Position numbers and translations under genes: made by a program
Origin: a virus
Direction: 5' to 3' (one strand)
Virus record (IMG/VR): IMGVR_UViG_3300031576_000028
Coordinates: 1 to 64,000 of that record
Length of the DNA: 64,000 bases
Notes under the pieces: generated by a model
The model's input: the letters and a program-made list of their open reading frames with translations, nothing else
The model's database searches: none
Told to the model about the DNA's origin: nothing
Part shown: piece after piece, positions 1 to 64,000 of the stretch
Layout of the letters: each line of letters opens with the position of its first letter
Numbering within the stretch: the first letter of the stretch is position 1

Positions 1-108
<108 letters not shown>

Positions 109-140
109 AACCAAACACCACAACCAAGGAGAAGAGACCA

Positions 141-1019
141 ATGCAGAACATGAAGAAGATCGAGGACAGGGAGCTCGTGATGGTGAGCGAGGGCGACGAC
201 TCGGCGGGGGCCACCGTGTGGTGGCGGCTCCGCGGGGACTGCGACCGCCTGGCTCTGGTCGCGGCGCTGAGCGTTCGCAACCTGGAGAGCCGCGGCCCGG
301 TGACGCACGCCCCGGAGGTCGCGCTGCGGCGCGCGGTCGGCGTGCTCCGCGGCAAGCGTCGGCTGATCCGCCCGCTGAGGCGCGGGTCGTGGGCCGTGGT
401 CGAGGAGCAGCTCAACCCCACGGCCGACGCCCTCAAGCACTGGACCGGCCCGACCGTGTCGCTCGACGTGATCGGCCGCGCCGTGCTCAAGAACGCGAGC
501 GCCGAGGAGGCGACGCAGGTCCGGGAGGCCTACGAGTACCACCTGGACGCGCTCACGACCGAGGACGTCAGCTCCTGGCTGATCGACCAGGTCGAGCACT
601 GCGGCGCGGTCGGGCTCCGCGAGGGCGGGGGGATCTACTACCTGCCGCCGGCGGCGATGCCGCTGTGGAACCTGCTGGTCGAGGCGCTCGGGCAGGCCGC
701 GCCCAAGCACACCGTCTACAAGGTCCCGACTGTCCGCATGACCAGCGACGGCGCGAGGGCGATCATGGACTCGCTCCAGGCCGAGGCCGATGCCGAGGTG
801 CAGAGGATCGACCGCGAGCTGTCGACCGGCAAGCTCGGGGTCAGCGCGCTGGAGACTCGCGCGTCCGACGCCCAGGACCTGCTGGAGAAGGTCGGGCGGT
901 ACGAGCGTCTGCTCGACACGCGCCTCGAGGCCCTGCGCGGGACGATCGCGGCGCTCCAGACGGACGTGGCGACCGCCAAGCTCGCGGCCGAGGCGGCGGC
1001 CGAGGAGAAGGCGTCGTGA
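141..1019 (+). CDS. Phage protein with C-terminal coiled coil (DUF6744-like)
   Basis: 292-residue protein. The ATG at 141 follows a Shine-Dalgarno-like AAGGAGA at about 125-131. The first 200 residues look globular, with WWRLRGDC near the start and a Tyr/Gly segment GGGIYYLPP near residue 165. Residues 200-292 are helical and charged, ending Ala/Glu-rich, and look like a coiled coil. It resembles phage proteins I associate with DUF6744, from memory and unverified; the function of those proteins is unknown. First complete gene of a rightward cluster; its TGA overlaps the next GTG. Confidence 0.7.
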   Translation: MQNMKKIEDRELVMVSEGDDSAGATVWWRLRGDCDRLALVAALSVRNLESRGPVTHAPEVALRRAVGVLRGKRRLIRPLRRGSWAVVEEQLNPTADALKHWTGPTVSLDVIGRAVLKNASAEEATQVREAYEYHLDALTTEDVSSWLIDQVEHCGAVGLREGGGIYYLPPAAMPLWNLLVEALGQAAPKHTVYKVPTVRMTSDGARAIMDSLQAEADAEVQRIDRELSTGKLGVSALETRASDAQDLLEKVGRYERLLDTRLEALRGTIAALQTDVATAKLAAEAAAEEKAS

Positions 1020-1414
1020 ACCAGACGAGGAGGATCGTCACCCTGGGGGACCTGCAGGAGTGCCTGCGGCAGTTCCCCCCGAACACCACGCTCCGCGTGA
1101 CCGCGAACGAGAACGGCCACGTGGGGCTGCTCGTCAGCCCTGTCGACGACGGTCAGGAGGTCGTGGACGCGCGCACCGCGTACGAGACCTACTGCGAGGC
1201 GCTCACGCTGGATGACCTGGTGAACGCCATCGTGGTCGACCACGTGGCTTCGATCCTGAAGCGCCAGGACGTGGGCGGCGTCAACGCTCACGTTGGGTCT
1301 CGGAACGGCAGGGGCTGGTGGACCGAGTGCCTCGGGTGCTCCGACTGCCGGCCCGAGGAGTACCACCCGCAGGACGACACCGGCGCGCAGAGGGGGCCAC
1401 ATGGCAACGGATAA
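1016..1414 (+). CDS. Hypothetical protein with Cys-rich C-terminus
   Basis: 132 residues from a GTG overlapping the preceding TGA (GTGA), the usual spacing in this phage. The N-terminal part is a mixed alpha/beta stretch containing TLGDLQECLRQFP and LLVSPVDDG. The C-terminus has CLGCSDC, a possible metal-binding knuckle. The motif DLQECL recurs at the start of the 54916 protein, so the two may share a small domain. Function not recognised. Confidence 0.65.
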   Translation: MNQTRRIVTLGDLQECLRQFPPNTTLRVTANENGHVGLLVSPVDDGQEVVDARTAYETYCEALTLDDLVNAIVVDHVASILKRQDVGGVNAHVGSRNGRGWWTECLGCSDCRPEEYHPQDDTGAQRGPHGNG

Positions 1415-1793
1415 GATCACCGACTTCACCAAGCTGGCGCGCCGCGAGGTCCGCCTGAAGCGGAGGACGTGCAGGCACGACTGGCGCCCAAGCCGGAACG
1501 GGGTCGAGGTGTGCGCCGGCTGCGGGGACAAGTTCCCGTGCCCAGGCGACTCCTGCGAGCACCTCGACTGCATCGAGCGCGGCCACGAGCTCGGCAGGCG
1601 CCTCGGGTTCCCGCGGAGCTACTCGTGGAGCTTCCGCACGTACGCCGACGGGCACCGGGGAGGCGACGACTGCCCCGGCTGCTCCGTCGCGCCGGAGGAC
1701 CACTGGGAGTACGACGTGGACAAGGACGAGGACCCGAGCACGTGGATCACCAAGATCCCCCTGGAGCCGGCGGACCTGCGGAGGCTCGTATGA
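1401..1793 (+). CDS. Hypothetical zinc-finger-like protein
   Basis: 130 residues, overlapping its upstream neighbour by 14 bases. It contains CRHDW, CAGCGDKFPC, CEHLDC and CPGC, at least four Cys/His pairs that could bind one or two zinc ions. Strongly charged, no membrane segment. Probably a small phage nucleic-acid- or protein-binding accessory factor (inference). ATG 1401 chosen because the upstream in-frame region reads through the previous gene. Confidence 0.65.
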   Translation: MATDKITDFTKLARREVRLKRRTCRHDWRPSRNGVEVCAGCGDKFPCPGDSCEHLDCIERGHELGRRLGFPRSYSWSFRTYADGHRGGDDCPGCSVAPEDHWEYDVDKDEDPSTWITKIPLEPADLRRLV

Positions 1794-1996
1794 TGGATGT
1801 CAGCATCCGGCAGGTGACGACGCAGCCCGGACTCGTGTTCGTCCGCATGAACGCCAAGGCCTCGAACTGGGGGCCGCCCAGCGGATGGGACGTGATCGCC
1901 TTCGCCGACGACCTAGACGCGGCCGTGGAAAGGGCCGAGGCGGAGATCGCCGCGCTGCTGCTGTTCAAGATGGACGTGCTGGGGGTGGGCCCATGA
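1790..1996 (+). CDS. Small hypothetical protein
   Basis: 68 residues starting at ATG 1790, overlapping the previous stop (ATGA); ATG 1793 is an alternative. It has a short beta-rich half (IRQVTTQPGLVFVRMN) then a helix rich in Ala and Glu (DDLDAAVERAEAEIAAL). Similar beta-then-helix small proteins recur in the 44-46 kb and 53-54 kb clusters. Function unknown. Confidence 0.6.
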   Translation: MMDVSIRQVTTQPGLVFVRMNAKASNWGPPSGWDVIAFADDLDAAVERAEAEIAALLLFKMDVLGVGP

Positions 1997-2175
1997 GCGA
2001 GATGAACAGGACCGACACGAGGAGGTGGGCCAAGGAGGAGTTGGCCCAGGCCGTGGTCGACTGCGTCGCGGAGGTCTGCGGTCGCATCGACACCGACGTG
2101 GACGAGGAGTGCGCCATCAAGGCCCAGGCCAGGCGCGTCCTGAAGTTCCTGGGGGACGGGAGCGTGCTCCCGTGA
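1993..2175 (+). CDS. Small hypothetical protein
   Basis: 60-residue, mostly helical, charged protein. The ATG at 1993 overlaps the preceding TGA (ATGA), and its own stop overlaps the GTG of the sigma-like gene (GTGA). Two Cys (CVAEVC) but no clear metal site. Its value is mainly contextual: it is translationally coupled to the sigma factor. Confidence 0.6.
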   Translation: MSEMNRTDTRRWAKEELAQAVVDCVAEVCGRIDTDVDEECAIKAQARRVLKFLGDGSVLP

Positions 2176-2921
2176 GGTGCAAAGATGGGGGCTTCGTGTT
2201 CTACGGGCGTGACGGCCACGAGTGGCTCCGCGTCCAGAACAGCGACGCGGAGGCTCCCGCACTCACCAAAGGCGCGAGCCTCGAGATCGATCGCGCGGTG
2301 TCGCAGATGGGCGCAGCCATGCCGGCGGCGCCGGAGCGAATCTTCGGTTTCGTGAACGAGCACGAGGAGGACGTCGACGCGGAGGAGGTGCTCCGCATCG
2401 CGAAGGCCGTGGCCCAGCGCTACGCGAACAGGTGCTGGTGGGCCGACGTCGGCGACATGGTCCAGGAGGCCACCGTCGCGATCATCGTGGCCAGGCGAAC
2501 GTGGGATCCGCAGGTGGGCGTGCCGTTCGACGGCTACGCCGCCCGCGCGGCCGCGCTCCGCGTGAAGGACTGGCTGTGGCGCGAGTCGAGCCCGGTCACC
2601 GGCGGGCTGCACGACCCGCGCAAGAACGTGGCGGGCGTCCACGCCGCGGAGCTGAAGGACGACGTCGCGCCGCAGCCGGCGCGGGACCCCGGAGAGGCCC
2701 TGGACGAGATCGACTGGCGGCTCCGCGTGCGACGCCGGCTGCGGGCGCTCGCCGGGAGGACCCGGGACGGGGACCTGGCGGCCGAGGTGCTGGTGCGCGG
2801 CCGCCCGCCGGCGGACGTGATCCGGGAGACCGGCGCGGACGTCTACGGCGCCGTGCACCTGGTCCGCCGCAAGGTCGGGTCTGACGCTAGGATGTACGCG
2901 CTCTGGAGGAGGAAGAGGTGA
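2172..2921 (+). CDS. Sigma-70 family RNA polymerase sigma factor-like protein
   Basis: 250 residues from GTG 2172. Residues about 70-140 resemble sigma-70 region 2: a helix EEVLRIAKAVAQRY, then DVGDMVQEATVAII, then WDPQVGVPFDGYAARAAA, the pattern of core-binding and -10 recognition helices in small sigma factors. The C-terminal part (residues 185-245) is helical and Arg-rich and could hold a weak region-4-like HTH (ADVIRETGADVYGAVHLVRRKV). Such a protein would redirect host RNA polymerase to phage promoters. It sits in the rightward cluster, opposite to the late operon, so a middle/late switch role is plausible (inference). Alternative: a DNA-binding protein with only a vestigial sigma fold. 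Confidence 0.65.
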   Translation: MRCKDGGFVFYGRDGHEWLRVQNSDAEAPALTKGASLEIDRAVSQMGAAMPAAPERIFGFVNEHEEDVDAEEVLRIAKAVAQRYANRCWWADVGDMVQEATVAIIVARRTWDPQVGVPFDGYAARAAALRVKDWLWRESSPVTGGLHDPRKNVAGVHAAELKDDVAPQPARDPGEALDEIDWRLRVRRRLRALAGRTRDGDLAAEVLVRGRPPADVIRETGADVYGAVHLVRRKVGSDARMYALWRRKR

Positions 2922-3376
2922 GCACCAGCGCGACGCGGCCGCCCTGCTACCATAATGATAGCGTCGACCACGCGTGGGTCGTCGTTCCCTGGGAGCCGGG
3001 GATTCCAGAGCACGTCGGCTGCCGGGTTTGCTCAGAGACGCTCTCCAACCAGGAGCTCCTCGATTCGTACCTCGAGACCAGACGCATCGTGGAGTCCGGC
3101 ATCGCGGTGATCACCGGCGAGCTGGAGCAGCTCAGGGCCGACCACGCTGCGGCCGCCGGCGAGCTGCGGGTCTCGCTGGACGACATGCCGCCGGGATCCG
3201 TGGCCAGGCGGGTCGTGGTCGCCAACCGGCACCTGTCGAACGAGCGCGGCAGGTACCGCGAGCAGCGAGCGAGACTCCAGCGGGCCATCATGCTCGCGCT
3301 CCGCGCCACCAAGACCCACGACTCGGTCGGCGCGGCGGACGCGCTCGAGGAAGCCATGATCGAGGTGGACAGTTGA
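2918..3376 (+). CDS. Hypothetical protein with N-terminal Cys/His pairs and coiled coil
   Basis: 152 residues from GTG 2918, overlapping the sigma-like gene by four bases. N-terminus carries CYHND...H...GCRVC, a possible zinc knuckle. Residues 45-150 are helical with heptad-like Leu/Ala spacing. Last gene before an intrinsic terminator, so it ends this transcription unit. Function unknown. Confidence 0.6.
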   Translation: MSTSATRPPCYHNDSVDHAWVVVPWEPGIPEHVGCRVCSETLSNQELLDSYLETRRIVESGIAVITGELEQLRADHAAAAGELRVSLDDMPPGSVARRVVVANRHLSNERGRYREQRARLQRAIMLALRATKTHDSVGAADALEEAMIEVDS

Positions 3377-3387
3377 TTAACAGGGGG

Positions 3388-3473
3388 GCGCCGGGTGTGG
3401 TGCCCGGTTCGGGGTCGGCTGCTTTCGTGGTCGCGAGTCCTTGGGCGGCCGACCCCGCCTCCCGCCTTTCCAG
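3388..3473 (+). other. GC-rich untranslated region with possible stem-loop
   Basis: No convincing ORF. The strand can form a 9-bp stem of GGGGTCGGC with GCCGACCCC around a loop of about 27 bases, just 5' of the terminator hairpin. It could be a small structured RNA or simply the 3' untranslated region. It does not fold into an obvious tRNA. Confidence 0.3.
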
Positions 3474-3507
3474 GCCCGCCGCGATCTCCGCGGCGGGCTT
3501 TTCTTTT
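3474..3507 (+). terminator. Rho-independent terminator
   Basis: Perfect 10-bp stem GCCCGCCGCG / CGCGGCGGGC with a 5-base loop (ATCTC), followed by TTTTCTTTT. It closes the 141-3376 transcription unit. One of only a few classical intrinsic terminators visible in the window. Confidence 0.9.
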
Positions 3508-3523
3508 GACTCGGAGGTGTGAC

Positions 3524-4054
3524 GTGGCAGCAGACAGGAGCGCCGTCGGGCGCAGGAGCAGGCGCAAGGGCCAGGAGTTCGAGCTCGCAGTCCGCGATCG
3601 TCTGACGGAGGCGTTCGTCTCCCAGACCAACACCGATCCGGAGAACGGCCTGTGCGTGCGCAGATCGAGCCAGGCCGAGCGGGCCTACGAGCCCGACCTG
3701 ATCATCGAGGGCCCAGGCGTGCCGCTGTGGCTCTGCAACCTCTGGGTGGAGTGCGAGCACGCGAACGCCCCGGACCCCGGGAAGAAGATGGAGCAGGCGA
3801 AGCGGGACGCCGCGCTGGCGATCCAGCGGACGCGGCGCGACCGCGTGCCGGTGGTCGTCTGGCGCGAGACCGGCCGGCGGGTGATCTGGCTCTCCACGAC
3901 CCTGCCGATCCTGAACGAGCTGATCGGCGGCGTGTGGCCGGTCGCCAACCGAGCCAGCGACCTGCTCGTCACGGTCGAGCTGGGGTCGGCGCTGGACCTG
4001 ATGTCGATGGTGCCGGTGGCGACGCGCCAGCCCCGCCTGGAGGTAGCCCCATAG
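3524..4054 (+). CDS. Putative PD-(D/E)XK-superfamily nuclease-like protein
   Basis: 176 residues from GTG 3524. Basic N-terminal helix RRSRRKGQEFELAVRDRL, then EPDLIIEG and a strand ending WVECEHANAP followed by KKMEQAKRD. This matches the layout of small phage Holliday-junction-resolvase-like or restriction-like nucleases, where Asp precedes a strand with E-x-K. Here the E-x-K position reads E-C-E, so the catalytic Lys is absent or replaced by the nearby Lys pair. Starts right after an intrinsic terminator, so it needs its own promoter. Its 3' end overlaps the convergent o-spanin-like frame by 86 bases. Confidence 0.55.
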   Translation: MAADRSAVGRRSRRKGQEFELAVRDRLTEAFVSQTNTDPENGLCVRRSSQAERAYEPDLIIEGPGVPLWLCNLWVECEHANAPDPGKKMEQAKRDAALAIQRTRRDRVPVVVWRETGRRVIWLSTTLPILNELIGGVWPVANRASDLLVTVELGSALDLMSMVPVATRQPRLEVAP

Positions 4055-4358
4055 CCTCGCGCGCCAGGATGCAGTCGCGCTGCGCGGCGATCAGCGCCCG
4101 TGCATCGACCAGGTACTCCCCAATCGCGCGGACCGTGTCGGTCGTGAGCAGGATCTTTCCCGGGGAGTTGACCTCACCCCTGACGTCGACCGGGGTGGGT
4201 TCAGATGGTAGGTCGCACGGCGGCGGCTTCGGGCTCACCACGACCACCGCCGGCGGTCGCGGCTGCTGGACGCACGGCTGGCAGCTCCGGCCCGAGCAGC
4301 CTCCGGACTTCAGCGAGAACGTCATCGTCAGTGCCAGTAGCCAGCCTCTCGCGGACAT
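3969..4358 (-). CDS. Putative o-spanin (Rz1-like), overlapping the i-spanin gene
   Basis: 129 residues in a different frame from the Rz-like gene, starting inside it and running past its end. N-terminus MSARGWLLALTMTFSL is signal-peptide-like, followed by KSGGC as a weak lipobox (position -3 is Ser, not Leu). Then comes a Pro-rich stretch (PRPPAVVVVSPKPPPC) typical of Rz1. By family knowledge it would be an outer-membrane lipoprotein that pairs with the i-spanin across the periplasm to fuse membranes at lysis. The 3' end is antisense to the nuclease-like gene. Confidence 0.6.
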   Translation of the reverse strand: MSARGWLLALTMTFSLKSGGCSGRSCQPCVQQPRPPAVVVVSPKPPPCDLPSEPTPVDVRGEVNSPGKILLTTDTVRAIGEYLVDARALIAAQRDCILAREAMGLPPGGAGASPPAPSTSGPAPTPARP

Positions 4359-4635
4359 GCTTCGACAGCTCCTCCCGCGCGTCGCGCGCGGCCTTGGCGT
4401 ACACGGCGGCCTGGGCCCTCGCGTCCTCGAGCTCGGCGAGCGCGCGGACCTTCGCCGTCTTCTCGTCATCCCGATCACGCTCGACCGCACCGCGCTGCTT
4501 GGACTCCTCGTTCGCAAGCGCCTGGGCCTCGCCGCGGAGCGTGACCTCCGCGCGCACCCAGCGGACGGCCAGGATGAGGCCGATCGCGAGGGTGAGCGCG
4601 ACGGCCGAGACCCCGATGGTCGCGGCGGCCCCCAC
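4201..4635 (-). CDS. Putative i-spanin (Rz-like)
   Basis: 144 residues from GTG 4635, with a purine-rich GGGGG about eight bases upstream. One N-terminal membrane helix (about residues 6-26, VSAVALTLAIGLILAV), then a long charged coiled coil (residues 27-110). This is the topology of an inner-membrane spanin with a periplasmic helix. A Rz1-like frame is embedded out of phase within it. Together with the membrane proteins just upstream it forms the lysis end of the late operon and implies a host with an outer membrane. Confidence 0.65.
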   Translation of the reverse strand: MGAAATIGVSAVALTLAIGLILAVRWVRAEVTLRGEAQALANEESKQRGAVERDRDDEKTAKVRALAELEDARAQAAVYAKAARDAREELSKHVRERLATGTDDDVLAEVRRLLGPELPAVRPAAATAGGGRGEPEAAAVRPTI

Positions 4636-4848
4636 CTAGAGGCCCCCTAGCGCCGCGTAGCCGCACGCGCACGCCGTCGGAACGGCCTGCCCTCGTGTAA
4701 CTCGGGGCTGGGCTGTCGAGGCGCTGAGGGCCCCTGAGAACGCCCGTACGAGGACCCCCCAAAAACACGCCACCAGCGGCCCGTTCTCGAGAATGTTCAA
4801 CTGAGGGCCGGGCAGGGGCCCTCTGGTGTCGTGTCCGTTTGGACACAT
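4636..4848 (-). CDS. Possible small ORF in the lysis intergenic region
   Basis: 70-residue frame from ATG 4848 with one hydrophobic stretch (LVACFWGVLVRAFSGALSA). No Shine-Dalgarno is visible upstream and codon use is unremarkable. It fills the 236-base gap 4636-4871, which otherwise holds two perfect palindromes: GTGTCC-GTTT-GGACAC at 4831-4846 and TTCTCGAGAA near 4790. Listed only as a possibility. Confidence 0.25.
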   Translation of the reverse strand: MCPNGHDTRGPLPGPQLNILENGPLVACFWGVLVRAFSGALSASTAQPRVTRGQAVPTACACGYAALGGL

Positions 4849-4871
4849 ATAAACAAGCAGTTCCAGCACTT

Positions 4872-5405
4872 TTAGGTTGACGGGGCCGGCTCGCGCTTCT
4901 TGAAGGCCTGGAGCAGCTCGTGGACGAGCACCGCGCCGGGGCCACCCCCGGCAACGACGAGGGAGTCGAACACGGAGTTGCCGAGGGCGTAGTGGGACAG
5001 CAGGGCGATCGGCACGGCGAGCCCCATGGCGATCCACGCCATCCACCGCTTGGGCTTCGGCCCGGAGACTCGGTGGACGATCGTCAGCAGCAGCTTCAGC
5101 ATGCCGGCGATGAGACCGGCCCACAGGAGTAACTTGGCGTCCTTGTCGCCCTGCGCCTTGATCACCTCGTACTTCGCCCTCAGCTCCTTGAGCTCGTCCA
5201 CCACGCCGAGTGCGGGCGCCGAGACGACGTCGATCGCGGACCCAGACCCAGACCCAGACCCAGACCCAGAGTCGGCGTGCGCCGTACCCACGGAGTAGAG
5301 GGCCAGCAGCCCGGCCGCAATTACCGTCGTGAGCAGGGCGGTCAACGCCAAGCTGATGATCAGCGAACGCATCTGTGACTGGCGTGGGTAGGTACCGGTG
5401 GTCAT
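4872..5405 (-). CDS. Membrane protein, holin-like candidate
   Basis: 177 residues; ATG 5405 overlaps the upstream TGA (ATGA). A first membrane helix near residues 13-36 (LIISLALTALLTTVIAAGLLALY) is followed by an (SG)n linker encoded by a hexamer repeat and a short helix. Two further hydrophobic segments follow near residues 90-110 and 120-140, then a basic C-terminus. Position directly before the spanin pair suggests a role in lysis timing, but holins have little sequence signature and the assignment is from context only. Confidence 0.5.
   Translation of the reverse strand: MTTGTYPRQSQMRSLIISLALTALLTTVIAAGLLALYSVGTAHADSGSGSGSGSGSAIDVVSAPALGVVDELKELRAKYEVIKAQGDKDAKLLLWAGLIAGMLKLLLTIVHRVSGPKPKRWMAWIAMGLAVPIALLSHYALGNSVFDSLVVAGGGPGAVLVHELLQAFKKREPAPST
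5239..5270. repeat. GACCCA hexamer tandem repeat (about 5.3 copies)
   Basis: Perfect hexamer repeat inside the membrane-protein gene; on the coding (minus) strand it reads TGGGTC units and gives an alternating Ser-Gly linker. Copy number is likely to vary by slippage, changing linker length in steps of two residues. Confidence 0.9.
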
Positions 5406-5776
5406 GGCTGGTCGTCCTTGGTTGGTTGGATGAGCCTGGGCGTGTCGGCCCCGAAGCGGTGATAGACGAACTTCTGAAGCTCGCGCACGTCCGACTTGAT
5501 CTCGTCGGCTTGGCGTTGGGCCCTCTCGATCCCGTTCCTTATCGTCGCATCCTCGGCGCCGAACCCGTAGAGGGTCTTCGCCACCGCGATGGCACTGCCG
5601 AGCGCGAATGCGGTGGCGGTGGCGGCGGCCCACCGCAGTAGCTTGTTGGTCTGCTGCAGCCTGTCGACCTGGATGACGAGGATGCCTATCCGGTTCTCGA
5701 GGTCCTGCAGCGGACCGACGGTTCCGTGCGCCGGCGTCGTAGGGCACAACGGGATCTCATCGCTGTGCTGGCTCAC
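5402..5776 (-). CDS. Small coiled-coil membrane protein (XhlA-like layout)
   Basis: 124 residues from GTG 5776, overlapping the previous stop as GTGA. An N-terminal amphipathic helix LQDLENRIGILVIQVDRLQQTNKLL is followed by a single membrane segment (WAAATATAFALGSAIAVAKTLYGF), then a helical C-terminus. Helix plus one membrane segment recalls XhlA-type phage lysis proteins, though those have the membrane helix at the extreme C-terminus. Likely part of the lysis block with the 4872 and spanin genes. Confidence 0.5.
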   Translation of the reverse strand: MSQHSDEIPLCPTTPAHGTVGPLQDLENRIGILVIQVDRLQQTNKLLRWAAATATAFALGSAIAVAKTLYGFGAEDATIRNGIERAQRQADEIKSDVRELQKFVYHRFGADTPRLIQPTKDDQP

Positions 5777-6174
5777 GGCGCCCTCATCCTCGGCGTGACG
5801 TTGAAGTACGAGGGCGCCACCACCTGCTGCTGGGCCGCTGCCTTCGTAGCCCACACGTCCATGATCACTCTGCCGCTGAGGTCGATCGTATCTGCGCTGG
5901 CGATCGAAAATGAGTATCGACCGACGGCGGTCGACACCTTCATCGCGAGCTTGGCTAGAACTGGGTCACCACCAAGTGTGCTGCGCATCGTGAGCTCCAG
6001 TCGATCCGCTCCAGCGAGGTCGAGGTCGACCAGCTGGCCGTCGTGGTCCACCAGGTTCAACTCGATCACCCCGTCGGTGCCGCGCGGCCAGTCGACCTGT
6101 ACGGCCGTGTTCGTCAGCACCCCGTCGGTGAGGGGGCCGTCTGCGAGCACGCCGAGGAGGGTCACGAGCGCCAT
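5773..6174 (-). CDS. Tail/fibre-associated beta-sandwich protein (BppU-N-like)
   Basis: 133 residues, ATG 6174. Beta-rich: VQVDWPRGTDGVIELNLVDHDGQLVDLDLAGADRLELTMRS, then VGRYSFSIASADT and VIMDVWATKAAAQQQVV. This is the pattern of the immunoglobulin-like N-terminal domain of baseplate/receptor-binding accessory proteins (BppU family), where a short beta-sandwich docks a fibre. It lies between fibre genes and the lysis block. Assignment is by fold pattern only. Confidence 0.45.
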   Translation of the reverse strand: MALVTLLGVLADGPLTDGVLTNTAVQVDWPRGTDGVIELNLVDHDGQLVDLDLAGADRLELTMRSTLGGDPVLAKLAMKVSTAVGRYSFSIASADTIDLSGRVIMDVWATKAAAQQQVVAPSYFNVTPRMRAP

Positions 6175-6215
6175 TGGTCGCTACGGTAGCATGAAGGCTG
6201 GTAAGCTGAGCACCC

Positions 6216-7019
6216 TCACAACCTTGGCCACACCACCCAGCGCCACACGCCGACGCTGGACTCAACCACTCGACCTATGATTCTGGAGTTGGTCCCCGGG
6301 GCAAGCGCGGGCTGCGCCGTGTCGCTCACGTACACCGGGTCGTTGACCGCCGGGGCTCCCGCCTCGGACACCTCGACGAGACCGAGCACGCGCACGAGCA
6401 CGAGTCCGCTCGCGGCCGGCGCCGCTCCGGTCGGCGTCCCGACGACGACGCCGAGCGGCCCGCTGACGTTGACCGCGACGGTAGCAAGCGCCAGCGCCGT
6501 GACGGCGAGCCGTTCCTCACCCGGTAGGCCTGCCTTGATCAGGGCTGTCGCGTTGAACTGCACGACGTCTCCAGTGGTCGGGAAGCTGACGGCGGGATTC
6601 TTGGCGACGATGACGTTGCCGTCGGTTCCAGCGACGTTGAGCTTGCGCAGCTGGCGGTTCACCGCCGTCTTCCAGCCGCGGGCTGAGTCGACCTCGACGG
6701 TCTCCTGCGCGGCGACCTCTCGATCGTTGGTCCGGAGGTACCGGACGGCGGCTATCGCCATGTCCGAGACCTCGCTGGCCAGCGTGTCGTTGACCGTCAG
6801 CCTGAGCAGGTAGGAGCCCTCCTTCTTCGGGGTGAACGTCGGGTTCTCGATCGTCGTCGACGACAGCACGTCGGCGGTGCCCTCTGGCTGATCGAGGATC
6901 TCCCAGAAGTACGTGACCTCGCCGCCCACGTCGGCGTTCGACAGCTGAACCAGCGTGTTGATCGGCAGGTCGTCATTCGACGCGGCGACGCCGTTGATCT
7001 CGATATTGGCAGCCGGCAT
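6216..7019 (-). CDS. Tail fibre protein with PKD/Ig-like N-terminal domain
   Basis: 267 residues, ATG 7019 preceded by GGGAGA. Residues about 1-95 look like a PKD-type beta-sandwich (GGEVTYFWEILDQPEG, then GSYLLRLTVND). A helix-turn region and a beta-rich, Gly/Ala/Val-rich C-terminal domain follow (NDPVYVSDTAQPALAPG is typical of phage fibre repeats). Probably a fibre or baseplate-attached adhesin. The upstream fibre gene ends in TAG four codons before and in the same frame as this ATG. Confidence 0.6.
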   Translation of the reverse strand: MPAANIEINGVAASNDDLPINTLVQLSNADVGGEVTYFWEILDQPEGTADVLSSTTIENPTFTPKKEGSYLLRLTVNDTLASEVSDMAIAAVRYLRTNDREVAAQETVEVDSARGWKTAVNRQLRKLNVAGTDGNVIVAKNPAVSFPTTGDVVQFNATALIKAGLPGEERLAVTALALATVAVNVSGPLGVVVGTPTGAAPAASGLVLVRVLGLVEVSEAGAPAVNDPVYVSDTAQPALAPGTNSRIIGRVVESSVGVWRWVVWPRL

Positions 7020-7028
7020 TGAGTCTCC

Positions 7029-8123
7029 CTACGGGGGCGGTGTCCTGGTGATGTACGTGTTGCCGATGATGATCCCAGCCGCGTTTGGGTCGGCCTTCAG
7101 GTAGTACGTCTCGTTCAGCGAAGTCCTCCCGACGATCGAGTTGGGAATGGCCACCGTGTACGCCGCCCAGGCCGCCGGCGGGTTGGTGACCGTCAGGAGG
7201 GCGACATTGGTGGCCGATCCTGTGTTGTCGGTGAAGTTCACCTGGACGTCGACGTCGGCGACCCCGTTCCCGAAGATGTCCACGGTCAGACTCCGAAGGA
7301 TCGTCCCCCTCGGGTAGACCAGGGGGAGGTACCAGTCCTGGACGTCCAGTGGAAGGTGGATGCCGAGGAACGGGGTGAGCCAACCCGCGGCTCCGCCCGG
7401 CGACCACAGCGCCGGGTGGATGAGGTCCACCTGGTCGGCGACGTTCAGCGGTGAGATCGCGCTGCGAACGACGGTGTCGATATTGGCGGCGTTGATGACG
7501 ACCACGGCGGTCCCAACCGTGATGTGAACGAGCGCCAGGTAGCCGGTGTCGGTGGCCGGGGCGACGGGGACGGCCGCCACGACGCCAGACTTGTACGCGA
7601 GGGCCGTCGTGGGCACCGCCGCCGCCGCGTAGTAGGCGAGCGTACCGTCGACGTTGAAGTCGAGCGTCTTATCCACGCTCGCTGGGCTGAACGCGTTGGT
7701 TACCGGGTCCAGAAAGCTGCGAGACTGCGGGTTGTCCGTCTGGCGGTTGTACCTGACCTCGATCAGGTCGATGCGGCTGTTCACACCTGGGGCCGCCGGG
7801 ACGGCCACGGTCAGGTCGGTGGCCAGGAGGATCGGCTTATAGCGCGCGAGGTCGTCGAGCCCGACGACGGCGTCTACGGCGCTCGGCACGTCCGTAGGGG
7901 CGTCCTGGAATCCGATGCCGGCCTTCAGGAGGACGGACATCGCGACCGGACTCGAGGCCTGGACGAGGAACCCGGTGCTCAGGAACCCGTCGCGACCGCG
8001 GAGGAGGCTGAACATGGTCTCGCGCAGGGACCTGTCCAGCTGAGAGAACCCCTGGTTGATGTCGTCCGCCAGCGGTTTCTCCAGCGGGTAGATCACAGTC
8101 CTGTTGTACGGGTTATTGGCCAT
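7029..8123 (-). CDS. Tail fibre / baseplate-attached structural protein
   Basis: 364 residues, ATG 8123 with a perfect AGGAGG. The N-terminus (YNRTVIYPLEKPLADDINQGFSQLDRSLRE) and the following NSRIDLIEVRYNRQTDNPQ are typical of myovirus fibre proteins encoded next to the baseplate J genes. The remainder is Ala/Val/Thr-rich and beta-structured. Acts in the virion, probably as the proximal fibre. Confidence 0.65.
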   Translation of the reverse strand: MANNPYNRTVIYPLEKPLADDINQGFSQLDRSLRETMFSLLRGRDGFLSTGFLVQASSPVAMSVLLKAGIGFQDAPTDVPSAVDAVVGLDDLARYKPILLATDLTVAVPAAPGVNSRIDLIEVRYNRQTDNPQSRSFLDPVTNAFSPASVDKTLDFNVDGTLAYYAAAAVPTTALAYKSGVVAAVPVAPATDTGYLALVHITVGTAVVVINAANIDTVVRSAISPLNVADQVDLIHPALWSPGGAAGWLTPFLGIHLPLDVQDWYLPLVYPRGTILRSLTVDIFGNGVADVDVQVNFTDNTGSATNVALLTVTNPPAAWAAYTVAIPNSIVGRTSLNETYYLKADPNAAGIIIGNTYITRTPPP

Positions 8124-8138
8124 TGCTTCGTTTCCTCC

Positions 8139-9386
8139 TTACGTCTCGAACTCGTCAACTTCAGCCGGGATGATGGACACGGCGACGCCGCCGCCCTTCA
8201 CGGATCGCAGGAGGTCCCAGACCTTCCGTAGGAAGGCCGCGCGGCCCTCGGAGCTGTCGTCATCCTCCCCGTTCCATACACCGGACAGGGTTGCTCCGTC
8301 TAGCACCGGGCTGCTCCACGCCGAGACGGCGCGCTCCACTGACCCCTCAGTCGCCGGGTCGTTGTAGGCCATGCCGCGATCCGCGAAGGACGGAAACACG
8401 GCAGGCACGATCACCACGAAGGCCCCGCGGTGATCCGCCTCGCTCATCCAGCGGGGGGTGAACCTGTCATCTCGTGGATCGTTGTAGGCCCACTGGGCCG
8501 CCGGGCCGAATATCGCGTTCGTCGGACCCCCGCCTGAGTGGTTCCAGCACGTCTGGTATCGACTCTCCCAGGTCTCGATGAGGTCGTACTGGAACCCCCT
8601 CGGGAGGAAGATCGCGTCGAGCTGCCGGCGGATGGCGTCCAGGCTGACCGTGTCGGGCAGCTGCCTGATGCGGGTCTTGTACGTCTCGTCGACCTCACTC
8701 GGGAGTCTCGGCAATCGCCGGTCGAGGCCGAGCTGGTCCAGTACGGCCGCCTGGCCGCCCGCGGCGTCGGCGACCTGCCTGACCTGGATGGTCGGCTCCG
8801 TGAACGGCGGGTCCTCCAGCGGGATGACCACGCGGTCGATCTCGCCGGGGAGGACCGCCCCGTCGGCGGTCGAGAACGGCCCGGCGACGTCGTACTCGGG
8901 ACCGGGCGCTACCGCCCTGACCTGCCCCTCCTTGAACAGGTCGAGCGCGCCGAACTCGACGTCCGCCACGAGATAGTACGAGCGCCCCGTCCTAGACGTC
9001 CGGCAGATCGTCCCCTCCTGTAGGGTAAACGCGCCGGCCGCCGCGCTCGCGCGCGAGAACTCCACCGTCGCTACGGAGTGGAACCCACCGTGCGAGAGCA
9101 GGATGAACGAGCTGCACTCGAAGCGGCCGATCGCGAGCGACACGCGCTCGAGGGCCTTCGCGTAGGCCTGGAACACCTCGTAGCCGGACTCCGGGTCCGC
9201 CTTGAGCGGGTCGAGGTACCACTCCGGGAACACGCGGTCGAGGACCGACAGCAGGTCGGCCTCCGTCAGGTAGTACGGGTTGCATCCCGCGACGCCGCCG
9301 CCCGGCGCCAGGTACGAGGTCGACGGGATCGCGCCCGGGGCTGGTAGACCCGGGACGCTGAGCGGCCACGAGAAGGTGAAAGGCAC
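8139..9386 (-). CDS. Baseplate protein, J/gp47-related second copy
   Basis: 415 residues from GTG 9386, which directly follows the TAG of the upstream gene. The motif TICRTSRTGRSYYLVADVEF, the pattern E-T-Y-K-T-R-I-R-Q-L-P (residues about 235-245) and LDAIRRQLDAIFLPRGFQY resemble baseplate J/gp47-family proteins, while the N-terminus (LLSVLDRVFPEWYLDPL) resembles the adjacent gpI-type wedge. Probably forms part of the baseplate periphery that carries the fibres. Exact correspondence uncertain. Confidence 0.55.
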   Translation of the reverse strand: MPFTFSWPLSVPGLPAPGAIPSTSYLAPGGGVAGCNPYYLTEADLLSVLDRVFPEWYLDPLKADPESGYEVFQAYAKALERVSLAIGRFECSSFILLSHGGFHSVATVEFSRASAAAGAFTLQEGTICRTSRTGRSYYLVADVEFGALDLFKEGQVRAVAPGPEYDVAGPFSTADGAVLPGEIDRVVIPLEDPPFTEPTIQVRQVADAAGGQAAVLDQLGLDRRLPRLPSEVDETYKTRIRQLPDTVSLDAIRRQLDAIFLPRGFQYDLIETWESRYQTCWNHSGGGPTNAIFGPAAQWAYNDPRDDRFTPRWMSEADHRGAFVVIVPAVFPSFADRGMAYNDPATEGSVERAVSAWSSPVLDGATLSGVWNGEDDDSSEGRAAFLRKVWDLLRSVKGGGVAVSIIPAEVDEFET

Positions 9387-10292
9387 CTACGGCCCCACGT
9401 AGACGTTGCCGAGTAGGTCCACCGCGAAGACCCGCAGCTGCGGGTTAGTGGTCCACCCACCCTTGCGGCGGAGCGTGTATCGGTACCCGTTCGAGATTGC
9501 CTCCCTGGTCGACCCGCCGTCCAGGTACAGCTCGGTGAACTCGGTGAAGTCGTGCGCGGGTTCCGGGAGCCTGAACGGGTCGAGGGTGATCATCGGGATG
9601 ACGAGCACGAGCCCGTCCGAGTCGGTCATGTCAAACTGAATCGGGGTATCTGGACCGACCGGCTGACCGTTCGGTGGCTCGAGGTTGGTCAGCGTGGGCG
9701 CAGCTCCGCTGCCTGGCACGTAGACGGACCAGGAGTACACGTATGTGAGAGCGGGGGCCTTGATGACCTTGAGCGCGCCGAACCCCGGGACGTCGACCTC
9801 GGCTGCGGCCAGCTCGTAATAGTAGGCCCCGGAGCCGGTCTCCGTCACTGTACCCGCGCCGTTTGCGAACGCGCCGCCGTTCTCGCTCACCTGGCGATCA
9901 GCCCCCGCGATGGCCAACCCCGTGACGGGGACCCCGGAGCTGTCGACCAGGTAGATCGGGATTCGGCGCCTGGCTGCGCTGGCCTCGTTCGTGACGAGGC
10001 GCCGGTCGATGTCGACGGCGAGCACGAAGATGCTCGCCGTCGGGCTGACGTTGACCTTGAGCATCGCGTAGCTGTCGGTCGTCACCTCGGCGAGCGTCGC
10101 CTCGTAGTGGTACAGACCAGACCCAACCTCGGCCCACGTACCCGCCCCGTTGGCGAACGCAGCCCCGCTCTTGCTCACCTGGAGCTGCGCACCGGCGGGC
10201 ACGACGCCGGTAACTGGGGCGCCCGTGCTGTCCACCAGGTAAACAGGGATGCGCCTCCTGGCGGCAGTCGGCTCTGCGTAGTTGATGATCAT
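9387..10292 (-). CDS. Virion protein with two tandem beta-domain repeats
   Basis: 301 residues, ATG 10292 overlapping the previous TGA. Residues about 10-70 and 107-167 are near-identical repeats: (A)RRRIP(V/I)YLVDS(T/S)G(A/V)PVTG..., FANGAGT, GSG(L/A)Y(H/Y)YE. Each is probably one beta-sandwich. A third, different beta domain follows. A fibre-docking or adhesin-connecting protein is likely given its position between the glycine-rich adhesin and the baseplate gene. Confidence 0.6.
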   Translation of the reverse strand: MIINYAEPTAARRRIPVYLVDSTGAPVTGVVPAGAQLQVSKSGAAFANGAGTWAEVGSGLYHYEATLAEVTTDSYAMLKVNVSPTASIFVLAVDIDRRLVTNEASAARRRIPIYLVDSSGVPVTGLAIAGADRQVSENGGAFANGAGTVTETGSGAYYYELAAAEVDVPGFGALKVIKAPALTYVYSWSVYVPGSGAAPTLTNLEPPNGQPVGPDTPIQFDMTDSDGLVLVIPMITLDPFRLPEPAHDFTEFTELYLDGGSTREAISNGYRYTLRRKGGWTTNPQLRVFAVDLLGNVYVGP

Positions 10293-11281
10293 GGCTGGAG
10301 TGTTCTGGTCAGGCCGCCGCCGCCGGCGCCGCCATTTTGCCCCGTCCCCGTCCCCGTCCCGGCGGCGCCGCCAGTGACGCTGAGCGTGACGCTGAGTGGC
10401 GAAGATGAATTCGTTATGATCACGATGATGCCACCGGGGCCGCCGCCTCCTCCTCCTGCGTTACCGCCGCCGCCACCGGCGTTACCTCCAGCGCCGCCCT
10501 TGGCCTCGATGGTTCCAGCCCCGGCAATGGTCTTCGCCATCACGCCGATGACGCCGCCGGCGCCGCCGCCGGCGCCGCCGCCGCCGGTTCCAGCCCCGCC
10601 CGCACCAGCGCCACCAGCGCCACCAGCTCCTCCGCTCACGAGGGCGGCGGGTGAACCCTGGAGGTTTGGGCACCGCCCAGTGAGGATCTGCGTCAGGTCG
10701 TTCCAGCTCGGGCCCTGCGTCGCAGACGGTGGCCCAGCTGGGACGTCGCCGCCTCCGCCGCCCGCTCCGTTACCGCCGCCGCCTCCCTGGAGCACGCCTC
10801 CGTTGCCGCCGGCGCCCGGGCTCGTCGTCGCGACACCAAACGGCGGGCTGTTCGGTGCCGCCGGGCTGTTCACACCCCCAGCGGCCGCGTTGCCACCAGC
10901 CGCGCCCGAACCAGTCTGGCTGTACACCGTCTGCACGACGTCAGCCGGTGTACCCGCCGTGCCGCCGGTCGTGGTCGTGCCGTTTCCGCCCACGCCGCCG
11001 TTGCTCCTGATCGTGCCTGAGAGGGTCAGCGTGCCAGAGCAGAAGATCCTGAACCCAGCCGTCTTGATGATCGCGGCGACGGCGACCGTGATCGACGTTG
11101 CCCAGATATCTCGCGTCAGCGTGTAGACATTCGCCGCCGGCACGAGCGAGAGTCCAGCGAAGCCGGTGACGGTGGTGACCCCGTCGAAGGCAAGGGCACC
11201 ATCGACGCCGATGCCGTACCAGGCGGTGCTTCCGGCATTGGCTGGGGTCCCGGCGCTCTGCGGCGAGAGTAGGTCACCCAT
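10289..11281 (-). CDS. Glycine-rich tail fibre adhesin
   Basis: 330 residues, ATG 11281 with GGAGG ten bases upstream. The N-terminal 95 residues are beta-rich (VYTLTRDIWATSITVAVAAIIKTAGFRIFCSGTLTLSG), and the rest is dominated by Gly-Gly-rich runs broken by short variable segments. By analogy with phage S16 gp38, such runs can fold as polyglycine type II helices that present receptor-binding loops; here that is an inference from composition. A (CCCCGT)3 tract near 10340 encodes Gly-Thr repeats. Candidate host-range determinant. Confidence 0.6.
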   Translation of the reverse strand: MGDLLSPQSAGTPANAGSTAWYGIGVDGALAFDGVTTVTGFAGLSLVPAANVYTLTRDIWATSITVAVAAIIKTAGFRIFCSGTLTLSGTIRSNGGVGGNGTTTTGGTAGTPADVVQTVYSQTGSGAAGGNAAAGGVNSPAAPNSPPFGVATTSPGAGGNGGVLQGGGGGNGAGGGGGDVPAGPPSATQGPSWNDLTQILTGRCPNLQGSPAALVSGGAGGAGGAGAGGAGTGGGGAGGGAGGVIGVMAKTIAGAGTIEAKGGAGGNAGGGGGNAGGGGGGPGGIIVIITNSSSPLSVTLSVTGGAAGTGTGTGQNGGAGGGGLTRTLQP

Positions 11282-11284
11282 GAG

Positions 11285-12505
11285 TTAAGTTGCCTCCGTG
11301 ATGATCTGGTCTGGATTGACCGTCGTGAAGAGGGACGCGCCCTGATTGGTCGCCGTCACGAGGTCGATCGTGGTCCTGAGGACCTGCATCGCCCTCGGCA
11401 CGATCGTACCTGCAGGCACCGCGATCTCGTTGCCCGTGATGATGAGACCGTTCACGGCGCGCAGGGTCGCTGCGGCGGCCTCTGGCTCGAATGACTCTCC
11501 GGGAACCAGCTCGTTGGTGTAGTTGACCACGGCGGCCCGAGCCTGCTCCGACGTCAAGATCGGGTCGACGCCGGCCGCGAACGTCAGGTCGAGGCGAGAC
11601 TGGATCAGCACGACCTGGGCTACGATGACCTGCACGAACATCCCAGCGCAGCGGACGTTCGACAGGGCGAGGAATACGGTTCGCGCCAGGCTCTGCGCCT
11701 GGGCGTCGTACAGGGCGCTCGTCTGGTTGATGGTAACCAGGGCGTCGGTGAATCGATCCGAGATGAGCAGCTGGACCCACCGCCCCGGTCGTCCCGTCGA
11801 GTCGAGCACCTCGATCGCGTTGGCCTTGACCACGCCGGGGACGGCGAGCGCCCCGGCCTCGATGGCCGCGAGGGTTCCCCTCTGGGCCGTCGTCCAGAAC
11901 CTCCGACAGCGGTCCCGCAGGCTGTCGTCGGACTCGGCGTCGGCCGCGCCGGCGGTCGCCACGACGTTGGTGACTGCGAGGTCGCTGGGCGACCCGGCGA
12001 TGGAGGACACGATGCTCGTGATGGCGCCGGCCTTGGCCTGCTGGTTGAAACCGGCGAGGATGGACCGGATCGAGACGTAGGTGGGGCCCACGGACGAGAC
12101 CGGGAAGCTGGTGGTAACCGTCGTGATGAACTGGACCCCGTCCGACGTGGTCAGCTGGGTACCAGCTGGGATGGAAAACGCGCTCGTCGTCAGCGCCGTG
12201 GTCGTGAACTTCACCGTCCCGAGCGAGGGCGCCGCTGGCTTCTTGACGATGGTGTACCTGTCGAGCGCCAGCCTCTCCAGCCTGGCCTCCTCCGAGGAGT
12301 CCAGGAACTGCCCACGGCACACGTTGATCAGCTGCCCGACCACCTCGTCCGCCATGGCCGCGCCTCCGGCTAGGAGGACGTTGGCGTCGGTCCCGTCTCG
12401 CTGCACGACGTCGGCGGACAACTTCGCGTTGAGGCCCAGGATGCGATCCCGGGCGACGCGGAACAGGTCTTCTCTGGTGGGGAAGTCAGCCAAGGGTCTG
12501 CCCAA
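11285..12505 (-). CDS. Baseplate wedge protein J (gp47-like)
   Basis: 406 residues. Clear baseplate J/Mu gp47 layout: an N-terminal part with ADEVVGQLINVCRGQFLDSSEEARLERLALDR, a middle GTVKFTTTALTTSAFSIPAGTQLTTSDGVQF, and ESDDSLRDRCRRFWTTAQRGTLAAIEAGALAVPGV. The frame begins at TTG 12505, overlapping the gp25-like gene by 20 bases; a second TTG at 12493 is possible. Acts in the baseplate wedge, transmitting the fibre signal to sheath contraction. Confidence 0.85.
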   Translation of the reverse strand: MGRPLADFPTREDLFRVARDRILGLNAKLSADVVQRDGTDANVLLAGGAAMADEVVGQLINVCRGQFLDSSEEARLERLALDRYTIVKKPAAPSLGTVKFTTTALTTSAFSIPAGTQLTTSDGVQFITTVTTSFPVSSVGPTYVSIRSILAGFNQQAKAGAITSIVSSIAGSPSDLAVTNVVATAGAADAESDDSLRDRCRRFWTTAQRGTLAAIEAGALAVPGVVKANAIEVLDSTGRPGRWVQLLISDRFTDALVTINQTSALYDAQAQSLARTVFLALSNVRCAGMFVQVIVAQVVLIQSRLDLTFAAGVDPILTSEQARAAVVNYTNELVPGESFEPEAAAATLRAVNGLIITGNEIAVPAGTIVPRAMQVLRTTIDLVTATNQGASLFTTVNPDQIITEAT

Positions 12506-13313
12506 TGGGGGAATTGAGGGCGACAGTAACCTGCTCGCCGGTCCGAGTCATCACCGCGGTGACCTTGACCGAGAGGGTGTTCTGGCGCTGGGAGATGGAC
12601 GCGGAGACCGAGGAGATGCCGGGCTGCTCGAGCATGAGCTCGCGCTCGATGGCGGCCTTGAACCTGACCAGGTCCCCGCCCGGGATCGGCTGCTTGACCC
12701 GCAGCCCGACCCCGTACGCCGGGATGTGGTAGAAGTCACCCGGCGTCGTGGTCAGCCTACGCAGCAGCAATTTCTGAATCAGGGCGGGCCCCTCCACGAG
12801 GGCGTAGTCTCCTCCCTGCACGACGAGGACGCCCCCGAGGTTGGTGTCCCCAGACGACGGGGAGGGCGCGCTGGCCAGGTCGCGACTGCCGACCCTCCTC
12901 CTCGTCAGGAGGGCCTGAGGCGTCGACGTGGCCACCTCCGTTACCCCGGCGAAGTCGGCGCTGTCTGGGGTTGTCACGACGTGGTCAGCCGCGTCCCTGA
13001 GGGTCACGGCCGTGACCCTCATCGTGCCCGTCGAGTTAATGAACTGCTGGACCGACCGCACCCGCCACGAGAGCGGGTGCTCGTGCGGCGTGATCTCGGC
13101 GACCTCGAAGACCTGCAAAGTCGCTGGTACGGAGAACTGCCAAGACAGCGGGTTGCGAACGTCACCCGGTAGGACCAGTGACCTGTCCAGCGGCGGGCGA
13201 GACAGGACCACCACTGCCTCGTGGGTGCTGACGGCCCACGCCCTCTCGACGGTCAGCGCCGCGGCTACGCCGTAGGCGCCTAGGCCCCACGGCCCGGTTC
13301 CCCAGGACGTCAC
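12486..13313 (-). CDS. Baseplate wedge protein with C-terminal gp25-like domain
   Basis: 275 residues from GTG 13313 (GTGA overlap). The last ~120 residues match the gp25/W-like wedge pattern (LLRRLTTTPGDFYHIPAYGVGLRVKQPIPGGDLVRF, then IERELMLEQPGISSV). The N-terminal 150 residues are a beta-rich addition. In contractile systems gp25 joins the sheath to the wedge; order gpV - gp25 - J is conserved here. Confidence 0.75.
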   Translation of the reverse strand: MTSWGTGPWGLGAYGVAAALTVERAWAVSTHEAVVVLSRPPLDRSLVLPGDVRNPLSWQFSVPATLQVFEVAEITPHEHPLSWRVRSVQQFINSTGTMRVTAVTLRDAADHVVTTPDSADFAGVTEVATSTPQALLTRRRVGSRDLASAPSPSSGDTNLGGVLVVQGGDYALVEGPALIQKLLLRRLTTTPGDFYHIPAYGVGLRVKQPIPGGDLVRFKAAIERELMLEQPGISSVSASISQRQNTLSVKVTAVMTRTGEQVTVALNSPIGQTLG

Positions 13314-13975
13314 GTAGTCCTAACCTTCTGCGAGAGGGCCGAAGCCACCGCCGAGGTGAACGCGGTCAACGCCGCGGTCAGCGCCGCAGCTGGCGTGCCA
13401 GGCGGAGTCGTCGTGCACGTCGCGGCGAACGTCGTGATGGCGGTGAAGAAGGCGTCCTCCGCGAGCCTGTACGTCGTCCCCTTAATGACTGACTCGGAGG
13501 CCGACTCGGCGCCGAGTCGGACCCCGCCGCTGCCCTGGGCCTCGATGACGAGGTTACCGGCGCCCTTGGTGATCATCCGCAGGGTCTTCCCGGGCTTGAC
13601 CACAACGAGCAAGTCCTCGGGGTGGTCAACCACCTCCTGCGGAGGTGGGTCGCTCGCGCCGTGCAGCCGGCGGGTGACGATGAGCCCGGCGTCGGGGTCC
13701 CCGCTGGGGGCCTCGACCAGCACCTCGTCATCGACCTCGAGCGGGGCGTACATGCCGAACCCGTTGCCAGCGTACTCGACGCCCAAACGGGCGGCCGACT
13801 GATCGCCCAGCGGCATGAGGGTGACGTCGACGAACACCCCCTCAGCCGGGTCGACGTGAACGGCGGTCACGACGGCCAGCGATACCCACGTGCGCGTGTC
13901 CATGCCCGGGCCCCGCACCGCGGCGCCGAGCCGGGCGGTGTCGATGGACTTAGAGACTCTCGAGTTCTTCAGCAT
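13310..13975 (-). CDS. Baseplate spike protein gpV-like (OB-fold)
   Basis: 221 residues, ATG 13975. Beta-rich N-terminal OB-like region (WVSLAVVTAVHVDPAEGVFVDVTLMPLG, then DDEVLVEAPSGDPDAGLIVTR), followed by a repeated-strand region typical of the trimeric spike and an Ala-rich tail. By family knowledge it forms the membrane-piercing tip below the hub. Confidence 0.75.
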   Translation of the reverse strand: MLKNSRVSKSIDTARLGAAVRGPGMDTRTWVSLAVVTAVHVDPAEGVFVDVTLMPLGDQSAARLGVEYAGNGFGMYAPLEVDDEVLVEAPSGDPDAGLIVTRRLHGASDPPPQEVVDHPEDLLVVVKPGKTLRMITKGAGNLVIEAQGSGGVRLGAESASESVIKGTTYRLAEDAFFTAITTFAATCTTTPPGTPAAALTAALTAFTSAVASALSQKVRTT

Positions 13976-13981
13976 CGTTAA

Positions 13982-15952
13982 TCATTCACCACGAAAGTTC
14001 TTGTTGATGGCAGCGAGCGTCTCCTCGGTGCTGCGCCGGGCCTTCTCGATCTCTTTCCGGCGAGACCAGTAGACGGCGGCCTCCTTGTCAGTCGGTTCCT
14101 TGTCCGTTCCGTACTTCTTCTGCATGTCTCGCGCGGTCAGGGTCTTCGGCTTCTGGTCGTTCGAGGCGCCGATGGTGGTGGTCGCCACCGTCGCGTTGGC
14201 GCCGAGCTGCTCGCTGATGTCGTTTCGCACAGTCACGAAGTTCTGGAAGTCGAAGCTGACCTGGATGCCGGCACTCTGGGACCAGTTGAACACGACGTTG
14301 GACGTCCGGAACGTGCTCAGCAGGTCGATGACGGTGCCGCGGCTGGATGCGGCCAGGACGCGAGCGAGGTTCTCGTCACCCGCGTCGGCCTTACCCCACA
14401 GGGCCTGCCGAATCTCGCCGACGGCCTCTGCAAACGAGGACCTGTTGCTGTCGACGTACGTCGACACGTTTGGCGCCGTCGAGCCGAGGGCGCGCACGTC
14501 GACCCGGAAGTCGACGGCGTCCCCGGGTCGGAGGCGGAGGAGGTCTGGGTCGACGTTGTCCCCCTTGTACGACGCGAGGGTGTCCGTCCTGCACGACCCG
14601 CCGATCTCCTGGCGGCTGATCTCCTCCCACAGGGACCGGGCGATGCCGACGAGCTGGTTCTGGTCTCGAATGCCGTGGACCGAGATGACCTTCACGTCCT
14701 CCTGGGAGACCTCGCCGCTCGGGGAGACCCCGGACATCCTCGCCATCTTCTCGTTGACGGGGGGCCATTGGGCCGTCAGGAGCTTGGACAGGCCCCGTGA
14801 GGTACTCGACGTGTCGAACGACACGACCTTGATGACGGGCACCTTGGTCCCAGAGAGCTTCCTCTCGAAGGTCAGCTCGCGAATGTTTCTCCCATAGATC
14901 ATCTTGCGCTTCGCGAACTCGCGGCCCAGATCGTCTGTGCGCGGGGTCGGCACGAACACGGGGTCCGTCGGCGCGAACGTCGGCTTGGATTGGTCGAAGA
15001 TTGAGAACGCTGGGCGGATGACCAGGGTCCGACCGCGAAAGTACGGGATCGCCCCGACCAGGAAGCAGTACTTCGTGATCATGTCCCACATGGCGACCTT
15101 GTCGTCGCCGCCGTTTCCGGCGCTCGTCCCCTCCCCGTTCGCCTTCCGCCGCACGCGGGTGAGGCCCTCCGAGTCGAGCACCGTCGCCGGCGCCCCGTTC
15201 GGCCAGTCCTCGGGAGAGACCTTGACCTCCATCCTGGCCGCCTGCGGGTGGGTCTCGAGGATGGCTGCGACGACCTTGTCGATCGGCTGGTCGAGGTTGA
15301 TCTTCGCGATGACCTCGGGCTTGACCGGGGAGTCGAGGAAGATGCCGCGGAAGTCTCGTCCCTCGATCTTGACCGTGGACGAGGTCTCCCCGTGCGAGAC
15401 GAACCACGTGTCTACGACTCCCGCGATGACCATCAGGTCGTCCCGGGGCGTCCCGCGCATGCCGGCCGACGTCGTCTTCAGGACCGATCGACGACTGCCG
15501 TCCTGCTCGACGCCGGCCATGCCGGCCGAGAAGTTCTCAGGGGACACGGTTCCCATGTAGACCTCGACCGCCGCGGAGCGGACCAGCCTCGGGTCGATGG
15601 GCAACTCCCGCCAGTCCAGCTCCAGCGAGAACTTTCCAGCCTGCCTGTAGCCGGGAAGTTCGACCTGGGCCGAGATGGGCACGCGGTTGCTGATGAACGA
15701 CATGTTGGAGTCGCCCTGCTGGGTGATCAGCGGCCTCGGGACCTTCACGACTCGACGCCCGTGTGTAATCCCGCGGACCTGCTTGCCGCCGACGACCGGC
15801 TGCTGGGACCTGGAGGTCGCAGCTGGGTCGCCATCCTGAGGTCCCGGCTCCGGGATTGGCTCGTCGACCTTGAAGGCCTCGTCGAAGCGCAGGCGAAAGT
15901 TCACCACGCAGCTCGGGTAGAAGTACTCGCCGCCCTCGGGCACGGCTAGCAC
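13982..15952 (-). CDS. Tail hub protein (gpD/gp44-like)
   Basis: 656 residues from GTG 15952 (GTG 15943 is an alternative). The body shows hub-type features: LELDWRELPIDPRLVRSAAVEVYMG, VSHGETSSTVKIEGRDFRGIFLDSP, and IDKVVAAILETHPQAARMEVKV. The C-terminal 60 residues are Lys/Glu-rich and helical. It would bind the spike (next gene) and form the baseplate centre. Confidence 0.7.
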   Translation of the reverse strand: MLAVPEGGEYFYPSCVVNFRLRFDEAFKVDEPIPEPGPQDGDPAATSRSQQPVVGGKQVRGITHGRRVVKVPRPLITQQGDSNMSFISNRVPISAQVELPGYRQAGKFSLELDWRELPIDPRLVRSAAVEVYMGTVSPENFSAGMAGVEQDGSRRSVLKTTSAGMRGTPRDDLMVIAGVVDTWFVSHGETSSTVKIEGRDFRGIFLDSPVKPEVIAKINLDQPIDKVVAAILETHPQAARMEVKVSPEDWPNGAPATVLDSEGLTRVRRKANGEGTSAGNGGDDKVAMWDMITKYCFLVGAIPYFRGRTLVIRPAFSIFDQSKPTFAPTDPVFVPTPRTDDLGREFAKRKMIYGRNIRELTFERKLSGTKVPVIKVVSFDTSSTSRGLSKLLTAQWPPVNEKMARMSGVSPSGEVSQEDVKVISVHGIRDQNQLVGIARSLWEEISRQEIGGSCRTDTLASYKGDNVDPDLLRLRPGDAVDFRVDVRALGSTAPNVSTYVDSNRSSFAEAVGEIRQALWGKADAGDENLARVLAASSRGTVIDLLSTFRTSNVVFNWSQSAGIQVSFDFQNFVTVRNDISEQLGANATVATTTIGASNDQKPKTLTARDMQKKYGTDKEPTDKEAAVYWSRRKEIEKARRSTEETLAAINKNFRGE

Positions 15953-17115
15953 CCATCCTGCGGCGGGATGGCCGGCACGAACACGACCTGGCCAGCCGAC
16001 AGTCGGCTAGACCCGAGGCGATTGTAGATCATCAACCCTCGCCAGTCGTCGGGGGACCCGTAGAACACCGTCGAGACCTCCCGGAGATCCTGGTCCTGCC
16101 TAGCCTGGAACACGCGGATGGCGTCGCCCTCGATCAAGGTGAGAAGCGCCGACTGCTCGCTCGCGGCCATGTTTCGGAGCGCGGTTGCGCTGCGAGCTCG
16201 GTCGCGAGCTTCTGCCCGCTGCGAGAGGATCTGGCCGAACGTCAGCTCGACCGAGTTGATCACGCTGACGCCGCCCTGGTCGAGGGCCGCGCCGTCTATC
16301 GACCGGTTGACCAGCGTGACGAACATGTCCGCCTCGAGCTTGAGGCCGTCGAGCACGGCGGCGGACTTCCTGAGTGACTCTGGCCCAGACAGGCCCAGAG
16401 TGACGGCCTCGTTGACCGCGTCCCCCATGGCCTCCGCCCCGAGCTGGAGCAGGCTCGTAACCTCGTCCAGGAAGCTCGTCAGTCCGGCGAACCTGTCGCC
16501 AGCCTGCGGCACGATGTCGGCGACGGTCCCGGTCGGGACGAGACGATTGACCGCGTTCTGGACCTTGACGGGGAGGTCCCCGAGGTCGGATGCGCCGGGA
16601 TCTTGGAACTTGACGTTGGCCAAGGACTCGGCCTGGGAGGTCCACGCGAACATCATCTCCCACTCGCAGTCGTGACCCGTGTGCCACTTGACCGTGAACC
16701 GATCGATGATCCCACGGCGGGCCTGGTCTAGCCACGTCACCTCGACCTGGGACCCCTTCCGACGCATGTCATCGGCGGTCCTCACCAGATCTCGCACGGT
16801 GTTGAGGGACACCTCGATTCCGTCCTCAGCCGAGGTGACCTCAGCGTACGGGAGGTGCTCGCTGGTGATGAGGTGCTCGCCGATGAAGACGTCCTTCCAC
16901 TGGCCTGTGACCGTGGTTGGCTCCTCCTTCGCCCCGTAGGCCTGGAGCGTTCCGATCGGCGAACCCGGGTACCAGCTGATCGAGTTTCGCTGCGTACCAG
17001 ACAGCTCGAACGGTCGATAGGGCAGCGCCCGCCCGCGGAGCGTCAGAGCCCGCTTGTCACCTGTCATCTCCCGGATGGAGAACGGCGTAGCCAGATCGTT
17101 GGCGGTCTCGGCCAC
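15946..17115 (-). CDS. Baseplate/tail protein with C-terminal LysM
   Basis: 389 residues from GTG 17115. The last 45 residues are a LysM-like module (DLREVSTVFYGSPDDWRGLMIYNRLGSSRLSAGQVVFVP). The N-terminal domain has a beta-sandwich pattern (FELSGTQRNSISWYPGSP, then TVTGQWKDVFIG), and the centre is helical. Combination and position between tape measure and hub match the LysM baseplate proteins that link tail tube and hub (gp53/gpX-type). Confidence 0.75.
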   Translation of the reverse strand: MAETANDLATPFSIREMTGDKRALTLRGRALPYRPFELSGTQRNSISWYPGSPIGTLQAYGAKEEPTTVTGQWKDVFIGEHLITSEHLPYAEVTSAEDGIEVSLNTVRDLVRTADDMRRKGSQVEVTWLDQARRGIIDRFTVKWHTGHDCEWEMMFAWTSQAESLANVKFQDPGASDLGDLPVKVQNAVNRLVPTGTVADIVPQAGDRFAGLTSFLDEVTSLLQLGAEAMGDAVNEAVTLGLSGPESLRKSAAVLDGLKLEADMFVTLVNRSIDGAALDQGGVSVINSVELTFGQILSQRAEARDRARSATALRNMAASEQSALLTLIEGDAIRVFQARQDQDLREVSTVFYGSPDDWRGLMIYNRLGSSRLSAGQVVFVPAIPPQDGC

Positions 17116-17118
17116 CGC

Positions 17119-18894
17119 TCACCGCACCGTGTAGAGGGGCGCGAACCCCGACTGGAGGCGGCGCTCGCCTACCGAGGCCAGGTCGGACGCGAACGCGACC
17201 GCTATGCGGTCGGGGTCGAACCCCTCCGCGAACTCCTGCTTGATGTCGAAGCGGGATCCGCGGAAGTCCTGGTAGGTATCGCCCTTGTCGGGTGTGCCTG
17301 TGAGGGATCCCCCGAATTTTTTGCGCTGTGCCTCGACCGCCGACCTCGTCTTGCTTTCCCCCGTGAATAGTTCAGGAGATAGCTTGTGGGCCCTCTTGAG
17401 GGCGGCTTCGGCTTCCTGGAACTTCTTGCGCTCCTCGTCCGTGACCTTCCCCCTGTGACCAGCCAGCTCGCGGGTGATCACCTTAACCTTCTCCTGGGCT
17501 GCCGCGATCTTCTCACCTCGCTGGATGTCCTCCTCGGCCTTCCTGCGCAGGTTCTGCTCGCGCTTGGTCTCCCAGTGGGCGATGCGTTCTACGCGGTCTG
17601 AGATCCACTCGACCACAGAGGCTATGGCCCCGAAAACCGTCTCGAAGACCGACATGAGCTTCTCGCCGAGCCACGCCAGTCCACGACCGATCGGCGAGTC
17701 CTCGCTGAACATCTTGGCGATAGACGACCCGATCTTGCCGAGGGCGCTGAAGATTCGGCTGAAGTGGTCCTTGATCCTCCCCGCGATCTCAGGGAACGCC
17801 TTGAACGCGGCGACGATGAGCCCGATGGCCCCGCCGATGATGCTCAGCCTCCCGAGCATGCCGATGATGGGACCTAGGGCCGTAGCCCCTTTGAAGAACG
17901 ACATGATGGACCCACCAGCGGACGCCAGCCCGAGCCCGCCGCCGCCCTTCGTCACCCACTTCCCGGCCCCGCCCTTCGTCACCCACTTCCCGGCCCCGGC
18001 GACCATCCCGCCCATCGTCATCTTCCCGCCGGACAACTTCTGCATGGCGTAGCTGGCCATCATGATCTTGGCGTACGTTTTCGCCAGCGTGATGATGGTC
18101 TCCATGTGGTTGACTAGGAAGATCCCGAACCTCTCGGCCTTGTCCGCCCACCCGCTGATGGACGACGAGAACTTGTCCGCCAGCTTGGTGAGCGCCGGCG
18201 CCAGCTTGATCATGATGCCGGCGGTCAGACGCTTCCACGCGATGCCGATGCGGCTAGTCGCCTCGTTGTACTCCTGCATCCCGGCCATCGCCTGCTCGTT
18301 GAAGGCGGAGTTGGCCAGCGTACCGTCCTCGATCATCTTCTTGACGACCTCGGGGCCCTTCCCGAGCATGTCGATCATGCCAGCCGCCGACTTAGCGCTG
18401 ACGTTGAGAGCGCGCCCGATCTGCCCGGCGTCTAGGCCGCTGTTGACGACGGCCTTGGACATGGCGACCAGGGACTTCTCGGGACCCTCCTTGAGGTTGA
18501 TGCCGTACTTCTTGGCGAGGTTCGCAGCGGCCTTGTTGCCCTCCTCGAGCTTGGTCCCGCGCTGGACCATGCGGGCCATGATGCCCTCGACCTCGTCGGC
18601 GGCGACGCCGCTCTCCTCCATGGCGTTCGAGATGCCGCCGACCCGGTCGGCGGCGATGCCAGTCAGGTCCGAGATCCTGTCTAGGTGGTCGATGTAGTCC
18701 TTGGCTCCGCGGATCGCCCCGCCTAGGTTGAACAGGGCCCCGAAGATGGCCGCCCCCTTGGCCATGTCGACGAAACGACGAGTCGCCCCGTCGACCGCCT
18801 TGCCGAGGCGGTGGGCCCCGGTCTCCATGTTCCGGAGCTTGGGAGACGCCTTGTCGTCGACGTCGAACTCGATGTCTACCTTCTCGTCGGCCAC
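17119..18894 (-). CDS. Tail tape measure protein
   Basis: 591 residues from GTG 18894. N-terminal charged helix, then alternating helical and hydrophobic segments (FMSF-type membrane-like stretches at about 325-365), and a Lys/Glu-rich coiled coil (residues 455-510). Follows the chaperone genes and precedes the baseplate, as expected. By the usual 1.5 angstrom-per-residue rule it would specify a tail of about 90 nm. Contains a perfect 27-base tandem duplication encoding GAGKWVTKG twice. Confidence 0.9.
   Translation of the reverse strand: MADEKVDIEFDVDDKASPKLRNMETGAHRLGKAVDGATRRFVDMAKGAAIFGALFNLGGAIRGAKDYIDHLDRISDLTGIAADRVGGISNAMEESGVAADEVEGIMARMVQRGTKLEEGNKAAANLAKKYGINLKEGPEKSLVAMSKAVVNSGLDAGQIGRALNVSAKSAAGMIDMLGKGPEVVKKMIEDGTLANSAFNEQAMAGMQEYNEATSRIGIAWKRLTAGIMIKLAPALTKLADKFSSSISGWADKAERFGIFLVNHMETIITLAKTYAKIMMASYAMQKLSGGKMTMGGMVAGAGKWVTKGGAGKWVTKGGGGLGLASAGGSIMSFFKGATALGPIIGMLGRLSIIGGAIGLIVAAFKAFPEIAGRIKDHFSRIFSALGKIGSSIAKMFSEDSPIGRGLAWLGEKLMSVFETVFGAIASVVEWISDRVERIAHWETKREQNLRRKAEEDIQRGEKIAAAQEKVKVITRELAGHRGKVTDEERKKFQEAEAALKRAHKLSPELFTGESKTRSAVEAQRKKFGGSLTGTPDKGDTYQDFRGSRFDIKQEFAEGFDPDRIAVAFASDLASVGERRLQSGFAPLYTVR
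17945..17998. repeat. 27-bp perfect tandem duplication inside the tape measure gene
   Basis: Two identical 27-base units (17945-17971 and 17972-17998), in frame, adding nine residues. A recent slippage or unequal crossover product; since tape measure length sets tail length, each copy would add about 1.3 nm. Confidence 0.9.
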
Positions 18895-18897
18895 GGC

Positions 18898-19544
18898 TCA
18901 GCCTCCCCTCGCCTCTCGGTGCGATAGGGAGGTCCCCGTCTTGTTCTCGGACTCGATCAAGTAGCCGAGGCCGTCATTGAACCGCACGAGCTGGTCCCAG
19001 GTCAGCTCCCCGATCTCGGAGAGCTGCTGGTGGCCGTAGCGGGCGGCGCAGGCGATGGTCTTGAACATGTCCGTGACGTGCTCCTCTACGTCGGGGAAGG
19101 CCCGCGACAGCAGGTATATGTAGCCACCGGGGGGCCTCCGGAAGGCGTCAGGGGAGTCGGCCTCTAGACCTTGACCTTCCGGCTCCCCAGGAACTTTTTT
19201 GTGACGGCCTGGCTCTTGACCGTGCTCATGTCCGAGTACGCCTCCAGGATGAGCTCCCGGATTACCGGGTCGGCGTGCTCGAGCACGCGCTCATCCTCGG
19301 CCTCGGCCTTGTTCAACTTCCGCCCGTCGACCTCGACCAGCGCGAAGCGGGCCCAGTTGTAGGCGAGCTTGGCCTGGTTCCCGCCGGCACGCTCCGAGGC
19401 CGCGATCTCCTCGCTCATCTTGAGCTTGACGAGCCCGACCGACCGCCTGACGAACTCGTCCTGGTCGACCATCTCCTCGGGCAGCTCGTACTCGTAGACT
19501 GGCCTCTGCTCCGGGGCTTTTCGGACGTTCGGTAGTGCCTCCAC
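18898..19544 (-). CDS. Tail assembly chaperone G-T fusion made by -1 frameshift
   Basis: Predicted frameshift product of about 215 residues. The zero frame gives the 126-residue G protein (stop TAG at 19164). At 19200-19194 the coding strand reads A AAA AAG in phase (ACA AAA AAG). Slipping back one base continues V-P-G-E-P... for 98 further residues to a TGA at 18898-18900. The extension is protein-like (AFPDVEEHVTDMFKTIAC, YGHQQLSEIGELTWDQLVRF), has no start of its own, and ends just before the tape measure start. Same arrangement as lambda G/GT. Confidence 0.85.
19164..19544 (-). CDS. Tail assembly chaperone G-like protein
   Basis: 126 residues from GTG 19544 with a perfect AGGAGG. Acidic and helical: PEEMVDQDEFVRRSVGLVKLKMSEEIAASERA, then EAEDERVLEHADPVIRELILEAYSDMST. 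Located between tail tube and tape measure, like lambda gpG and its myovirus analogues, which bind the tape measure during tail assembly. Its last codons overlap the slippery heptamer. Confidence 0.85.
   Translation of the reverse strand: MEALPNVRKAPEQRPVYEYELPEEMVDQDEFVRRSVGLVKLKMSEEIAASERAGGNQAKLAYNWARFALVEVDGRKLNKAEAEDERVLEHADPVIRELILEAYSDMSTVKSQAVTKKFLGSRKVKV
19194..19200 (-). promoter_or_regulatory. Slippery heptamer A AAA AAG (programmed -1 frameshift)
   Basis: On the minus strand, positions 19200 to 19194 read AAAAAAG, in phase as (AC)A AAA AAG. It is a canonical -1 slippery sequence placed ten codons before the G stop codon, with a GC-rich stretch downstream that could form a stimulatory structure. 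Confidence 0.85.
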
Positions 19545-19558
19545 GCGCTCCTCCTAGT

Positions 19559-19990
19559 TCAGATCTGGTTGTAGTCTTCACCCTCGAAGTCGAGGGAGAT
19601 CGTACCGTAGTCGGTCCGCGAACCGAAGCTGATCGGCACCTCGCCGAACGAGAGGTCCTTGAGCAGCATGCGGACGCGCTCGCCTCCCGGGAACACGAAC
19701 GTCGCCTTGGCGTTGATCCGCACCCCCGGCGTCCGGCGCCTGGCCTTGTCGATGAGCCGGCGAACGAGGTCGAGCACGTCGCGGTTCTCGTAGTGAAGCT
19801 CCATCTTGCCTCGGAAGCCGCGGTACACGGAGTCGCGCCGGTCGGTCGTCTCGCCGAGGTAGCCCTCGCGGAGGATCTCGAGCTGGGCCGCCATCTCGAA
19901 CGATCGAATGTCCTGGATCGAGGACAGTGGGACGTTGTCCTCGACGAGCAGCAGCTCGACTTCCTGCCCCTTGATTCTTTGAGCACACAT
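19559..19990 (-). CDS. Tail tube protein (XkdM/gp19-like)
   Basis: 143 residues, ATG 19990 with ACGGAG upstream. Beta-rich with a central helix: QDIRSFEMAAQLEILREGYLGE, FRGKMELHYENRDVLDLVRRLIDKARRR, INAKATFVFPGGERVRMLLKDLSFGEVPISFGSRTDYG, the pattern of phage tail-tube/Hcp-like proteins, usually 140-160 residues. Separated from the sheath gene by a terminator, so its mRNA level can be set independently. Confidence 0.85.
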   Translation of the reverse strand: MCAQRIKGQEVELLLVEDNVPLSSIQDIRSFEMAAQLEILREGYLGETTDRRDSVYRGFRGKMELHYENRDVLDLVRRLIDKARRRTPGVRINAKATFVFPGGERVRMLLKDLSFGEVPISFGSRTDYGTISLDFEGEDYNQI

Positions 19991-20008
19991 CCTTTTTTCT
20001 CCGTCCTG

Positions 20009-20060
20009 AAAAGAAGAAGGGCGCGGCGGAGGTCCTTACCTGGACCGTCCCTCCGCGCCC
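20009..20060 (-). terminator. Intrinsic terminator between sheath and tube genes
   Basis: On the minus strand, GGGCGCGGAGGGACGGTCC pairs with GGACC...CCGCCGCGCCC around an AGGTAA loop (one short internal mismatch), followed by TTCTTCTTTTC. Lies after the 20126 gene and 19 bases before the tail tube gene. Probably a partial terminator or processing site that adjusts the tube:sheath ratio (inference). Confidence 0.75.
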
Positions 20061-20125
20061 TATCCCCGTCTTCGTACCCGGGTGAAGCGCCCTCGGGGGT
20101 GGACCCCCGAGGTGACTCTCGAAAG

Positions 20126-20320
20126 CTACGCGGAGGCCCGCCGGCTGTCAATCCCGAAGCCGGACCCTATGAAGAGCGGGGCGCAGTCGCACGAGGTGCC
20201 GCGCATGACGCCGCAGCCGACGTGGTGGAGCACGAACGCCACCTGCTGCCGCAGCGCGGCAGCCCAGACCTCGTCTGGGACGAGGTCCACCGACGCCTGC
20301 TTGCGCGAGCGGCGGCTCAC
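20126..20320 (-). CDS. Small hypothetical Cys-containing protein
   Basis: 64 residues, GTG 20320 overlapping the sheath TGA (GTGA). Basic N-terminus, then DEVWAAALRQQVAFVLHHVGCGVMRG and CDCAP, giving three Cys and paired His. Coupled translation to the sheath gene supports that it is real. Role unknown. Confidence 0.55.
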   Translation of the reverse strand: MSRRSRKQASVDLVPDEVWAAALRQQVAFVLHHVGCGVMRGTSCDCAPLFIGSGFGIDSRRASA

Positions 20321-22383
20321 GCCGCGGCCGGGACCTGGGACGTGACGACGACGCCCTCGCCCGCGTTGACCTGGACGACGATGAAGTCGGCCGAGGCGAG
20401 CGTGCGCACATTCACGATCATGACGAAGATGTTCTTGTCCTCGGACTGCAAGGTATTCCCGCTCTTGCCATCAAGCGTGTAACCGGAGATCCTCTGGGCC
20501 GACGGGTTGTCCGGTGACAGGAGTGACGTGAGGAAGTCGTCGACCTGGCCGAGCACTCCGTCCTTGAACTGCTCTGACATCGGCAGCTTGACGAACGGCT
20601 TGAGCGCCTGGGCGATCGAGTCCTCGATGAAGTTGGCCATCTTGCGGCGGTTGATGTTCTTCTGCTTTGAGAGCAGGGACGTCGTGACGCCGGACTGGAA
20701 GATCGGCCCGACGGTCTTGTCCATCCGGATGCCCGCGATACCCCGCAGGCGGAGGAGCTTCCACGAGTTGATGTCGAGCGTCGGGACGGCCCTCGCATAG
20801 CCGAGGACGGGCGCCAGCACGCGCTTGGTCGTCCCCGACGCCTCGCCGGGGTTCCGCTCCGGCGGCAGGTTGCCCATGATGGCCGACATCCAGCCGTCGC
20901 CGCCGACGTCGACCATGCCGTCGGTGGTCGTCGACCCGTCGGCGCGCCGGATGAAGAACCCGACGGCCTCTGGGACGAACGTCAGCACCGGCGGCCAGTG
21001 GTAGAAGACGCTCTCGTCCCGGTTCGCCCCGACGCCCGGGTCGGCGTCGCTGGTCACCGTGGTCAGGGCCGTCGACTGAGTCTGGTCCAGCTCCGGGGCG
21101 ATCGAGCACGTGCGACCGACGCCGTTCGCGGACGAGCTGAGGACGTGCGAGCGCAGCTTGGTCCGGATGGTCGACGACTTGCGCGCGGCCCAGACGTGGG
21201 TGACCTCGGACGACGGAATCTCGTCGGCGAGCATGGAGTCGACGGCCGTCGCGTACAGCGCATCGATGCTCGCGTGATTGACGGCGTTGGTCCGCTGCAC
21301 GTTCGCCGTATACGCGACGGCGGTCGTCGGGCCGACCTTCCCCGCGAGGCCCGACAGTGGATCCCAGGTGGTCGCGGTGGGCGCGGGGGGTGCGACGAGC
21401 GGCTCGATGGCCGTGTTGACCGCCCACGTCCCGTCTGACGAGTCGACGCCGGTTCCCGCCCCATTGGTCAGCGGGCGGGCGGCGACGGTGAAGCTGCCCT
21501 GCGAGGTCAGCACGGACCCGGCGCCGGACCCGTACGAGTCGGCCGCGCGGCCGGGGTGGATGCGATACGCGAGGGCAGCGCCGGTCGTCCAGTTGAACGA
21601 CGACCCGTCGAGTCGCTCGACGACGAGGTTGGTCGCATCGGTGATCGATCGAACTCGGTAGGTTCGAGCGTTGGCGCCCTGAGCGCCGGCGGCGCCGATG
21701 ACGCCAAGTACGAGGATGTCCCCGATCTCAACCCCGACCTTGCCGTCGGATCTGGACAGCGTCAGGAAGGACCCCGTCGCCGAGGTGAAGATCTGCGTGA
21801 CGGCAGCCCCGACGGCCGTGACGGAGCCGTCGACTGCGGTCTTGTACTCATCCTCGGCGGAGAAGTCGACGTGGACCGCGAGCTTCATCCGCTCGGCGGC
21901 GACCAGCGACTGCTTGAACACGCGCCCCGCGGCGGCCGTCGCCCCCGCCAGTGGGATGACCGGCGTCGGGTTGGTCGCCGAGGTGTTGGTCGGCAGCTCG
22001 CGCCACACGCGAACGCCCGAGGCCGAGGCGAGGTTCACCGCCGCTAGGATCAGGCGCCCGAAGGTCTTGTTGCGCATCTCGACGTAGCCGCTCCCGCAGT
22101 CACCGCCGAACTGGCCGATGGTCTCGTCGAAGCCGCCGAACTTGTTGAGCACGTCTTGGCCCGAGACGACCTCCTGTGGCTTGGTCACCGAGGTGAACAC
22201 CCCGGATGTGTCGACCGCGATCGCGTACGTCATGTCGGCAAACTCGCCTACGAGGGCCACCACGTTGGTGTCGACGCCGCCGATGGCGGCGGGGGGCGCG
22301 AGGTCGACGATGTTGATGCCCTCGATCGCCGTGATGACGTTCTCGGGCGGGAACGTGGTGAACCTTCTGATGAAGCCGGACAT
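20317..22383 (-). CDS. Tail sheath protein
   Basis: 688 residues, ATG 22383 with AGGAGG. The C-terminal third carries the sheath hallmark: LRLRGIAGIRMDKTVGPIFQSGVTTSL, then NINRRKMANFIEDSIAQALKPFVKLP, the region that forms the inner sheath wall in T4 gp18-like proteins. The N-terminus has GINIVDLAPP-type strands and a central beta-rich insertion domain. Contracts around the tube during DNA delivery. Confidence 0.9.
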   Translation of the reverse strand: MSGFIRRFTTFPPENVITAIEGINIVDLAPPAAIGGVDTNVVALVGEFADMTYAIAVDTSGVFTSVTKPQEVVSGQDVLNKFGGFDETIGQFGGDCGSGYVEMRNKTFGRLILAAVNLASASGVRVWRELPTNTSATNPTPVIPLAGATAAAGRVFKQSLVAAERMKLAVHVDFSAEDEYKTAVDGSVTAVGAAVTQIFTSATGSFLTLSRSDGKVGVEIGDILVLGVIGAAGAQGANARTYRVRSITDATNLVVERLDGSSFNWTTGAALAYRIHPGRAADSYGSGAGSVLTSQGSFTVAARPLTNGAGTGVDSSDGTWAVNTAIEPLVAPPAPTATTWDPLSGLAGKVGPTTAVAYTANVQRTNAVNHASIDALYATAVDSMLADEIPSSEVTHVWAARKSSTIRTKLRSHVLSSSANGVGRTCSIAPELDQTQSTALTTVTSDADPGVGANRDESVFYHWPPVLTFVPEAVGFFIRRADGSTTTDGMVDVGGDGWMSAIMGNLPPERNPGEASGTTKRVLAPVLGYARAVPTLDINSWKLLRLRGIAGIRMDKTVGPIFQSGVTTSLLSKQKNINRRKMANFIEDSIAQALKPFVKLPMSEQFKDGVLGQVDDFLTSLLSPDNPSAQRISGYTLDGKSGNTLQSEDKNIFVMIVNVRTLASADFIVVQVNAGEGVVVTSQVPAAA

Positions 22384-22418
22384 ATGTCAGTCCTCCTGCG
22401 CGGGGTTGTCGGAGAGTA

Positions 22419-23156
22419 TCACAGGTCGCCCCCGTCGCAGCCGTCCGTGACCTCGAGGTCCACCAGCGGCCGGAGGCCTGGGAGCGCTCGAGACCTGATT
22501 ACCGACGCTCTGGCGGTCAAGAACACGGACCCGGGCCGCCACCGTCGGCGGGCGTTGTCCTCCGAGTCGAGCATCTGCGTTCGCATGGGCTCGTACACGG
22601 CGATCTGGTTGAAGTAGTGCGGAAGCTGCAGCTTGAACCCGTACATCCAGTCGACGGGGTTGAGGGCGTCCTCGAGCAGCATGGAGCACTGGATGCGCTC
22701 CTCCGGGTTGCTGGTGTGCAGCTCGACGACGAGCGGGATGGTGGCCTCCGAGTACCTGACCAGGTAGGTCTTGCGCTCGGGGGAATCGCCGGGCAAGGAT
22801 TGAACCGGCGTCGTGTCGAGCGTCGGCGTGAGCGACGCGGCGTCATACTCGGCCTCGTCGCGGGCCATGATCGCCGCACCTGGGTACTTGGCGGTCTGCT
22901 CTGGCTCAGACCAGACCTCGGTCACGCGCTCGAAGCGGACGCGAACTCCGAGCACGTCGAGGTACACCTGCTCCAGGTACTCGCGGAGTCCGCGCTTGAC
23001 GGCGGTGACCGCGTCGCACTCGCGATTGGCGGTGTAAGTGGACCGAACGTCCGACGGCCGCGTGATCAACGTCGTGCGGCCCAGCGGCGGCGGGACCAGG
23101 ACAGGGGGGTTCACCGCCTCCGGAGGCGGGATCTGCGGATCGTTGCAGTCGCTCAT
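22419..23156 (-). CDS. Neck/tail-completion protein candidate
   Basis: 245 residues, ATG 23156 (ATGA overlap with the upstream gene). Pro-rich N-terminus (IPPPEAVNPPVLVPPPLGR), then an alpha/beta body with VTAVKRGLREYLEQVYLDVLGVRVRFERVTEVWSEPE and IPLVVELHTSNPEERIQCSMLLEDAL. Lies directly before the sheath gene, where tail terminator/completion proteins are usually found. Not matched to a named family. Confidence 0.5.
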   Translation of the reverse strand: MSDCNDPQIPPPEAVNPPVLVPPPLGRTTLITRPSDVRSTYTANRECDAVTAVKRGLREYLEQVYLDVLGVRVRFERVTEVWSEPEQTAKYPGAAIMARDEAEYDAASLTPTLDTTPVQSLPGDSPERKTYLVRYSEATIPLVVELHTSNPEERIQCSMLLEDALNPVDWMYGFKLQLPHYFNQIAVYEPMRTQMLDSEDNARRRWRPGSVFLTARASVIRSRALPGLRPLVDLEVTDGCDGGDL

Positions 23157-23689
23157 CCGTTCTTCGCCCTCTTCAGCGCCGACCGGATCTCCTCGCGTAC
23201 CTCCTCCATCACGATCCTGATGATCGCGCCGGAGGTGCCTGGGTTGGTCAGGACGCGGCGACCCGCCAGGCCTCGCTTGGCGATGGCCAGGGCGATCGGG
23301 AACTTCGCCTTCTCAGCTTCCTCGTCGGACAGCCCGAGGCGCTGCTTGACCCAGAGCTTGATGGTGTCGGGCGGTGGCATGCGCGAGCCGGCCCTGCGCC
23401 CGCGCTCGATTACGTCGGCGGCCGGATGGTCGTTGAACACGCGGCCGCCTGTGGCCGTGAGCTCGAACTGCCAGCGGCGCTTGTACTCGCCGGTGTTGAC
23501 CGCGCCGATCGAGCCGTTCGGGCTCGCCGGCATCGCGTTGTCAACGGAGCTGTGGACCACGGCGATGGACCGCATGACGCCGCTGTGTATGCCGCGGACG
23601 ATCGCGCTGTCCGCACCGCGCAGGTTCGACTTGAGCTTCGCGAAGTACTTGCGAAGGTCGGCAACGGTCATGGAGCGGCCGACGCTCAT
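23153..23689 (-). CDS. Neck protein, HK97 gp10-like
   Basis: 178 residues, ATG 23689. Pattern of HK97-gp10/tail-completion proteins: VNTGEYKRRWQFEL, FNDHPAADVIERGRRAG, IKLWVKQRLGLSDEE, then FPIALAIAKRGLAGRRVLTNPG. Such proteins sit at the head-tail interface. Consistent with its position between connector and sheath genes. Confidence 0.7.
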   Translation of the reverse strand: MSVGRSMTVADLRKYFAKLKSNLRGADSAIVRGIHSGVMRSIAVVHSSVDNAMPASPNGSIGAVNTGEYKRRWQFELTATGGRVFNDHPAADVIERGRRAGSRMPPPDTIKLWVKQRLGLSDEEAEKAKFPIALAIAKRGLAGRRVLTNPGTSGAIIRIVMEEVREEIRSALKRAKNG

Positions 23690-24240
23690 CCCTGCGTCCC
23701 CCCGTCTCGAGATCGGTTCTCGAGCGCGCTAACCAAGACGACCGTCCACTCGAACGAGGTCGCATTCCACGACGGCAGCGAGTCTCGCACGAACCGGCGC
23801 TTCTCGGATGGTAGGCCGTCGCGCCGGAAGAACTCGATCTCGTAGTACAGCGTCTCGTTCGGCGGCGGGTCTGACCCGTCGGATCCGGAGCCGAGCAGGT
23901 GCTCCTCGGTGTACCGGCCGCTGATCTTCTGGAGCTGGATGAGGCCCTGCTCATTGAGGCCGATCGGGGTGACGACCTCCTTGAGGGAGGAGACGTCGAC
24001 TACGAGCGGCGTCGGCAGGATCTCCAGCTGTCCAAGGACCTGCTCAGGGCCCATGCCGCGGCGCTGCCCGGCGTACCGCGTGCGAACGATCTGCACGCGG
24101 TACGGCCTGAAACCGAACTTGGTGAGCTTGTCTCGCGCCTTGTCGACGACCGGTACGAGGCGCTGGCCGAGGGAGCTCTTGATGAGCTCCGCGGTCGGGA
24201 TGGTGAACCCGTCCTTCTTGCCTGCGCCGTCGCAGCCCAT
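23686..24240 (-). CDS. Head-tail connector region protein
   Basis: 184 residues, ATG 24240. Mixed alpha/beta: AELIKSSLGQRLVPVVDKARDKLTKFGFRPYRVQIVRTRYAG and NETLYYEIEFFRRDG. Probable head completion/stopper protein by synteny only. The previous gene ends in TAG two codons before and in the same frame as this ATG. Confidence 0.5.
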   Translation of the reverse strand: MGCDGAGKKDGFTIPTAELIKSSLGQRLVPVVDKARDKLTKFGFRPYRVQIVRTRYAGQRRGMGPEQVLGQLEILPTPLVVDVSSLKEVVTPIGLNEQGLIQLQKISGRYTEEHLLGSGSDGSDPPPNETLYYEIEFFRRDGLPSEKRRFVRDSLPSWNATSFEWTVVLVSALENRSRDGGTQG

Positions 24241-24243
24241 GGC

Positions 24244-24660
24244 CTACCCGCGCACCGGTATGGAGCCGGCGACGGCCCCGCCGCCGACCCCGAGCAGGCT
24301 CCGGAACTTCGCGGCGCCCGGGTACAAGGGGGCCCCGACGACGTCGGCGAGCCTGGCCGCCCAGCGGCAGTACTCCTTCTCGAGCTCGTCGATGTGGTCC
24401 TTGCGGATCTCGACCTGCTCGACGCGCGTGACTTCGAGGCTGTCGAGGCCACCCTCCATCTTGCACTCGATCTTGTCGAGCGTCGTGATGAGCTTGCGGA
24501 CGCGGTCCTCCGAGGTCGTCGGCAGGCGATCAATCGCCGACTCGACCAGGAACATGGTCTGGATCGGCACCGGCAGGCCGTACGCGAGGCCGGCGGCGGT
24601 CGCCTGCCCCGTGTACCCCATGTGGTACTTGATGCGCTCCTTCTCGGGCGGGTCGAACAT
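24244..24660 (-). CDS. Head-tail adaptor candidate
   Basis: 138 residues, ATG 24660. Helical: FLVESAIDRLPTTSEDRVRKLITTLDKIECKMEGGLDSLEVTRVEQVEIRKDHIDELEKEYCRWAARLADVVG. All-helical proteins of this size downstream of the capsid gene are typically connector adaptors. Assignment by context only. Confidence 0.45.
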   Translation of the reverse strand: MFDPPEKERIKYHMGYTGQATAAGLAYGLPVPIQTMFLVESAIDRLPTTSEDRVRKLITTLDKIECKMEGGLDSLEVTRVEQVEIRKDHIDELEKEYCRWAARLADVVGAPLYPGAAKFRSLLGVGGGAVAGSIPVRG

Positions 24661-24664
24661 CGAC

Positions 24665-24967
24665 CTACTCCCTCACCAACTCCAGCTCGAGGCCCTGGCG
24701 CTTCAGCTGGTCGATGTCGTAGCCGGCCGAGTCGAACACCCGGCCGGCTTTGTAGTCGATGAGCTGGCCGGCGAGCGAGGCTCGCTTGTCGGCCAGGAGC
24801 CTGTAACGCGGGCGCCTCGAGCCTTGAACCGGCACCGGCTCGTCGAGGTCGCTCACGTCGACGTCCTGCGGGCCAGGAGGAGCCTTCGCCGTCGGCTTCG
24901 CGGCCGCGACGTCGGGTCCGAGCTTCGCGGACTCCAGGGGGTCGTACTTCGCCTTACCAGATGCCAT
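24665..24967 (-). CDS. Small structural-region protein
   Basis: 100 residues, ATG 24967 with GGAGG. Lys/Pro-rich N-terminus followed by a compact region RYRLLADKRASLAGQLIDYKAGRVFDSAGYDIDQLKRQGLELE that looks like a small SH3/beta-barrel. Sits immediately after the major capsid gene. Function unknown, possibly head-stabilising. Confidence 0.5.
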   Translation of the reverse strand: MASGKAKYDPLESAKLGPDVAAAKPTAKAPPGPQDVDVSDLDEPVPVQGSRRPRYRLLADKRASLAGQLIDYKAGRVFDSAGYDIDQLKRQGLELELVRE

Positions 24968-25050
24968 AGCGCTCCTCCACGTGGGTGCAGGTGGGCCAGA
25001 TCAGTAGGACCAGGCCCTTGGAGGAGGCTACCCTGCGCCGCCTCCGGCGG

Positions 25051-26448
25051 CTACTCGCCGTGGAGGATCGTCTGCACGCGCTTGAAGCGCGCCGCGTCGC
25101 CCGTCGTCGCGTCGGTGCGCATCGGCCAATCGCCGATGAACTTCCAGGACGTTGAGACGAGGTCCTGGAGTCGGTTCAGCGGGGCCCGGATGATGAGCTT
25201 GATGCGGTCCGTCGAGATCTCGATTCCGTTGTTGTTGATCGAGGGCTCGCCGACCTTGCCGGTGATGCCGGCCTCGGTGATGAGGCCAGCGAGGTCCTGG
25301 TAGTACTCGAAGATCGAGGACTGGCCACACAGGAGCACGCGGTTCATGCGCACGCCGGTCGAGGCGACGCCGTTCGAGAACAGCTCCGGGCTGAACGGGT
25401 CGTCGAGCGAGAACGTCGCCGTCGAGCCGCCGATCACGGTCTCCGGGACCGGGCACTCCGAGTTCCGGAAGATGACAGTGTTCAGGAGCTCGCCGACCGC
25501 GAACTGCTTGTACATGTAGTAGTCGGGCAGCGACTGCAGGAGGCGCTGGAACTCGGCGTCGCCGAAGATCTGCGTCTGGCCAGTCGGGTTCATGTGCGCG
25601 TGGAAGCGGCCGTCCGGCATCTCCGGGACGTTCTGCGACCAGAAGCGCGCGACCGCCGTGCGGAGCGAGGCGAGCGTCAGCACGTCGCCCGAGCCGATGT
25701 CGTCCGTGCGGTTGCCGCCGCCGACGTACACCATCGAGGTGCGGTCGCTGGAGACGAACAGGTCGCGGTCGGTGACCGCGATGGCCACGTCGAGCGTCAC
25801 CGTACCTGGGCCGAGCTCATCGCCCGGGTTGTCCGGCGTGAACCCGACCACGTTGCGCGTGGTCGCGAGCGACGTGATCGACACGAGCAGCGGGTTGTTG
25901 ACGCTGACCGGCGAGAACTTCACCGGCGAACCGGCGATGAGCGTCGGGTTGCGCGCCTTCGTGAAGCCGTTGAGGCGCTTCACGCGGATCGTCGTGGATG
26001 CGCCCTGCGTGCCGTCCGCGACCGTCCAGCCGCTGGCGGCCGTGTTGTACATCTTGTTCCGGACGATGCGGTTCATCGTCTGGCCGGCAGACATGCCGAG
26101 CTGCTGCGCGTTGCGCAGGAACAGGTTGGCGATCGCCGCGATGCTGGTGGGCATGTGCGTGTCGATCGAGTCGGCGTACTGCTGGATGGTGGCCTCCCAC
26201 TGCTCGGCCTGGTAGGTCGAGGGCGGCGGATCGGTCCCGGGGACCAGCGGTCGCGCCTTGGGCGTGATCAGGCCGGTGCCGGTGAACACCATCGTGTCGC
26301 CGACGTTGGCCGGCCACAGCTGGGGGGCGGCCTCGCCGCGGAAGAGGAGGCGGGGGAACAAGGCGTCGTGAAACGCCCGCTCCAGGAGGTTGTCCTGGAC
26401 CAGCGCCCGAATCTCGGGAGCCTGGCTGATGGTTGAGAAATCGGGCAT
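25051..26448 (-). CDS. Major capsid protein
   Basis: 465 residues, ATG 26448 with GGAG upstream. Reads as an N4-gp56/P22-coat-type HK97-fold capsid protein: N-terminal LERAFHDALFPRLLFRGEAAPQLWPANVGDTMVFTGTGLI, a helix ADSIDTHMPTSIAAIANLFLRNAQQLGMSAGQTMNRIV, and HMNPTGQTQIFGDAEFQRLL. Follows the scaffold gene, as usual. Ends in TAG; the 83 bases after it hold a GC-rich inverted repeat and no gene. Confidence 0.85.
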   Translation of the reverse strand: MPDFSTISQAPEIRALVQDNLLERAFHDALFPRLLFRGEAAPQLWPANVGDTMVFTGTGLITPKARPLVPGTDPPPSTYQAEQWEATIQQYADSIDTHMPTSIAAIANLFLRNAQQLGMSAGQTMNRIVRNKMYNTAASGWTVADGTQGASTTIRVKRLNGFTKARNPTLIAGSPVKFSPVSVNNPLLVSITSLATTRNVVGFTPDNPGDELGPGTVTLDVAIAVTDRDLFVSSDRTSMVYVGGGNRTDDIGSGDVLTLASLRTAVARFWSQNVPEMPDGRFHAHMNPTGQTQIFGDAEFQRLLQSLPDYYMYKQFAVGELLNTVIFRNSECPVPETVIGGSTATFSLDDPFSPELFSNGVASTGVRMNRVLLCGQSSIFEYYQDLAGLITEAGITGKVGEPSINNNGIEISTDRIKLIIRAPLNRLQDLVSTSWKFIGDWPMRTDATTGDAARFKRVQTILHGE

Positions 26449-26486
26449 CGTGATCTCCGTTCAGCGGCGGGCGTGACTGCCGCGCC

Positions 26487-27365
26487 TTAGAGGTGCGGGT
26501 TGAGGCCGAGCTCTCGGAGGCGCTTCTGCACATCCTCGGGCTTGGCGGTGCGTGCGTCGAACTGTCTGGTCGCCGCGTCAATCACCTGGGTCTCCCCTGG
26601 CGTCGGCGCGACGACCTGGGTGCCACCGGGCTTCACAGCCCCGTTGGTCCCGGTCGTGGCAGGGGCCACCGTCTCGCCGAAGAGATACGGCTTGTCCTTC
26701 TTGAGCCCGTCGTAGAACGCCTTGCGGTCGAACGCCGCGATCTCCTGCTCGCTCTTACCCTCGAGGACTCGGGTGAGCAGGCGGATCGAGTAGTCGACGT
26801 CCTTGATGCCAGCGCCGTAGCACTCGTCGCGGAGGGCCATCTCGGCATCCTTCGCGTCGAGCTTCGCCTGGAGATCCCGGTTCTTCCGATTCTCCGAGCG
26901 CCACTGCTTGCGCATCTTGGACCTCTCGTCGTTAGCGCGGGCTTGCTCCTGGCGGAGCCGCTCGGCCTCCTTCGAGGCGGCGTCGTTCTTGGTGGCTGGC
27001 TTGATCGGCATCGTCGTGGTTCCTTGCGGCGGGGGTGGGGTCTGCGTGATCGGGGTTTGCGGCTTCTTGAGAGCTGCGAGAGCCTTCAGTGCGTCATCAT
27101 GGTCGGCGAACCCGGCTGCCCGGGCCCTGGCGTCGAGATCGGAGATCGCCTGCTGGCGTCCCTTCTCCTTGGCCTCTTCCTTGATGCGCTTGAAGTCGCT
27201 GTGCCTGACCTGCTGGACTCCCTCCTCTTGACCACCCTTGGGCTCCGCTGGGGCGGCTTGCGCCGCGCCGTTGGTCGGCTGCTGGGTGGTCGTCGCTGCC
27301 GGTCCTGTTCCGGCGGTGCTGATCTTGGATTCGTCGATCTCTTCGGTCGGGTCTGGGTCTGGCAT
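26487..27365 (-). CDS. Capsid scaffold protein
   Basis: 292 residues, ATG 27365 with GAGGAG. Acidic, Thr/Pro/Gln-rich N-terminus, long charged helix (residues 50-95 and 125-180, KEAERLRQEQARANDERSKMRKQWRSENRKNRDLQAKLDAKDAEMALRDE class), and a short helical C-terminus (EDVQKRLRELGLNPHL), the usual capsid-binding end. Immediately upstream of the major capsid gene. Confidence 0.8.
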   Translation of the reverse strand: MPDPDPTEEIDESKISTAGTGPAATTTQQPTNGAAQAAPAEPKGGQEEGVQQVRHSDFKRIKEEAKEKGRQQAISDLDARARAAGFADHDDALKALAALKKPQTPITQTPPPPQGTTTMPIKPATKNDAASKEAERLRQEQARANDERSKMRKQWRSENRKNRDLQAKLDAKDAEMALRDECYGAGIKDVDYSIRLLTRVLEGKSEQEIAAFDRKAFYDGLKKDKPYLFGETVAPATTGTNGAVKPGGTQVVAPTPGETQVIDAATRQFDARTAKPEDVQKRLRELGLNPHL

Positions 27366-27487
27366 CGCTCTCGCTCCTCGTTCCCCGGGTTCACCGTCTG
27401 TTAACCGCCGACGTGGCGTGGGTGGGTCCCGGAGCTCGATCGCTACCTGACTGGTGGTTGGTCTGTTGGTTGATCGGGAAGGTTGTA

Positions 27488-27513
27488 CCTTGCCCGCCTA
27501 AGCGGGCGCAAGG
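27488..27513 (-). terminator. Hairpin after the 27516 gene, possible terminator
   Basis: GCCCGC-CTAA-GCGGGC with flanking CCTT/AAGG pairs. It lies just past the stop of the 27516 gene and ahead of the scaffold gene. No U-run follows on the minus strand, so it may be a processing or pausing hairpin. The rest of 27366-27515 holds GGT/TGG-rich leader sequence and no gene. Confidence 0.4.
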
Positions 27514-27515
27514 GC

Positions 27516-27971
27516 TTACGGCGCGCCGTCGAGGGCCGCCTGCTCGGCGGTCATGTCGGTGAACGGCCGCGGGATGTACTCGATCACGAACGCCGTGACC
27601 GCGGCCTGGAACGTGATGACCTTGCCGTTGTCCGACAAGAGGCAGACGTGGACCGATCCGGCGCCGATGGCCGTCGCGGTACCGCCGGCGTCCGTGACGA
27701 CCGCCGGTCCGGCCGCGAGGGTTCCGGCGGTCACGCGGAGCGTGGTCACCGACAGGGCCGCGAGGCGCTTCGAGTTGCTTGCGCCGACGGTCTCGCCGGT
27801 GCCGTCGATTGCAGTGAGATCCTGCGTCGCGGCCGAGGTCAAGCCCGTGAAGGTGCGCTTCAGTGGGGCGAGCAGCGTGCCGAGGCGGACCTTCGCGAGG
27901 ATGTCCTCGAGTTGGCCGCCGCGGGCGCCGTCGAGGGCGGACTGGAGGGTGGTTCGAGCGGTAACGGTCAT
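27516..27971 (-). CDS. Capsid-associated protein, possible decoration protein
   Basis: 151 residues, ATG 27971 with AAGGAG. Beta-rich, Ala/Thr-rich: LAALSVTTLRVTAGTLAAGPAVVTDAGGTATAIGAGSVHVCLLSDNGKVITFQ, ending in a Pro-Arg segment. Resembles secreted-looking but soluble capsid decoration proteins in composition. Upstream of the scaffold gene. Not assigned to a family. Confidence 0.45.
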   Translation of the reverse strand: MTVTARTTLQSALDGARGGQLEDILAKVRLGTLLAPLKRTFTGLTSAATQDLTAIDGTGETVGASNSKRLAALSVTTLRVTAGTLAAGPAVVTDAGGTATAIGAGSVHVCLLSDNGKVITFQAAVTAFVIEYIPRPFTDMTAEQAALDGAP

Positions 27972-28001
27972 CGGTTGAGCTCCTTGTGGGGCGTGGTCAT
28001 A

Positions 28002-28385
28002 TCACGACTTCTGGCCGAGGAAGACCTTGACCCTGGTCTCCTGGCCCACGACCCGCTGGAGGTCGAGTGCGGTGAAGGGGGCCGTCTTCGAGATCAGGCT
28101 GAGGTGACCGTCGACCGGGATGACCTGAGTCGCCCCGTCCGCGCTGGTGAACCGTGCCTTGATCTTCCTGTCGCAGGAGATCTCGATGACGTTGGCGTTG
28201 ACGACGCCGCCGAACGCTACCACCTGCACGGCGTCGAGGCTCAGGACGTAGTCGTCGAAGTACTTCTGCGCCAGAGTGACAGTCTCACTGATCGGGGCGA
28301 GGAGCGATGGGGCGCCGCTGGCGAGGAGGACCCCCGTCTGCGGCGTCGTGCTCCAAGATCCCTGGATCGTGAACTTGTCGGTCAT
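28002..28385 (-). CDS. Capsid-region beta protein
   Basis: 127 residues, ATG 28385. Beta-rich, with LSLDAVQVVAFGGVVNANVIEISCDRKIKARFTSADGATQVIPV. Small structural protein in the head-gene block, possibly a decoration or head-fibre subunit (inference from position and composition). Confidence 0.45.
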   Translation of the reverse strand: MTDKFTIQGSWSTTPQTGVLLASGAPSLLAPISETVTLAQKYFDDYVLSLDAVQVVAFGGVVNANVIEISCDRKIKARFTSADGATQVIPVDGHLSLISKTAPFTALDLQRVVGQETRVKVFLGQKS

Positions 28386-28400
28386 GCTGGCGCTCGATGA

Positions 28401-28586
28401 TCAGGTCGGGCCGAGCTTGAAGGGTGCCGGGTCGGGCGCCGCGGGGTTCGCGTTCGGCATGCCCTGCAGCGTGCCGGTGCGCTTGACGTTGTCGGAGTAC
28501 GTGCCGTGCTCGGCGTCGTACTTCTCGATGACTTCCTTGTAGGTGCCGGACTGGCCGACGCCGTCCGCCTGGTTCTGATCGGGCAT
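28401..28586 (-). CDS. Small DPxPFKLG-tail protein
   Basis: 61 residues, ATG 28586 with AGGAG. Polar and apparently disordered, ending AAPDPAPFKLGPT. Shares GTY(S)DNV...G...NANPAAPDPAPFKLG with the next two proteins. Upstream leader contains ACCAACCAGGAGCA, also present before the 40041 gene. Confidence 0.55.
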   Translation of the reverse strand: MPDQNQADGVGQSGTYKEVIEKYDAEHGTYSDNVKRTGTLQGMPNANPAAPDPAPFKLGPT

Positions 28587-28604
28587 GGGATTGCTCCTGG
28601 TTGG

Positions 28605-28829
28605 TTACTTGATCGGGTCTGGGTCGGGGGCCGCGCCGTTTGGCGCGTTGGTGAAGGGCGATCCCGAGACGTTGTCTCGGTACGAGCCACCTGCAACGGA
28701 GGTCGGGACCCCGGCCTCGTGGTCCATCGGCTGGGCGTCGGCCGGGAAGCCGCCTCGGTCCGTGCCGATGTCGAGGGCGCGGTTGCGCGGGGTGTTCAGC
28801 TTGGTCGGCGATCTCGGTGGGCTCGGCAT
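28605..28829 (-). CDS. Small DPxP-tail protein, paralogue of 28401
   Basis: 74 residues, ATG 28829 overlapping the preceding TGA by one base. C-terminus GGSYRDNVSGSPFTNAPNGAAPDPDPIK aligns with the 28401 protein. N-terminus is Pro/Arg-rich. No recognised domain. Confidence 0.55.
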   Translation of the reverse strand: MPSPPRSPTKLNTPRNRALDIGTDRGGFPADAQPMDHEAGVPTSVAGGSYRDNVSGSPFTNAPNGAAPDPDPIK

Positions 28830-29026
28830 CACATGCCTCCTAGCTTGAACGGCGAGGGATCTTGGCGGCCAGCAGGAGCGGCGTGCCCCGCCTGCGGGGT
28901 CGCGGCGTCGAGCTCGAACGAGCCCGGCCACTCGACCCCCGGCATGGACGGCTGAGCCTGCTGATCGTAGAAGGACTGCTCCTTCGTCGAGTTCCCCTGA
29001 AGTGGAAGGACCATCGGTCTCTTCAT
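28829..29026 (-). CDS. Small DPxPFKLG-tail protein, paralogue
   Basis: 65 residues, ATG 29026 with GGGAG. Ends RQDPSPFKLGGM, matching the 28401 tail. Polar N-terminus (VLPLQGNSTKEQSFYDQQ). Together the three genes form a tandem family between folE and the capsid genes. Confidence 0.55.
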   Translation of the reverse strand: MKRPMVLPLQGNSTKEQSFYDQQAQPSMPGVEWPGSFELDAATPQAGHAAPAGRQDPSPFKLGGM

Positions 29027-29064
29027 ACTCCCGTGAGCCTATGCGCAGGCGCACGGCGTGTCAA

Positions 29065-29643
29065 CTACGCGCGGCGCCCCTGGATCAGGGAGAGCAGCTC
29101 CGCGCGGGAGCCGGGATCCTTCCGGAAGGCGCCCAGCATGCAGGAAGTCACGGTCGAGACGCCCTTCTTGTTGACGCCGCGGGTCGACATGCACTGGTGC
29201 TCGGCCTCGACCACGACCCCGACGGCGAGGGCCTCGAGGGACTCCTGGACCGCGTGGGCGATGTCGGAGGTCATCTTCTCCTGGATCTGCAGGCGCTTAG
29301 CGAAGGCGTCCACGACCCTGGCGAGCTTGGAGATCCCGACGACGCGCTTGTTCGGCAGGTAGCCCACGTGGACGACGCCGAGGATGGGGACGAGGTGGTG
29401 CTCGCAGTAGCTCTCGAACTGGATGTCCGTCAGCAGGACGATCTCGTCATAGCCGCTGACGTCCTCGAACGTCTTCGAGAGGATCTTTTTGGGGTCCTGT
29501 TCGTACCCGCGGAAGAACTCCTCGTAGGCCTTCACGACCCTGGATGGAGTATCGACCAGACCCTCGCGAGCCGGGTCGTCGCCGGCCCACGCGAGCAGCG
29601 TGCGCACGGCTGCCTCGGCCTCTAGCCTGGTCGGACGGGTCAC
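29065..29643 (-). CDS. folE: GTP cyclohydrolase I (FolE)
   Basis: 192 residues from GTG 29643. Full-length for the family. Zinc/catalytic residues are present: C80 and H82-H83 in [20 protein letters not shown], and C151 in HQCMSTRGV, plus [23 protein letters not shown]. Converts GTP to 7,8-dihydroneopterin triphosphate. In phages this is the first step of 7-deazaguanine synthesis, continued here by QueD and QueE 27 kb away. Unusual location: within the head genes, so expected to be expressed late with them. Confidence 0.95.
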
Positions 29644-30221
29644 TCGGCGGCCGGGGGGCCTGGCTCGTCGGCGGCCGCGTCCTCCGCGCCCTCCTCGGCC
29701 TCTTCCTCTTCTTCGGAGACGTTGAAGTCCTCGTCGACGTCGATCTCCTCGCCGGCGTACTTGCCCGCCTGGAGGAGGAACGCGCAGAGGAGCTTCTCGT
29801 CGGCCTTGTCGCCGACGCTGGGCGCGAGCGCCGTCGCCAGCGCCTCGCAGTCCTCCGGCGAGAGCGCCGAGACGTACTTGGCGAGGCCCATGGACAGCTC
29901 GTCCGGCATGCGGTCGACGGCCTTGCCGACCTCCTTGAGGGCGTCGTCAGGAACCTCCTTGAGGAGGAGGTCGCCACCGACGTCCATGGCGAGATCGTGC
30001 AGCTCGCCCGCCTCGTCCTTGATCGTCCGACCGAACTCACCCCACTCCTCGATCAAAGCTGCTCCGCGCGCGGCCGGGTCGGCGGCGACGGGGGCGTCGG
30101 CCTCGTCATCGTAGTCGTCGGCCATGCCCTCGTGGCCGGGGGGCTGGGCCATCCCGAGCTCGACCGCGGAGGGGCCGGAGGCGTGCTGATCGACCAAGGC
30201 CTTGAGCTTGTTTGCGAGCAT
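29640..30221 (-). CDS. Acidic hypothetical protein
   Basis: 193 residues, ATG 30221; its TGA overlaps the folE GTG. Helical centre ([53 protein letters not shown]) and a very acidic C-terminus with a run of Glu ([17 protein letters not shown]). Possibly a head-associated or DNA-mimic-like protein; no family recognised. Confidence 0.5.
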
Positions 30222-30245
30222 GCCTGATGGGTACCACGACGCCGC

Positions 30246-30764
30246 TTACTCAGGCAAGAAGCGACCAGTAACTGTGTCGATAGTTCTCCCTACGTAGTGC
30301 TCACGCAGGTGGTCGGCGCGAGTCGCCTTGAGCTCGAGGTTGTCGGGGCGGTTGTCGGCTCGATCTTCGTTCACGTGATGAACGTCCTCGGTCGGGAGCA
30401 GGTACCTGCCGAGGCTAGCTTCCATCACCAGCCGGTGCTCCCGAATTGTCCCGTCGGCGTGCGCGTGTGGGTGGCCAGCTGGCGCGGTCACGTCGATGTA
30501 GCCATCCTCCCGCAGCTTGTAACCGACGAGCCCGCGCCCAGGCAGCACGTGCTTGCGGCGCGACTTTACGGATCGCTCGATGGCGAGCCGAGCAGGCTTC
30601 TGGCCAGCCTTCCCCTCTGAGATCGACCGCATCCTAACACCTGCTCGGCGAAGCCACGTTCGCGCGGTTGTGGCAGAGACATTGAGCTCCGCAGCGCAGG
30701 CACGCACCGACAGAATTTCCACTTCGTAGAGCTCCGCCATCCTCGACCGACCTGGGCACTTCAT
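30246..30764 (-). CDS. HNH homing endonuclease with N-terminal HTH
   Basis: 172 residues, ATG 30764 (ATG 30740 possible). N-terminal HTH (VRACAAELNVSATTARTWLRRAGV) and a C-terminal HNH module: EHRLVMEASLGRYLL, DVHHVNEDRADNRPDNLELKATRADHLREH. Typical free-standing phage homing endonuclease; not coupled to its neighbours and interrupts the head-gene order between the morphogenesis gene and folE. Cleaves DNA to promote its own spread. Confidence 0.85.
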   Translation of the reverse strand: MKCPGRSRMAELYEVEILSVRACAAELNVSATTARTWLRRAGVRMRSISEGKAGQKPARLAIERSVKSRRKHVLPGRGLVGYKLREDGYIDVTAPAGHPHAHADGTIREHRLVMEASLGRYLLPTEDVHHVNEDRADNRPDNLELKATRADHLREHYVGRTIDTVTGRFLPE

Positions 30765-30788
30765 AGGCCGAACGATAGCGCAGTTAGT

Positions 30789-31712
30789 TTACTTGCGCAC
30801 CACCCGCTGGCCGTCGATCAGCTCCCAGCCCCACCCCCAGCCTGGCCGCCACGGCTGAAGTACGCTGCGATCATTTGGGCGGTTGGGCGGGAAGGTCCAC
30901 TGCATGCCGAGCATGCTCGGGCTGATCTTCAGGTTTGGGGGGTTGACCAGGGGCATCCCGAAGGAGGCCCCCGGGCGCGCGAGCTGTCCGTGCATGGCGC
31001 AGGAGTCGTCCCCGACCCTCGCGTCGAGCTTGGCGAGGGTGACGTCTGCGACGTACTCCACCCACCGCATCATGATGTCGGGGAAGGTCTTCTTGGTGGC
31101 CCCGATCGCGTCCATCTGGGTCGCGTTGTAGGCCCACGCCGTCTCGGTCCTCGCGATCCTCTCGGCGCGCCACAGCTCGCCGCCGATGACCTCCGAGACC
31201 CCTTGGACCATCTCGAACCCGCTGAGGCCCTGCAGGAGGCCCACGCCGATCGTCTGCTCGACCTTGACGACGACGGAGGCCCCGTACTTGGCCATGGATC
31301 GCGTGTTCAGAGACATCAGGCTCGTGCGCCGCGCGTCGACGACGCCGGCGAACCTCGCGGCCTGCTCGATCGGCAGCTGGACGACGGCACCGCTCGCGAC
31401 CTTCTCCATCCTCTTGACCGCCATGATCATGGCGTTGGCGGAGGACTCCTGCGCGATCACCGTCTGCTCGTTCATGGCAGCGCCGAGGTGCACCGACAGC
31501 CGGACGAGGCCCTGCCTGGCCTGGGCGAGCATCGACTGGGCCTTCTGGATCGTGAATGGCGAGGCACCCGAACCGACTGCCCGGGCGAGCTGGCGCTCGA
31601 GGCCCTGCGCGGCCTCCACGTAGAGACCCCTGATTCGCGGGACGCTGCCCTTCTCGATGAGGCCGTTGAGCCGCCGCAGGTGGGCCTTGGCCGACTCCTG
31701 GTACTCGCCCAT
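30789..31712 (-). CDS. Minor head / head morphogenesis protein (Mu F / SPP1 gp7-like)
   Basis: 307 residues from ATG 31712 (TGATG overlap). Central RIARTETAWAYNATQMDAIG is the signature of the phage head morphogenesis family; the flanking MRWVEYVADVTLAKLDARVGDDSCAMHGQ fits. The N-terminal 150 residues are helical. Usually follows the portal gene; here a few small genes intervene. Confidence 0.8.
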   Translation of the reverse strand: MGEYQESAKAHLRRLNGLIEKGSVPRIRGLYVEAAQGLERQLARAVGSGASPFTIQKAQSMLAQARQGLVRLSVHLGAAMNEQTVIAQESSANAMIMAVKRMEKVASGAVVQLPIEQAARFAGVVDARRTSLMSLNTRSMAKYGASVVVKVEQTIGVGLLQGLSGFEMVQGVSEVIGGELWRAERIARTETAWAYNATQMDAIGATKKTFPDIMMRWVEYVADVTLAKLDARVGDDSCAMHGQLARPGASFGMPLVNPPNLKISPSMLGMQWTFPPNRPNDRSVLQPWRPGWGWGWELIDGQRVVRK

Positions 31713-32122
31713 CAGAACCGAACCACATCTCCGACGTCGACGCCGCTCGCCTGGCACCAGCCGGCGTTGACCTCGAGGACGTAGAGCGACGGCTGACCGG
31801 CGCGCACCTTGTCGGTGCCGGGCGCCGCGTTGCGGACGATCGCGACCACCATCATGCCCTCGTCGATGAACACGAGGTCCAGCGGGATCAGGACGCCGCG
31901 CATCGTGGACGGGTGATCACCCACGTGCCCAGGCATGAACAGCATACCGGCGTCTCGGGCTAGGGCCTTCCTGCCGGCGAGCCCTCGCTCCATCCTGCCC
32001 GGCTCCGCGACGATCTCCGCGGTGACCGCGGCCGGCCCAACGCGGACGACGAACTCGCCGCGCGGGATCTGCGGGGCTGGCGTCGTGGCGGAGATGTGCC
32101 CGAGGATCTTCCTGGTCAGCAC
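31712..32122 (-). CDS. DUF192 family protein
   Basis: 136 residues from GTG 32122. Pattern of DUF192 (COG1430): MERGLAGRKALARDAGMLFMPG, then TMRGVLIPLDLVFIDEGMMVVAIVRNAAPG and YVLEVNAGWCQASGVDVGD. The family is small and beta-barrel-like with no established biochemical role; usually WMR-N is present where this protein has TMRG. Embedded in the head operon. Confidence 0.75.
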   Translation of the reverse strand: MLTRKILGHISATTPAPQIPRGEFVVRVGPAAVTAEIVAEPGRMERGLAGRKALARDAGMLFMPGHVGDHPSTMRGVLIPLDLVFIDEGMMVVAIVRNAAPGTDKVRAGQPSLYVLEVNAGWCQASGVDVGDVVRF

Positions 32123-32123
32123 G

Positions 32124-32627
32124 TCAGCCTCCTCTGGACACTGAGATCGCGTAGAAGGGCACCTGGGCGGTCGAGTGGCGCCAGCGCCGCATGAGCTTGT
32201 CCGACGGCGTCGACATGCGGCCGACGCCTGGGTCCTGCACCACGATCAGGTCGTCTTCGTCGAACCCGGTCGCGGCCACCCAGTGGTCCCAGTCGTCGAC
32301 GGCGAGGATGCACGGTCGGCTCGACGCCAGGCTGCCGTGGAGGAACTCGCGCGCAGCGTCGGCGTCCGAGAACTCCTCGGCCTGGTGCCTGAGGCCGAGC
32401 GCGTCGAGCGCGGCCAGCAGCTGGTCGGAGTCGGTGCCGGCGGGGTCGGCCTCGGACAGGCTCCGGGCCTGGGCCTCCGTCACGACCACGCCGAGGGCCC
32501 GAGCGCAGCTGACGACGGCGGCCGGGCCGCAGCTCCACGACGTCTCCTGGATCGCGGGCGGCAGGCGGGCCGGCATCGGCGTCACGGCCTGCTGCTGGAC
32601 GAGGGCCATGAGCTTCCGGTGGTCCAC
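32124..32627 (-). CDS. C39-like (papain-fold) peptidase
   Basis: 167 residues from GTG 32627 (ATG 32609 possible). Catalytic-type motifs: ETSWSCGPAAVVSCARALGV with the nucleophile Cys, and VDDWDHWVAATGFDEDDLIVVQDPGVG with the His and Asp. By family such domains cleave peptides; in a phage it may process virion proteins or act on host peptidoglycan crosslinks. Located between portal and head morphogenesis genes, so a maturation protease role is plausible (inference). Confidence 0.7.
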   Translation of the reverse strand: MDHRKLMALVQQQAVTPMPARLPPAIQETSWSCGPAAVVSCARALGVVVTEAQARSLSEADPAGTDSDQLLAALDALGLRHQAEEFSDADAAREFLHGSLASSRPCILAVDDWDHWVAATGFDEDDLIVVQDPGVGRMSTPSDKLMRRWRHSTAQVPFYAISVSRGG

Positions 32628-32629
32628 GC

Positions 32630-33058
32630 TCAGGACCTGGCGATGTCGGTGGCGACCTGGACGATCGGCTTGTCGGCGCCGGGGCCGCGGTCGATCTCGA
32701 CCAGCACGTAGCTGGGGGCCTTGGCGGCCGCACGCTCCGCGTCTCGCTGGTGTGTGCGGCACGCGTTGACGGTCGAGAAGCGGACCATGGGGCCGAACGT
32801 CGTCGGCGTGCACGGGATGTACTTCCCGTTCGGGTTCGACAGGGCGATCATCGTCGCCATCCGCGGGTTCCGCTGGACGAACTCGTCGTGGAGCATGAAC
32901 ATCTTGATCTGGATGACCGGGAGGTTCGGGCACCCCTTGATGGCGCAGGGGTCGCGGAGGCCGTGCCTGGCGTGTACATCCTCGGCCGTCCGCACGCCTC
33001 CGAACAGCTTCGACCTGTGGATCACCTCGGAGCGCTTCAGTCGCGAGTCTCGTCCCAT
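32630..33058 (-). CDS. Hypothetical head-region protein with Cys pair
   Basis: 142 residues, ATG 33058. Contains CAIKGCPNLPVIQIKMFMLHDEFVQRN, suggesting a small metal-binding or disulfide-like loop, then an alpha/beta C-terminus (SYVLVEIDRGPGADKPIVQVATDIA). Translationally coupled to the peptidase gene. The 117 bases upstream (33059-33175) hold no ORF and could carry regulatory sequence. Confidence 0.5.
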   Translation of the reverse strand: MGRDSRLKRSEVIHRSKLFGGVRTAEDVHARHGLRDPCAIKGCPNLPVIQIKMFMLHDEFVQRNPRMATMIALSNPNGKYIPCTPTTFGPMVRFSTVNACRTHQRDAERAAAKAPSYVLVEIDRGPGADKPIVQVATDIARS

Positions 33059-33175
33059 GGGCCACACTAGCAGCGCCTCAGACGGCGCGCCAGGGCCCAT
33101 GTAACTTGACGGGGGCCGCCAGCTCAACCAGCTCAAACGCGCTCGTACGCGGCGCTAGGAGCCCTCATCGGCGAC

Positions 33176-33454
33176 CTAGTCGAAGCGCGTCGGCGTCCGG
33201 TAGATCTCGAACTGGAACGGGTAGCAGCGCGCGGCGAGGCGGAGCAGCAGCCAGAACAGGAAGAACCGCCAGCGGCGGTGCGGCGGTGGCTGGTCGACCA
33301 TCACGGCCATCGTCAGCCCGCGGCGGCGCCCGGACACTGGGACGCCGTGGACGACCTCGAGCTCCACCGGGGAGTTGGCCGGCATCCGCTCGACGGCCTG
33401 GACGGCGAGGTCCGGGTTGAGGGCCGCGCAGGCGAGGGCGAACCGATCGCTCAA
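33176..33454 (-). CDS. Small membrane-segment protein after the portal
   Basis: 92 residues. The frame starts at TTG 33454 overlapping the portal TGA (TTGA). N-terminal alpha/beta half (LAVQAVERMPANSPVELEVVHGVPVSG) and one hydrophobic segment (RFFLFWLLLRLAARCY) near the C-terminus. Role unknown. Confidence 0.45.
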   Translation of the reverse strand: MSDRFALACAALNPDLAVQAVERMPANSPVELEVVHGVPVSGRRRGLTMAVMVDQPPPHRRWRFFLFWLLLRLAARCYPFQFEIYRTPTRFD

Positions 33455-35343
33455 GCGGGAGGCTCCTCAGCCGGCGGGGCCTCGGGCTCCTCCTCCGCGA
33501 GCTCCCCCGGCGGCCTGCGGGCGACGGCGGCGGACTTGGGGATCGCGCCCCTGAGGTCGGAGAGCATCTTGTCCGCCGACGCCTCGGGAACGTTGAACGC
33601 GAAGATGAGGAGCTCGCGCGCTGCGCTGATCGGGAGGATTCCGGACGCGGTGTCCTTGATGATCTCCGACATCGCGGTGACCTGCGCGCCGTTGAGGGCC
33701 GTATCCTGCTCCTTCTTGGGGGCCTCGGCGGCCGCGGGGTCCGTCGGGGCCCCGGCGAGGATCTCGGCCTCGATCTCATCCTGCTTGGCGCGGTCCTCAC
33801 CCTGCACCTTGCCGGCGAGCTCGGACGGGTCCTCGACCTGGAAGAACGGGGCGATGAACTTAGTGGCGTGCGCCTGGTCGATGAGGCCGGTCTGCTTGGC
33901 CATCGCCGACGCGCTGACCGCCTTGCCGACGTCGTCGAGGCTCGGCTCGAAGTACGGGGGCCAGGTCAGCGTCGCCTGGTACGGGCCCTTCCCGAGCGCG
34001 TGCTCCCCGCCGTCCTCCTTCTTCGGGAGGGTGATCGAGAAGCGGGTGATCTTGCCGTCGACGTTGCGCGGGCGCGACAGCGAGACGGCCGCGACGAGGG
34101 CCATGTTGATAAGCCGCTTGACGCCCATCTCCCCGTACTGCTCGCGGAACGTGTCGGCGCGGGCGAGCATCGCGGCGAAGTTCCGCTCGACCTCCGTGGC
34201 CGTGCGATTTCCGCCGTCGGGCTGCTCGAGGACGCACTGCGCGACCTCCAGAGCCATCTCCTTGTAGATCTTCGCCTGCTCGCGGGCCTGCACGATGCCG
34301 CCGCCGGACATCTCCATGTAGCCGGCCGATCCGCCGTTTGGGAGCTTGATCGCGTTCGCCGATCCCTTGCGAACCTCGCCCATCTGGGCGTCCGTCGTGA
34401 TCACGGTCGTCGGATCGCAGTTGGCGAGGATGCCCTTCTCGCCCTGAGCGTTGAGTCGGTCGATCGCCTCGACGAGCTCGTATACGCCTTGGCAGTCAGG
34501 ATCGCCGTCGACGTCGGTGACCACGGCCTGGTTCTGCATCCAGGCGACCGGGCAGAAGCCGAGGCCGTGCCGCACGACGGTGGCCGGAGTCCACTCCGGA
34601 TTCCTGATCCGCGGGTCCGCGAGGATTGGCTCGAACACGACGTCCTGCTCAACGTCGATGACGCGTCGGTACCAGAAGTCGGCCTCGACCCACTCGCCGG
34701 TCTCCTGGTCGCGGACCTCCTGCTTGAAGGTGTGGCGATACTCGAGCGCGCGGAGGATCAGGTTCGCGCGGTCGAGGAACGTCGGTGCGCACCAGCGCGG
34801 GTCGAACACCTCGAACGATGGCCGGCCGGCCAGCACCTTGAAGCCGACGACCGCCGTGCCGGTGGCCCCGCCGAACGTCCTGGCGAGCATCATCTGGGGC
34901 CACAGGCGCCCCGCCTCGATCACGGCGTTGACGTAGTCCTCGGTCTGCTCGTCGCCCTTGACCGTCACTTGCGGGTGGCGCTTCTGCCCGAACAGGAGGC
35001 CGGTGAAGCGGTCTACGATCACCTTGCACAGGTGGTACGGGGTCGACGGCTTGCGGAACTGGATCGGCAGCGTCTCGCTGTGGGCGACGTAGAACCCCGG
35101 CGGCACGTAGCCGGCGAGGGCGATCGCGTCACGCTCGAACTGCCCGACCGCGCGCGAGCCGTCCCAGGCCACGCTCCGGGCGGCGTACTGCTCGCAGCGG
35201 TAGTAGCCCCACCGACGGTCGAGCTCGCGCTGGCGCGGGGACAGCGACACCGCGCCGACGTCCCGGACCTCCAGGTCCTCGTTAACGACCCTACCGGAGG
35301 CGACCGCGAGCGCCGGGTGTCCGCCGCCTCCTGTGAAGCTCAT
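33451..35343 (-). CDS. Portal protein
   Basis: 630 residues, ATG 35343. Portal-type layout: LPIQFRKPSTPYHLCKVIVDRFTGLLFGQKRHPQV, a beta-rich wing (EVFDPRWCAPTFLDRANLILRALEYRH), the stem/clip helix QAREQAKIYKEMALEVAQCVLEQPDGGNRTATEVERNFAAMLARADTFREQYGEMGVKRLINMALV, and an acidic Pro/Glu-rich tail. Forms the dodecameric channel at the capsid vertex. Confidence 0.85.
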   Translation of the reverse strand: MSFTGGGGHPALAVASGRVVNEDLEVRDVGAVSLSPRQRELDRRWGYYRCEQYAARSVAWDGSRAVGQFERDAIALAGYVPPGFYVAHSETLPIQFRKPSTPYHLCKVIVDRFTGLLFGQKRHPQVTVKGDEQTEDYVNAVIEAGRLWPQMMLARTFGGATGTAVVGFKVLAGRPSFEVFDPRWCAPTFLDRANLILRALEYRHTFKQEVRDQETGEWVEADFWYRRVIDVEQDVVFEPILADPRIRNPEWTPATVVRHGLGFCPVAWMQNQAVVTDVDGDPDCQGVYELVEAIDRLNAQGEKGILANCDPTTVITTDAQMGEVRKGSANAIKLPNGGSAGYMEMSGGGIVQAREQAKIYKEMALEVAQCVLEQPDGGNRTATEVERNFAAMLARADTFREQYGEMGVKRLINMALVAAVSLSRPRNVDGKITRFSITLPKKEDGGEHALGKGPYQATLTWPPYFEPSLDDVGKAVSASAMAKQTGLIDQAHATKFIAPFFQVEDPSELAGKVQGEDRAKQDEIEAEILAGAPTDPAAAEAPKKEQDTALNGAQVTAMSEIIKDTASGILPISAARELLIFAFNVPEASADKMLSDLRGAIPKSAAVARRPPGELAEEEPEAPPAEEPPA

Positions 35344-35376
35344 GTTGGCCAGCCTAGCTCAGCGCCGGTCCGGGGT

Positions 35377-35646
35377 CTACGGCTTCGGCCTGCGGCGCTC
35401 GACGCGGCCGGCCGCGTCGTGGTCGAGGTCGCGCTCCAGCTCCGTCTTGGGGAGCGGCTCGGGGTTCGTGCCGGCCCGGTTGACCAGCGCCAGCAGGAAT
35501 TCGAGGTCGACGACGTACTTGTCCGCGTACACGGTCGGGGGCTGCCCGCCGAGGGCCGTCTGGGCGTGCACCTTCTTGAAGTAGGCCAGGTCCGCGAGGA
35601 TCTGGGCGAGCCTCGCGGCGTCATCTGGCGCTTGGTCGTCGGGCAT
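35377..35646 (-). CDS. Hypothetical protein upstream of the portal
   Basis: 89 residues, ATG 35646. Helical: ARLAQILADLAYFKKVHAQTALGG, then KYVVDLEFLLALVNRAGTNPEPLPKTELERDLDHD, with a basic C-terminus. It overlaps the previous gene by 26 bases. No family recognised. Confidence 0.5.
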   Translation of the reverse strand: MPDDQAPDDAARLAQILADLAYFKKVHAQTALGGQPPTVYADKYVVDLEFLLALVNRAGTNPEPLPKTELERDLDHDAAGRVERRRPKP

Positions 35647-35905
35647 CTTCGATCATCTCCTCGAGCTCGACGAACCACTCCGGCTGGGTGGAGTGGATCT
35701 CGACTCGGCTGGGGGTTGAGCTCACTACGTACCACACCAGCGCGGGCGGGAGGGCCCTCGCCGCCGCCAGAGCCTGGGCCCGCTCCAGGGCTGCGAAGGT
35801 TACGGCGACGAGGAACAGCGGCTCGAGGTCGCGGTCGACGAGGGTCGACCCGCGGACGTTCTTCCACGACCGAAGCTCGGCGACCTGGCCGGGCGACAGG
35901 CGCAT
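35621..35905 (-). CDS. Hypothetical protein coupled to the endolysin
   Basis: 94 residues, ATG 35905 overlapping the endolysin TGA (TGATG). Contains DLEPLFLVAVTFAALERAQALAAARALPPALVWYVVSS, likely alpha/beta. No signal peptide or family recognised. Confidence 0.5.
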   Translation of the reverse strand: MRLSPGQVAELRSWKNVRGSTLVDRDLEPLFLVAVTFAALERAQALAAARALPPALVWYVVSSTPSRVEIHSTQPEWFVELEEMIEDARRPSAR

Positions 35906-36807
35906 CAGTAGGGGATCCCCTTGCGGCTCGGGTCCCACGTCTCCGGGATCGGCTTGCCGCCGGCGCCGTCGTGGATGCAGAAGCCGGGACCGCCGTCGTG
36001 GAGGCCGAGCTCGGCCATCAGCTCGCGGGCTACCCCCCACGTCCTCGACCCGGGGTCGTTAGCGCGGCTGCGAGACGAGCAGCGGTGTGGGACGATGACG
36101 TTCATCATGCCGCCGAGCGAGTCGATCACGTGCTTTCCCCAGCGGACCAGCTGCTTGAGTGAGTGGACCTGCGCGTCGGTGATCGACACGGCCTGCTCCA
36201 CCCACCTGGTGGACCTGTCGTCCCAGACCGTCCTCGGGTCGCCCTCGACGCCGGCGAACAGGCCGTCGACCTCGACGCCCCACGTGAGGCGGTTGAAGCC
36301 GTTGCCGTGCGCCACGAGGCGGTTGAAGTCGTGGAGCCACAGGACGTCGCCGTCCTTGTAGTGACCGCCCGCCGCGCGGGCGATCAGGAAGTGCGCCGTG
36401 ACCTTGTCCATGCGCGCCGGGTCGCGCGATCCGGACATGACGCACGCCGTCTGGTGCAGGCACGCGCCGGTGATCTTGTCCCATGGACGGGGACCGTAGT
36501 CCCCATACGGCCCGACGATCGGCCGGCGGTCGACCAGCTGGTCGGGCTCTGGGACGGCCTGCGCGGCCATCGCCCGCCTCCTCGCGAGCAGGTCGTAGAC
36601 GAGGGCGACCTCCTGGTCGTCGGCCACGTCCTTGTCGGGGTCGTCGGGGTGGGCGCGGCCCTGCTCGAACAGCACGTGCACGAGGGCCGACGCGGTCTCG
36701 CCGCCGAAGTCCGCGTCCGCACCCCACCTTGGCAGCGCGGCGCCGAGCTCGAGGAGGGCCTCCTGGAACTGCTTCACCTGGTCGCCGCGGTCGCCGATCT
36801 TGAACAT
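35905..36807 (-). CDS. Endolysin: PG-binding domain + N-acetylmuramoyl-L-alanine amidase
   Basis: 300 residues, ATG 36807. Residues 1-75 form a peptidoglycan-binding-1 module (GDRGDQVKQFQEALLELGAALPRWGADADFGGETASALVHVL). The amidase-2-type catalytic domain follows, with zinc ligands expected at H in CLHQTAC and H in VPHRCSSRSRANDPG, plus WGVEVDG. Cleaves the amide between MurNAc and L-Ala. No signal peptide, so it needs a holin. It lies far from the spanins and next to the portal, an uncommon split of the lysis genes. Confidence 0.85.
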   Translation of the reverse strand: MFKIGDRGDQVKQFQEALLELGAALPRWGADADFGGETASALVHVLFEQGRAHPDDPDKDVADDQEVALVYDLLARRRAMAAQAVPEPDQLVDRRPIVGPYGDYGPRPWDKITGACLHQTACVMSGSRDPARMDKVTAHFLIARAAGGHYKDGDVLWLHDFNRLVAHGNGFNRLTWGVEVDGLFAGVEGDPRTVWDDRSTRWVEQAVSITDAQVHSLKQLVRWGKHVIDSLGGMMNVIVPHRCSSRSRANDPGSRTWGVARELMAELGLHDGGPGFCIHDGAGGKPIPETWDPSRKGIPY

Positions 36808-36817
36808 GCCAACTAGA

Positions 36818-37015
36818 CTAGTTCAAGTCAGACCGGCGCGCCAGCTCCTCGGCCGCGACCTCGCCGCGGAGGGCCTCGACGTACAGCTCGACGTCGACGC
36901 CCCATCGCTGCAGGCAGGTCTGGGTGAGGGCGAGGAGCACCTCCAGGACGACAACCTTCCGCTCCCCGTGGATGGCGAGCCCCAGCTTCTCGATCAGCCT
37001 CTCTGCGTCGCTCAT
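36818..37015 (-). CDS. Small hypothetical protein
   Basis: 65 residues, ATG 37015 overlapping the next TGA. Helical and amphipathic (ERLIEKLGLAIHGERKVVVLEVLLALTQTCLQRWGVDVELYVEALRGE). Lies between the endolysin and a two-helix membrane protein. May be a lysis accessory or a head protein; not recognised. Confidence 0.45.
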   Translation of the reverse strand: MSDAERLIEKLGLAIHGERKVVVLEVLLALTQTCLQRWGVDVELYVEALRGEVAAEELARRSDLN

Positions 37016-37278
37016 CGGGGATCCTCCTTGTCCATCACCAGTCTCCTGGCGATCACCTTTGGGTCCCGGCGCACCCTCCAGCGGGCTAGGAACAAGAACG
37101 GCAGGCCGACGAGGGCCGGACCCCACAGCGAGCAGAAGAGGATCAGCTTGAGCTGCTCCACCCGCTCGCGATCGTCCTCCTCCTCCAGCGGGGACATCAC
37201 CTCGTCTATGCCAGTCAGCACCCCCCACAGGGCCGAGGCGAGGACCATGTAGATCGCAGCGAGCCAGTACCACTCCAT
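37012..37278 (-). CDS. Two-helix membrane protein next to the endolysin (holin candidate)
   Basis: 88 residues, ATG 37278 (TGATG). Two hydrophobic segments: YWLAAIYMVLASALWGVLTGI and LKLILFCSLWGPALVGLPFLFLARW, separated by an acidic loop (MSPLEEEDDRERVEQ), with a basic C-terminus. This size and topology match class II holins. Being two genes from the endolysin it is a better-placed holin candidate than the 4872 protein, but both are inferences. Confidence 0.5.
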   Translation of the reverse strand: MEWYWLAAIYMVLASALWGVLTGIDEVMSPLEEEDDRERVEQLKLILFCSLWGPALVGLPFLFLARWRVRRDPKVIARRLVMDKEDPR

Positions 37279-37922
37279 CAAAGGACCCCCCAAGTATCGC
37301 GGATGATGACGGCCGCGGCCTCGGGGTCGTCGATGATTAGCTCGCGGGCGATCTCGTTCGTCGCGGCCACTCGGAGGATCTTGACCCGCACGTGGACCGG
37401 CAGGAGCTTGTCGATGTCGCACTCCCTCCAGACCCTCTCGGTCCGCGGCGTCTGGCCCTTCGAGGTGCGGGTCGAAATGGTCTGCGACACGAGCTGCCGC
37501 TTCTGGACGTAGCCGAGCCGCCTCGCGAGCTGCTTGTCCCTCGTCAGTCGCTTGGCCATCTCCCACGCCCACACTGGGCACGTCGCCTCGAAGGTTAGGC
37601 TCTCCTGGACGTCGCCCCAGTGGTCCAGCACCCTCCTCGTCACCATCCTGAAGCCGCGGGACCGACTCCCCTCCTCGACCTCCTCCTCGCGGTACACGGG
37701 CTCCCTCCACCACACGTACGCCGGGGCCATCTTGGCGATCCCTGCCTTCGACAGCAGGGCCCCGAACTGGCCGGCGAAGCGCCACCCGATCTCGTCCAGC
37801 CTCTGCTGGGTCCTGCGCGCCACGCAAAACGGGGCGTTCTTCCCGTGCTGGGCCTTGAGCATCCTGAGGGAGGTCATCCTCCCACACCACCGACACTCGA
37901 TCTTGGTCACGTGTCCCATCAC
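37278..37922 (-). CDS. Hypothetical protein with N-terminal zinc-finger-like Cys
   Basis: 214 residues, ATG 37922 (ATG 37919 possible). N-terminus IECRWCGRMTSLRMLKAQHGKNAPFC can hold a C-x2-C...H...C zinc site. The rest is alpha/beta with a Trp-rich stretch (YVWWREP...). The C-terminus includes NEIARELIIDDPEAAAVIIRDTWG. No family recognised. Confidence 0.5.
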   Translation of the reverse strand: MMGHVTKIECRWCGRMTSLRMLKAQHGKNAPFCVARRTQQRLDEIGWRFAGQFGALLSKAGIAKMAPAYVWWREPVYREEEVEEGSRSRGFRMVTRRVLDHWGDVQESLTFEATCPVWAWEMAKRLTRDKQLARRLGYVQKRQLVSQTISTRTSKGQTPRTERVWRECDIDKLLPVHVRVKILRVAATNEIARELIIDDPEAAAVIIRDTWGVL

Positions 37923-38527
37923 GTACCTACTTGCGGAGCGTCGCCGGGGATCCTACCGAGCTCGCCGAACGGCACCTGCGGTGCGACCTCGCGCAGGAGG
38001 TCGAGCGCCCTGCCGAAGTTCGCCGGGTCGTTCCAGTCCCGCGTCCGGCCGCTCGGGTGCGGGAGGCTGACGATCGACACGTGGAAGTCGGCGAGCTCGC
38101 AGGAGGCCCAGTCGTCAACCTCCTTCCACCACGGGTACCAGGACCAGGTGTCGAGGTGCTGCCCGAGGGCCCCGCCCACGACCGTCGACACCTTGCGTCC
38201 GAGGCAGACTACCGTGGTCCACGGGGTCCACCCGGTCGACAGGACGATCGCGGCGCGCTCCTCTGCGGCCGCGCGGTTCCACGTCGGGCTGCAGAGGTTG
38301 GTGCGCCACAGGCCGTAGTAGGTCGCGTGGCCGAGCTGCAGGATCTTCGACTGGAGGCGCTCGCCGGCCACGCCTGTCGGCGCCGCCCACAGGGCCCTCG
38401 TCGGGTCGTCGGACTGAGGGTTGTCCTCGCCGAGCAGCAGGACGCGGTGGCCCTCCCAGGGCTCCTGCCCCTGCGGGCCGACGCGGCAGGCCCCTGCCCA
38501 GGTGTGGTGGACGAGCGACCCGGTCAC
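37919..38527 (-). CDS. Uracil-DNA-glycosylase-like superfamily protein
   Basis: 202 residues from GTG 38527. UDG-superfamily pattern: VLLLGEDNPQSDD (motif A-like), then TGVAGERLQSKI, RTNLCSPTWN, VVCLGRKV, and C-terminal SLPHPSGRTRDWNDP (motif B, H-P-S-G). Such enzymes remove uracil or damaged bases; in a phage with modified guanines the substrate may be different. A 32-base segment in this gene (38343-38374) is exactly repeated at 52197-52228. Confidence 0.65.
   Translation of the reverse strand: MTGSLVHHTWAGACRVGPQGQEPWEGHRVLLLGEDNPQSDDPTRALWAAPTGVAGERLQSKILQLGHATYYGLWRTNLCSPTWNRAAAEERAAIVLSTGWTPWTTVVCLGRKVSTVVGGALGQHLDTWSWYPWWKEVDDWASCELADFHVSIVSLPHPSGRTRDWNDPANFGRALDLLREVAPQVPFGELGRIPGDAPQVGT
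38343..38374. repeat. 32-bp perfect repeat, copy 1 (in UDG-like gene)
   Basis: Identical over 32 bases and same strand as 52197-52228. Here it lies in the UDG-like frame (minus strand) encoding AGERLQSKI; in copy 2 the surrounding sequence is unrelated. Confidence 0.95.
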
Positions 38528-38868
38528 TTCGGGTCCCCGCGGTCGGCGGCGAGCCTGGTCGCAGCGATCTCCGTCAGCAGGTCCTCGACGGTTGATTTGC
38601 CTGGACCGATGCCGACCGTGGTCTTGAGGCTCACCGAGCCGAGGCCGATGAAGAGTTGCGCCCCGGTGACCTTGTCGATGGTGAAGCTGATCGACAGGAT
38701 GTTCGGGATCCGATAGCGGAACAGGTGGCCGTCGTCGTCCTCGAGGACGAGGAAAACATTGGTACCCGAGCCCGTCCCGTCGCTGACGACCTCGACGCGG
38801 GACTTGTCCGAGGTGCGGTGACGCCGACTTCTTGGAAGAGCGACCTTGTAGTCCCCTTCGTCAGTCAC
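38524..38868 (-). CDS. Hypothetical protein coupled to the XRE regulator
   Basis: 114 residues from GTG 38868, which directly follows the TAG of the XRE gene and is in the same frame. Basic N-terminus, then a beta-rich body (GTNVFLVLEDDDGHLFRYRIPNILSISFTIDKVTGAQLFIGLGSVSLKTTVGIGPGKS). The 21 bases encoding KTTVGIG-type sequence (38606-38626) recur at 40402-40422. No family recognised. Confidence 0.5.
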   Translation of the reverse strand: MTDEGDYKVALPRSRRHRTSDKSRVEVVSDGTGSGTNVFLVLEDDDGHLFRYRIPNILSISFTIDKVTGAQLFIGLGSVSLKTTVGIGPGKSTVEDLLTEIAATRLAADRGDPK

Positions 38869-40041
38869 CTACTTGGACTCCTGCTCGATCGCGAGCTCCA
38901 GCAGCTCGAGGGCCGCGGCGGCCTCCCCCTTGGCGCGCTCGGCCTCTGTGGTGGCGGCGGCGGCGGCCTCCTGGGCCCGGGCCGCAGTGACCTCCGCGCG
39001 CGTCTGCTGGACCCGGGCGCGGCCGTAGGCCTCGGCGAGCTCGGTGACGGTGGACCGCTCGGCGACCCCTGCGTCGACCAGGTCCTGCTCCCACAGCCTG
39101 CGAAGGCACCTCGCGCACACCCACGGTCCCATCTTGCCGTCGGGCCTCGACACGTCGCCGCCGCACGGGCACCTGCGGACGTGGTGCTCGTGGGCCTCTG
39201 GAATGATCCGCACCTCGCTGGCGCGCGGCGAGTCCGGCTTAGGCGCGCCGCAGATAGAGCAGACGATGTGTAGCGGGATATTGACCCCGTCAACGATAAC
39301 GTCCTTGAGCTCCGCCTCGAAGACGTGCTCGTGGGGCCGAACCGTGTCTGCGAACGACTGCGGGTTCTCGTGCCTCATCCTCGGTGTGCGCTGGCGGGCG
39401 ATCTCCTCGTCGCTCTGCGCCAGCGCCATGTCGAGCATCGTGTCGACGGTCGGCGACCTGGGGAATCCGCGGCCGCCCGTCGGCTTGGCGATGTCCTGCG
39501 ACCACTTGGGGCGCTTGATCGCCCCGGTCTCCATGCCGGCCTTGAGCTCGGGGAGGACCTCAAACAGCTTGAGCAGATTCTCCTTGACCGGGAGGGCGTC
39601 ACCGGTCTCCCACTGCGAGACCGCCTGTCCGACCACCCCGAGGATCTCCCCGAGCGCCTCCTGCGTGACCTCGTTCTCCTCCCGCACGCGGGCGAGGCCG
39701 GGGCCGAACTCCTGCGATTCCGGCTTGTCGTACTTGTCGAGGACCGGGATGATCTTCTCGATCACCCCCGCGTTCCACTCGCGGTCGTCGTCCACGCAGC
39801 CATCGACTGCGGCGCCGCCGAGCCCGGCCCACGTGGGGAAGAACGGCGCCACGCGCGGGAGGCGCGAGACGAGGCGCTTGAACTGCTGATTGTTCGGGAT
39901 CGCCTCGCCGCGCTCCCATCGGCGGACCTCGCGCTCGCCAACTCCGACGTGCTTGGCGATGTCGCTGCGGCTGACCTGGTAGCGCGCCCGCTCGCGCATG
40001 AGGGCCTCCTGGAATTCAATCTTCTTGGGTTGCTGCGTCAT
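38869..40041 (-). CDS. Regulator with two XRE-type HTH domains and Zn-ribbon
   Basis: 390 residues from ATG 40041, chosen for its AGGAG 7 bases upstream. First HTH at residues ~12-60 (VSRSDIAKHVGVGEREVRRWERGEAIP), second at ~115-165 (VTQEALGEILGVVGQAVSQWETGDALP). Then a C-terminal region with CSICGAP, CPCGGD and CARCLRR (two zinc ribbons) and an Ala/Glu coiled coil. Two HTH units suggest bipartite DNA recognition. Candidate regulator of the late operon, though it is itself embedded in that operon. Confidence 0.65.
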   Translation of the reverse strand: MTQQPKKIEFQEALMRERARYQVSRSDIAKHVGVGEREVRRWERGEAIPNNQQFKRLVSRLPRVAPFFPTWAGLGGAAVDGCVDDDREWNAGVIEKIIPVLDKYDKPESQEFGPGLARVREENEVTQEALGEILGVVGQAVSQWETGDALPVKENLLKLFEVLPELKAGMETGAIKRPKWSQDIAKPTGGRGFPRSPTVDTMLDMALAQSDEEIARQRTPRMRHENPQSFADTVRPHEHVFEAELKDVIVDGVNIPLHIVCSICGAPKPDSPRASEVRIIPEAHEHHVRRCPCGGDVSRPDGKMGPWVCARCLRRLWEQDLVDAGVAERSTVTELAEAYGRARVQQTRAEVTAARAQEAAAAATTEAERAKGEAAAALELLELAIEQESK

Positions 40042-40095
40042 CTGGGTGCTCCTGGTTGGTGTCGCCATCGAGCGAAGCCTTACCGATCCGCGGCG

Positions 40096-40827
40096 CTAGT
40101 CCAACCTGGTCGGCAGGTCGTCGAGGAGCGCCAGCCTGGCGAACTCGGTGCGGCACGCGTCGCAGGTCACGGCGCCGCTCTCGATCGCGTAGGCCTTCCG
40201 CTGGTCATCCCCGTGCGGCGCATCTTGCAAGAAGCGGCGCCCGAGGACGGCCCAGATCCCGAGCTAGGACATCGACCTGCGGTCGCGCCCGCAGAGCGTG
40301 GGGTCACCGTAGCCGACGACGAGGTGGATCGCGGTCCTACGGCGCGCCCGGAAGAACTTGACCGCGTCCCAGTCGACGACCTCGGGCACTACCGCTTCTT
40401 GCCGATGCCGACCGTGGTCTTGCGCAGGCCAGGGGTTGTGGCACTTCTTCGCGGACGGCCTGGCGCGCCTGACCACGCGGACGAACACCCGCACCTCGAT
40501 CTCCGACCCGAACTCCGGATGGTGCCCGAGGGCCCGGCCGATCAGGTCGTACATGGTTGGCGAGTTTATCCTGTCCGTGGCGTCCTCGGCTCTGAACTCC
40601 ACCAGTTGGTAGTAACCCCCGCACGGGGCGCCTGACCACCCGAGACCTCGATCCGGCCTGAGGAGCACCTTCGTAGATCCCTCATCCCCCAAACCATTGG
40701 CGGCGTACGACCGCATGCTCGCCTTGAGATTCTCAGTCGCCGTCTTCGACTTCTTCAGCTTCTTCTTCTTCTTGGTCACGCGAACAGCCTTGCCTGCCTC
40801 AACGCGCGGTCCTACTTCGTCACCCAC
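40096..40827 (-). pseudogene. Lys-rich protein interrupted by an in-frame TAG
   Basis: One reading frame runs from GTG 40827 to 40096 except for a TAG at 40264-40266. The upstream part (187 residues) has a Lys-rich N-terminus (VTKKKKKLKKSK) and ends TLCGRDRRSMS-stop. The downstream part (55 residues, no ATG/GTG/TTG start before residue 12) contains GAVTCDACRTEF. The 45078 protein has the same T-x-C-G-R ... V-(T/S)-C-x-A-C arrangement in one piece, so the stop splits a probable zinc domain. Also, at about 40402-40422 another frame encodes KTTVGIGKKR ending in TAG, and a GTG overlaps that stop (TAGTG), so a frame disruption is possible. Nonsense mutation, readthrough or a second start all remain open. 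Confidence 0.5.
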
Positions 40828-40834
40828 GTGATGA

Positions 40835-42286
40835 TCATCTTCGGTTGAAGTCGACGCCGCCGTGGTTCTCGATCGCCCTCATGCCGAGCCGGCAGCCCTC
40901 GCGCGCGAACCACGAGGCCATGAGGCGGTCGCCTGTGTGCGCGGACGGGTTATAGTAGAGCATCTCGTCGACCCAGGCCTGGACCTCCGGGTGCATGACG
41001 CCGCCGCGGTTCGGGATCCTCCACTTGCCGGCGGCCATCTCCGTCGCCAGGCCCTCGATGCCGAACTCCGGGTGGGCCTTGTTGCGCCCGGTCGTGAACG
41101 GGATGATCGGCACGGCGCTGCCGGCGCGGGCGAACTGGACTATGAAGTCCTGCGCCGCGTTGTTCTCCACGATGATGATCGACTGGTACCGCTGGTGGTG
41201 CTGGTTGATCTTCGTGACGATCTCCGGGCCGGACCAGCGCCCACTCTCGATGTTGAGGACGCTGCGGTTGCCGTACGGGTCGACCGCGATGTCGAACAGC
41301 GCCGTGAGGTCGTTGTCGTCCTTCTGCTGGACGGCGAGGTCGACGCCCGTGTAGGTCCGGTAGCCATGCGGCACGACCTGCAGGGCCGAGGCGAGGGACG
41401 TGCCGTCGCCGAGCCGCAGCGCGACCTCGACCCACTCGCGCTTGAAGCGCGCGCTGGCGTCGTCGCGGGCCTCGCACATGAGCTGACGCGGGGCCTCGAG
41501 CGGGCCGAGCTCGCGGACGCGCTGGGCGATGCGGGCGACCGGCCAGCGCTCCGGCCAGCGGGGGTGCCCGTCCTGGTCGACCACCGGGTACTTGAACGCG
41601 GCGAAGCCCTGCCGCGCGAGGTGGTGGAGGATGTCTTGCGGGTGGAAGGCCGTGCCGACGCCGAGCACGCGGCAGGGGTCCGTGTAGCGGCCGGTGACCG
41701 CCGACTTGTACCACTCGATCAGCCCCTTGCGGGCCTCCTCCGTGTGCGTGTTCTCGTAATCAAGTAGATCGTCCAAGCGAACGCGGTCAAGGCGAGCACC
41801 CTGGATGTTGCCGTGAACACCGGACGTCTGAACCGAGTAATCCTTGGAAATCGTCGCGCGGCTGACACTAAACGCGTTGGTGCCCCAAGGCTCGCCAGGC
41901 TGGAGATCTGGAAACACATCATGCAGCTCAGAACTGCGCTCAACGTATTGTTTGATGGTAGCAGCAACCTTTGCTGCTTGGTTCTTGGTATTCGAGAGGA
42001 TCAAGAAGCGGAGGCTTGGATCGCGGCCGAGCTCCCACAACGTTCGAGCGATCGATAACTGGCTAGTTTTCCCAGACTCGATATGCGCCCAAATCAGAAG
42101 CCGATCATGTTCGTCAGCCAGCCGATGCCAGGCAGCGTGTGGACCTCCTTGGACGATTGGTTGATTGGTCGCCTCGTCCCGTAAAACGAACTCACAGAAT
42201 ACGTTTATGTCAGTGCGGGCCAGTCGGGCGATCAGTGCCCTCCTCGCCCTAGCGTGGCGAACAAGGCTCGCCTTAACCGCGACCAT
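40835..42286 (-). CDS. terL: Terminase large subunit
   Basis: 483 residues, ATG 42286. Deviant Walker A HIESGKTSQL (residues ~68-77), then LRFLILSNTKNQAAKV, Walker B-like DRVRLDDLLDYE, and a C-terminal RNase H-fold nuclease with GVDLAVQQKDDND and IIIVENNAAQ. Packages DNA into the prohead and cuts concatemers. The 5' part (about 41755-42286) is markedly lower in GC than the rest and joins the EndoVII gene. Confidence 0.9.
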   Translation of the reverse strand: MVAVKASLVRHARARRALIARLARTDINVFCEFVLRDEATNQPIVQGGPHAAWHRLADEHDRLLIWAHIESGKTSQLSIARTLWELGRDPSLRFLILSNTKNQAAKVAATIKQYVERSSELHDVFPDLQPGEPWGTNAFSVSRATISKDYSVQTSGVHGNIQGARLDRVRLDDLLDYENTHTEEARKGLIEWYKSAVTGRYTDPCRVLGVGTAFHPQDILHHLARQGFAAFKYPVVDQDGHPRWPERWPVARIAQRVRELGPLEAPRQLMCEARDDASARFKREWVEVALRLGDGTSLASALQVVPHGYRTYTGVDLAVQQKDDNDLTALFDIAVDPYGNRSVLNIESGRWSGPEIVTKINQHHQRYQSIIIVENNAAQDFIVQFARAGSAVPIIPFTTGRNKAHPEFGIEGLATEMAAGKWRIPNRGGVMHPEVQAWVDEMLYYNPSAHTGDRLMASWFAREGCRLGMRAIENHGGVDFNRR

Positions 42287-42785
42287 GCTTCTCCAGGTAG
42301 AGCGCTAGAAGCCGAAGGACTGTTGGGTCGTCTTCTGCGTACCCAAGTGATCGATTGCAGTTGTTGCAGAGGATGCCACGTAGGGCGCCAGTTTGGTGAT
42401 CGTGGTCCATAGCCCAGTTGGCACCCTTTGGGTCTTCTCCAAGGCACGCCGCGCAGCGGGATCCTTGTGATAGGAACAGGTGCTGCCAATCCGCCAACGT
42501 GATCCCGTACTTCCTGACCAAGTGATAGTTACGAGCCACCGAACGCGCGGCGTCTGCGTCGAGGTCGAACAGAGCTTGCTTATGCAGCGATGCAGACGCG
42601 ATCATTTGATCACGATGGCGCGCATAGTAGCGCTGCTTGCTCGCTGCGATACGCACCTCGTTATTTGGATCAGCGCGATAGCGATCCATGCGCTCTTTAA
42701 CCTCAGGTCTCGCTCGATACGCTCGAAAGTACTCACTGCGGTCTTTTGGCACTTGCTCGACTTGTTGACTCACGGCTAACTTCCA
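41755..42785. other. Low-GC island spanning EndoVII gene and 5' end of terL
   Basis: Bases 41941-42000 are 45% GC by count, whereas 41641-41700 are 77%; the change occurs near 41755 and returns near 42785. It covers the EndoVII gene and the first ~180 codons of terL. Consistent with import of the endonuclease together with adjacent terL sequence by homing co-conversion, with a recombination boundary inside terL. Confidence 0.75.
42273..42773 (-). CDS. Recombination endonuclease VII-type HNH endonuclease
   Basis: 166 residues from GTG 42773. C-terminal EndoVII pattern: YGITLADWQHLFLSQGSRCAACLGEDPKGANWAMDHDHQTGALRGILCNNCNRSLGYAEDDP with paired Cys zinc ligands and the H-x-H core. N-terminal half is Arg/Tyr-rich and helical. 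Could resolve branched DNA during packaging or act as a homing endonuclease. It overlaps the preceding gene's 3' end by 41 bases and terL by 14. Confidence 0.85.
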   Translation of the reverse strand: MSQQVEQVPKDRSEYFRAYRARPEVKERMDRYRADPNNEVRIAASKQRYYARHRDQMIASASLHKQALFDLDADAARSVARNYHLVRKYGITLADWQHLFLSQGSRCAACLGEDPKGANWAMDHDHQTGALRGILCNNCNRSLGYAEDDPTVLRLLALYLEKHGRG

Positions 42786-43011
42786 ATACCACGTCCTCGA
42801 CCGGCGTGTCGAGATCGTTCCAGTCCTCCCAGCCGTCGTCGTCCGACGCCACGTCGGCGCGGATCTCCGGGGGCACGGACTCGAGGACCTGGATCGGCCC
42901 GACCACCTGCGCCCCGGTCACGCACCTGGCGTGGAGGTGCGCCGAGTCCGGCCAGCGGTACGCCGCGAGGACGATGCCCCCGCCTGCGACGATATGGACC
43001 TCGTCCGACAC
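42733..43011 (-). CDS. Small protein whose C-terminus runs into the EndoVII gene
   Basis: 92 residues from GTG 43011. Beta-rich N-terminus (VHIVAGGGIVLAAYRWPDSAHLHARCVTGAQVVGP) and a polar, Ser/Arg-rich tail encoded in the low-GC island. The tail was probably replaced when the endonuclease gene arrived. Confidence 0.5.
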   Translation of the reverse strand: MSDEVHIVAGGGIVLAAYRWPDSAHLHARCVTGAQVVGPIQVLESVPPEIRADVASDDDGWEDWNDLDTPVEDVVLEVSRESTSRASAKRPQ

Positions 43012-43039
43012 CCAGAGAGACTACCATCCGGGTCTGACG

Positions 43040-43525
43040 TCACCACGCCCTGCGGAACACCCGCTGGGGCGGCAGGACCTGCGTCGTGAAGCGGGCGGCC
43101 GGGCCGCGGCGGCGGGCGATGTCCTCGGGGGTGAGGTCGTAGGGGTCGCGGTCCTCCATCCACGAGCGGACCCGCCTGGCCTCGACGAGCGGCTTGACGT
43201 TGCGCCAGATCACCCGGTCGGTGCGGCGGCACGCGGCGGCCAGCTCCTTGATCGTCATCCCGTCCCCGTGCTCGAGGGCCTCGAGGATGAGCCCCTGCGT
43301 GCCTACCGGGATCGCGTCGAGGGTGAGGCACTTGAAGCAGGCCTCGGCGACCACCCGCTTGATCGTCCCGCAGTCGCAGAACTCGGTCTCACCGACGACC
43401 CACGGCTGGACGAGCGCGTCCGGCTCCTGGCCTCCCCAGCCGGTGCGGAGCGAGGCCGCGGCCGCGGCGTAGGTGTTGGGCACCGAGGATCCGAACGTCA
43501 CCCTGGGCATGCTCGGCTGAATCAT
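43040..43525 (-). CDS. wHTH DNA-binding protein
   Basis: 161 residues, ATG 43525. N-terminal ~60 residues then FCDCGTIKRVVAEACFKC (possible zinc site), followed by a winged-helix-type segment GLILEALEHGDGMTIKELAAACRRTDRVIWRNVKPLVEARRVRSW. Likely transcriptional regulator. The 68 bases upstream (43526-43593) contain no gene. Confidence 0.55.
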   Translation of the reverse strand: MIQPSMPRVTFGSSVPNTYAAAAASLRTGWGGQEPDALVQPWVVGETEFCDCGTIKRVVAEACFKCLTLDAIPVGTQGLILEALEHGDGMTIKELAAACRRTDRVIWRNVKPLVEARRVRSWMEDRDPYDLTPEDIARRRGPAARFTTQVLPPQRVFRRAW

Positions 43526-43593
43526 TGCGCGGCCCCAGAGGGCTTGTCGAGGCGCCGGCGTGGTCCTACGTAGTTTTACGCACGGCGTCTCGG

Positions 43594-44127
43594 TCAATCG
43601 AGGACGAGGAGGCGGACGGACAGCCACTCGTCGGCGAGCTCCTCGTCGACCTTCCAGACCATCGCCTTGGTGATCCGCCGGCCCTCGACCTCGCCCTTCC
43701 CCATCATCGTCGAGGTCCACACGGGGCCGAACTCCCTGACCGTCGGGTGGACGAGGACGCGATCCTCGATGAGGAGGTCGATGACGCGGTCGACGATCAG
43801 CCCGATGCTGTGGTCGTTCCTGTACCGGGTCTCGGAGTAGTGGACCCGGACCTCCTCGGCCGAGTAGGAGATCGCCTGGTGCAGCTCGCGCTCGGCGATG
43901 TTCCTCGCGACGAACGGCATCTCGTAGCGGTTGCCGCTCTTGGCGCAGTAGCTGTCCACCCAGTCCTCGTGCAGGCACCTGCGAATTGCCCTGAGGGCCT
44001 TCCTGTTCCTCGTCCACACCTCGTCGGTGGGCTCGCCGGCGAGCCGGCCCAGCAGGACCCACGGCACGCGCCGCGGGCTGATGCCGGTGGCGCCGGGGAT
44101 CCGGTACCTGACGACGCTGCCGATCAC
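43594..44127 (-). CDS. Hypothetical protein of the W-x-S-x-LLVL family
   Basis: 177 residues from GTG 44127 (GTGA overlap). Helical middle (SIGLIVDRVIDLLIEDRVLVHPTVREFGPVW) and C-terminus DEELADEWLSVRLLVLD. The same final motif closes the next two frames (AKADAWLASTLLVM and LASWYASRLLVL). Presumably paralogues by tandem duplication. Function unknown. Confidence 0.55.
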   Translation of the reverse strand: MIGSVVRYRIPGATGISPRRVPWVLLGRLAGEPTDEVWTRNRKALRAIRRCLHEDWVDSYCAKSGNRYEMPFVARNIAERELHQAISYSAEEVRVHYSETRYRNDHSIGLIVDRVIDLLIEDRVLVHPTVREFGPVWTSTMMGKGEVEGRRITKAMVWKVDEELADEWLSVRLLVLD

Positions 44128-44582
44128 CCGTCGGCCTCCATGACGAGGAGCGTCGAGGCGAGCCACGCGTCCGCCTTTGCCGCGTCGCACCGGAACGGGC
44201 GGCGGCGCACCACGCCATCCACGATCAGGTTGTTGGCGAGCTGCTCCGCGAGCCTGTTCATGAACAGGTGCGGCCACCCGAGCCTCCGGGGCGCGTTGGG
44301 GACCCACGCCGCGTGCTCGGTGATCAGGTCGGCCAGCCTCTGCACGAGGAGCACGCGCTGGTTGCCTCCGGAGCCGACGGAGGTGACCGCACGGTGGACC
44401 CCGCGGGCCGTAGCCCGGTTGACGCGCACGTCGCCGACCATGACGCCCCCCTCGACCTCCTCCAGCAGCGAGGACGCGACGAGGGAGGACCTGTACACGT
44501 CGAGCATGGCCCTCGCCGTGATCATCTCGCGCATGCCAGGCGCCCTGAGCACGTCGGCGAAGGACGACTTGACGGCGCTCAT
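44124..44582 (-). CDS. Paralogous small protein (W-x-A-S-x-LLV family)
   Basis: 152 residues, ATG 44582. Contains VLLVQRLADLITEHAAWVPNAPRRLGWPHLFMNRLAEQLANNLIVDGVVRRRPFRCDAAKADAWLASTLLVMEADG: a helix before a short beta hairpin and the W-L-A-S-x-LLV end. Coupled to both neighbours by ATGA/GTGA. Confidence 0.55.
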   Translation of the reverse strand: MSAVKSSFADVLRAPGMREMITARAMLDVYRSSLVASSLLEEVEGGVMVGDVRVNRATARGVHRAVTSVGSGGNQRVLLVQRLADLITEHAAWVPNAPRRLGWPHLFMNRLAEQLANNLIVDGVVRRRPFRCDAAKADAWLASTLLVMEADG

Positions 44583-44749
44583 GGTCCTCCTACTAGCACG
44601 AGGAGCCTCGAGGCGTACCACGAGGCGAGGGCCGAGGCGTCGAGCCTCTGCGTGCCATGGTCGATCACGCCGTCGCCGCACAGCGCGTCGTACGCCTCGA
44701 CGGCGGCCCTGTTGCCGTCCCGGAACGGGATCTCGGAAACCTGGACGGC
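44579..44749 (-). pseudogene. In-frame continuation after TAG of the 44750 gene
   Basis: 56 residues directly after the TAG at 44750-44752, same frame: begins AVQVSEIPFRDGNRAAVEAY and ends ALASWYASRLLVLVGGP. No ATG, GTG or TTG precedes the conserved part. It supplies the C-terminal module (D-G-V-I ... W-Y-A-S-R-LLVL) that the paralogue 44124 carries in one piece. Its TGA overlaps the 44582 ATG, so coupling would need translation to reach it. Confidence 0.5.
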
Positions 44750-45085
44750 CTAGTAGGTCAGCTCCTCGGACACGCCCCGGCGACCTCTGACCATGACGTG
44801 CGCCGGCCAGCTCGAGCGCATCACCAGGTTGTGGATCTTCTGGACCAGCATGTCCATAGACTGGGCGCCTCCGTGCGGGGTGCGAATCCCCGCGAAGTGG
44901 ATGTGGAGGACCTCGGCCAGCATGTCGATCGGGCGGCGGTCGCAGGCGACGATCCACGACGTCGGCGCGAAGCCGGTCACCAGGTGCGGCCTGGACAGCA
45001 GGACGCAGGGGCGTACCTGAGAGCCCGGAACCACCGAGTGGAGGATCGTGAAGCCGTCGACGACGGGCCGCTGATTGTCAGCCAT
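44750..45085 (-). CDS. Hypothetical protein, possibly truncated by an amber codon
   Basis: 111 residues, ATG 45085 overlapping the previous TGA. Body: LLSRPHLVTGFAPTSWIVACDRRPIDMLAEVLHIHFAGI, then MDMLVQKIHNLVMRSSWPAHVMVRGRRG. Resembles the N-terminal two thirds of the 44124 protein. See the next feature for the C-terminal part. Confidence 0.5.
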   Translation of the reverse strand: MADNQRPVVDGFTILHSVVPGSQVRPCVLLSRPHLVTGFAPTSWIVACDRRPIDMLAEVLHIHFAGIRTPHGGAQSMDMLVQKIHNLVMRSSWPAHVMVRGRRGVSEELTY

Positions 45086-45359
45086 CGGGCTCTTGCTGGA
45101 TCTTGTGCGCGGCGTACTCGGTCAGGCACGCCTCGCAGCTGACCTCGGACAGGTCGCCGTTGATCACGTACATGGTCCGGTCGACCGGCCGGCCGCAGGC
45201 GGTCCTGGTGCGCCCGACCTTGTCGCCCTGGATAGGCTCGCCGCCGGCCCTCAGATCTGGGGTCCAGTGCCGGTCGCCGGTGGTCGCGAGCTGGCCGTCG
45301 ACGAGCGCGGCCTCGATCGCCGTGCCGGTGCGCCAGGCGAGCCGCAGAGGCCGCGCCAC
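45078..45359 (-). CDS. Small zinc-domain protein (T-x-C-G-R ... V-S-C-E-A-C)
   Basis: 93 residues, GTG 45359 chosen because the upstream frame overlaps a tiny ORF ending two bases before it; GTG 45410 would be the longest form. ALVDGQLATTGDRHWTPDLRAGGEPIQGDKVGRTRTACGRP then SEVSCEACLTEY. Likely one zinc-binding module. Similar domain recurs in the interrupted 40096 gene. Confidence 0.5.
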   Translation of the reverse strand: MARPLRLAWRTGTAIEAALVDGQLATTGDRHWTPDLRAGGEPIQGDKVGRTRTACGRPVDRTMYVINGDLSEVSCEACLTEYAAHKIQQEPDG

Positions 45360-45361
45360 GG

Positions 45362-45418
45362 TCAGGACCCCCACGAGTCGTCGAACTGGATCAGGCTCGA
45401 CGCGACCCACCTAGGCAT
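45362..45418 (-). CDS. Tiny ORF MPRWVASSLIQFDDSWGS
   Basis: 18 residues. Its W-V-A-S-S-L core matches the C-terminal motif of the 43594/44124/44579 family. It overlaps the 3' end of the 45411 gene and ends just before the 45359 GTG. Could be a remnant of a longer paralogue or a coupling leader. Confidence 0.35.
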   Translation of the reverse strand: MPRWVASSLIQFDDSWGS

Positions 45419-45656
45419 CCTCGACCTCCTCGACGGTGTACTGGTCGCCGTCCGTCCCGATGAACTGCAGGGCGAGGGCGGCCGCGTCCTCGGCCGTGAG
45501 CCTGGTGGCGTCGTACCTGGACGTCCAGCCGTAGCTGCCACCGGCGGCGTGGTCCCACCTCGGGTGGTCCGGCGGCGGGTCGAGCTCGAGGAACACGTCC
45601 GAGTCCGGGTGGCGCAACGCGATCGAGCACCTTACGAGGAAGCGCCGCTCGCTCAT
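45411..45656 (-). CDS. Small hypothetical protein (EDAA-type)
   Basis: 81 residues, ATG 45656 with GGAGG. Beta-rich start (RRFLVRCSIALRHPDSDVFLEL), then WTSRYDATRLTAEDAAALALQFIGTDGDQYTVEEVEDA. The E-D-A-A-x-A-L segment before a short strand matches the 45683 and 53747 proteins, forming a small paralogous family. Function unknown. Confidence 0.5.
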   Translation of the reverse strand: MSERRFLVRCSIALRHPDSDVFLELDPPPDHPRWDHAAGGSYGWTSRYDATRLTAEDAAALALQFIGTDGDQYTVEEVEDA

Positions 45657-45682
45657 CAGCCCTCCTTGAGGATAAGACTCGC

Positions 45683-45850
45683 TCACAGGCAGCCCGCCTC
45701 TCGCCACGCCTCTACGTCGACGGGCTCGACCTGCGTCTCGTAGCCGTCCTCGGCTACGATCAGCGCCCAACGGGCCGCGTCCTCTGCCGCCATTGCGGTC
45801 CCCTTGGTGGGGCGGATGGCCCAGTCCGTAGTCGAGAGCCTCTCACTCAC
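45683..45850 (-). CDS. Small hypothetical protein (EDAA family)
   Basis: 55 residues from GTG 45850 (overlaps the previous TGA). AEDAARWALIVAEDGYETQVEPVDVEAWREAGCL aligns with the 45411 C-terminus. Too short for normal ORF finding but coupled on both sides. Confidence 0.45.
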   Translation of the reverse strand: MSERLSTTDWAIRPTKGTAMAAEDAARWALIVAEDGYETQVEPVDVEAWREAGCL

Positions 45851-45978
45851 GCGGTGGCGGCGGCGGCCGGACCGCTAACCACCAGCCACTTGATCGGGCC
45901 TACGCACCTCGACCTCCGACCGTCGGGGTCCGGGAGCCACACGACCAGGCCCTTCGACACGACGTACAACTCGCTCAC
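45847..45978 (-). CDS. Small hypothetical protein
   Basis: 43 residues from GTG 45978, GTGA overlaps at both ends. One beta-rich unit (LYVVSKGLVVWLPDPDGRRSRCVGPIKWLVVS) then an Ala run. Role unknown. Confidence 0.4.
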   Translation of the reverse strand: MSELYVVSKGLVVWLPDPDGRRSRCVGPIKWLVVSGPAAAATA

Positions 45979-46121
45979 GCAGCCCACCACAGGGCCCCGC
46001 AGGCGAGCCCGGCCACGAAGCCGACCACCATCCAGCGGGCGCGCCGGGCGTCGCAGGTGCAGCTCCTCGAGGCGTCGCGCGGGTCCACGTGTAGGGTCAC
46101 CCTAGTTCGGTAGGTCGCCAT
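45975..46121 (-). CDS. Small membrane protein
   Basis: 48 residues, ATG 46121. Basic N-terminus with CTCDARRAR, then a single membrane segment MVVGFVAGLACGALWWA. Possibly a superinfection-exclusion or lysis accessory peptide (speculative). Confidence 0.4.
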   Translation of the reverse strand: MATYRTRVTLHVDPRDASRSCTCDARRARWMVVGFVAGLACGALWWAA

Positions 46122-46347
46122 CGACCCTCGACTTGAGGGCGGGCCACCCGCGGTCCGACCGGGCGCGCACGAGCTCCAGCAGGTCGTCGACGTCGCGCCT
46201 GGCGTCCAGGCAGGCCTCGCGAGCGCGGCCCCCGTCTCGGACCTCGGCCATGAGCGCGTCGCGGACGCGAGCGTTGGCCCCACGCTCGCGGACGAGCGCG
46301 ACCAGCAGGACCGCGACGATCACGAGCAGGACGAAGACGACCCACAT
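46102..46347 (-). CDS. Membrane-anchored coiled-coil protein
   Basis: 81 residues, ATG 46347 overlapping the previous TGA by one base. Strong N-terminal membrane helix (WVVFVLLVIVAVLLVALV), then a charged helix (RDGGRAREACLDARRDVDDLLELVRARSD). Layout resembles a second i-spanin-like protein, though no Rz1-like partner is seen. Confidence 0.45.
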   Translation of the reverse strand: MWVVFVLLVIVAVLLVALVRERGANARVRDALMAEVRDGGRAREACLDARRDVDDLLELVRARSDRGWPALKSRVDGDLPN

Positions 46348-46676
46348 CACGGGTGCAGCCCACCTGCCCTGCGCCCGACCAGCAGAAGGTCGTCGACGTC
46401 GACCTCCTTGACGCCGCACGCGGTATCCTCAAGACCGTCGATCATGAGCGCGACGGCGACGGCCTCCTCCAGGCCGTTGAAGAAGTGGGCGCTGCACAGG
46501 TCGGCGGACCACTCGAGCTCGAGTGGGGCGGGGGGCGCGTCGAGCATCACGCCGAGCATCACGCCGCGCGGGACGTCGCGCGACGAACAGCCAGCTAGCT
46601 CGGCCGGCCTCGCCTCGACCAGGTAGTAGGTCATGCCGTCCTCACCCGCGACGCGGGCCACCCAGCGCGCCGTCAC
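46347..46676 (-). CDS. Hypothetical protein
   Basis: 109 residues from GTG 46676. Begins TARWVARVAGEDGMTYYLVEARPAEL, then LELEWSADLCSAHFFNGLEEAVAVALMIDGLEDTACGVKEVDVDD. Same strand-then-helix style as the small family 45.4-45.9 kb. No function recognised. Confidence 0.45.
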   Translation of the reverse strand: MTARWVARVAGEDGMTYYLVEARPAELAGCSSRDVPRGVMLGVMLDAPPAPLELEWSADLCSAHFFNGLEEAVAVALMIDGLEDTACGVKEVDVDDLLLVGRRAGGLHP

Positions 46677-47008
46677 GGGTCCCCGTAGCCGTAGAGCTCG
46701 CCGGCCAGCTGGGCGCCGCAGCAAACCGAGAGGCCGATGATCGACCCGTCGCTGGGCTCCGTCCTCCTGAACGCGAACGGCGCCGAGCCGAAGTGGCCGC
46801 CGGTCATCAGATGCAAGAAGGCGTCGGCGGGCTGCCGGCTCGGGTACGCGTCGCCGGTGTCGATCCTCTGCTCGCGCATGCAGGCCGAGCAGCGGAGGAC
46901 CACGCCGCGACCGCTGAGCTCGCGATCCTCCTCGCCGTCCTTGACCACGGGGTCGCCGCTGGGCAGCTTGGTCGCCAGGACGTTCTCGTCTGGGTCTGGG
47001 GCGCTCAC
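46673..47008 (-). CDS. Hypothetical protein with Cys pairs
   Basis: 111 residues from GTG 47008. CSACMREQRI and VCCGAQLAG may form a zinc site; surrounding DAYPSRQPADAFLHLMTGGHFGSAPFAF. Coupled by GTGA to both neighbours. Not recognised. Confidence 0.45.
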   Translation of the reverse strand: MSAPDPDENVLATKLPSGDPVVKDGEEDRELSGRGVVLRCSACMREQRIDTGDAYPSRQPADAFLHLMTGGHFGSAPFAFRRTEPSDGSIIGLSVCCGAQLAGELYGYGDP

Positions 47009-47475
47009 GACATCAGCCTATCACAGAGGTCGAGCGCGGCCCGCACGAGGTGGGAGGCGGTCACCGGGCTGACCACCTTGGTCACGTTGTTGGACCCGCG
47101 CTCCTTGACCACGACCTCGACGACGCCGCCGTCGGTGTGGTTGGAGCGCCGCGGCTTGCGGCCGGTCGCGATGGCGGCGCACTCCAGGTCCTTCCTGCGG
47201 ACCGCGTCGCGGGCCGAGACCTCGTACTCCATGACTGCCTGCTCGAGGCTGGCTCGGCGCTCCAGCTCACCTAGCAGGCACCGCTCTTTGATCCTCGCGA
47301 GCGTCAGCGGCCACGAGCCTAGCCCGCATCCGATCGTGGCCCTGACCTGCTTCAGCTCCGCGGAGATCGACGTGGCGTCCATGGTCCGCACGCGACCGGA
47401 CCACTTCACACCCTCGTCCTCGAGCTTCTGGGCCGCGGGCCCCTCGCTCGAGCGCTTCTGCTTCTTCTTCACCAT
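47005..47475 (-). CDS. Basic helical protein
   Basis: 156 residues, ATG 47475. Lys-rich N-terminus (VKKKQKRSSEG), long helix (ASLEQAVMEYEVSARDAVRRKDLECAAIATGRKPRR), C-terminal helix VTASHLVRAALDLCDRL. Possibly nucleic-acid binding. No family recognised. Confidence 0.45.
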   Translation of the reverse strand: MVKKKQKRSSEGPAAQKLEDEGVKWSGRVRTMDATSISAELKQVRATIGCGLGSWPLTLARIKERCLLGELERRASLEQAVMEYEVSARDAVRRKDLECAAIATGRKPRRSNHTDGGVVEVVVKERGSNNVTKVVSPVTASHLVRAALDLCDRLMS

Positions 47476-47996
47476 GCCACCGGACTTGCGAGCGCGGGGC
47501 CCGTCCTCCTACCGCGGATCGCCGCGGCCAGCCCCAGCCGCTCGCTCGTGGTCCGACAGCCGCCAGTGGTGGTCCTCCCGTCGGCGCACGCGTTGAGGTA
47601 CGGGAGGCCCCCGGCGTAGCCGGCGAGTCCGCACGCGATCGAACCGCGGCACCTAGGATGGGCCCGCCACCGGCCGAGCAGCTCAGCGCCGGCGAGGTAG
47701 CCGGCCGCGAGGCTCGACCGCAGGCGCCGGCAGTCGGCGAGACCGCGCCCCGTGGCCTGGGCCACGCCGCACGACAAGGCCCCGGAGCGCTCGACGAACA
47801 CGACGTCGGCGCGGTAGTTGGACTCGCCGCGAGCGATCGCGAGGAGCACCGCGTGGTCCTGCCCCGTCGCGAGCTCGGCCGCGCGGGCGGCGCCGAGGTG
47901 CTCGCGCGCCTGGTCCGAGGTCAGGTATCGCGGGGCGACCGAGCGGAGGCGCTCGACGTCGGCCGGCTCGGCGAGCCAGGCCAGGAGGGCCGCCAT
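47469..47996 (-). CDS. Lytic transglycosylase-like protein (SLT fold)
   Basis: 175 residues; ATG 47996 preferred for its GGAGG (GTG 48011 is the longest form). LLAIARGESNYRADVVFVERSGALSCGVAQATGRGLADCRRL shows the catalytic-type Glu in GESN and a G-x-x-Q block (GVAQATG) as in goose-lysozyme/SLT enzymes, then GLAGYAGGLPYLNAC. Would cut the glycan backbone, perhaps at virion entry. Near fibre genes, so a tail-associated enzyme is possible. Confidence 0.55.
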   Translation of the reverse strand: MAALLAWLAEPADVERLRSVAPRYLTSDQAREHLGAARAAELATGQDHAVLLAIARGESNYRADVVFVERSGALSCGVAQATGRGLADCRRLRSSLAAGYLAGAELLGRWRAHPRCRGSIACGLAGYAGGLPYLNACADGRTTTGGCRTTSERLGLAAAIRGRRTGPALASPVAW

Positions 47997-48034
47997 GGCC
48001 TCCAGCAGCACGACGTCTACCTCATCCCGACCTC

Positions 48035-48400
48035 CTACGCCACGCCGATCTCACCCTCGCCATCGATCGTAAGCGCCGAGGCGGCAGCAGATCCGCCAAC
48101 AAGGAAGTCGGCGACGTCGAGGCGCAGCATCCCATACCAGTCGTACGCGTCGTTCGCGGCGATCGCCTTGCCCTGCCCGATGACCTCGGTGCCGGCCACG
48201 TTGCCGTTGGTGATCCCCAACCACAGCGAGAATGTCGCTGGGGATGCGGTCTTGTTGACGATCCTGATGTGCCGGAGCACGATGTACTGCCCGGATGCTC
48301 CTCCGTTGACCCCGCCGGTAGCGCCGGCAGGGTTGAGGATGTTCGTGGTGAGAACCGTGGTCAGTGCCACTGGTCCTAGTCTGAAGACTTTGTTCGCCAT
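48035..48400 (-). CDS. Virion structural protein (fibre region)
   Basis: 121 residues, ATG 48400 with AAGGAGA. Beta-rich: VLRHIRIVNKTASPATFSLWLGITNGNVAGTEVIGQGKAIAANDAYDWYGMLRLDVADFLVGGS. Looks like a small tail/fibre or decoration beta-sandwich. Confidence 0.5.
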   Translation of the reverse strand: MANKVFRLGPVALTTVLTTNILNPAGATGGVNGGASGQYIVLRHIRIVNKTASPATFSLWLGITNGNVAGTEVIGQGKAIAANDAYDWYGMLRLDVADFLVGGSAAASALTIDGEGEIGVA

Positions 48401-48432
48401 CTCGGTTCTCCTTGCCCGTTGTTACCACAAGC

Positions 48433-48642
48433 TCAGCCGGCGCTCGACCACCACCAGTGGCCGCACAGCAGGCCCATGCCGAATGCCACCAGGAGGCGGA
48501 GCGGTGGCCAGACCTTCGCCCACGCACGAAGTCGCTCGCTATACGTGTTGCCGTCGCGCCGGTCGAGCGCCAGCCAGACGTCGGCTCCGATGAACGCTGC
48601 CGCGAAGCTGATCATGATGATGGCGGTTGCTGTGTTGCTCAT
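48433..48642 (-). CDS. Small two-segment membrane protein
   Basis: 69 residues, ATG 48642. Hydrophobic segments TAIIMISFAAAFIGADVWLAL and LRLLVAFGMGLLCGHWWW with a polar loop. Another possible holin-like topology; lies between fibre genes. Function not assigned. Confidence 0.4.
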   Translation of the reverse strand: MSNTATAIIMISFAAAFIGADVWLALDRRDGNTYSERLRAWAKVWPPLRLLVAFGMGLLCGHWWWSSAG

Positions 48643-48660
48643 GGATCCATACCCGTCCGG

Positions 48661-49257
48661 TCAGAATACTAGCTCCAGCAGCGACATCGAACAGCCGCGG
48701 ATCAGCAGCGACACAGCGCCGCCGAGCCTGCCCTGGAGCACGAACTCGCACTCGCTCGGCGACGGCGGCTGGTTGGTGCTGAACTGGAGCAACACCCACG
48801 CGCCAGCCGAATCGGCGACCGGCTTGACGGCGGAGATGGCGCGTTCGGCACCGCCGAGCGCGCGCTCGACCACCCTCAACTCCGCTCCGGCGCCGACGCA
48901 GAGGACGGAGGCGTTGATGCGGCCGAACAGGCCAGCCGCGTTGACGGAGAAGAAGCCGGCGTTGGTGACGACGACGCCGAGGTCGGCCCAGTCGAGGCCG
49001 GCGACGATCTTCTCCCCAGGTATCAGCGTCGTGCTGACGTGGAACTTCACCGTCGGGGGCGAGCCCGCCGGAGGTGCAAACTGGCCGCCAGCGTACGACC
49101 AACCTGGACCAGGCGTGGGCTGAAGGTCGGTGACGTCGACGGCGACCTCGAACTGCGCGAAGTACCCTGGGGACTGTTCTTGGAACGTCCCCAGGTCGTC
49201 GACCACGATAACGTCGACGACCTTGCCGACGGAGATCATGGCGACGGTGCGCGTCAC
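48661..49257 (-). CDS. Virion structural protein downstream of a collagen-like fibre
   Basis: 198 residues from GTG 49257 (GTGA overlap with the fibre gene). Contains PTPGPGWSYAGGQFAPPAGSPP, a segment shared with fibre assembly/tail accessory proteins (the W-x-Y-x-G-G-x-F-x-P-P pattern), then a beta-rich body. Probably binds or caps the 49254 fibre. Confidence 0.5.
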   Translation of the reverse strand: MTRTVAMISVGKVVDVIVVDDLGTFQEQSPGYFAQFEVAVDVTDLQPTPGPGWSYAGGQFAPPAGSPPTVKFHVSTTLIPGEKIVAGLDWADLGVVVTNAGFFSVNAAGLFGRINASVLCVGAGAELRVVERALGGAERAISAVKPVADSAGAWVLLQFSTNQPPSPSECEFVLQGRLGGAVSLLIRGCSMSLLELVF

Positions 49258-50846
49258 GCAGGCTCCATGACATAGAAGATCACGAGCTGGCCGCCGCTGC
49301 CCGCACCACCAACCGCCCCGTTTCCGCCGGCCCCGCCGGTGACGCTGCCAGCGCCACCACCACCGCCACCGCTCGCGCCCGATCCGCCGCGACCGTTGGT
49401 TCCCGCGCCGCCGGCCACGCCAGGACTGCCGACTCCACCAGTGCCGATCGCCCCGGCCCCGCCGTTCGCACCGTTGACCGGCGTCCCGCCTGACGCCGCC
49501 GCCCCCTGGAACACCGCGACCTCGTCGCCGAGACCACCAGCACCCGATGCCCCGGATGCGCCGCCACCTCCGCGTGCGCCACCCTCACCGGCACCGCCGG
49601 TTCCTCCAGCGCCGCCCGCGATGACGGTCGCGGTCGGCGACGCCGTGTAAAAGACCGCGACCTGCGCAGCCGAGATACCACCATTGCCGCCGGCCGTGCC
49701 CGTGACACCACCACCAGCGCCGCTCGTCCCGCTCCCTTGGCTGATGCTCGACTCGGCGCCATAGCGAGCGGCGAACGAACCACCAGCCGCTCCAGCGGCA
49801 CCGCCGGCCGATCCCGTACCTGCGCCGCCCCTACCCGGGGCCGGGGCGCCCGCACCGGCCCCGCCGATGCCGGACGCGCCGGTCCACCACGCGGCGAGCG
49901 TCGTGCCGCCATCGAGGAACTTGGTAGCCCCTCCGTTGGCTCCCACGCCGCCGGCCGTGCCCGCGACCAATGCGGCACCGCCAACGCCAGCGGTACCGCC
50001 AGCGCCACCGGCTCCGATCGTGACGGTGTACGTCGTCATCGGGGTGACCGATACCTGGAGCCGGAACGAGTTGGCGCCGCCACCTCCAGAGCCACTCCGG
50101 CCGCCGCCGCCACCGCCGTCGGATGGTCCGCCAGATCCGCCGCCGCCGCCACCAGAGCCCGCGCCGCCACCGGCTCCCGGTCGACCGATTAGGGTCACCT
50201 TGGTCACGCCCGGCGGGCATACCCACGAACTGGACGCAGCGAACACCTCGGCGACCACGCGAGCGCGCGGGCTCAGCGGTCCGAGCCAGTGCAGCTCGGG
50301 GATGTCAGGCGACGGGGTGACCATGAACAAGGCCGGGCCGTCGACGCCGCGTACTCCGTCGGCGCCAGGCGGACCAGGCGGACCGGGTTGACCTTCGTCT
50401 CCCTCTTCCCCCTGAGCGCCGACGAGGCCCTGCGGTCCCTGTTGACCAACCGGTCCGGTGACACCAGCACGGAGGCTACCGTCAGCGTTGTAGTAGTGCC
50501 ACCCGTCCGCGTCGAGCACCGCGTGGCCGTTTGCGACGATGGAGATCGATCCGGTCAGTTGATTTCCGGGCGCTGTTCCACCGCGGTAGATGACCACGCC
50601 GGAGACGTCGACTCCGGTCGCGTTGGCGAGGTGCAGCGACTTGACCAGCGCCCTGAGCGGGCTCGCCGGCGCCGCATAGATCACCCCGGCGACCGCGGCG
50701 AGCTGACCCTGCGCGAGCACCTTGTAGTCTGGCGGGAGCGCGGCGTTCGCCGGGGTGTGGACCTCGCAGCCGAACAGCGTGAACGTGATCGCCGCCGGCG
50801 TGCCGGCGACGCCGGCCAGGGTGTCTAGGCTACCGAGCGTGAGCAT
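49254..50846 (-). CDS. Collagen-like and glycine-rich tail fibre protein
   Basis: 530 residues, ATG 50846. N-terminal ~125 residues are a beta-sandwich (SGVVIYRGGTAPGNQLTGSISIVANGHAVLDADGWHYYN). Residues ~128-168 are G-x-Y collagen repeats (GPVGQQGPQGLVGAQGEEGDEG...). The C-terminus is dominated by Gly-rich runs with short aromatic insertions, as in the 10289 adhesin. Likely a trimeric receptor-binding fibre. Confidence 0.7.
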   Translation of the reverse strand: MLTLGSLDTLAGVAGTPAAITFTLFGCEVHTPANAALPPDYKVLAQGQLAAVAGVIYAAPASPLRALVKSLHLANATGVDVSGVVIYRGGTAPGNQLTGSISIVANGHAVLDADGWHYYNADGSLRAGVTGPVGQQGPQGLVGAQGEEGDEGQPGPPGPPGADGVRGVDGPALFMVTPSPDIPELHWLGPLSPRARVVAEVFAASSSWVCPPGVTKVTLIGRPGAGGGAGSGGGGGGSGGPSDGGGGGGRSGSGGGGANSFRLQVSVTPMTTYTVTIGAGGAGGTAGVGGAALVAGTAGGVGANGGATKFLDGGTTLAAWWTGASGIGGAGAGAPAPGRGGAGTGSAGGAAGAAGGSFAARYGAESSISQGSGTSGAGGGVTGTAGGNGGISAAQVAVFYTASPTATVIAGGAGGTGGAGEGGARGGGGASGASGAGGLGDEVAVFQGAAASGGTPVNGANGGAGAIGTGGVGSPGVAGGAGTNGRGGSGASGGGGGGAGSVTGGAGGNGAVGGAGSGGQLVIFYVMEPA

Positions 50847-50849
50847 TGG

Positions 50850-51458
50850 TCACCCGCACATGAAGAAGAGGAAGGCCTCGTCGCCGCCGCCCGTGCCCTT
50901 GTCGCCGTCGCGACCGGGGCCGCCGCCCCGGGTCGGGTACGGGCGGTCGAAGACGTACTTCTTGAGCTCGCGGTCGTGGGCGGCGAGCGTGCGGCGGACG
51001 TCGTCGACGCCATCCGCCGCCGGGCCCTGTGGTCCCCGCCCTCCGATGGGGCCCTGCGGTCCCGCCTGGCCGATCATGCCGCGGGGGCCGGTGGGGCCGA
51101 CCCGACCCTCAGGACCCTCCTGCCCCTCCTCGCCCCGGGGGCCCTGCTCGCCGTCGCGGCCCGGCGTCCCGCGGTCGCCCTTCTCCCCTCGGTCGCCCTT
51201 CTCGCCCGGCGCCCCGCTGGGACCCAGCTCGCCGCGCGCGCCCTGAGGTCCGCGCTCGCCGCGCTCGCCTCGGTCGCCGTCATCCCCGTCCTTGCCGGGC
51301 GGCCCCTCGACGACCATGACCCGTCCCGGCGGCCCGGCCGGGCCGGGCGCGCCCCTGGGCCCGGAGGCGGGCGGCGCGGCGGCGCGCCTCAGCCCGTCGA
51401 GCTCGCGCTTGATCCGCGAGAGCTGGTGCTCGAGGTCGTCGACGCGGGCGTCACTCAC
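50850..51458 (-). CDS. Collagen-like fibre protein
   Basis: 202 residues from GTG 51458. Coiled-coil N-terminus (VDDLEHQLSRIKRELDGLRRA), a long collagen-type block (G-P/E/D-R-G-E... residues ~33-150), and a C-terminal DDVRRTLAAHDRELKKYVFDRPYP helix. Paired with the adjacent collagen-like fibre. The G-x-Y tract probably makes it prone to length change. Confidence 0.65.
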   Translation of the reverse strand: MSDARVDDLEHQLSRIKRELDGLRRAAAPPASGPRGAPGPAGPPGRVMVVEGPPGKDGDDGDRGERGERGPQGARGELGPSGAPGEKGDRGEKGDRGTPGRDGEQGPRGEEGQEGPEGRVGPTGPRGMIGQAGPQGPIGGRGPQGPAADGVDDVRRTLAAHDRELKKYVFDRPYPTRGGGPGRDGDKGTGGGDEAFLFFMCG

Positions 51459-51515
51459 CGCGAGAACCTACCACGGTGGGCGGCGGCGGCACAACTAGAA
51501 CGCCGATCGCCTCCC

Positions 51516-51743
51516 TCACTTGGGATCCTTGGGCTCGACGGCCATGTGCGCCGTCATCCGGTCGACGTCGTACTCCACGCGCACGCGCAGCTGGTCGACC
51601 GCGGACCAGACGTTCTTGTCGTTGACCGACGGGCGCTCGATGCGGAGCTTCTCGACCACGGCGTTCGGGATCCCGCGGTCCTCCATCCAAGCGCGGATGG
51701 CCTCGCGGACCTCGAGGTCGGTGATCGTCACCTCGACCCTCAC
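51516..51743 (-). CDS. Small alpha/beta protein
   Basis: 75 residues from GTG 51743. VEVTITDLEVREAIRAWMEDRGIPNAVVEKLRIERP and LRVRVEYDVDRMTAHMAVEP, compact alpha/beta. Upstream of the fibres. Not recognised. Confidence 0.45.
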   Translation of the reverse strand: MRVEVTITDLEVREAIRAWMEDRGIPNAVVEKLRIERPSVNDKNVWSAVDQLRVRVEYDVDRMTAHMAVEPKDPK

Positions 51744-51786
51744 GGCCTACCACGGACCTTGTCGATCCTGCCGAACGTTCCTATGC

Positions 51787-51978
51787 TCATGGTCCCTGGT
51801 CCTGGTCGTACTCCCTGCTCCTCAGGCGCCGCTCCTCCTGCGCTCGGCGGACGTACTCGAAGTTATGCCGACGCGCGTCCAGTTCGGCCATCGTCGGCCA
51901 GCTGCTAGGCGGGCGACCCTCGTTCAGGGCGCCGGAGCACGTCCGGCAGCACCGGCGCTTCGGCGGACCGCGGAGCAC
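51787..51978 (-). CDS. Small Cys-containing basic protein
   Basis: 63 residues from GTG 51978. RCCRTCSGAL then helical MAELDARRHNFEYVRRAQEERRLRSREYDQDQG. Possible zinc knuckle. The 51987 rightward ORF begins divergently just upstream. Confidence 0.4.
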   Translation of the reverse strand: MLRGPPKRRCCRTCSGALNEGRPPSSWPTMAELDARRHNFEYVRRAQEERRLRSREYDQDQGP

Positions 51979-51986
51979 GCGCCTGG

Positions 51987-52511
51987 GTGCTCGCCGTGCG
52001 CCTGGTCGCCTCGATGGGCCTGACCCGCGAGCAGGTCAGGGAGGCCCTGCCCCCCGCTTGGCGCCCGGAGGTGGTGGTCGAGCACAACCACTCGACGCGC
52101 GCCATCCTGCGCCGCAGGCTCTGCCCCGCGTGCGACGAGCACCACGCCCGGCAGGACGCCAGGCGCCTGAGCGGTATCCCGAACGTGGCCGCCGAAATCT
52201 TCGACTGGAGGCGCTCGCCGGCCACGCCGGAGCAGGTCGACGGCGAGGTGCTCTGGGGCCGCCGCGATCAGCAAAATCGTGGTAAGTGCCGCGGCTGCGG
52301 TTGCGGGCCACTGACCCTGCTCGGGCGGTGGGCCTGCTCGGCGAGGTTGTGCTCGCGGAACCTCCGGAGCCTCTTGCCGCACGCGGCGCAGGCCGAGACA
52401 TCGCTGGCGATCACATACTGGCTCTTCTTGAGCACCTTCACTTGGCCCGGCTCCCTCGAACGTCCTTCGTGTGGAGCGCCGGTCGTCGCAGGATGCTGGA
52501 CGAAGCCGTGA
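51987..52511 (+). CDS. Divergent HNH-like ORF, probably chimeric
   Basis: 175-residue frame from GTG 51987, against the direction of the operon. Residues 30-65 (VVVEHNHSTRAILRRRLCPACDEHHARQDARRL) look like a zinc/HNH module. After about residue 85 the sequence becomes Cys-rich and is antisense to two minus-strand genes, so the true end is unclear. The 32-bp repeat shared with the UDG-like gene lies inside (52197-52228). Either an invading endonuclease gene or an inverted fragment. Confidence 0.35.
   Translation: MLAVRLVASMGLTREQVREALPPAWRPEVVVEHNHSTRAILRRRLCPACDEHHARQDARRLSGIPNVAAEIFDWRRSPATPEQVDGEVLWGRRDQQNRGKCRGCGCGPLTLLGRWACSARLCSRNLRSLLPHAAQAETSLAITYWLFLSTFTWPGSLERPSCGAPVVAGCWTKP
52197..52228. 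repeat. 32-bp perfect repeat, copy 2
   Basis: Exact copy of 38343-38374 in the same orientation. Here it is in the rightward HNH-like frame (E-I-F-D-W-R-R-S-P-A-T), in a different reading frame from the UDG-like copy. Confidence 0.95.
52268..52441 (-). CDS. Small zinc-finger-like protein
   Basis: 57 residues from GTG 52441 (GTGA overlap). VLKKSQYVIASDVSACAACGKRLRRFREHNLAEQ suggests a C-x2-C finger. The last ~18 residues (GPQPQPRHLPRFC) differ in style and may be altered by the rearrangement near 52197. Confidence 0.4.
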   Translation of the reverse strand: MKVLKKSQYVIASDVSACAACGKRLRRFREHNLAEQAHRPSRVSGPQPQPRHLPRFC

Positions 52512-52596
52512 AGTTGATGTCCTTGGTCGCGGCGACCTTACGCTTGGTCGTCTTTCCCGCTCGCGATACTTGATTCTCGATCTTGATCTTCTGCAT
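52438..52596 (-). CDS. Small basic protein
   Basis: 52 residues, ATG 52596; TGA overlaps the next GTG. Very basic (KTTKRKVAATKDINFTASSSILRRPALHTK). The same frame is continuous with the upstream 52636 gene across its TAG, with 13 codons between TAG and ATG. Confidence 0.4.
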   Translation of the reverse strand: MQKIKIENQVSRAGKTTKRKVAATKDINFTASSSILRRPALHTKDVRGSRAK

Positions 52597-52635
52597 GCCC
52601 CGGGCCTTGCCGATCCTGCCAGGCGTTCCGACGAC

Positions 52636-53373
52636 CTACTCGGCGTCGCCCCTCTTCAGACCGCCGTCCAGGACGATGAGGCCGCGGGCCGCGGCGCGCT
52701 GCAGGACCGCGTCCTGGTAGCCGGCCAGCCTGACGAGCTCGCCGAGCGGCATGCCGTCCAGCTCGGTCTCCACGCCGATGATGGTCGTGGGGTCGCCGTG
52801 GTACAGGCGCTCCATCTCCATCGCCATCTGCCCGGCGGCCGCGATCTCGCGGAGCATGGAGCTGAAGCGGCGGCCGATCGCGGAGAGCTGGTTCAGCTCC
52901 TTGGCGGTCAGCGGGCCGCCCTGCGCGATGTTGATCAGCTCGTCGCCGACCCGCCGCATGCTCGCCTTGAGGCCCTCGGTCGCCCCGGTCGCCGCGGCCA
53001 TCGCGCGGATGGCGGCCTGCCGGCTGAGGACGATCAGCGCGGCCTCCTCCTTGCGGGCGCTGAGGGCCGCCTGGCGGACGGCCTCGCGATCGCGCTCGGC
53101 CTCGGTCAGCTGGATGTCTTCCATGAGGGAGGCGCGCTCCTCCTCCAGGGCGTGGCGACCGCGGGCGAGCTCGACGTCCTCCGTGATCAGGACCCGTATG
53201 GGCTTGGAACCCCAGGGCCTGTCGGTGTAGCCTTTGTCCCAGGCGTGCTTGGCGGTCTTGCGTTGGACCATGGCGTGGCGGCTCGCGGCCGAGTGGTTGC
53301 CCGGGTCCGCGCGGTAGGCCTCGAGGAGCTTGTCCCACGTGGGCTGGTCGACGCGTCCCCTGGAGGTGCCCAT
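52636..53373 (-). CDS. HTH protein, possible terminase small subunit
   Basis: 245 residues, ATG 53373; first gene of the long leftward operon. N-terminal HTH of the type TWDKLLEAYRADPGNHSAASRHAMVQRKTAKHAWDKGYTDRPWG, as in phage DNA-packaging small subunits; then helical (VELARGRHALEEERASLMEDIQLTEAERD) and GVETELDGMPLGELVRLAGYQDAVLQRAA. Large terminase lies 10 kb away, so the small-subunit call is tentative. Confidence 0.45.
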   Translation of the reverse strand: MGTSRGRVDQPTWDKLLEAYRADPGNHSAASRHAMVQRKTAKHAWDKGYTDRPWGSKPIRVLITEDVELARGRHALEEERASLMEDIQLTEAERDREAVRQAALSARKEEAALIVLSRQAAIRAMAAATGATEGLKASMRRVGDELINIAQGGPLTAKELNQLSAIGRRFSSMLREIAAAGQMAMEMERLYHGDPTTIIGVETELDGMPLGELVRLAGYQDAVLQRAAARGLIVLDGGLKRGDAE

Positions 53374-53461
53374 GCCTGTGTACCTAGCCCTAGCAGGTGG
53401 TCAGTCGGTGGTCAACAGTTGAGGCTCGGAAGGCGCCGGCTGGTCACTAAGTCCACCGCCG
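53374..53461. promoter_or_regulatory. Divergent intergenic region, candidate promoter for the leftward operon
   Basis: 88 bases between divergent starts. On the minus strand TTGACC (53415-53410) and TAGGGC (53392-53387) are 17 bases apart, a weak sigma-70-like pair upstream of ATG 53373. No clear element is seen for the rightward side. Confidence 0.3.
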
Positions 53462-53674
53462 ATGGCCGGCAAGCGCGTCCATAGGACCCACCCGGGGCTC
53501 AAGCTCGACCTGGTCAGGCGCGAGACCCGCCACCTGGACTGCGTCGACGCCTCGGAGGGCTCGAGGGCGGAGGTCGACTGCTACCAGGTGGAGAACTTCG
53601 AGTACACGATCCTGTGCTGCCGGCGCTGCGCGATCAGGCTGGCCGTGGCGATCCTGGAGGCCGAGGTTGGCTAG
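53462..53674 (+). CDS. Small Cys-pair protein
   Basis: 70 residues, ATG 53462. RRETRHLDCVDASEG, then ILCCRRCAIRLAVAILEAEVG. A possible zinc knuckle and a C-terminal helix that is partly repeated at 53667-53750. Confidence 0.5.
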   Translation: MAGKRVHRTHPGLKLDLVRRETRHLDCVDASEGSRAEVDCYQVENFEYTILCCRRCAIRLAVAILEAEVG

Positions 53675-53750
53675 CCATGGACGGGCGCCCGTCTGCCGGC
53701 GTCGCGCGGTCGAGCTCGCGCTGGCGATGCTCGAGATGGAGTTCAGATGA
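53667..53750 (+). pseudogene. Duplicated 3' fragment of the 53462 gene
   Basis: 28 codons from TTG 53667. VCRRRAVELALAMLEMEFR aligns with the C-terminus of the preceding protein (LCCRRCAIRLAVAILEAEVG). Its TGA overlaps the next ATG (ATGA). A remnant of a tandem duplicate that has lost its 5' part, or a tiny coupling ORF. Confidence 0.4.
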
Positions 53751-53956
53751 TCGGCCATCGTGTGGTCTGGGTGGTTAAGGGGAGCACGCTTGGCGGGCGG
53801 ACCTACTGGGTGGCGTCGTGGGCGCCTGGCGGACCTGGGACGGAGTTCACCGGAGTGAGATCGGAGGTGGCCGAGTACCTGCGCCCCGAGGACGCCGCGG
53901 CGGCGGCCATCGACGTTGAGGAGGTGGTGGTGCAGGAGGAGATCGTACCACTGTGA
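53747..53956 (+). CDS. Small hypothetical protein (EDAA family)
   Basis: 69 residues, ATG 53747. WVVKGSTLGGRTYWVASWAPGG, then EYLRPEDAAAAAIDVEEVVVQEE. Same strand-helix-strand plan as the 45.4-46.7 kb small proteins on the other strand, so the family is dispersed. Confidence 0.5.
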   Translation: MIGHRVVWVVKGSTLGGRTYWVASWAPGGPGTEFTGVRSEVAEYLRPEDAAAAAIDVEEVVVQEEIVPL

Positions 53957-54301
53957 GCGGCGACGCCCTGGACTTCGCGTGCGGCCTGGACAGGCTGTAC
54001 GAGGGCCAGTTCCCGGCCTACGGTTGGGTCGTGCGCTGCGTCGACGCGACGGGGTACGGGTGGTGGCTGGGGGTGGCGGGTCGCGGCCCGCGGCCTGGAG
54101 CTCGACTGGACCGAGTGCTGGGAGTTCGCTCCGACGAGGCACGTCATGCGCTTCCGATCTCGGGAGGACGCGGAGGCTGCGCTGGCGGGCGAGGTCAAGC
54201 GGCGGCTGGTCGACGCCGAGAGGGCGCGGGTCGAGGAGATCGGGGACGTGGAGGCCTGGAAGTCCGCCGTGCTCCTGGCCGAGGAGGACGAGCGTGGCTA
54301 G
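53953..54301 (+). pseudogene. Frame-disrupted gene (apparent +1 shift near GGGGG at 54069-54073)
   Basis: From GTG 53953 frame 1 encodes DFACGLDRLYEGQFPAYGWVVRCVDATGYGWWLG, then becomes junk. Frame 2 from about 54075 encodes RGLELDWTECWEFAPTRHVMRFRSREDAEAALAGEVKRRL... to TAG at 54299-54301. Removing one G from the run at 54069-54073 joins them as WWLGWRVAARGLELDW. Mutation, sequencing error or true frameshifting are all possible. Confidence 0.55.
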
Positions 54302-54570
54302 CGTGTTCGTGGTCGTCCACGACCCGGTACCTGGCGCGGGCCATCGGGCGGAGGGTGCCAGGTCGCCAGAAGAACTCCGGGGCGCCGCAGTGGGCCTGGG
54401 CCCCGTCCATGATCGTCATCCTGTTCCGGACGCGCGCGGCCGCCGAGGATGTCGCGGCCCAGATCTCGAGGTCGACCTACAAGAGGACCGACGGCGCGCG
54501 GGTCGAGGAGCACGACGCGGACGCGTGGGAGGCGGCGGTCCGCATCCTGCTGGTGTCGGATGGCGATTAG
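54294..54570 (+). pseudogene. Second frame-disrupted gene (near CCC at 54330)
   Basis: GTG 54294 begins ASVFVVVHD in one frame; the protein-like continuation TRYLARAIGRRVPGRQKNSGAPQWAWAPSMIVILFRTRAAAEDVAA is in the next frame and runs to TAG 54568-54570. One surplus C in ACGACCCGG would explain it. The next ATG overlaps the stop by 11 bases. Confidence 0.5.
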
Positions 54571-54919
54571 CAAGATCGTCTGGGTCGGCGAGGTTCGCCG
54601 GGAGTTCGTGTGGGTGCGGGACCCGGACGCCAGCGAGTACCAGCGCCCGTGCGAGGGCTGCGACGGCTACTGCGAGCTGTCGAGATCCGAGGACGAGGCG
54701 ACCAGGGAGCTCGGCGAGATCTACCAGCAGCAGTACTGCTGCGGCCGCACCCTCGTCAGGCAGACGGTCAGGTGGCGCGCGTCGATCCCGTACAGGCGCG
54801 ACCGCTCCTCGTCTCCGGATAGCGCCAGCTGGACCGGGGACGAGGAGGAGGAGTGCGTGACGCGGGCCTGGGCTAAGATCGCGGCGATGCGGCTTGACGA
54901 CGACGAGGGCGATCCGTGA
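54560..54919 (+). CDS. Cys-rich hypothetical protein
   Basis: 119 residues, ATG 54560. Contains RPCEGCDGYCELSRSEDEATRELGEIYQQQYCCGRTL, four to five Cys in zinc-ribbon spacing. Acidic C-terminal half (GDEEEECVTRAWAKIAAMRLDDDEG). Function unknown. Confidence 0.5.
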   Translation: MAISKIVWVGEVRREFVWVRDPDASEYQRPCEGCDGYCELSRSEDEATRELGEIYQQQYCCGRTLVRQTVRWRASIPYRRDRSSSPDSASWTGDEEEECVTRAWAKIAAMRLDDDEGDP

Positions 54920-55191
54920 CGGTCGACGACCTGCAGGAGTGCCTGGAGGCCGCGGAGGCCTCGATCCAGTACCTGGGACCGTGGGGGCTGACGCGGGTCG
55001 GCGGCGAGACGATCACGAAGTACGTGTGCTCGATAGGCCCCTCACACGCGTCGGAGCGGTGGCGGGTCGGGGAGTGGACGATGCGCGGCAAGGGGCGCTC
55101 CCTGCGGGAGGCCCTCGAGGACGCGCTGACGCAGCTCGCGGCCTTCGCCCTGAAGCAGGACGGCGGTGCGAAGGATCCGGCGGATCAGTAA
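54916..55191 (+). CDS. Small hypothetical protein
   Basis: 91 residues, GTG 54916 (GTGA). TVDDLQECLEAAEASIQYLGPWGLTRVGGETITKYVCSIGPS, then LREALEDALTQLAAFALKQDGG. Helical ends. The start resembles the DLQECL segment of the 1016 protein. Confidence 0.5.
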   Translation: MTVDDLQECLEAAEASIQYLGPWGLTRVGGETITKYVCSIGPSHASERWRVGEWTMRGKGRSLREALEDALTQLAAFALKQDGGAKDPADQ

Positions 55192-55201
55192 GTCCGGCGG
55201 C

Positions 55202-55705
55202 ATGACGCAAGAGGACGACGGCGCGCTGCTCGCGCTGAGCAACCTGTGGGCCACCATTGTGCGCGTGTTCGACGAGGTGCCCGCGGCCGAGCGAATCATC
55301 TTCATGGCGCCGGACATGCAGATGACCCCGGCCAGAGACAAGATCTGGGGGTACGTCCAGACGATCGAGAAGGCGATCGGTAAGGACATCCCTAGGTGGC
55401 GAGCGTGGGCAGAGGCGGTCAGCTGCATCCTCGGTGGCTTCCGACTGAGCGCCGAGGTCGAGAAGCACCTCACCCCGGAGGCGGTCGGAGATCGCGAGCC
55501 GCAGCACGTCGAGCGCGCCAGGAGCGTCCGGCGGGAGTGGGAGCAGCTCGAGGAGACGGAGCGCGCCGCGATCGCGTTCGTGCTGGAGGTCGAGGCGGCC
55601 GGGAAGGCGGGGCCGAGGGCCACCCTGGAGAGGAGCGAGAAGTGGAGGCTCCTGCAGGCCTGCGCCGCGGCTGGTAGGCTGCGCCGCTACCAGGAGCCGG
55701 CGTGA
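55202..55705 (+). CDS. Helical hypothetical protein
   Basis: 167 residues, ATG 55202. LLALSNLWATIVRVFDEVPAAERIIFMAP, then AWAEAVSCILGGFRLSAEVEKHL and a charged C-terminal helix (ARSVRREWEQLEETERAAIAFVLEVE). Coupled to the next gene by a 4-base overlap. Not recognised. Confidence 0.5.
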   Translation: MTQEDDGALLALSNLWATIVRVFDEVPAAERIIFMAPDMQMTPARDKIWGYVQTIEKAIGKDIPRWRAWAEAVSCILGGFRLSAEVEKHLTPEAVGDREPQHVERARSVRREWEQLEETERAAIAFVLEVEAAGKAGPRATLERSEKWRLLQACAAAGRLRRYQEPA

Positions 55706-56352
55706 CCTACAAGACCCCTCCCCAGACGGCCTCGTTCTCAGCCGACTACGTCGTCGAGTGGAGCGTCGAGAACGACCCGGACAGGTACAAGAGGCTGTCG
55801 ACGGTCGGCGTCCCGACGCGCGACGAGGTCACCTACGACCGGCGCGGCAAGAAGAGGACGGAGAAGATCCCGACGCACGCGGTCGTCCTCGTCGCGCTGG
55901 AGGTCCCGCTCCCCGAGCTCGAGAAGGTGACCAGCCAGCTGAAGGCGAGCCGCCTCGTGAGGCCGATGGCGCCGGTGCTCCAGTTGATGATCGAGTCGGC
56001 GAGCGGGGCCACGGAGTGGCGCGACAGGTGCGCGAAGCTGGAGAAGGAGGTCCGTGACCTCCAGCTGCTCGCCGTCTCCAAGGCCTGCATGATCGACGCG
56101 CACGAGGTCGGCATCGCCAGGGCGTGCGACCTGACCGACGACGAACACCTGTGGAGCCGGTGCGGGGTGTCGGTGTCGAACCCCGGAGCGAAGCTGCTCG
56201 GCATCAGAAACCAGGAGGAGACCAAGAAGGAGATCAACCTGATCACCGTCGGGTCGTGCAACTACATTAAGCAGGTGAGGACGGCGCTGGACGAGAAGCG
56301 GGCCGACGTCGCCGCGCGCCTGCTGGCGGCCCTGCCCGAGGGCGACTTCTAG
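55702..56352 (+). CDS. Hypothetical protein
   Basis: 216 residues, GTG 55702. FSADYVVEWSVENDPDRYKRLSTVGVPTRDEVTYDRRGKKRTEK, then PLPELEKVTSQLKASRLVRPMAPVLQLMIESASG, a helical middle and EINLITVGSCNYIKQVRTALDEK. Ends convergently with QueE, the two stops interlocked. Function not recognised. Confidence 0.5.
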   Translation: MTYKTPPQTASFSADYVVEWSVENDPDRYKRLSTVGVPTRDEVTYDRRGKKRTEKIPTHAVVLVALEVPLPELEKVTSQLKASRLVRPMAPVLQLMIESASGATEWRDRCAKLEKEVRDLQLLAVSKACMIDAHEVGIARACDLTDDEHLWSRCGVSVSNPGAKLLGIRNQEETKKEINLITVGSCNYIKQVRTALDEKRADVAARLLAALPEGDF

Positions 56353-57113
56353 CGGACCCCGATGTACTTGTGCTGCTGGAGCGACAGGCGCCAGCGCGGG
56401 TTCCGCCTGACGAAGTCGACGCACAGGTTGACGTTGGCCGAGTAGATCTGACCAGCGACGCCGGAGCCAAGCGAGTGGTTCTTGATCGACCTGCCGTGCG
56501 TCAGCGCGGTGAGCTCGACGGTGGTCGGGTCGGTCACGTCCTGCGGCTGGACGAACAGATGCCCCCAGTCGCCCTGGTCGGCGAGGCCGAGAAGCTCCCC
56601 GTCCGACCACTGGTGCTCGGGCGGGGCGGCCGGGACGCCTCCCGGGAGGACGACCTTCAACTCCTCAGCCCGCCACACCACGAGCGTCGAGCCGCGCTTG
56701 GGGGAGACGCAGACGTGGTCGATGATGTCGAGCGCCTCGCACTGGTTGGTCCCGTTGGTCTCGATCGAGGTGAACCACCCCTCGTGCTTCAGCGCCTTCG
56801 CCAGCGCGAGGTCCAGCTGGAGCGTCGGCTCGCCGCCGGAGATCACGACCATGCGGCCGAGGTCTCCGGCCCCGCCCTGCTGCCAGTTGGCCTCGAGGCG
56901 CGTGAGGACCTCGGCCAGATCCTGCGAGTCGCCTTTGGCGAAGTTCGTGTCGCACCACATGGCGCAGGCCCCAGAGCCCTTGGCTCGGTCCTCTGGGCGC
57001 CCGTTCCACTGATTGCACCCCGACAGGCGCAGGAAGACGCAGGCGCGCCCGGCCAAGAGGCCCTCGCCCTGCAGCGTCGGGAAGATCTCGACCACTCCGT
57101 ACTTGCTAGACAT
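56349..57113 (-). CDS. queE: 7-carboxy-7-deazaguanine synthase (QueE)
   Basis: 254 residues, ATG 57113. Radical SAM enzyme making 7-carboxy-7-deazaguanine (CDG) from carboxy-tetrahydropterin. Seen: IFPTLQGEGLLAGRACVFLRLSGCNQWNGRPEDRA, GACAMWCDTNF, and SAM-binding SGGEPTLQL (residues 92-100). Cluster Cys are C33, C50 and C54, i.e. C-x16-C-x3-C, where E. coli-type QueE has C-x14-C-x2-C; this is atypical but the surrounding W-N-G-R-x-x-D-R-A is conserved. Overlaps the HNH gene. Final enzyme before DpdA in this pathway if QueC is absent. Confidence 0.85.
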   Translation of the reverse strand: MSSKYGVVEIFPTLQGEGLLAGRACVFLRLSGCNQWNGRPEDRAKGSGACAMWCDTNFAKGDSQDLAEVLTRLEANWQQGGAGDLGRMVVISGGEPTLQLDLALAKALKHEGWFTSIETNGTNQCEALDIIDHVCVSPKRGSTLVVWRAEELKVVLPGGVPAAPPEHQWSDGELLGLADQGDWGHLFVQPQDVTDPTTVELTALTHGRSIKNHSLGSGVAGQIYSANVNLCVDFVRRNPRWRLSLQQHKYIGVR

Positions 57114-57606
57114 CGCGCCAGGTCCTTCCGTAGATCGCCGAGGCCATCGAGGTCTGGGAGACCCCGTACTTCTCGGCGAGGGTCTTGATCGACCAGCCGA
57201 GGGCCTTGAGGTTGTAGAGCATGCGGGCCTCGCGCACGGTCTCAATAGTTAGCTTGGACGCGTGGTGCCGCTCACCCCTGACGGGGTTGCTCCTCCGGCG
57301 GCCGCGGGCGTCCATGTCCGCGGTGTTCTCCTTGTGAGTGCCGATCACGAGGTGCCGCGGGTTCACGCAGGCGGGGACGTCGCACGTGTGGCGCACGACG
57401 AAGCCGCGCTGCCGGATGCCGGCGTGGGCGAGCTCCCAGGCGAAGCAGTGGGCGCCGACGAGCACGCCGCCGCCGCGGTTGAAGATCCCGTAGGTCGGCT
57501 CGCCGTCCTCGGTGGCGAGCGCCCCTGTCCAGATCCAGCACCCCGAGGGGTCCCTGCGGACGTGGCGCCAGAAGCGCCTCGCCGGGTCCTCAGCGCGCCG
57601 GGCCAA
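57106..57606 (-). CDS. HNH endonuclease inserted in the que cluster
   Basis: 166 residues from TTG 57606. HNH_3-type: GCWIWTGALATEDGEPTYGIFNRG, AHCFAWELAHAG, VRHTCDVPACVNPRHLVIGTHKENTADMDARGRR, plus a C-terminal HTH (LAEKYGVSQTSMASAIYGRTW). Typical homing endonuclease, overlapping queE at one end and lying three bases from queD at the other. Confidence 0.9.
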   Translation of the reverse strand: MARRAEDPARRFWRHVRRDPSGCWIWTGALATEDGEPTYGIFNRGGGVLVGAHCFAWELAHAGIRQRGFVVRHTCDVPACVNPRHLVIGTHKENTADMDARGRRRSNPVRGERHHASKLTIETVREARMLYNLKALGWSIKTLAEKYGVSQTSMASAIYGRTWRDV

Positions 57607-57609
57607 GCC

Positions 57610-58023
57610 TCACCGAGCCTTCGCCCTGCAGTTCAGCGTCTCCCACAGGACCACCTCCACGACCGTGATCCCGTAGTCGGACATCAGGTCGCGAGCCTTC
57701 GCGAGGAAGCGCATGGCGATGTTCTCGGCCGTGGGCGGCGCGGGGAGGGCCTCGCACTTCTGCCCGTCGCGGAGCAAGAAGGTGCCGAGCGGGTCGCCCT
57801 CCTGATAGAGGAAGCCGTGGTCCCAGTGCGCGTCGAGCCAGCCGCCGAGGACCTGCTTGACGACCGAGAAGTCGATCACGCGGCCGAGGTGATCGAGATC
57901 GACCGCCGAGCACTCGACCTCAAAGACGTAGCGGTGGCCGTGCGCGTTCCGGCATTTGCCCTCGTGACCCATCAGCCTGTGGCCGGCGTCGATCTCGAGG
58001 CGCTGGACGATGTTCGCGCTCAC
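57610..58023 (-). CDS. queD: 6-carboxy-5,6,7,8-tetrahydropterin synthase (QueD)
   Basis: 137 residues from GTG 58023. T-fold enzyme converting dihydroneopterin triphosphate to 6-carboxytetrahydropterin. Zinc ligands H15, H28 and H30 in AGHRLMGHEGKCRNAHGHRY, catalytic Cys24, Asp-His near residue 68-69, and PTAENIA with E100. All key residues present, family-size length. Coupled by GTGA to the ParB-like gene. Confidence 0.93.
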   Translation of the reverse strand: MSANIVQRLEIDAGHRLMGHEGKCRNAHGHRYVFEVECSAVDLDHLGRVIDFSVVKQVLGGWLDAHWDHGFLYQEGDPLGTFLLRDGQKCEALPAPPTAENIAMRFLAKARDLMSDYGITVVEVVLWETLNCRAKAR

Positions 58024-58811
58024 GACTGCACAGCCTTCTTGGCGCGCCTGGGGGCCGGCGCCGGGACCGCCGCGGCCTTGGCCGCCACCTGCGCGTCGAC
58101 CTGAGCCGCCGTCGCCTGGAGTCGCTCGACCCAGTCCCGGAGGACGGTCTCGGGGTTGCTGCTCCCCACCGCGGCCGCGCTGCGGTTGAACTCGGTCATC
58201 AGCTCGTCGTGGAGCCTGACGGGGATCGACCCCTTCGAGGTGCCGAGCTGGAAGCGGCGCTCGCCGCCGATGTTAGCGGGCTCCTGCGGGCGGGCCGGCG
58301 TGTCGGGGAGCGTCGCCTCGACCGCGCCCCAGTCGAACTGGGTGGTCGACTTGACGAGGCTGTCGAGCTCGACGGCGGTCATCGGCAGCTCCTTGGCGAG
58401 GTCCTCGATCGAGGTCGAGTCGCTGAGGTCCTTGATGAGGGCCGCGAGGAGGACGGGCTCCGGGGCGCCGCGCAGCTCGTTGGCGATGATCGTCAGCTTC
58501 TTGGCCTTGGCGTCGTCCATGACGCCGAGGTTGATGGCGGGCACCTCCGTCATGCCCTCGGCGGTCGCCGCCTTCCACCTGTGCTCCCCGTCGATGATCT
58601 CGTAGAGGTAGAGGTTGCTAGGGTCGTTCACGATCACCCGAACCTTGATGGGCTCCACGAACCCGTAGGTGCGGATCGAGAGGCGCTCCTTCTCGAACAT
58701 CGCCTCGGACATTTTATTGGGGTTCCATGGATTTTTTCTGCATCGGCTGAGATCGACCATCTCGGCCTTGAGACCCTTGCCCCAGCTCAGCGTCTGCTTC
58801 TTCTCGCTCAT
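58020..58811 (-). CDS. ParB-like nuclease-domain protein (DNA-modification cluster)
   Basis: 263 residues, ATG 58811. ParB N-terminal fold: CRKNPWNPNKMSEAMFEKERLSIRTYGFVEPIKVRVIV, then YEIIDGEHRWKAATAEGMTEVPAINL. Helical middle and an Ala/Pro/Lys-rich C-terminus (AAAVPAPAPRRAKKAVQS). ParB-like proteins are repeatedly found beside dpdA in phages and may help select or access DNA sites. No ParA partner seen. Confidence 0.8.
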   Translation of the reverse strand: MSEKKQTLSWGKGLKAEMVDLSRCRKNPWNPNKMSEAMFEKERLSIRTYGFVEPIKVRVIVNDPSNLYLYEIIDGEHRWKAATAEGMTEVPAINLGVMDDAKAKKLTIIANELRGAPEPVLLAALIKDLSDSTSIEDLAKELPMTAVELDSLVKSTTQFDWGAVEATLPDTPARPQEPANIGGERRFQLGTSKGSIPVRLHDELMTEFNRSAAAVGSSNPETVLRDWVERLQATAAQVDAQVAAKAAAVPAPAPRRAKKAVQS

Positions 58812-59737
58812 CTTGGCATCCTCGGGTTGGCTATCGCGGCGTCCCAGTCTACACCGCGGGCGCGCCAGATGTCAGTCACGTGCCTCTCGGCCTCGATCCA
58901 GGCCCTGGCAGAGGCTACCAGGCAGTCAACGCGCAGGCGGGACGTGGTCCCATTGCGAGGCATGATCCCGTACCACGACGGGCGCAGCATGGACTCACCG
59001 AGGCCCTCGCCCTGGTGGCGGATGTTCACGACGCCGCCCGCGCGGGTACTCATGACGTAGCTGCCCTGGGAGGTCGGCGTGATCCACGAGCTCGAGTCCA
59101 CGGAGTAGAACGGCCACTTCTGGATCGCCTCCTGCGAGGTCATCCGGAACGCGTGCACGCGCACGCCTCGGGCGTAGGCCTCCTTGAGGAAGCGGGTATA
59201 GTCGAGCGGGTCGCGGTTGAGCTGGTTGCCCTCGATCGCCACGTAGTTGGAGCGCCCGGGCCTGCGGCACTCCTCCAGCAGCTCGATCCAGTACGCCCAG
59301 TCCTGGTCGCTGTGCCAGACGTTGACGAGGCCGGCGCCGAGGCCGGCCCCGATGATCTTGTCGCGCTGCCTGTGCACCCAGTCGTAGGACGCCATCATCG
59401 CGATGTCGAGTTCGATCCACAGGTCGGCGAGGCCGGCCGTGCGGAGCCACCTGAGCCACTCGATGTAGCGCGCGAGGAACGCGTCGTAGTCGACGTCCTC
59501 GGCGTTGGCGCTGCCCGACGTCGACACGAGGTCGCTGACGCTCGTGCGCAGCGTGAAGGCCCCCGAGTCGATCAGCCTCAGGCCGGCCTGACGCAGGCAC
59601 TGGAGCCACACGTCGCGGTAAGTCTTGCGGAGGTACCCCGCGTAGAAGAAGGACGTGAGGACGTGCTGGGCCCCGGCGTGGACCGCGGCACTCGCGTGCT
59701 CCCGAGAAGACTCGATGGCTGCGAGGAAGATCTTCAT
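58808..59737 (-). CDS. dpdA: DpdA-family DNA guanine transglycosylase
   Basis: 309 residues, ATG 59737 (ATGA). TGT-superfamily TIM-barrel with LRLIDSGAFTLRT (D57, proposed nucleophile-type Asp), LWIELDIAMM (D111), HAFRMTSQEAIQKWPFYSVDSSSW (D214). Exchanges guanine for a 7-deazaguanine base in DNA; the D-S-G-A-F motif and short length fit phage DpdA rather than tRNA enzymes. Which subfamily (DpdA1-DpdA4) is not decided here. Coupled to the ParB-like gene. Confidence 0.85.
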   Translation of the reverse strand: MKIFLAAIESSREHASAAVHAGAQHVLTSFFYAGYLRKTYRDVWLQCLRQAGLRLIDSGAFTLRTSVSDLVSTSGSANAEDVDYDAFLARYIEWLRWLRTAGLADLWIELDIAMMASYDWVHRQRDKIIGAGLGAGLVNVWHSDQDWAYWIELLEECRRPGRSNYVAIEGNQLNRDPLDYTRFLKEAYARGVRVHAFRMTSQEAIQKWPFYSVDSSSWITPTSQGSYVMSTRAGGVVNIRHQGEGLGESMLRPSWYGIMPRNGTTSRLRVDCLVASARAWIEAERHVTDIWRARGVDWDAAIANPRMPR

Positions 59738-60210
59738 CGGCCGCGGTCCATCTTGTAGTCGGGCGGAGTCGATCGTACGCCGTCGCGGACAGCCCAGGTG
59801 ACCAGCGAGTACGGCACACCAACCGTGACCTGGTCGTTGGCGCGCAGCTTCTCCATCCACGGAGCGCGCATGTTGGCTCGCACCATCAAGGTGGCTCGCC
59901 AGAGGATCGGCCACGTGAGGCGGTCATCGACGTCGTCCTCGTTGACCGCGATCGTCAGGTGCCCCTTGGTGCGCGGAAGGACGTGCTGCTGGACCCAGGC
60001 CCAGTCGGTGAAGTTCTCAGTTAGGAACACGTGTCGGACGCGACTCGTGGACAGGCGCCGCTGCAGCTCCGCGAGGTCGCCTGGGTCCTGCGGCACCGAG
60101 TCGATGAACGCGGTCGGCACTCGGTGCCGGGCCAGCGCGCCCTCGACCTCTAGGCCGTACCAGATCGCCGTTCGACCGACGCCGACGTCCGGACCAGCTG
60201 GGTGGGTCAC
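59734..60210 (-). CDS. Unknown protein between dpdA and glycosyltransferase
   Basis: 158 residues from GTG 60210 (GTGA at both ends). RTAIWYGLEVEGALARHRVPTAFIDSVPQDPGDLAELQRRLSTSRVRHVFLTENFTDWAWVQQHVLPRTKGHLTIAV..., Rossmann-like alternation of helices and strands with several conserved-looking Trp. No family recognised. Position suggests a role in base synthesis, transfer or tailoring. Confidence 0.55.
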   Translation of the reverse strand: MTHPAGPDVGVGRTAIWYGLEVEGALARHRVPTAFIDSVPQDPGDLAELQRRLSTSRVRHVFLTENFTDWAWVQQHVLPRTKGHLTIAVNEDDVDDRLTWPILWRATLMVRANMRAPWMEKLRANDQVTVGVPYSLVTWAVRDGVRSTPPDYKMDRGR

Positions 60211-61208
60211 TGGACTCCCAGCAGGCGGGCGATCCTGGGGATGGCGTAGTGCCCGGGCGCCGGGTCGAGGTGGTAGGGCTCCGACGCGTCTAGCGCGCGC
60301 CTGATCAGGAACGCCGCGCCCGCGATGGAGGAGTACTGGTGCTCGCGCTCGTAGAGCTCGAGGTACGAGAGGCGGGCGGGGACGACCGGGCGGCACCCGA
60401 GCGAGGCAGCCTCGAGCATCGCGATCCCCCAGGTCTCCTGCCGCGCCGACGAGAAGGCCACGCGGCTGTCGCCGAGGAGCGCGTAGTACTCCTGCTTGGT
60501 CTGGAAGCAGTCCTTGGTGCGCAGCCACTCGACCTGGTCGTCGGGGTAGGCGTCGGCGTAGGCCGACATCACATCCGCGAACTCCCACGGCGCCTTCTCC
60601 GGCGCGAGCCTGTGCGGGAACACGACCCGCCGCGGCCGGTCGTGCCAGGGCCTCGAGTACGACGACCACTCCTCGTCGAGGAGCGGGAAGCCCGTCACGT
60701 GGATCTTCGCTCGCGAGCAGCCGGCCCCCACAAGCATATCGCAGTGTAATTCCGTCGCCACGGCCACAACGTCGTAGATCTCGAACAGGGCCCTCTCGAA
60801 GCTCGGCGCCCAGCGACGCACTAGATCGGAGCGCCCCAGGAGGTCGTGCGGGTCGTAGGAGCCGGCATGGAAGAGGCCCGCGATCTTGAACGACACGCCA
60901 CCGAGGTCGCGCATGTACGCGAGCTGGACAGCGGCCGGACTCCACGCGTCGAGGCAGAGGACCCAGTCGCCGTCGCGGACTGAGCCTCCCCTCAGCTGGT
61001 GGCAGAACGCCGACAGCTGCGTCGACTTCCACAGGTTGGTGTCGACGACGTCGAGGAACTCGCCCTGGGTGATCTTCTCCTCCGCGTGGACACCAACCAC
61101 GGTCACGTACTCCGCGCCAAGCCTGGCGAGGGTGTCCGGGAACCAGCGCATCCACTGAGCGCTGTACCTTTCTTCCAATGGCTCGATAGGCATGATCCAG
61201 ATGGTCAT
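60207..61208 (-). CDS. Glycosyltransferase, GT4/GT-B-like
   Basis: 333 residues, ATG 61208. GT-B-type: N-terminal Rossmann region, then KIHVTGFPLLDEEW, RRVVFPHRLAPEKAPWEFADVMSAYADAYPDDQVEWLR, and VAFSSARQETWGIAMLEAASLGCRPVVPARLSYLELY (the E-x7-E-type nucleotide-sugar site). Transfers a sugar from NDP-sugar to an acceptor. Coupled on both sides with the 7-deazaguanine cluster, so modified DNA base is a candidate acceptor (inference). Confidence 0.7.
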   Translation of the reverse strand: MTIWIMPIEPLEERYSAQWMRWFPDTLARLGAEYVTVVGVHAEEKITQGEFLDVVDTNLWKSTQLSAFCHQLRGGSVRDGDWVLCLDAWSPAAVQLAYMRDLGGVSFKIAGLFHAGSYDPHDLLGRSDLVRRWAPSFERALFEIYDVVAVATELHCDMLVGAGCSRAKIHVTGFPLLDEEWSSYSRPWHDRPRRVVFPHRLAPEKAPWEFADVMSAYADAYPDDQVEWLRTKDCFQTKQEYYALLGDSRVAFSSARQETWGIAMLEAASLGCRPVVPARLSYLELYEREHQYSSIAGAAFLIRRALDASEPYHLDPAPGHYAIPRIARLLGVQ

Positions 61209-61570
61209 CGGCTAGTCTCCGCCAGCTCCACCCGCGACCCGTTCTCGCCGTCCTCCCAGGCCTCGACCCAGGACACGACGTAGCCCTGGGAGCCTAGGTG
61301 GGAGGCGAGCTCTCTGGCGATCATCTCGCAACTGCGGGAACCGAAGTCGTGGCCGTCGTCACGGAACGATCTTCTAACGTCGTTCTGTAGGGTATGGAAC
61401 TCGACCTCGCGGTTGGAGTGGCTGACCACCACCGACGCGATGATCAGGAACATGTGTCGGTGCCGGTGCGAGAGGTACGAGACCTCTGGTGGCGCGCCGG
61501 GCCAGTAGTGGAACCCCGGCACTCTGTGGGTGACCATCACGGTAGTCTTCTCGGTCCTGATCTCGTTCAT
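61205..61570 (-). CDS. QueD-like T-fold protein
   Basis: 121 residues, ATG 61570 with CGGAG. VPGFHYWPGAPPEVSYLSHRHRHMFLIIASVVVSHSNREVEF keeps the His positions of QueD (F-H ... H-R-H) but has no Cys in between. FGSRSCEMIARELASHLGSQ and VEAWEDGENGSRVE correspond to QueD's PTAEN and final Glu regions. Likely a T-fold paralogue with changed or lost activity. Neighbours glycosyltransferase and SbcC-like genes. Confidence 0.55.
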   Translation of the reverse strand: MNEIRTEKTTVMVTHRVPGFHYWPGAPPEVSYLSHRHRHMFLIIASVVVSHSNREVEFHTLQNDVRRSFRDDGHDFGSRSCEMIARELASHLGSQGYVVSWVEAWEDGENGSRVELAETSR

Positions 61571-61589
61571 CGTAGACTCCGGGAGGTGA

Positions 61590-63221
61590 TCACGTAACCT
61601 GCCCTCCGTCAACCCTCAGCCTGACGTCGGCGCGCGTGGACGCGAGCTGCTCATCGTGCGTGATGAGCACGACGCACCTGTCTCTCGCGAGGGAGGCGAC
61701 GACGTCCATCACGGCCTCGCGGCCGTCGGAGTCTAGGCTGTCGAACACCTCGTCGAAGAACAGCGGCGAGCGCCAGCTGCCGCCGCCCTGGACGCCGGAC
61801 GCCAGCTCTGCGAGGGACATCAGGATCGCCACGTCGACTCGGCGGCGCTCGCCCGCCGAGGCCCCAAGGTATCCGCCATCGCCGCCGGCGCCCGAGAGCC
61901 CGAGCGAGATCGAGTCGACCTGCCCGCCGGACTTCTTTTCCGTGTACGGCTTGAGGGAGATCCTGACCTCGGACTGCAGACGCCCTATCCAGGTGTTCGC
62001 CAGCGACTCGACCCCGGACAGCGTGCGGCCGAGGAGCAGGGCGCGGGCGCCGCGGATGCCGAGGACCTGCTCGCAGGCCTCGAGCTCGGCGACATCGACG
62101 CTGGCCTGGTCGATGGACGCCTGCACCTCGAGGAGCCGCTCGCTGGTCAGCGCCAGCTTTGGTCCCTGCTCGTCGAGGGCGGCCTGCAGGCGCGTGCGGA
62201 GGACCCTCTGGTGCTCGATGCCGTTGAGCTTGGCGCGGGCGCCGTCGAGGAGGGGGCGCAGGGCCTCGGCCTCCTCGTTCAGCTCCCCCAGCTGGGCGGT
62301 GACCTTCTCCAGATCGACGGACGCGGACGCCACCGCGGCCTCGGCGGCAGCGAGGGCCTCGCGGACCTCGGACTCCAGCCGCGCCCGGACCCCCTTCGTG
62401 ATCAGCTGCCCGCACGCGTGGCAGTCGCCGTCGCCAAGCCGGCTGAGCCTGGAGCGGGCCTGCTGGGCCCTCTCGCGCTCCGCGCCGCCCGCGCCGTGCA
62501 GCCTGTTGCGCCTGCGGTCGAGGTCGACGTACTCGCCGGACACGTCGGCCAGGTGGTCGGTGTACTTGTGGACCTCGACCCTGGCGAGGCCGACCTCGGG
62601 CACCGGCCCAGCCTGCTCCAGCAGCTCCTGCGCCTGGCGCAGCTGCTTGCTGATCCCGTCCAGCCTCTCGCGGAGGAGGTCGCGCTCCCGCTCCGCCTGC
62701 CCGCGCGCCGTCTGGGCGGCACGGAGGTCGTGGCGGCAGGCGACCAGCGCGCGGTCGAACCAGCCGAGGCCGAGGAGGGACTCGAGCAGCTCCTTGCGCT
62801 CGGCGTCCGTCGAGAGGGTGAAGTGGGCGGCGTCGGCCGCGCTGAACACGCAGGTCCGGCGCCACACGTCGAAGGGCCCGACGTACTGGTCGAGCGCCTC
62901 CTGGGCCTTGGTCGTCGTGTCGAACTCGATCATCCCGCCGGCGACCATGCGGCGCCACTTGAGCTGCTTGGCCTTGCCAGTCCACTTGCGCTCGACTACG
63001 ACCTGGGACGCCTGGTCCGTGATCGTCACGTGGCCGGCCTCGGCGCGCCACGGGGACCACCGCAGGCTCCTAGAGCCCTTGCCCCACATGGCGACCCCGA
63101 CGGCCTCCAGGATAGCGCTCTTGCCGGCTCCGTTGGACCCGGTGACCTGGACCACGCCGCGTTCCGGGAGCTCGACCACCGAGTGGTCGTGGCTCATAAA
63201 ATTGGTCAGCTCGATGATCAC
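61590..63221 (-). CDS. SbcC/gp46-like SMC-type recombination ATPase
   Basis: 543 residues from GTG 63221. Walker A GSNGAGKS (28-35), coiled-coil arms with a CHACGQ zinc-hook (near residue 265), ABC signature LGASAGERRRVDVAILMSL and Walker B PLFFDEVFDSLDSDG near the C-terminus. Partner nuclease SbcD/gp47 is expected upstream, beyond the window. Functions in DNA recombination/repair with the phage genome. Confidence 0.9.
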   Translation of the reverse strand: MIIELTNFMSHDHSVVELPERGVVQVTGSNGAGKSAILEAVGVAMWGKGSRSLRWSPWRAEAGHVTITDQASQVVVERKWTGKAKQLKWRRMVAGGMIEFDTTTKAQEALDQYVGPFDVWRRTCVFSAADAAHFTLSTDAERKELLESLLGLGWFDRALVACRHDLRAAQTARGQAERERDLLRERLDGISKQLRQAQELLEQAGPVPEVGLARVEVHKYTDHLADVSGEYVDLDRRRNRLHGAGGAERERAQQARSRLSRLGDGDCHACGQLITKGVRARLESEVREALAAAEAAVASASVDLEKVTAQLGELNEEAEALRPLLDGARAKLNGIEHQRVLRTRLQAALDEQGPKLALTSERLLEVQASIDQASVDVAELEACEQVLGIRGARALLLGRTLSGVESLANTWIGRLQSEVRISLKPYTEKKSGGQVDSISLGLSGAGGDGGYLGASAGERRRVDVAILMSLAELASGVQGGGSWRSPLFFDEVFDSLDSDGREAVMDVVASLARDRCVVLITHDEQLASTRADVRLRVDGGQVT

Positions 63222-63454
63222 CTGAGGTCAGCCTCCCTAATGGCTACGATCTGCTGGGCGACACTGAGGCACGAGATCGACCCGCACGTGGTGATGCCCC
63301 TCGTCTGGACGTACCGCTTGGATCGCTCCGACCACGGGATGGTGAGCATAAAGCGCATGATGTCGACGTTGGGCGGTTGCCGCAGGCAGACCTCGCATTT
63401 AATATTCCGCCCCAGCGCCGCGGGGAAAACGTCGGCGTCGACCGTCTGGCTCAT
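63218..63454 (-). CDS. Small Cys-containing protein
   Basis: 78 residues, ATG 63454. IKCEVCLRQPPNVDIMRFMLTIPWSERSKRYVQTRGITTCGSISC, four Cys suited to one zinc site; VAQQIVAIREAD helix. Coupled to the SbcC-like gene (GTGA). Confidence 0.55.
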   Translation of the reverse strand: MSQTVDADVFPAALGRNIKCEVCLRQPPNVDIMRFMLTIPWSERSKRYVQTRGITTCGSISCLSVAQQIVAIREADLR

Positions 63455-63828
63455 CCGGCGACCTTCCTGTACTCGGCGAGCCGGCGGGCGACGCCATCCC
63501 GGGTGCCCGGCTCCTCGACCTTGGCGAGGTCGGCGTACGTCTCGGATAGGTCGTCGCGGGCGCTCGCGATCGCAGCCCTCGCGGCCTCTCGCACGGAGAC
63601 GGCCGCCTCGTCCTCACGCACCTCGACGTGGACCATAGCACCGGGGCACTGCCCAAGTAGCCTATCCCTGAAATCGAGCGCTTCTGGCAGCTCGTCCCCC
63701 CTGACCGTCGCGCGGACGTACACGCGGCCGGTTGATAGCTGCGAGTGGTGGCGCAGCAAGGTACCTTCGTAGACGAACTGCTTGAACTCCTCGAGGCCGT
63801 CCGGTTTGAGGAACAACGGCGACGCCAT
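63451..63828 (-). CDS. Hypothetical protein upstream of the SbcC-like gene
   Basis: 125 residues, ATG 63828. FLKPDGLEEFKQFVYEGTLLRHHSQLSTGRVYVRATVRGDELPEALDFRDRLLG..., then a charged helix (AAVSVREAARAAIASARDDLSETYADLAKVEE). Not recognised. The remaining bases 63829-64000 hold no supported gene. Confidence 0.5.
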   Translation of the reverse strand: MASPLFLKPDGLEEFKQFVYEGTLLRHHSQLSTGRVYVRATVRGDELPEALDFRDRLLGQCPGAMVHVEVREDEAAVSVREAARAAIASARDDLSETYADLAKVEEPGTRDGVARRLAEYRKVAG

Positions 63829-64000
63829 GATGAAGATCCTGGACAGCGAATGCGAACCTGGTTGGTGCATGATCATCGAGCCGGGCACCTGAGGATCAGA
63901 GAACGACGCCGGACAGACCGTCCCGGGGATCACGATGAGTGGAGGGGGTCCGCCGACTGGAGGACCCCACACAGCGTGCGAATGCCAGTTGCCGGCGAAC

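Follow-up and report, generated by a model that had tools for sequence, protein, structure and literature searches.

A predicted QueC-free 7-deazaguanine DNA-modification operon with a QueD-like paralogue and a candidate glycosyltransferase in an uncultured phage

The window analyzed here, bases 1 to 64,000 of the 78,895-base IMG/VR virus record IMGVR_UViG_3300031576_000028 (an uncultured phage), carried an operon in which genes for QueE, QueD, and the DNA-guanine transglycosylase DpdA were accompanied by genes for a second QueD-like protein (U121) and a candidate glycosyltransferase (GT). Our analysis showed the identities of the genes, the layout of the operon, the predicted fold of U121, the co-occurrence of these genes in other viral loci, and the lack of QueC. 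The best overall explanation, to which we gave about an even chance, was a QueC-free route in which U121 would act on 7-carboxy-7-deazaguanine (CDG), DpdA would insert the product into DNA, and GT would decorate it.

Results

The sequence-only reading of this DNA had described the QueE, QueD, ParB-like, and DpdA genes as adjacent and coupled. Searches with family profiles confirmed the positions of all four genes (Table 1), and 4-base overlaps coupled DpdA to the ParB-like gene and the ParB-like gene to QueD. QueD and QueE were not adjacent, however, because an HNH endonuclease ORF was located between them. The same-strand run also continued upstream of DpdA through U158, GT, and U121 (59734 to 61570), with a 4-base overlap at each junction, and an SbcC-like gene was found 20 bases beyond U121. 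The sequence-only reading had missed this U158-GT-U121 part of the run, which proved to be associated with 7-deazaguanine genes elsewhere among viruses. The HNH ORF (HNH_3, E value of 3e-7; phrog_1872, E value of 4e-30) was probably a mobile nuclease outside the pathway. Its position was matched in two of the other viral loci used for comparison, which are designated by L-numbers (L002 and L015), and there was no HNH ORF at that position in L017.

Table 1. Genes of the operon and the distant FolE gene in the window
Feature	Positions	Strand	Basis
QueE, 7-carboxy-7-deazaguanine synthase (radical SAM)	56349-57113	-	TIGR04508 and PDB 4njg
HNH endonuclease ORF	57106-57606	-	HNH_3, phrog_1872
QueD, 6-carboxytetrahydropterin synthase	57610-58023	-	PF01242, phrog_2389
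ParB-like (ParB_N) protein	58020-58811	-	PF02195
DpdA, DNA-guanine transglycosylase (TGT superfamily), 309 aa	58808-59737	-	phrog_887
U158, 158 aa, fold unassigned	59734-60210	-	Same operon; homologues elsewhere
Candidate GT-B/GT4-like glycosyltransferase (GT), 333 aa	60207-61208	-	Weak profile matches and co-occurrence
U121, 121 aa, QueD-like (T-fold)	61205-61570	-	phrog_17812, predicted fold, co-occurrence
FolE, GTP cyclohydrolase I	29065-29643	-	PF01227

FolE, QueD, and QueE, the enzymes that convert GTP to CDG, were all encoded in the record. QueD matched PF01242 (E value of 5e-27) and phrog_2389 (E value of 4e-35). The best NCBIfam match of QueE was the QueE model TIGR04508, with an E value of 1.5e-49 that nevertheless fell under that model's cut-off, and QueE also matched the QueE structure 4njg (E value of 5e-39). 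FolE (PF01227, E value of 2e-73) was the only FolE in the 78,895-base record; it was distant from the operon, as previously proposed, and was located among structural genes.

DpdA matched phrog_887 (E value of 3e-21), and a profile of its clade also matched the DpdA proteins of phages CAjan, Bipper, and Cellulophaga phiSM; a sequence-only PDB search with DpdA yielded nothing useful. Residues D57 (in DSGA), H195, and D214 (in VDSSSW) were conserved and aligned with the CAjan-type motifs. The loss of the active-site Asp, which had been named as evidence that would count against a modification cluster, was not seen in the sequence; both Asp residues and the conserved His were kept, and DpdA is intact as judged by these alignments. 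In phage CAjan, DNA modification was abolished when DpdA was missing (PMC6884629). The profile shared with CAjan DpdA and the retained active site supported the earlier proposal that this cluster, which lacks QueC, is one for DpdA-type modification of DNA with a 7-deazaguanine.

The neighboring ParB-like protein matched PF02195 (E value of 8e-12), and a ParB-like gene was also found beside DpdA in L002, L003, L005 to L008, L015 to L020, and L038. This neighborhood, together with the bacterial protein DpdB, suggested that the ParB-like protein may be a helper of DpdA.

The absence of QueC, which had been noted for the cluster, extended to the whole 78,895-base record (which may be incomplete), as a search with the PF06508 profile produced no match. 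Phages that encode QueC carry dPreQ0 or dG+ (Hutinet 2019, PMC6884629), and neither QueC nor Gat-QueC, the mark of that subtype, was present here. The mark of the dPreQ1 subtype, QueF, was also absent; the sole match in a whole-record search was FolE itself, which was below the cut-off and was rejected as a QueF candidate. No QueC was found over the cut-off in the whole records of nine phages that carry U121 (PA5oct, ACP17, Phosso, BUCT-ZZ01, X1, MA9V-3, RHph_I1_18, Ahp1, and Bakedbeans), and the same was true of 21 other records (up to 328 kb) that carry U121 or GT. The exception was Vibrio phage D479, in which a whole-record search identified both U121 and a QueC-family gene, and this pairing is a counterpoint to the proposed replacement of QueC by U121.

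U121 matched phrog_17812 (E value of 9e-20), a family annotated as "unknown function." Its AlphaFold model was confident (pLDDT of 90), and the best PDB match of the predicted model was Escherichia coli QueD (TM score of 0.75, match probability of 1.00). Profile-profile comparison also related U121 to QueD (E value of 2.8e-6), and when the U121 profile was run on the L005 record, the only match fell on the queD gene of L005. The relation was established by profile-profile and fold comparison rather than by plain sequence search, since BLASTP of U121 against QueD did not detect it and a sequence-only PDB search with U121 yielded nothing useful. In the predicted model, U121 had the T-fold of the QueD/PTPS family with its zinc histidines (H21, H37, and H39), which were invariant, and two conserved glutamates were kept. 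In contrast, nothing in the aligned U121 sequences corresponded to the catalytic Cys or the Asp-His of QueD. Because a true QueD was also encoded in the record, U121 was considered an extra QueD paralogue.

In the case of GT, the match to Pfam Glycos_transf_1 (E value of 0.013) was below the cut-off, and a 14-sequence profile matched GT group 1 proteins in the PDB (best match 5i45, E value of 0.0012). These matches were individually weak, which is a counterpoint to the assignment, but they were consistent with a GT-B enzyme. Sugar-related genes were found near GT in L021 (an NTP transferase) and in phage BUCT-ZZ01 (a second glycosyltransferase), radical SAM genes were present in the modules of L002, L007, L015, and L017, and an AAA_28 gene was present in L015. 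The most distant GT relatives (Xanthomonas PhiXhv-12, 26% identity) lay within an aminosugar locus, where no gene annotated close by belonged to the 7-deazaguanine pathway.

Homologues of U158 were identified in L015 to L020, and one adjoined GT in Xanthomonas phage X1. The AlphaFold model of U158 was poor (pLDDT of 62), and a fold search with this poor model gave no credible match.

To examine the genes that accompany GT and U121, we used 80 IMG/VR loci seeded on each family, and a GT-seeded locus was scored as positive for 7-deazaguanine genes when one or more of FolE, QueD, QueE, and a DpdA-type gene were present in it. With counts that included related contigs and truncated loci, so that loci were not independent events, 7-deazaguanine genes were found in 80/80 GT-seeded loci, U121 in 77/80, and QueC in 1/80; the single locus with QueC, L048, was without U121. 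Among the U121-seeded loci, which are to be read in the same way, 77 of 80 contained 7-deazaguanine genes, none contained QueC, and 37 contained GT. A control set seeded on the replication gene uvsX of ACP17 had 7-deazaguanine genes in only 3 of 80 loci, one of which was ACP17 itself. We placed weight on the raw counts and the UvsX control because the loci in Fisher tests were partly selected by U121 or GT. Since GT was always accompanied by 7-deazaguanine genes in the GT-seeded loci examined, we linked it to the pathway; since it was seen in only 37 of the 80 U121-seeded loci, it did not appear to be essential to the U121 branch. Two gene orders were telling: L007 (FolE-U121-GT-rSAM-DpdA-ParB, no QueC) and L048 (FolE-GT-rSAM-DpdA-QueC-ParB, no U121 in the whole 86.5-kb record) differed by a swap of QueC and U121 in an otherwise similar arrangement.

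We also compared the record with known systems. Like phages CAjan, 9g, and Rosebush (PMC6884629), it encoded FolE, QueD, and QueE, and the DpdA of CAjan has the same active-site residues; those phages, however, have QueC or Gat-QueC and dPreQ0 or dG+, whereas the operon described here lacked QueC and contained U121, GT, and U158. Mycobacterium phage Bipper, which might carry CDG according to Hutinet et al. (PMC6884629), has DpdA, QueD, QueE, and FolE and no QueC, but it has no U121 and no glycosyltransferase among its annotated neighbors. A likeness in U121 and GT was found in Acidovorax phage ACP17, Pseudomonas phage PA5oct, Sinorhizobium phage Phosso, Synechococcus phage BUCT-ZZ01, and Xanthomonas phage X1. 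These five phages, in which both genes are mostly annotated as hypothetical, carry U121 and GT with FolE and/or QueE (ACP17 and BUCT-ZZ01 also with QueD). They differ in their TGT-like DpdA candidates, which fall into other sequence families (phrog_10773 or the PA5oct gp168 type), and no such candidate was seen near GT in Phosso.

A phage glycosyltransferase acting on a modified base, as proposed here, would resemble T4-type DNA glucosylation. The T4 enzymes use 5-hydroxymethylcytosine, and no thymidylate-synthase/dCMP-hydroxymethylase family gene was found in the record as an alternative source of an acceptor; of 13 related records, just 2 had a thymidylate-synthase-family gene. GT was therefore rejected as a T4-like enzyme of 5hmC/5hmU glucosylation, and a role as a general phage sugar-transferase was disfavored by the co-occurrence counts.

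Discussion

In the proposed route, FolE, QueD, and QueE would make CDG from GTP. The replacement pattern suggests that U121 acts on CDG at the step where QueC normally acts, possibly by decarboxylation, as proposed for DpdL, or by another change to the C7 carboxylate. DpdA, helped by the ParB-like protein, would then swap guanine in DNA for the U121 product, so that part of the phage guanine is replaced. Co-occurrence suggests that GT, perhaps with U158, adds a sugar to the inserted base, and the resulting sugar-bearing 7-deazaguanine would protect phage DNA against restriction. Neither dPreQ0 nor plain dCDG is likely to be the final base. The earlier expectation of CDG, or of host-supplied preQ0, was too simple, because the operon adds GT and also U121, which was present where QueC was absent in nearly all relatives examined. 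The broader idea of a widespread QueC-free branch, in which the QueD paralogue U121 acts on CDG and a dedicated GT yields a sugar-bearing 7-deazaguanine in DNA, seems to us possible but somewhat short of an even chance.

One counterpoint concerns chemistry: decarboxylation of CDG would leave no C7 group to which a sugar could be joined by an ordinary O- or N-glycosyl bond, so either U121 catalyzes a different reaction or the attachment of the sugar is of another kind. Cui and colleagues reportedly described dDG and dCDG in phages in 2023, along with a CDG decarboxylase named DpdL. U121 may be the protein already known as DpdL, and the phage described here would resemble those phages in using CDG independently of QueC. 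We know of no glycosyltransferase in that work on dDG and dCDG phages. If U121 is DpdL, the DNA base might simply be 2'-deoxy-7-deazaguanine, inserted by DpdA, with GT acting elsewhere or on a minor fraction. The position of U121 at the QueC step in loci without QueC, its retention of a pterin-binding enzyme's fold and conserved glutamates, and the lack of GT in over half of the U121-seeded loci examined are in keeping with such a dDG phage. We nonetheless consider it rather unlikely, as the constant pairing of GT with 7-deazaguanine genes in the GT-seeded loci is hard to explain if GT is unrelated to them.

Direct insertion of CDG, which the sequence-only reading named as one expectation, fits the presence of FolE, QueD, QueE, and DpdA and the absence of QueC, but it leaves U121 and GT unexplained even though both track the pathway, and we regard it as improbable. 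Bipper is its precedent, in that CDG was considered there because only QueC was missing (PMC6884629), but the lack of U121 makes Bipper a different arrangement. A supply of preQ0 (or QueC) from the host, with dPreQ0 as the base in the DNA, is very doubtful. Such supply was proposed for phages that have only DpdA (PMC6884629), whereas host preQ0 would be of little benefit to a phage able to make CDG and equipped with a protein replacing QueC, and QueC was absent from U121 phages of very different hosts. The products of FolE, QueD, and QueE also feed tRNA queuosine, and animal tRNA contains glycosylated queuosine, a parallel for a reading in which the target is tRNA rather than DNA and a queuosine-like base is glycosylated. 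That reading is just as hard to credit, since the record had no QueF and its DpdA groups with the CAjan DpdA that is essential for DNA modification (PMC6884629).

For the route through U121, DpdA, and GT, the titles, abstracts, and passages that we searched reported neither a glycosylated 7-deazaguanine in DNA nor a glycosyltransferase taking part in a pathway for 7-deazaguanine DNA modification. A gene combination common to many viral contigs suggests a sugar-bearing 7-deazaguanine DNA base for which we found no report. U121 (phrog_17812) and the GT family are largely unannotated, each has more than 580 IMG/VR relatives (a lower bound), and the loci examined nearly always contained 7-deazaguanine genes. 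If the proposal is correct, many environmental viruses, as well as the cultured phages PA5oct, ACP17, and BUCT-ZZ01, would carry a hypermodified guanine, and such DNA would have altered restriction resistance and possibly altered sequencing quality.

QueE motif, a probable mobile nuclease, inteins and glycosyltransferase neighbors

In the QueE proteins of the window clade (window 56349-57113 and the viral loci L002, L015, L017, and L121), the cysteine motif was Cx16Cx3C, whereas the motif in the solved QueE structure 4njg was Cx14CxxC. The queD/queE gap of the window held an HNH endonuclease (57106-57606). Because an HNH endonuclease was found at the same site in L002 and L015 but was absent there in L017, our results suggest that this gene encodes a mobile nuclease.

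In the viral record, the dCTP deaminase gene was split by an intein, and the Family A DNA polymerase ORF contained an apparent intein (CFHPDTEVM ... VPLITNQ). In the gut phage MT835482, an intein appeared, based on the ORF, to split DpdA at the catalytic SDSS/TTW motif (L004:7947-10145).

Genes of the record with an intein or apparent intein
Feature	Record position	Strand	Remark
dCTP deaminase and intein with homing-endonuclease domain	69066-70679 (L001:9066-10679)	-	
Family A DNA polymerase ORF with apparent intein	71126-74656	-	read off translation

In viral locus L021 (4958-9171), the glycosyltransferase gene was flanked by NTP-transferase and CDP-glycerol glycerophosphotransferase-like genes, neighbors that hint at other decorations.

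Follow-up and report, generated by a model that had tools for sequence, protein, structure and literature searches.

The gene cluster analysed here is, in our reading, a dpd-type island for 7-deazaguanine modification of DNA joined to a tailoring module that would glycosylate a 7-deazaguanine made without QueC, and we give this reading a probability of roughly 0.58. That the cassette belongs to the dpd pathway is nearly certain. The window, i.e. the whole stretch of DNA that was analysed, comprises bases 1-64000 of the 78,895-base record of an uncultivated virus with a GC content of 68%. Six minus-strand genes chained by 4-base overlaps occupy 57610-61570, namely those for a T-fold protein (QueD/PTPS fold, 121 aa, 61205-61570, ATG start; phrog_17812, E 9e-20), a glycosyltransferase (333 aa, 60207-61208), an unknown 158-aa protein (U158, 59734-60210, GTG start), a DpdA-type DNA guanine transglycosylase (309 aa, 58808-59737; phrog_887, E 1.4e-21), a ParB-like protein (58020-58811; ParB_N, E 8e-12) and a QueD (CPH4 synthase) with canonical motifs (57610-58023; PF01242, E 5e-27). 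The overlaps are ATGA at 61205-61208 (T-fold/glycosyltransferase), GTGA at 60207-60210 (glycosyltransferase/U158) and ATGA at 59734-59737 (U158/dpdA). Third-position GC is 0.84-0.94 in all members of the chain, as expected of real genes in a 68% GC genome, which supports all of them as coding. The first-pass annotation had placed the first three genes here, overlapping each other or dpdA by 4 bases, and this arrangement was confirmed on the minus strand; the dpdA start was corrected to 59737 (ATG), and folE was added to the pathway.

Downstream of queD, also on the minus strand, lies queE (56349-57113), encoding a radical SAM CDG synthase with a CX14CX2C-type motif (phrog_2076, E 1e-23), and an HNH homing-type endonuclease gene (57106-57606) sits between the two. 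The folE gene, encoding a 192-aa GTP cyclohydrolase I (29065-29643, minus strand; PF01227, E 9.5e-75), is 27 kb from the cluster. At 49254-51458 the window contains two neighbouring glycine-rich/collagen-like proteins with GXY repeats (530 and 202 aa), perhaps virion fibres. The window DpdA resembles those of Seuratvirus, Bipper and phiFN37, and carries DSGA and VDSSS as putative catalytic Asp motifs. The ParB-like gene adjoins dpdA also in viral locus L043 and in Fusobacterium phage phiFN37, and its product may be a partner of DpdA.

FolE, QueD and QueE are thus all encoded in the record. QueC makes preQ0 and is a core step in most dpd phages, although bases derived from 7-carboxy-7-deazaguanine (CDG) do not need it. 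No PF06508 match denoting QueC was found in the 78.9-kb record, which is possibly incomplete. When 25 phage records with the T-fold gene were inspected, FolE was present in every one and true QueD in 21, and QueC was not convincingly found in any of them, one partial match exceeding the cut-off. The dpdA phages CAjan, MiCath and yong3 have QueC by annotation and lack the T-fold gene, and Bipper has neither in the stretch read. Judging from these gene contents, the T-fold gene seems to mark pathways that hand no CDG to a phage QueC, although a host QueC could still supply preQ0.

The T-fold protein had been described in the first-pass annotation as a paralogue without the catalytic Cys, and structure prediction bore this out. 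Its AlphaFold model (38 sequences, pLDDT 91) has the QueD fold, the best PDB match being E. coli QueD (4ntk, TM 0.73), followed by other PTPS proteins; we used structure for the assignment because the link to QueD is weak by sequence (hhalign probability 30% between profiles). Like QueD/PTPS (4ntk), it keeps a zinc-type His triad (H21/H37/H39) and a Glu anchor (E106), but there is no Cys between the first and second zinc His of the window protein, where the QueD catalytic Cys is missing, and the conserved Asp-His pair of QueD is absent from the family in a 49-sequence alignment. Instead, C81 lies within a new SCE motif and is invariant across the 49 relatives together with R54, E57, S80, E82 and E106, while H21, H37 and H39 are invariant or nearly so. 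A TTG codon 14 codons upstream of the ATG has no evident ribosome-binding site. In Chryseobacterium phage MA9V-3 (L096:9461-10342) a single protein combines the T-fold domain with an N-terminal domain that resembles endonuclease VII/HNH; because the source protein is such a fusion, the profile derived from it (MA9_49) drifted onto the T-fold domain, and we treated it as the same family. We considered the T-fold protein as a substitute or spare for QueD and rejected the idea, since true QueD is present in 21 of the 25 records; together with the lack of a convincing QueC, this indicates that the pathway ends at CDG.

The glycosyltransferase was modelled from 25 sequences as a GT-B fold (pLDDT 84.8), its fold matches being MshA (Z 25.7; 311 residues, rmsd 3.2), sucrose-phosphate synthase (Z 25.4), BshA (Z 24) and a tetrahydrobiopterin (BH4) glucosyltransferase (Z 22). 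On this model, the enzyme is of the retaining GT4 type with an intact EX7E motif (E258/E266) and donor-phosphate residues R200 and K205. Among 138 relatives E266, R200 and K205 are essentially invariant, and E258 is replaced by Asp in 10, all of one subclade. Two loci (L004:7001-8344 and L022:5354-6718) encode a second, diverged glycosyltransferase-like protein beside DpdA, and the main glycosyltransferase there has the change of the first Glu to Asp. A Pfam scan of the window glycosyltransferase at E up to 1 gave a weak Glycos_transf_1 match and none to the QTMAN N-terminal family, nor was QTMAN among the fold matches listed, an absence that does not speak against a QTMAN-like enzyme. GT4 folds are common to enzymes of very different acceptors, including the pterin glucosyltransferase. 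The match to BH4 glucosyltransferases (Z 22), which is about as good as to many GT4 enzymes, a FolE that makes pterins and a PTPS-like T-fold protein could together suggest that the enzyme acts ahead of DpdA, with the free base, a nucleoside or a pterin intermediate as its acceptor, or that it makes a soluble glycosylated pterin, rather than modifying DNA. We consider this improbable, because the Z score is equal to those of many unrelated GT4 enzymes, and because QueE and DpdA, needless for a soluble pterin, travel with the glycosyltransferase.

Gene neighbourhoods support a shared pathway. In a tblastn search of 50,697 phage records, the glycosyltransferase was detected in 20 and the T-fold gene in 26, the latter in all of the glycosyltransferase phages except four PhiXhv-like ones. 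In PAC2 (PA5oct group), Acidovorax phage ACP17, Sinorhizobium phage Phosso, Synechococcus phage BUCT-ZZ01 and X1 both genes lie among folE, queD or queE, with phosphoribosyltransferase and DpdA-like genes in most of the five; ACP17, Phosso and BUCT-ZZ01 are cultured phages. Scans of viral contigs with the single sequences of the glycosyltransferase and U158 gave no matches because the patterns were too strict; a glycosyltransferase profile found at least 575 relatives. Around the best 80 of these we found the T-fold gene in 77, DpdA in 73, folE in 64, the phosphoribosyltransferase in 61 and queE in 51, a list that leans to T-fold loci because the profile was seeded mostly from such loci. Where at least 5 kb was available on both sides (39 of the best 80), the T-fold gene and dpdA were present in all 39, folE in 37, queE in 36 and the phosphoribosyltransferase in 35. 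In L043 (7129-8001) the phosphoribosyltransferase seems, on reading the sequence, to form the N-terminal part of a fusion with FolE; this enzyme may salvage the guanine released by DpdA back to GTP for FolE. Clustering of the glycosyltransferases at 50% identity gave 10 groups, and in nine of them at least one member is a neighbour of both dpdA and the T-fold gene. Since the linkage to dpdA recurs in dozens of unrelated phages, it is not due to chance.

The glycosyltransferase occurs with two very different DpdA subfamilies, a large type and the type of the window, the latter seen in the window, L043 and L023. The gene order of L043 is almost exactly that of the window, with queD, queE, a phosphoribosyltransferase-folE fusion, the T-fold gene, the glycosyltransferase, a window-type dpdA and the ParB-like gene. 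T-fold relatives in viral contigs (80 loci) fell into two contexts, one with a DpdA type of 260-290 aa and no glycosyltransferase, the other with the glycosyltransferase and another DpdA. When both scans were pooled, 109 loci had the glycosyltransferase and the T-fold gene and 51 had the T-fold gene only; the small DpdA was found in none of the former but in 43 of the latter, and the order dpdA-U175-T-fold-glycosyltransferase, U175 being a 175-aa family found beside the glycosyltransferase in other loci, was kept in 87. A HIT-domain hydrolase (L151:10573-10950 and relatives) was seen in 44 of the 109 glycosyltransferase loci versus 0 of the 51. Because the T-fold gene without the glycosyltransferase sits with a different DpdA, sugar transfer seems to follow the T-fold step. 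The T-fold gene itself, which had been grouped with the glycosylation genes, is probably not one of them, since about one third of its relatives (51 of 160 loci) are in dpdA phages without any glycosyltransferase; it is more likely that the protein makes the base.

The T-fold protein probably acts on CDG. Cui et al. (2023) reportedly predicted a CDG decarboxylase, DpdL, and are said to have found 7-deaza-dG and 7-carboxy-7-deaza-dG in phages; the DpdL pathway described there is not known to include a glycosyltransferase. Both Cellulophaga phage phiST, which has no glycosyltransferase, and ACP17 carry the T-fold gene, and the two are reportedly phages of that study. The T-fold protein may plausibly be DpdL, and hence perhaps not new; in the window, as in the DpdL/2'-deoxy-7-deazaguanine pathway, synthesis gets only as far as CDG, and another enzyme must then act on it. 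If the T-fold protein is DpdL, the DNA base could be plain 7-deazaguanine and the glycosyltransferase a co-transcribed gene that modifies, for example, a protein or the host surface. The T-fold gene in phiST and ACP17, the lack of a convincing QueC in the 25 T-fold phages, the many T-fold phages that have no glycosyltransferase, and the sugar-nucleotide genes near some marine loci all fit this explanation. However, a surface bystander gene would turn up away from dpdA, whereas the glycosyltransferase is hardly ever seen outside the company of dpdA and the T-fold gene, an association that spans many phages and two DpdA types, so we regard this explanation as unlikely.

The neighbourhoods also speak to a capsule or LPS role, which the first-pass annotation had named as what would count against its proposal and which we reject. 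Among the best 80 of at least 575 viral loci, dpdA accompanied the glycosyltransferase in all 39 that were well flanked, and the dpdA rather than capsule context was found as well in 9 of the 10 glycosyltransferase clusters and in 18 of the 20 convincing loci from bacterial genomes. A sugar-gene context without dpdA was seen only in Xanthomonas phage PhiXhv-12 and its kin, which stand at the distant end of the relatives (26% identity). The functional coupling of the three genes to dpdA, outside the known core pathway, is therefore supported by gene linkage.

Searches of Pfam, PHROGs, NCBIfam, PADLOC and the phage records gave no match for U158. In Xanthomonas phage X1, however, the gene that immediately precedes the glycosyltransferase encodes a protein that aligns with U158 over 140 aa (BLASTP 8e-6). 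Among the window proteins U158 is also the best match to the profile of U175, with 7.1 bits versus 3.3 for the best of 2000 shuffles, over about 50 residues and weaker than the link to X1. From these comparisons U158 is a probable remote member of the U175 family. We rejected the possibility that U158 is a spurious ORF on the basis of codon GC, the 4-base overlaps and the X1 homologue. U175 was present in 92 of the 109 loci with the glycosyltransferase and the T-fold gene, and in 3 of the 51 T-fold loci without the glycosyltransferase, all three on contigs cut off immediately beyond that gene. This co-occurrence suggests that the glycosyltransferase and U175/U158 add a step beyond what the T-fold-only phages carry out.

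The cassette is also found in cells. The glycosyltransferase profile gave 21 loci in 84,980 bacterial and archaeal genomes; leaving aside one weak match (L202), DpdA was present in 18 of 20 and the T-fold gene in 15 of 20. The carriers are Magnetospirillum (several species), Devosia, Aurantimonas, Methylobacterium and Azospirillum, with cultured strains among those of the first three genera, and some other loci are phage contigs in metagenome bins. Magnetospirillum aberrantis SpK, Devosia naphthalenivorans CM5-1 and Aurantimonas sp. VKM B-3413 each have the glycosyltransferase and DpdA. Bacterial contigs hold the cassette together with QueD or a queuosine-precursor-transporter-like gene, which in Devosia overlaps the glycosyltransferase (weak Vut_1 and TIGR00697 matches). 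In Devosia, Aurantimonas and Magnetospirillum (L187, L189 and L191) dpdA and the glycosyltransferase have integrase or resolvase genes in their vicinity. Reading of protein starts and a few Pfam scans revealed no phage structural gene up to 17 kb away, and these copies are possibly a host modification island.

We propose the following order of events. FolE, QueD and QueE would produce CDG, which the T-fold protein, having lost QueD chemistry but kept the zinc- and base-binding residues, would turn into the base for insertion; the most plausible reaction is loss of the carboxylate, which would yield 7-deazaguanine. DpdA would then swap guanine in DNA for this base, and the GT4-type glycosyltransferase, aided by U158, would move a sugar from a host nucleotide-sugar onto the inserted base; that insertion precedes glycosylation in DNA is the most likely order. 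A nucleotide-sugar epimerase gene is present in 14 of the 25 T-fold records but was not found in the window record, so the sugar donor must come from the host, which implies a common host nucleotide-sugar. The glycosylated deazaguanine could shield the DNA from nucleases. Several points count against the scheme. If the base is plain 7-deazaguanine, its C7 bears neither a hydroxyl nor an amino side chain, leaving only C7 itself or the exocyclic amine as acceptor. The others are the lack of an epimerase gene in the record, the Asp in the EX7E motif of one subclade, the wide range of acceptors among GT4 folds, the weak sequence match between T-fold and QueD profiles, the lean of the best-80 list to T-fold loci and the possible supply of preQ0 by a host QueC. 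If the carboxy form were the base, an acyl-sugar ester would be possible. It is a long shot that decarboxylation is followed by C-glycosylation, with the sugar bonded carbon to carbon at the electron-rich C7 of the 7-deazaguanine in DNA, as an unrecognised modification system of hundreds of aquatic phages and of bacterial chromosomes.

The proposed island uses parts known from other systems. It has the FolE, QueD, QueE and 9g/CAjan-type DpdA transglycosylase of phage dpd modification (Hutinet et al. 2019, PMC6884629), but QueC was not found in the record, and the T-fold relative of QueD, the GT4-type glycosyltransferase and U158 are extra. As with the T4 alpha- and beta-glucosyltransferases acting on hydroxymethylcytosine (PMC13216743), a phage glycosyltransferase would target a modified DNA base, although the base is different and the fold matches of the window enzyme are GT4 enzymes, MshA and BshA among them. 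The tRNA-queuosine glycosyltransferases manQ/galQ (PMC12518689) likewise place a sugar on a 7-deazaguanine nucleoside in nucleic acid, but they do so in animal tRNA and on a cyclopentene hydroxyl, an acceptor that no window gene would make. It is very improbable that DpdA, the T-fold protein and the glycosyltransferase modify tRNA in the manner of TGT and the queuosine mannosyltransferase: PHROGs does name the DpdA family queuine tRNA-ribosyltransferase, the large DpdA type weakly matches archaeal TgtA, and glycosylated queuosine is known in animal tRNA (PMC12518689), yet DpdA proteins of the 9g and CAjan type, to which that of the window is related, modify phage DNA (PMC6884629), and the Pfam scan at E up to 1 gave no hit to the QTMAN N-terminal family.

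Phages that carry deazaguanine in their DNA are already known, and so are phages whose DNA is glycosylated. We found no glycosylated deazaguanine in DNA in the literature searched, whose coverage excludes Cui 2023 and de Crecy-Lagard 2024. A comparative study noted a deazaguanine system in PA5oct and is not known to discuss the transferase (PMC7824862). Only the records of PAC2, Phosso, PhiXhv and the like, few in number, give the transferase a generic name; in the records read, neither the T-fold gene nor U175 has one. The inheritance of the glycosyltransferase, the dead-QueD-like protein and the small protein as a set with DpdA suggests that many phages and some bacteria make an undescribed sugar-decorated guanine in their DNA.

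If this is true, a sugar-bearing deazaguanine would be an additional natural DNA base, uniting guanine replacement and DNA glycosylation, two counter-defences so far known apart. The cassette is common, with at least 575 viral relatives that are mostly unannotated, and its presence in cultured alphaproteobacteria makes the chemistry measurable in named strains. It would also provide candidate genes for a question of the dpd field, namely what follows CDG in phages that lack QueC.
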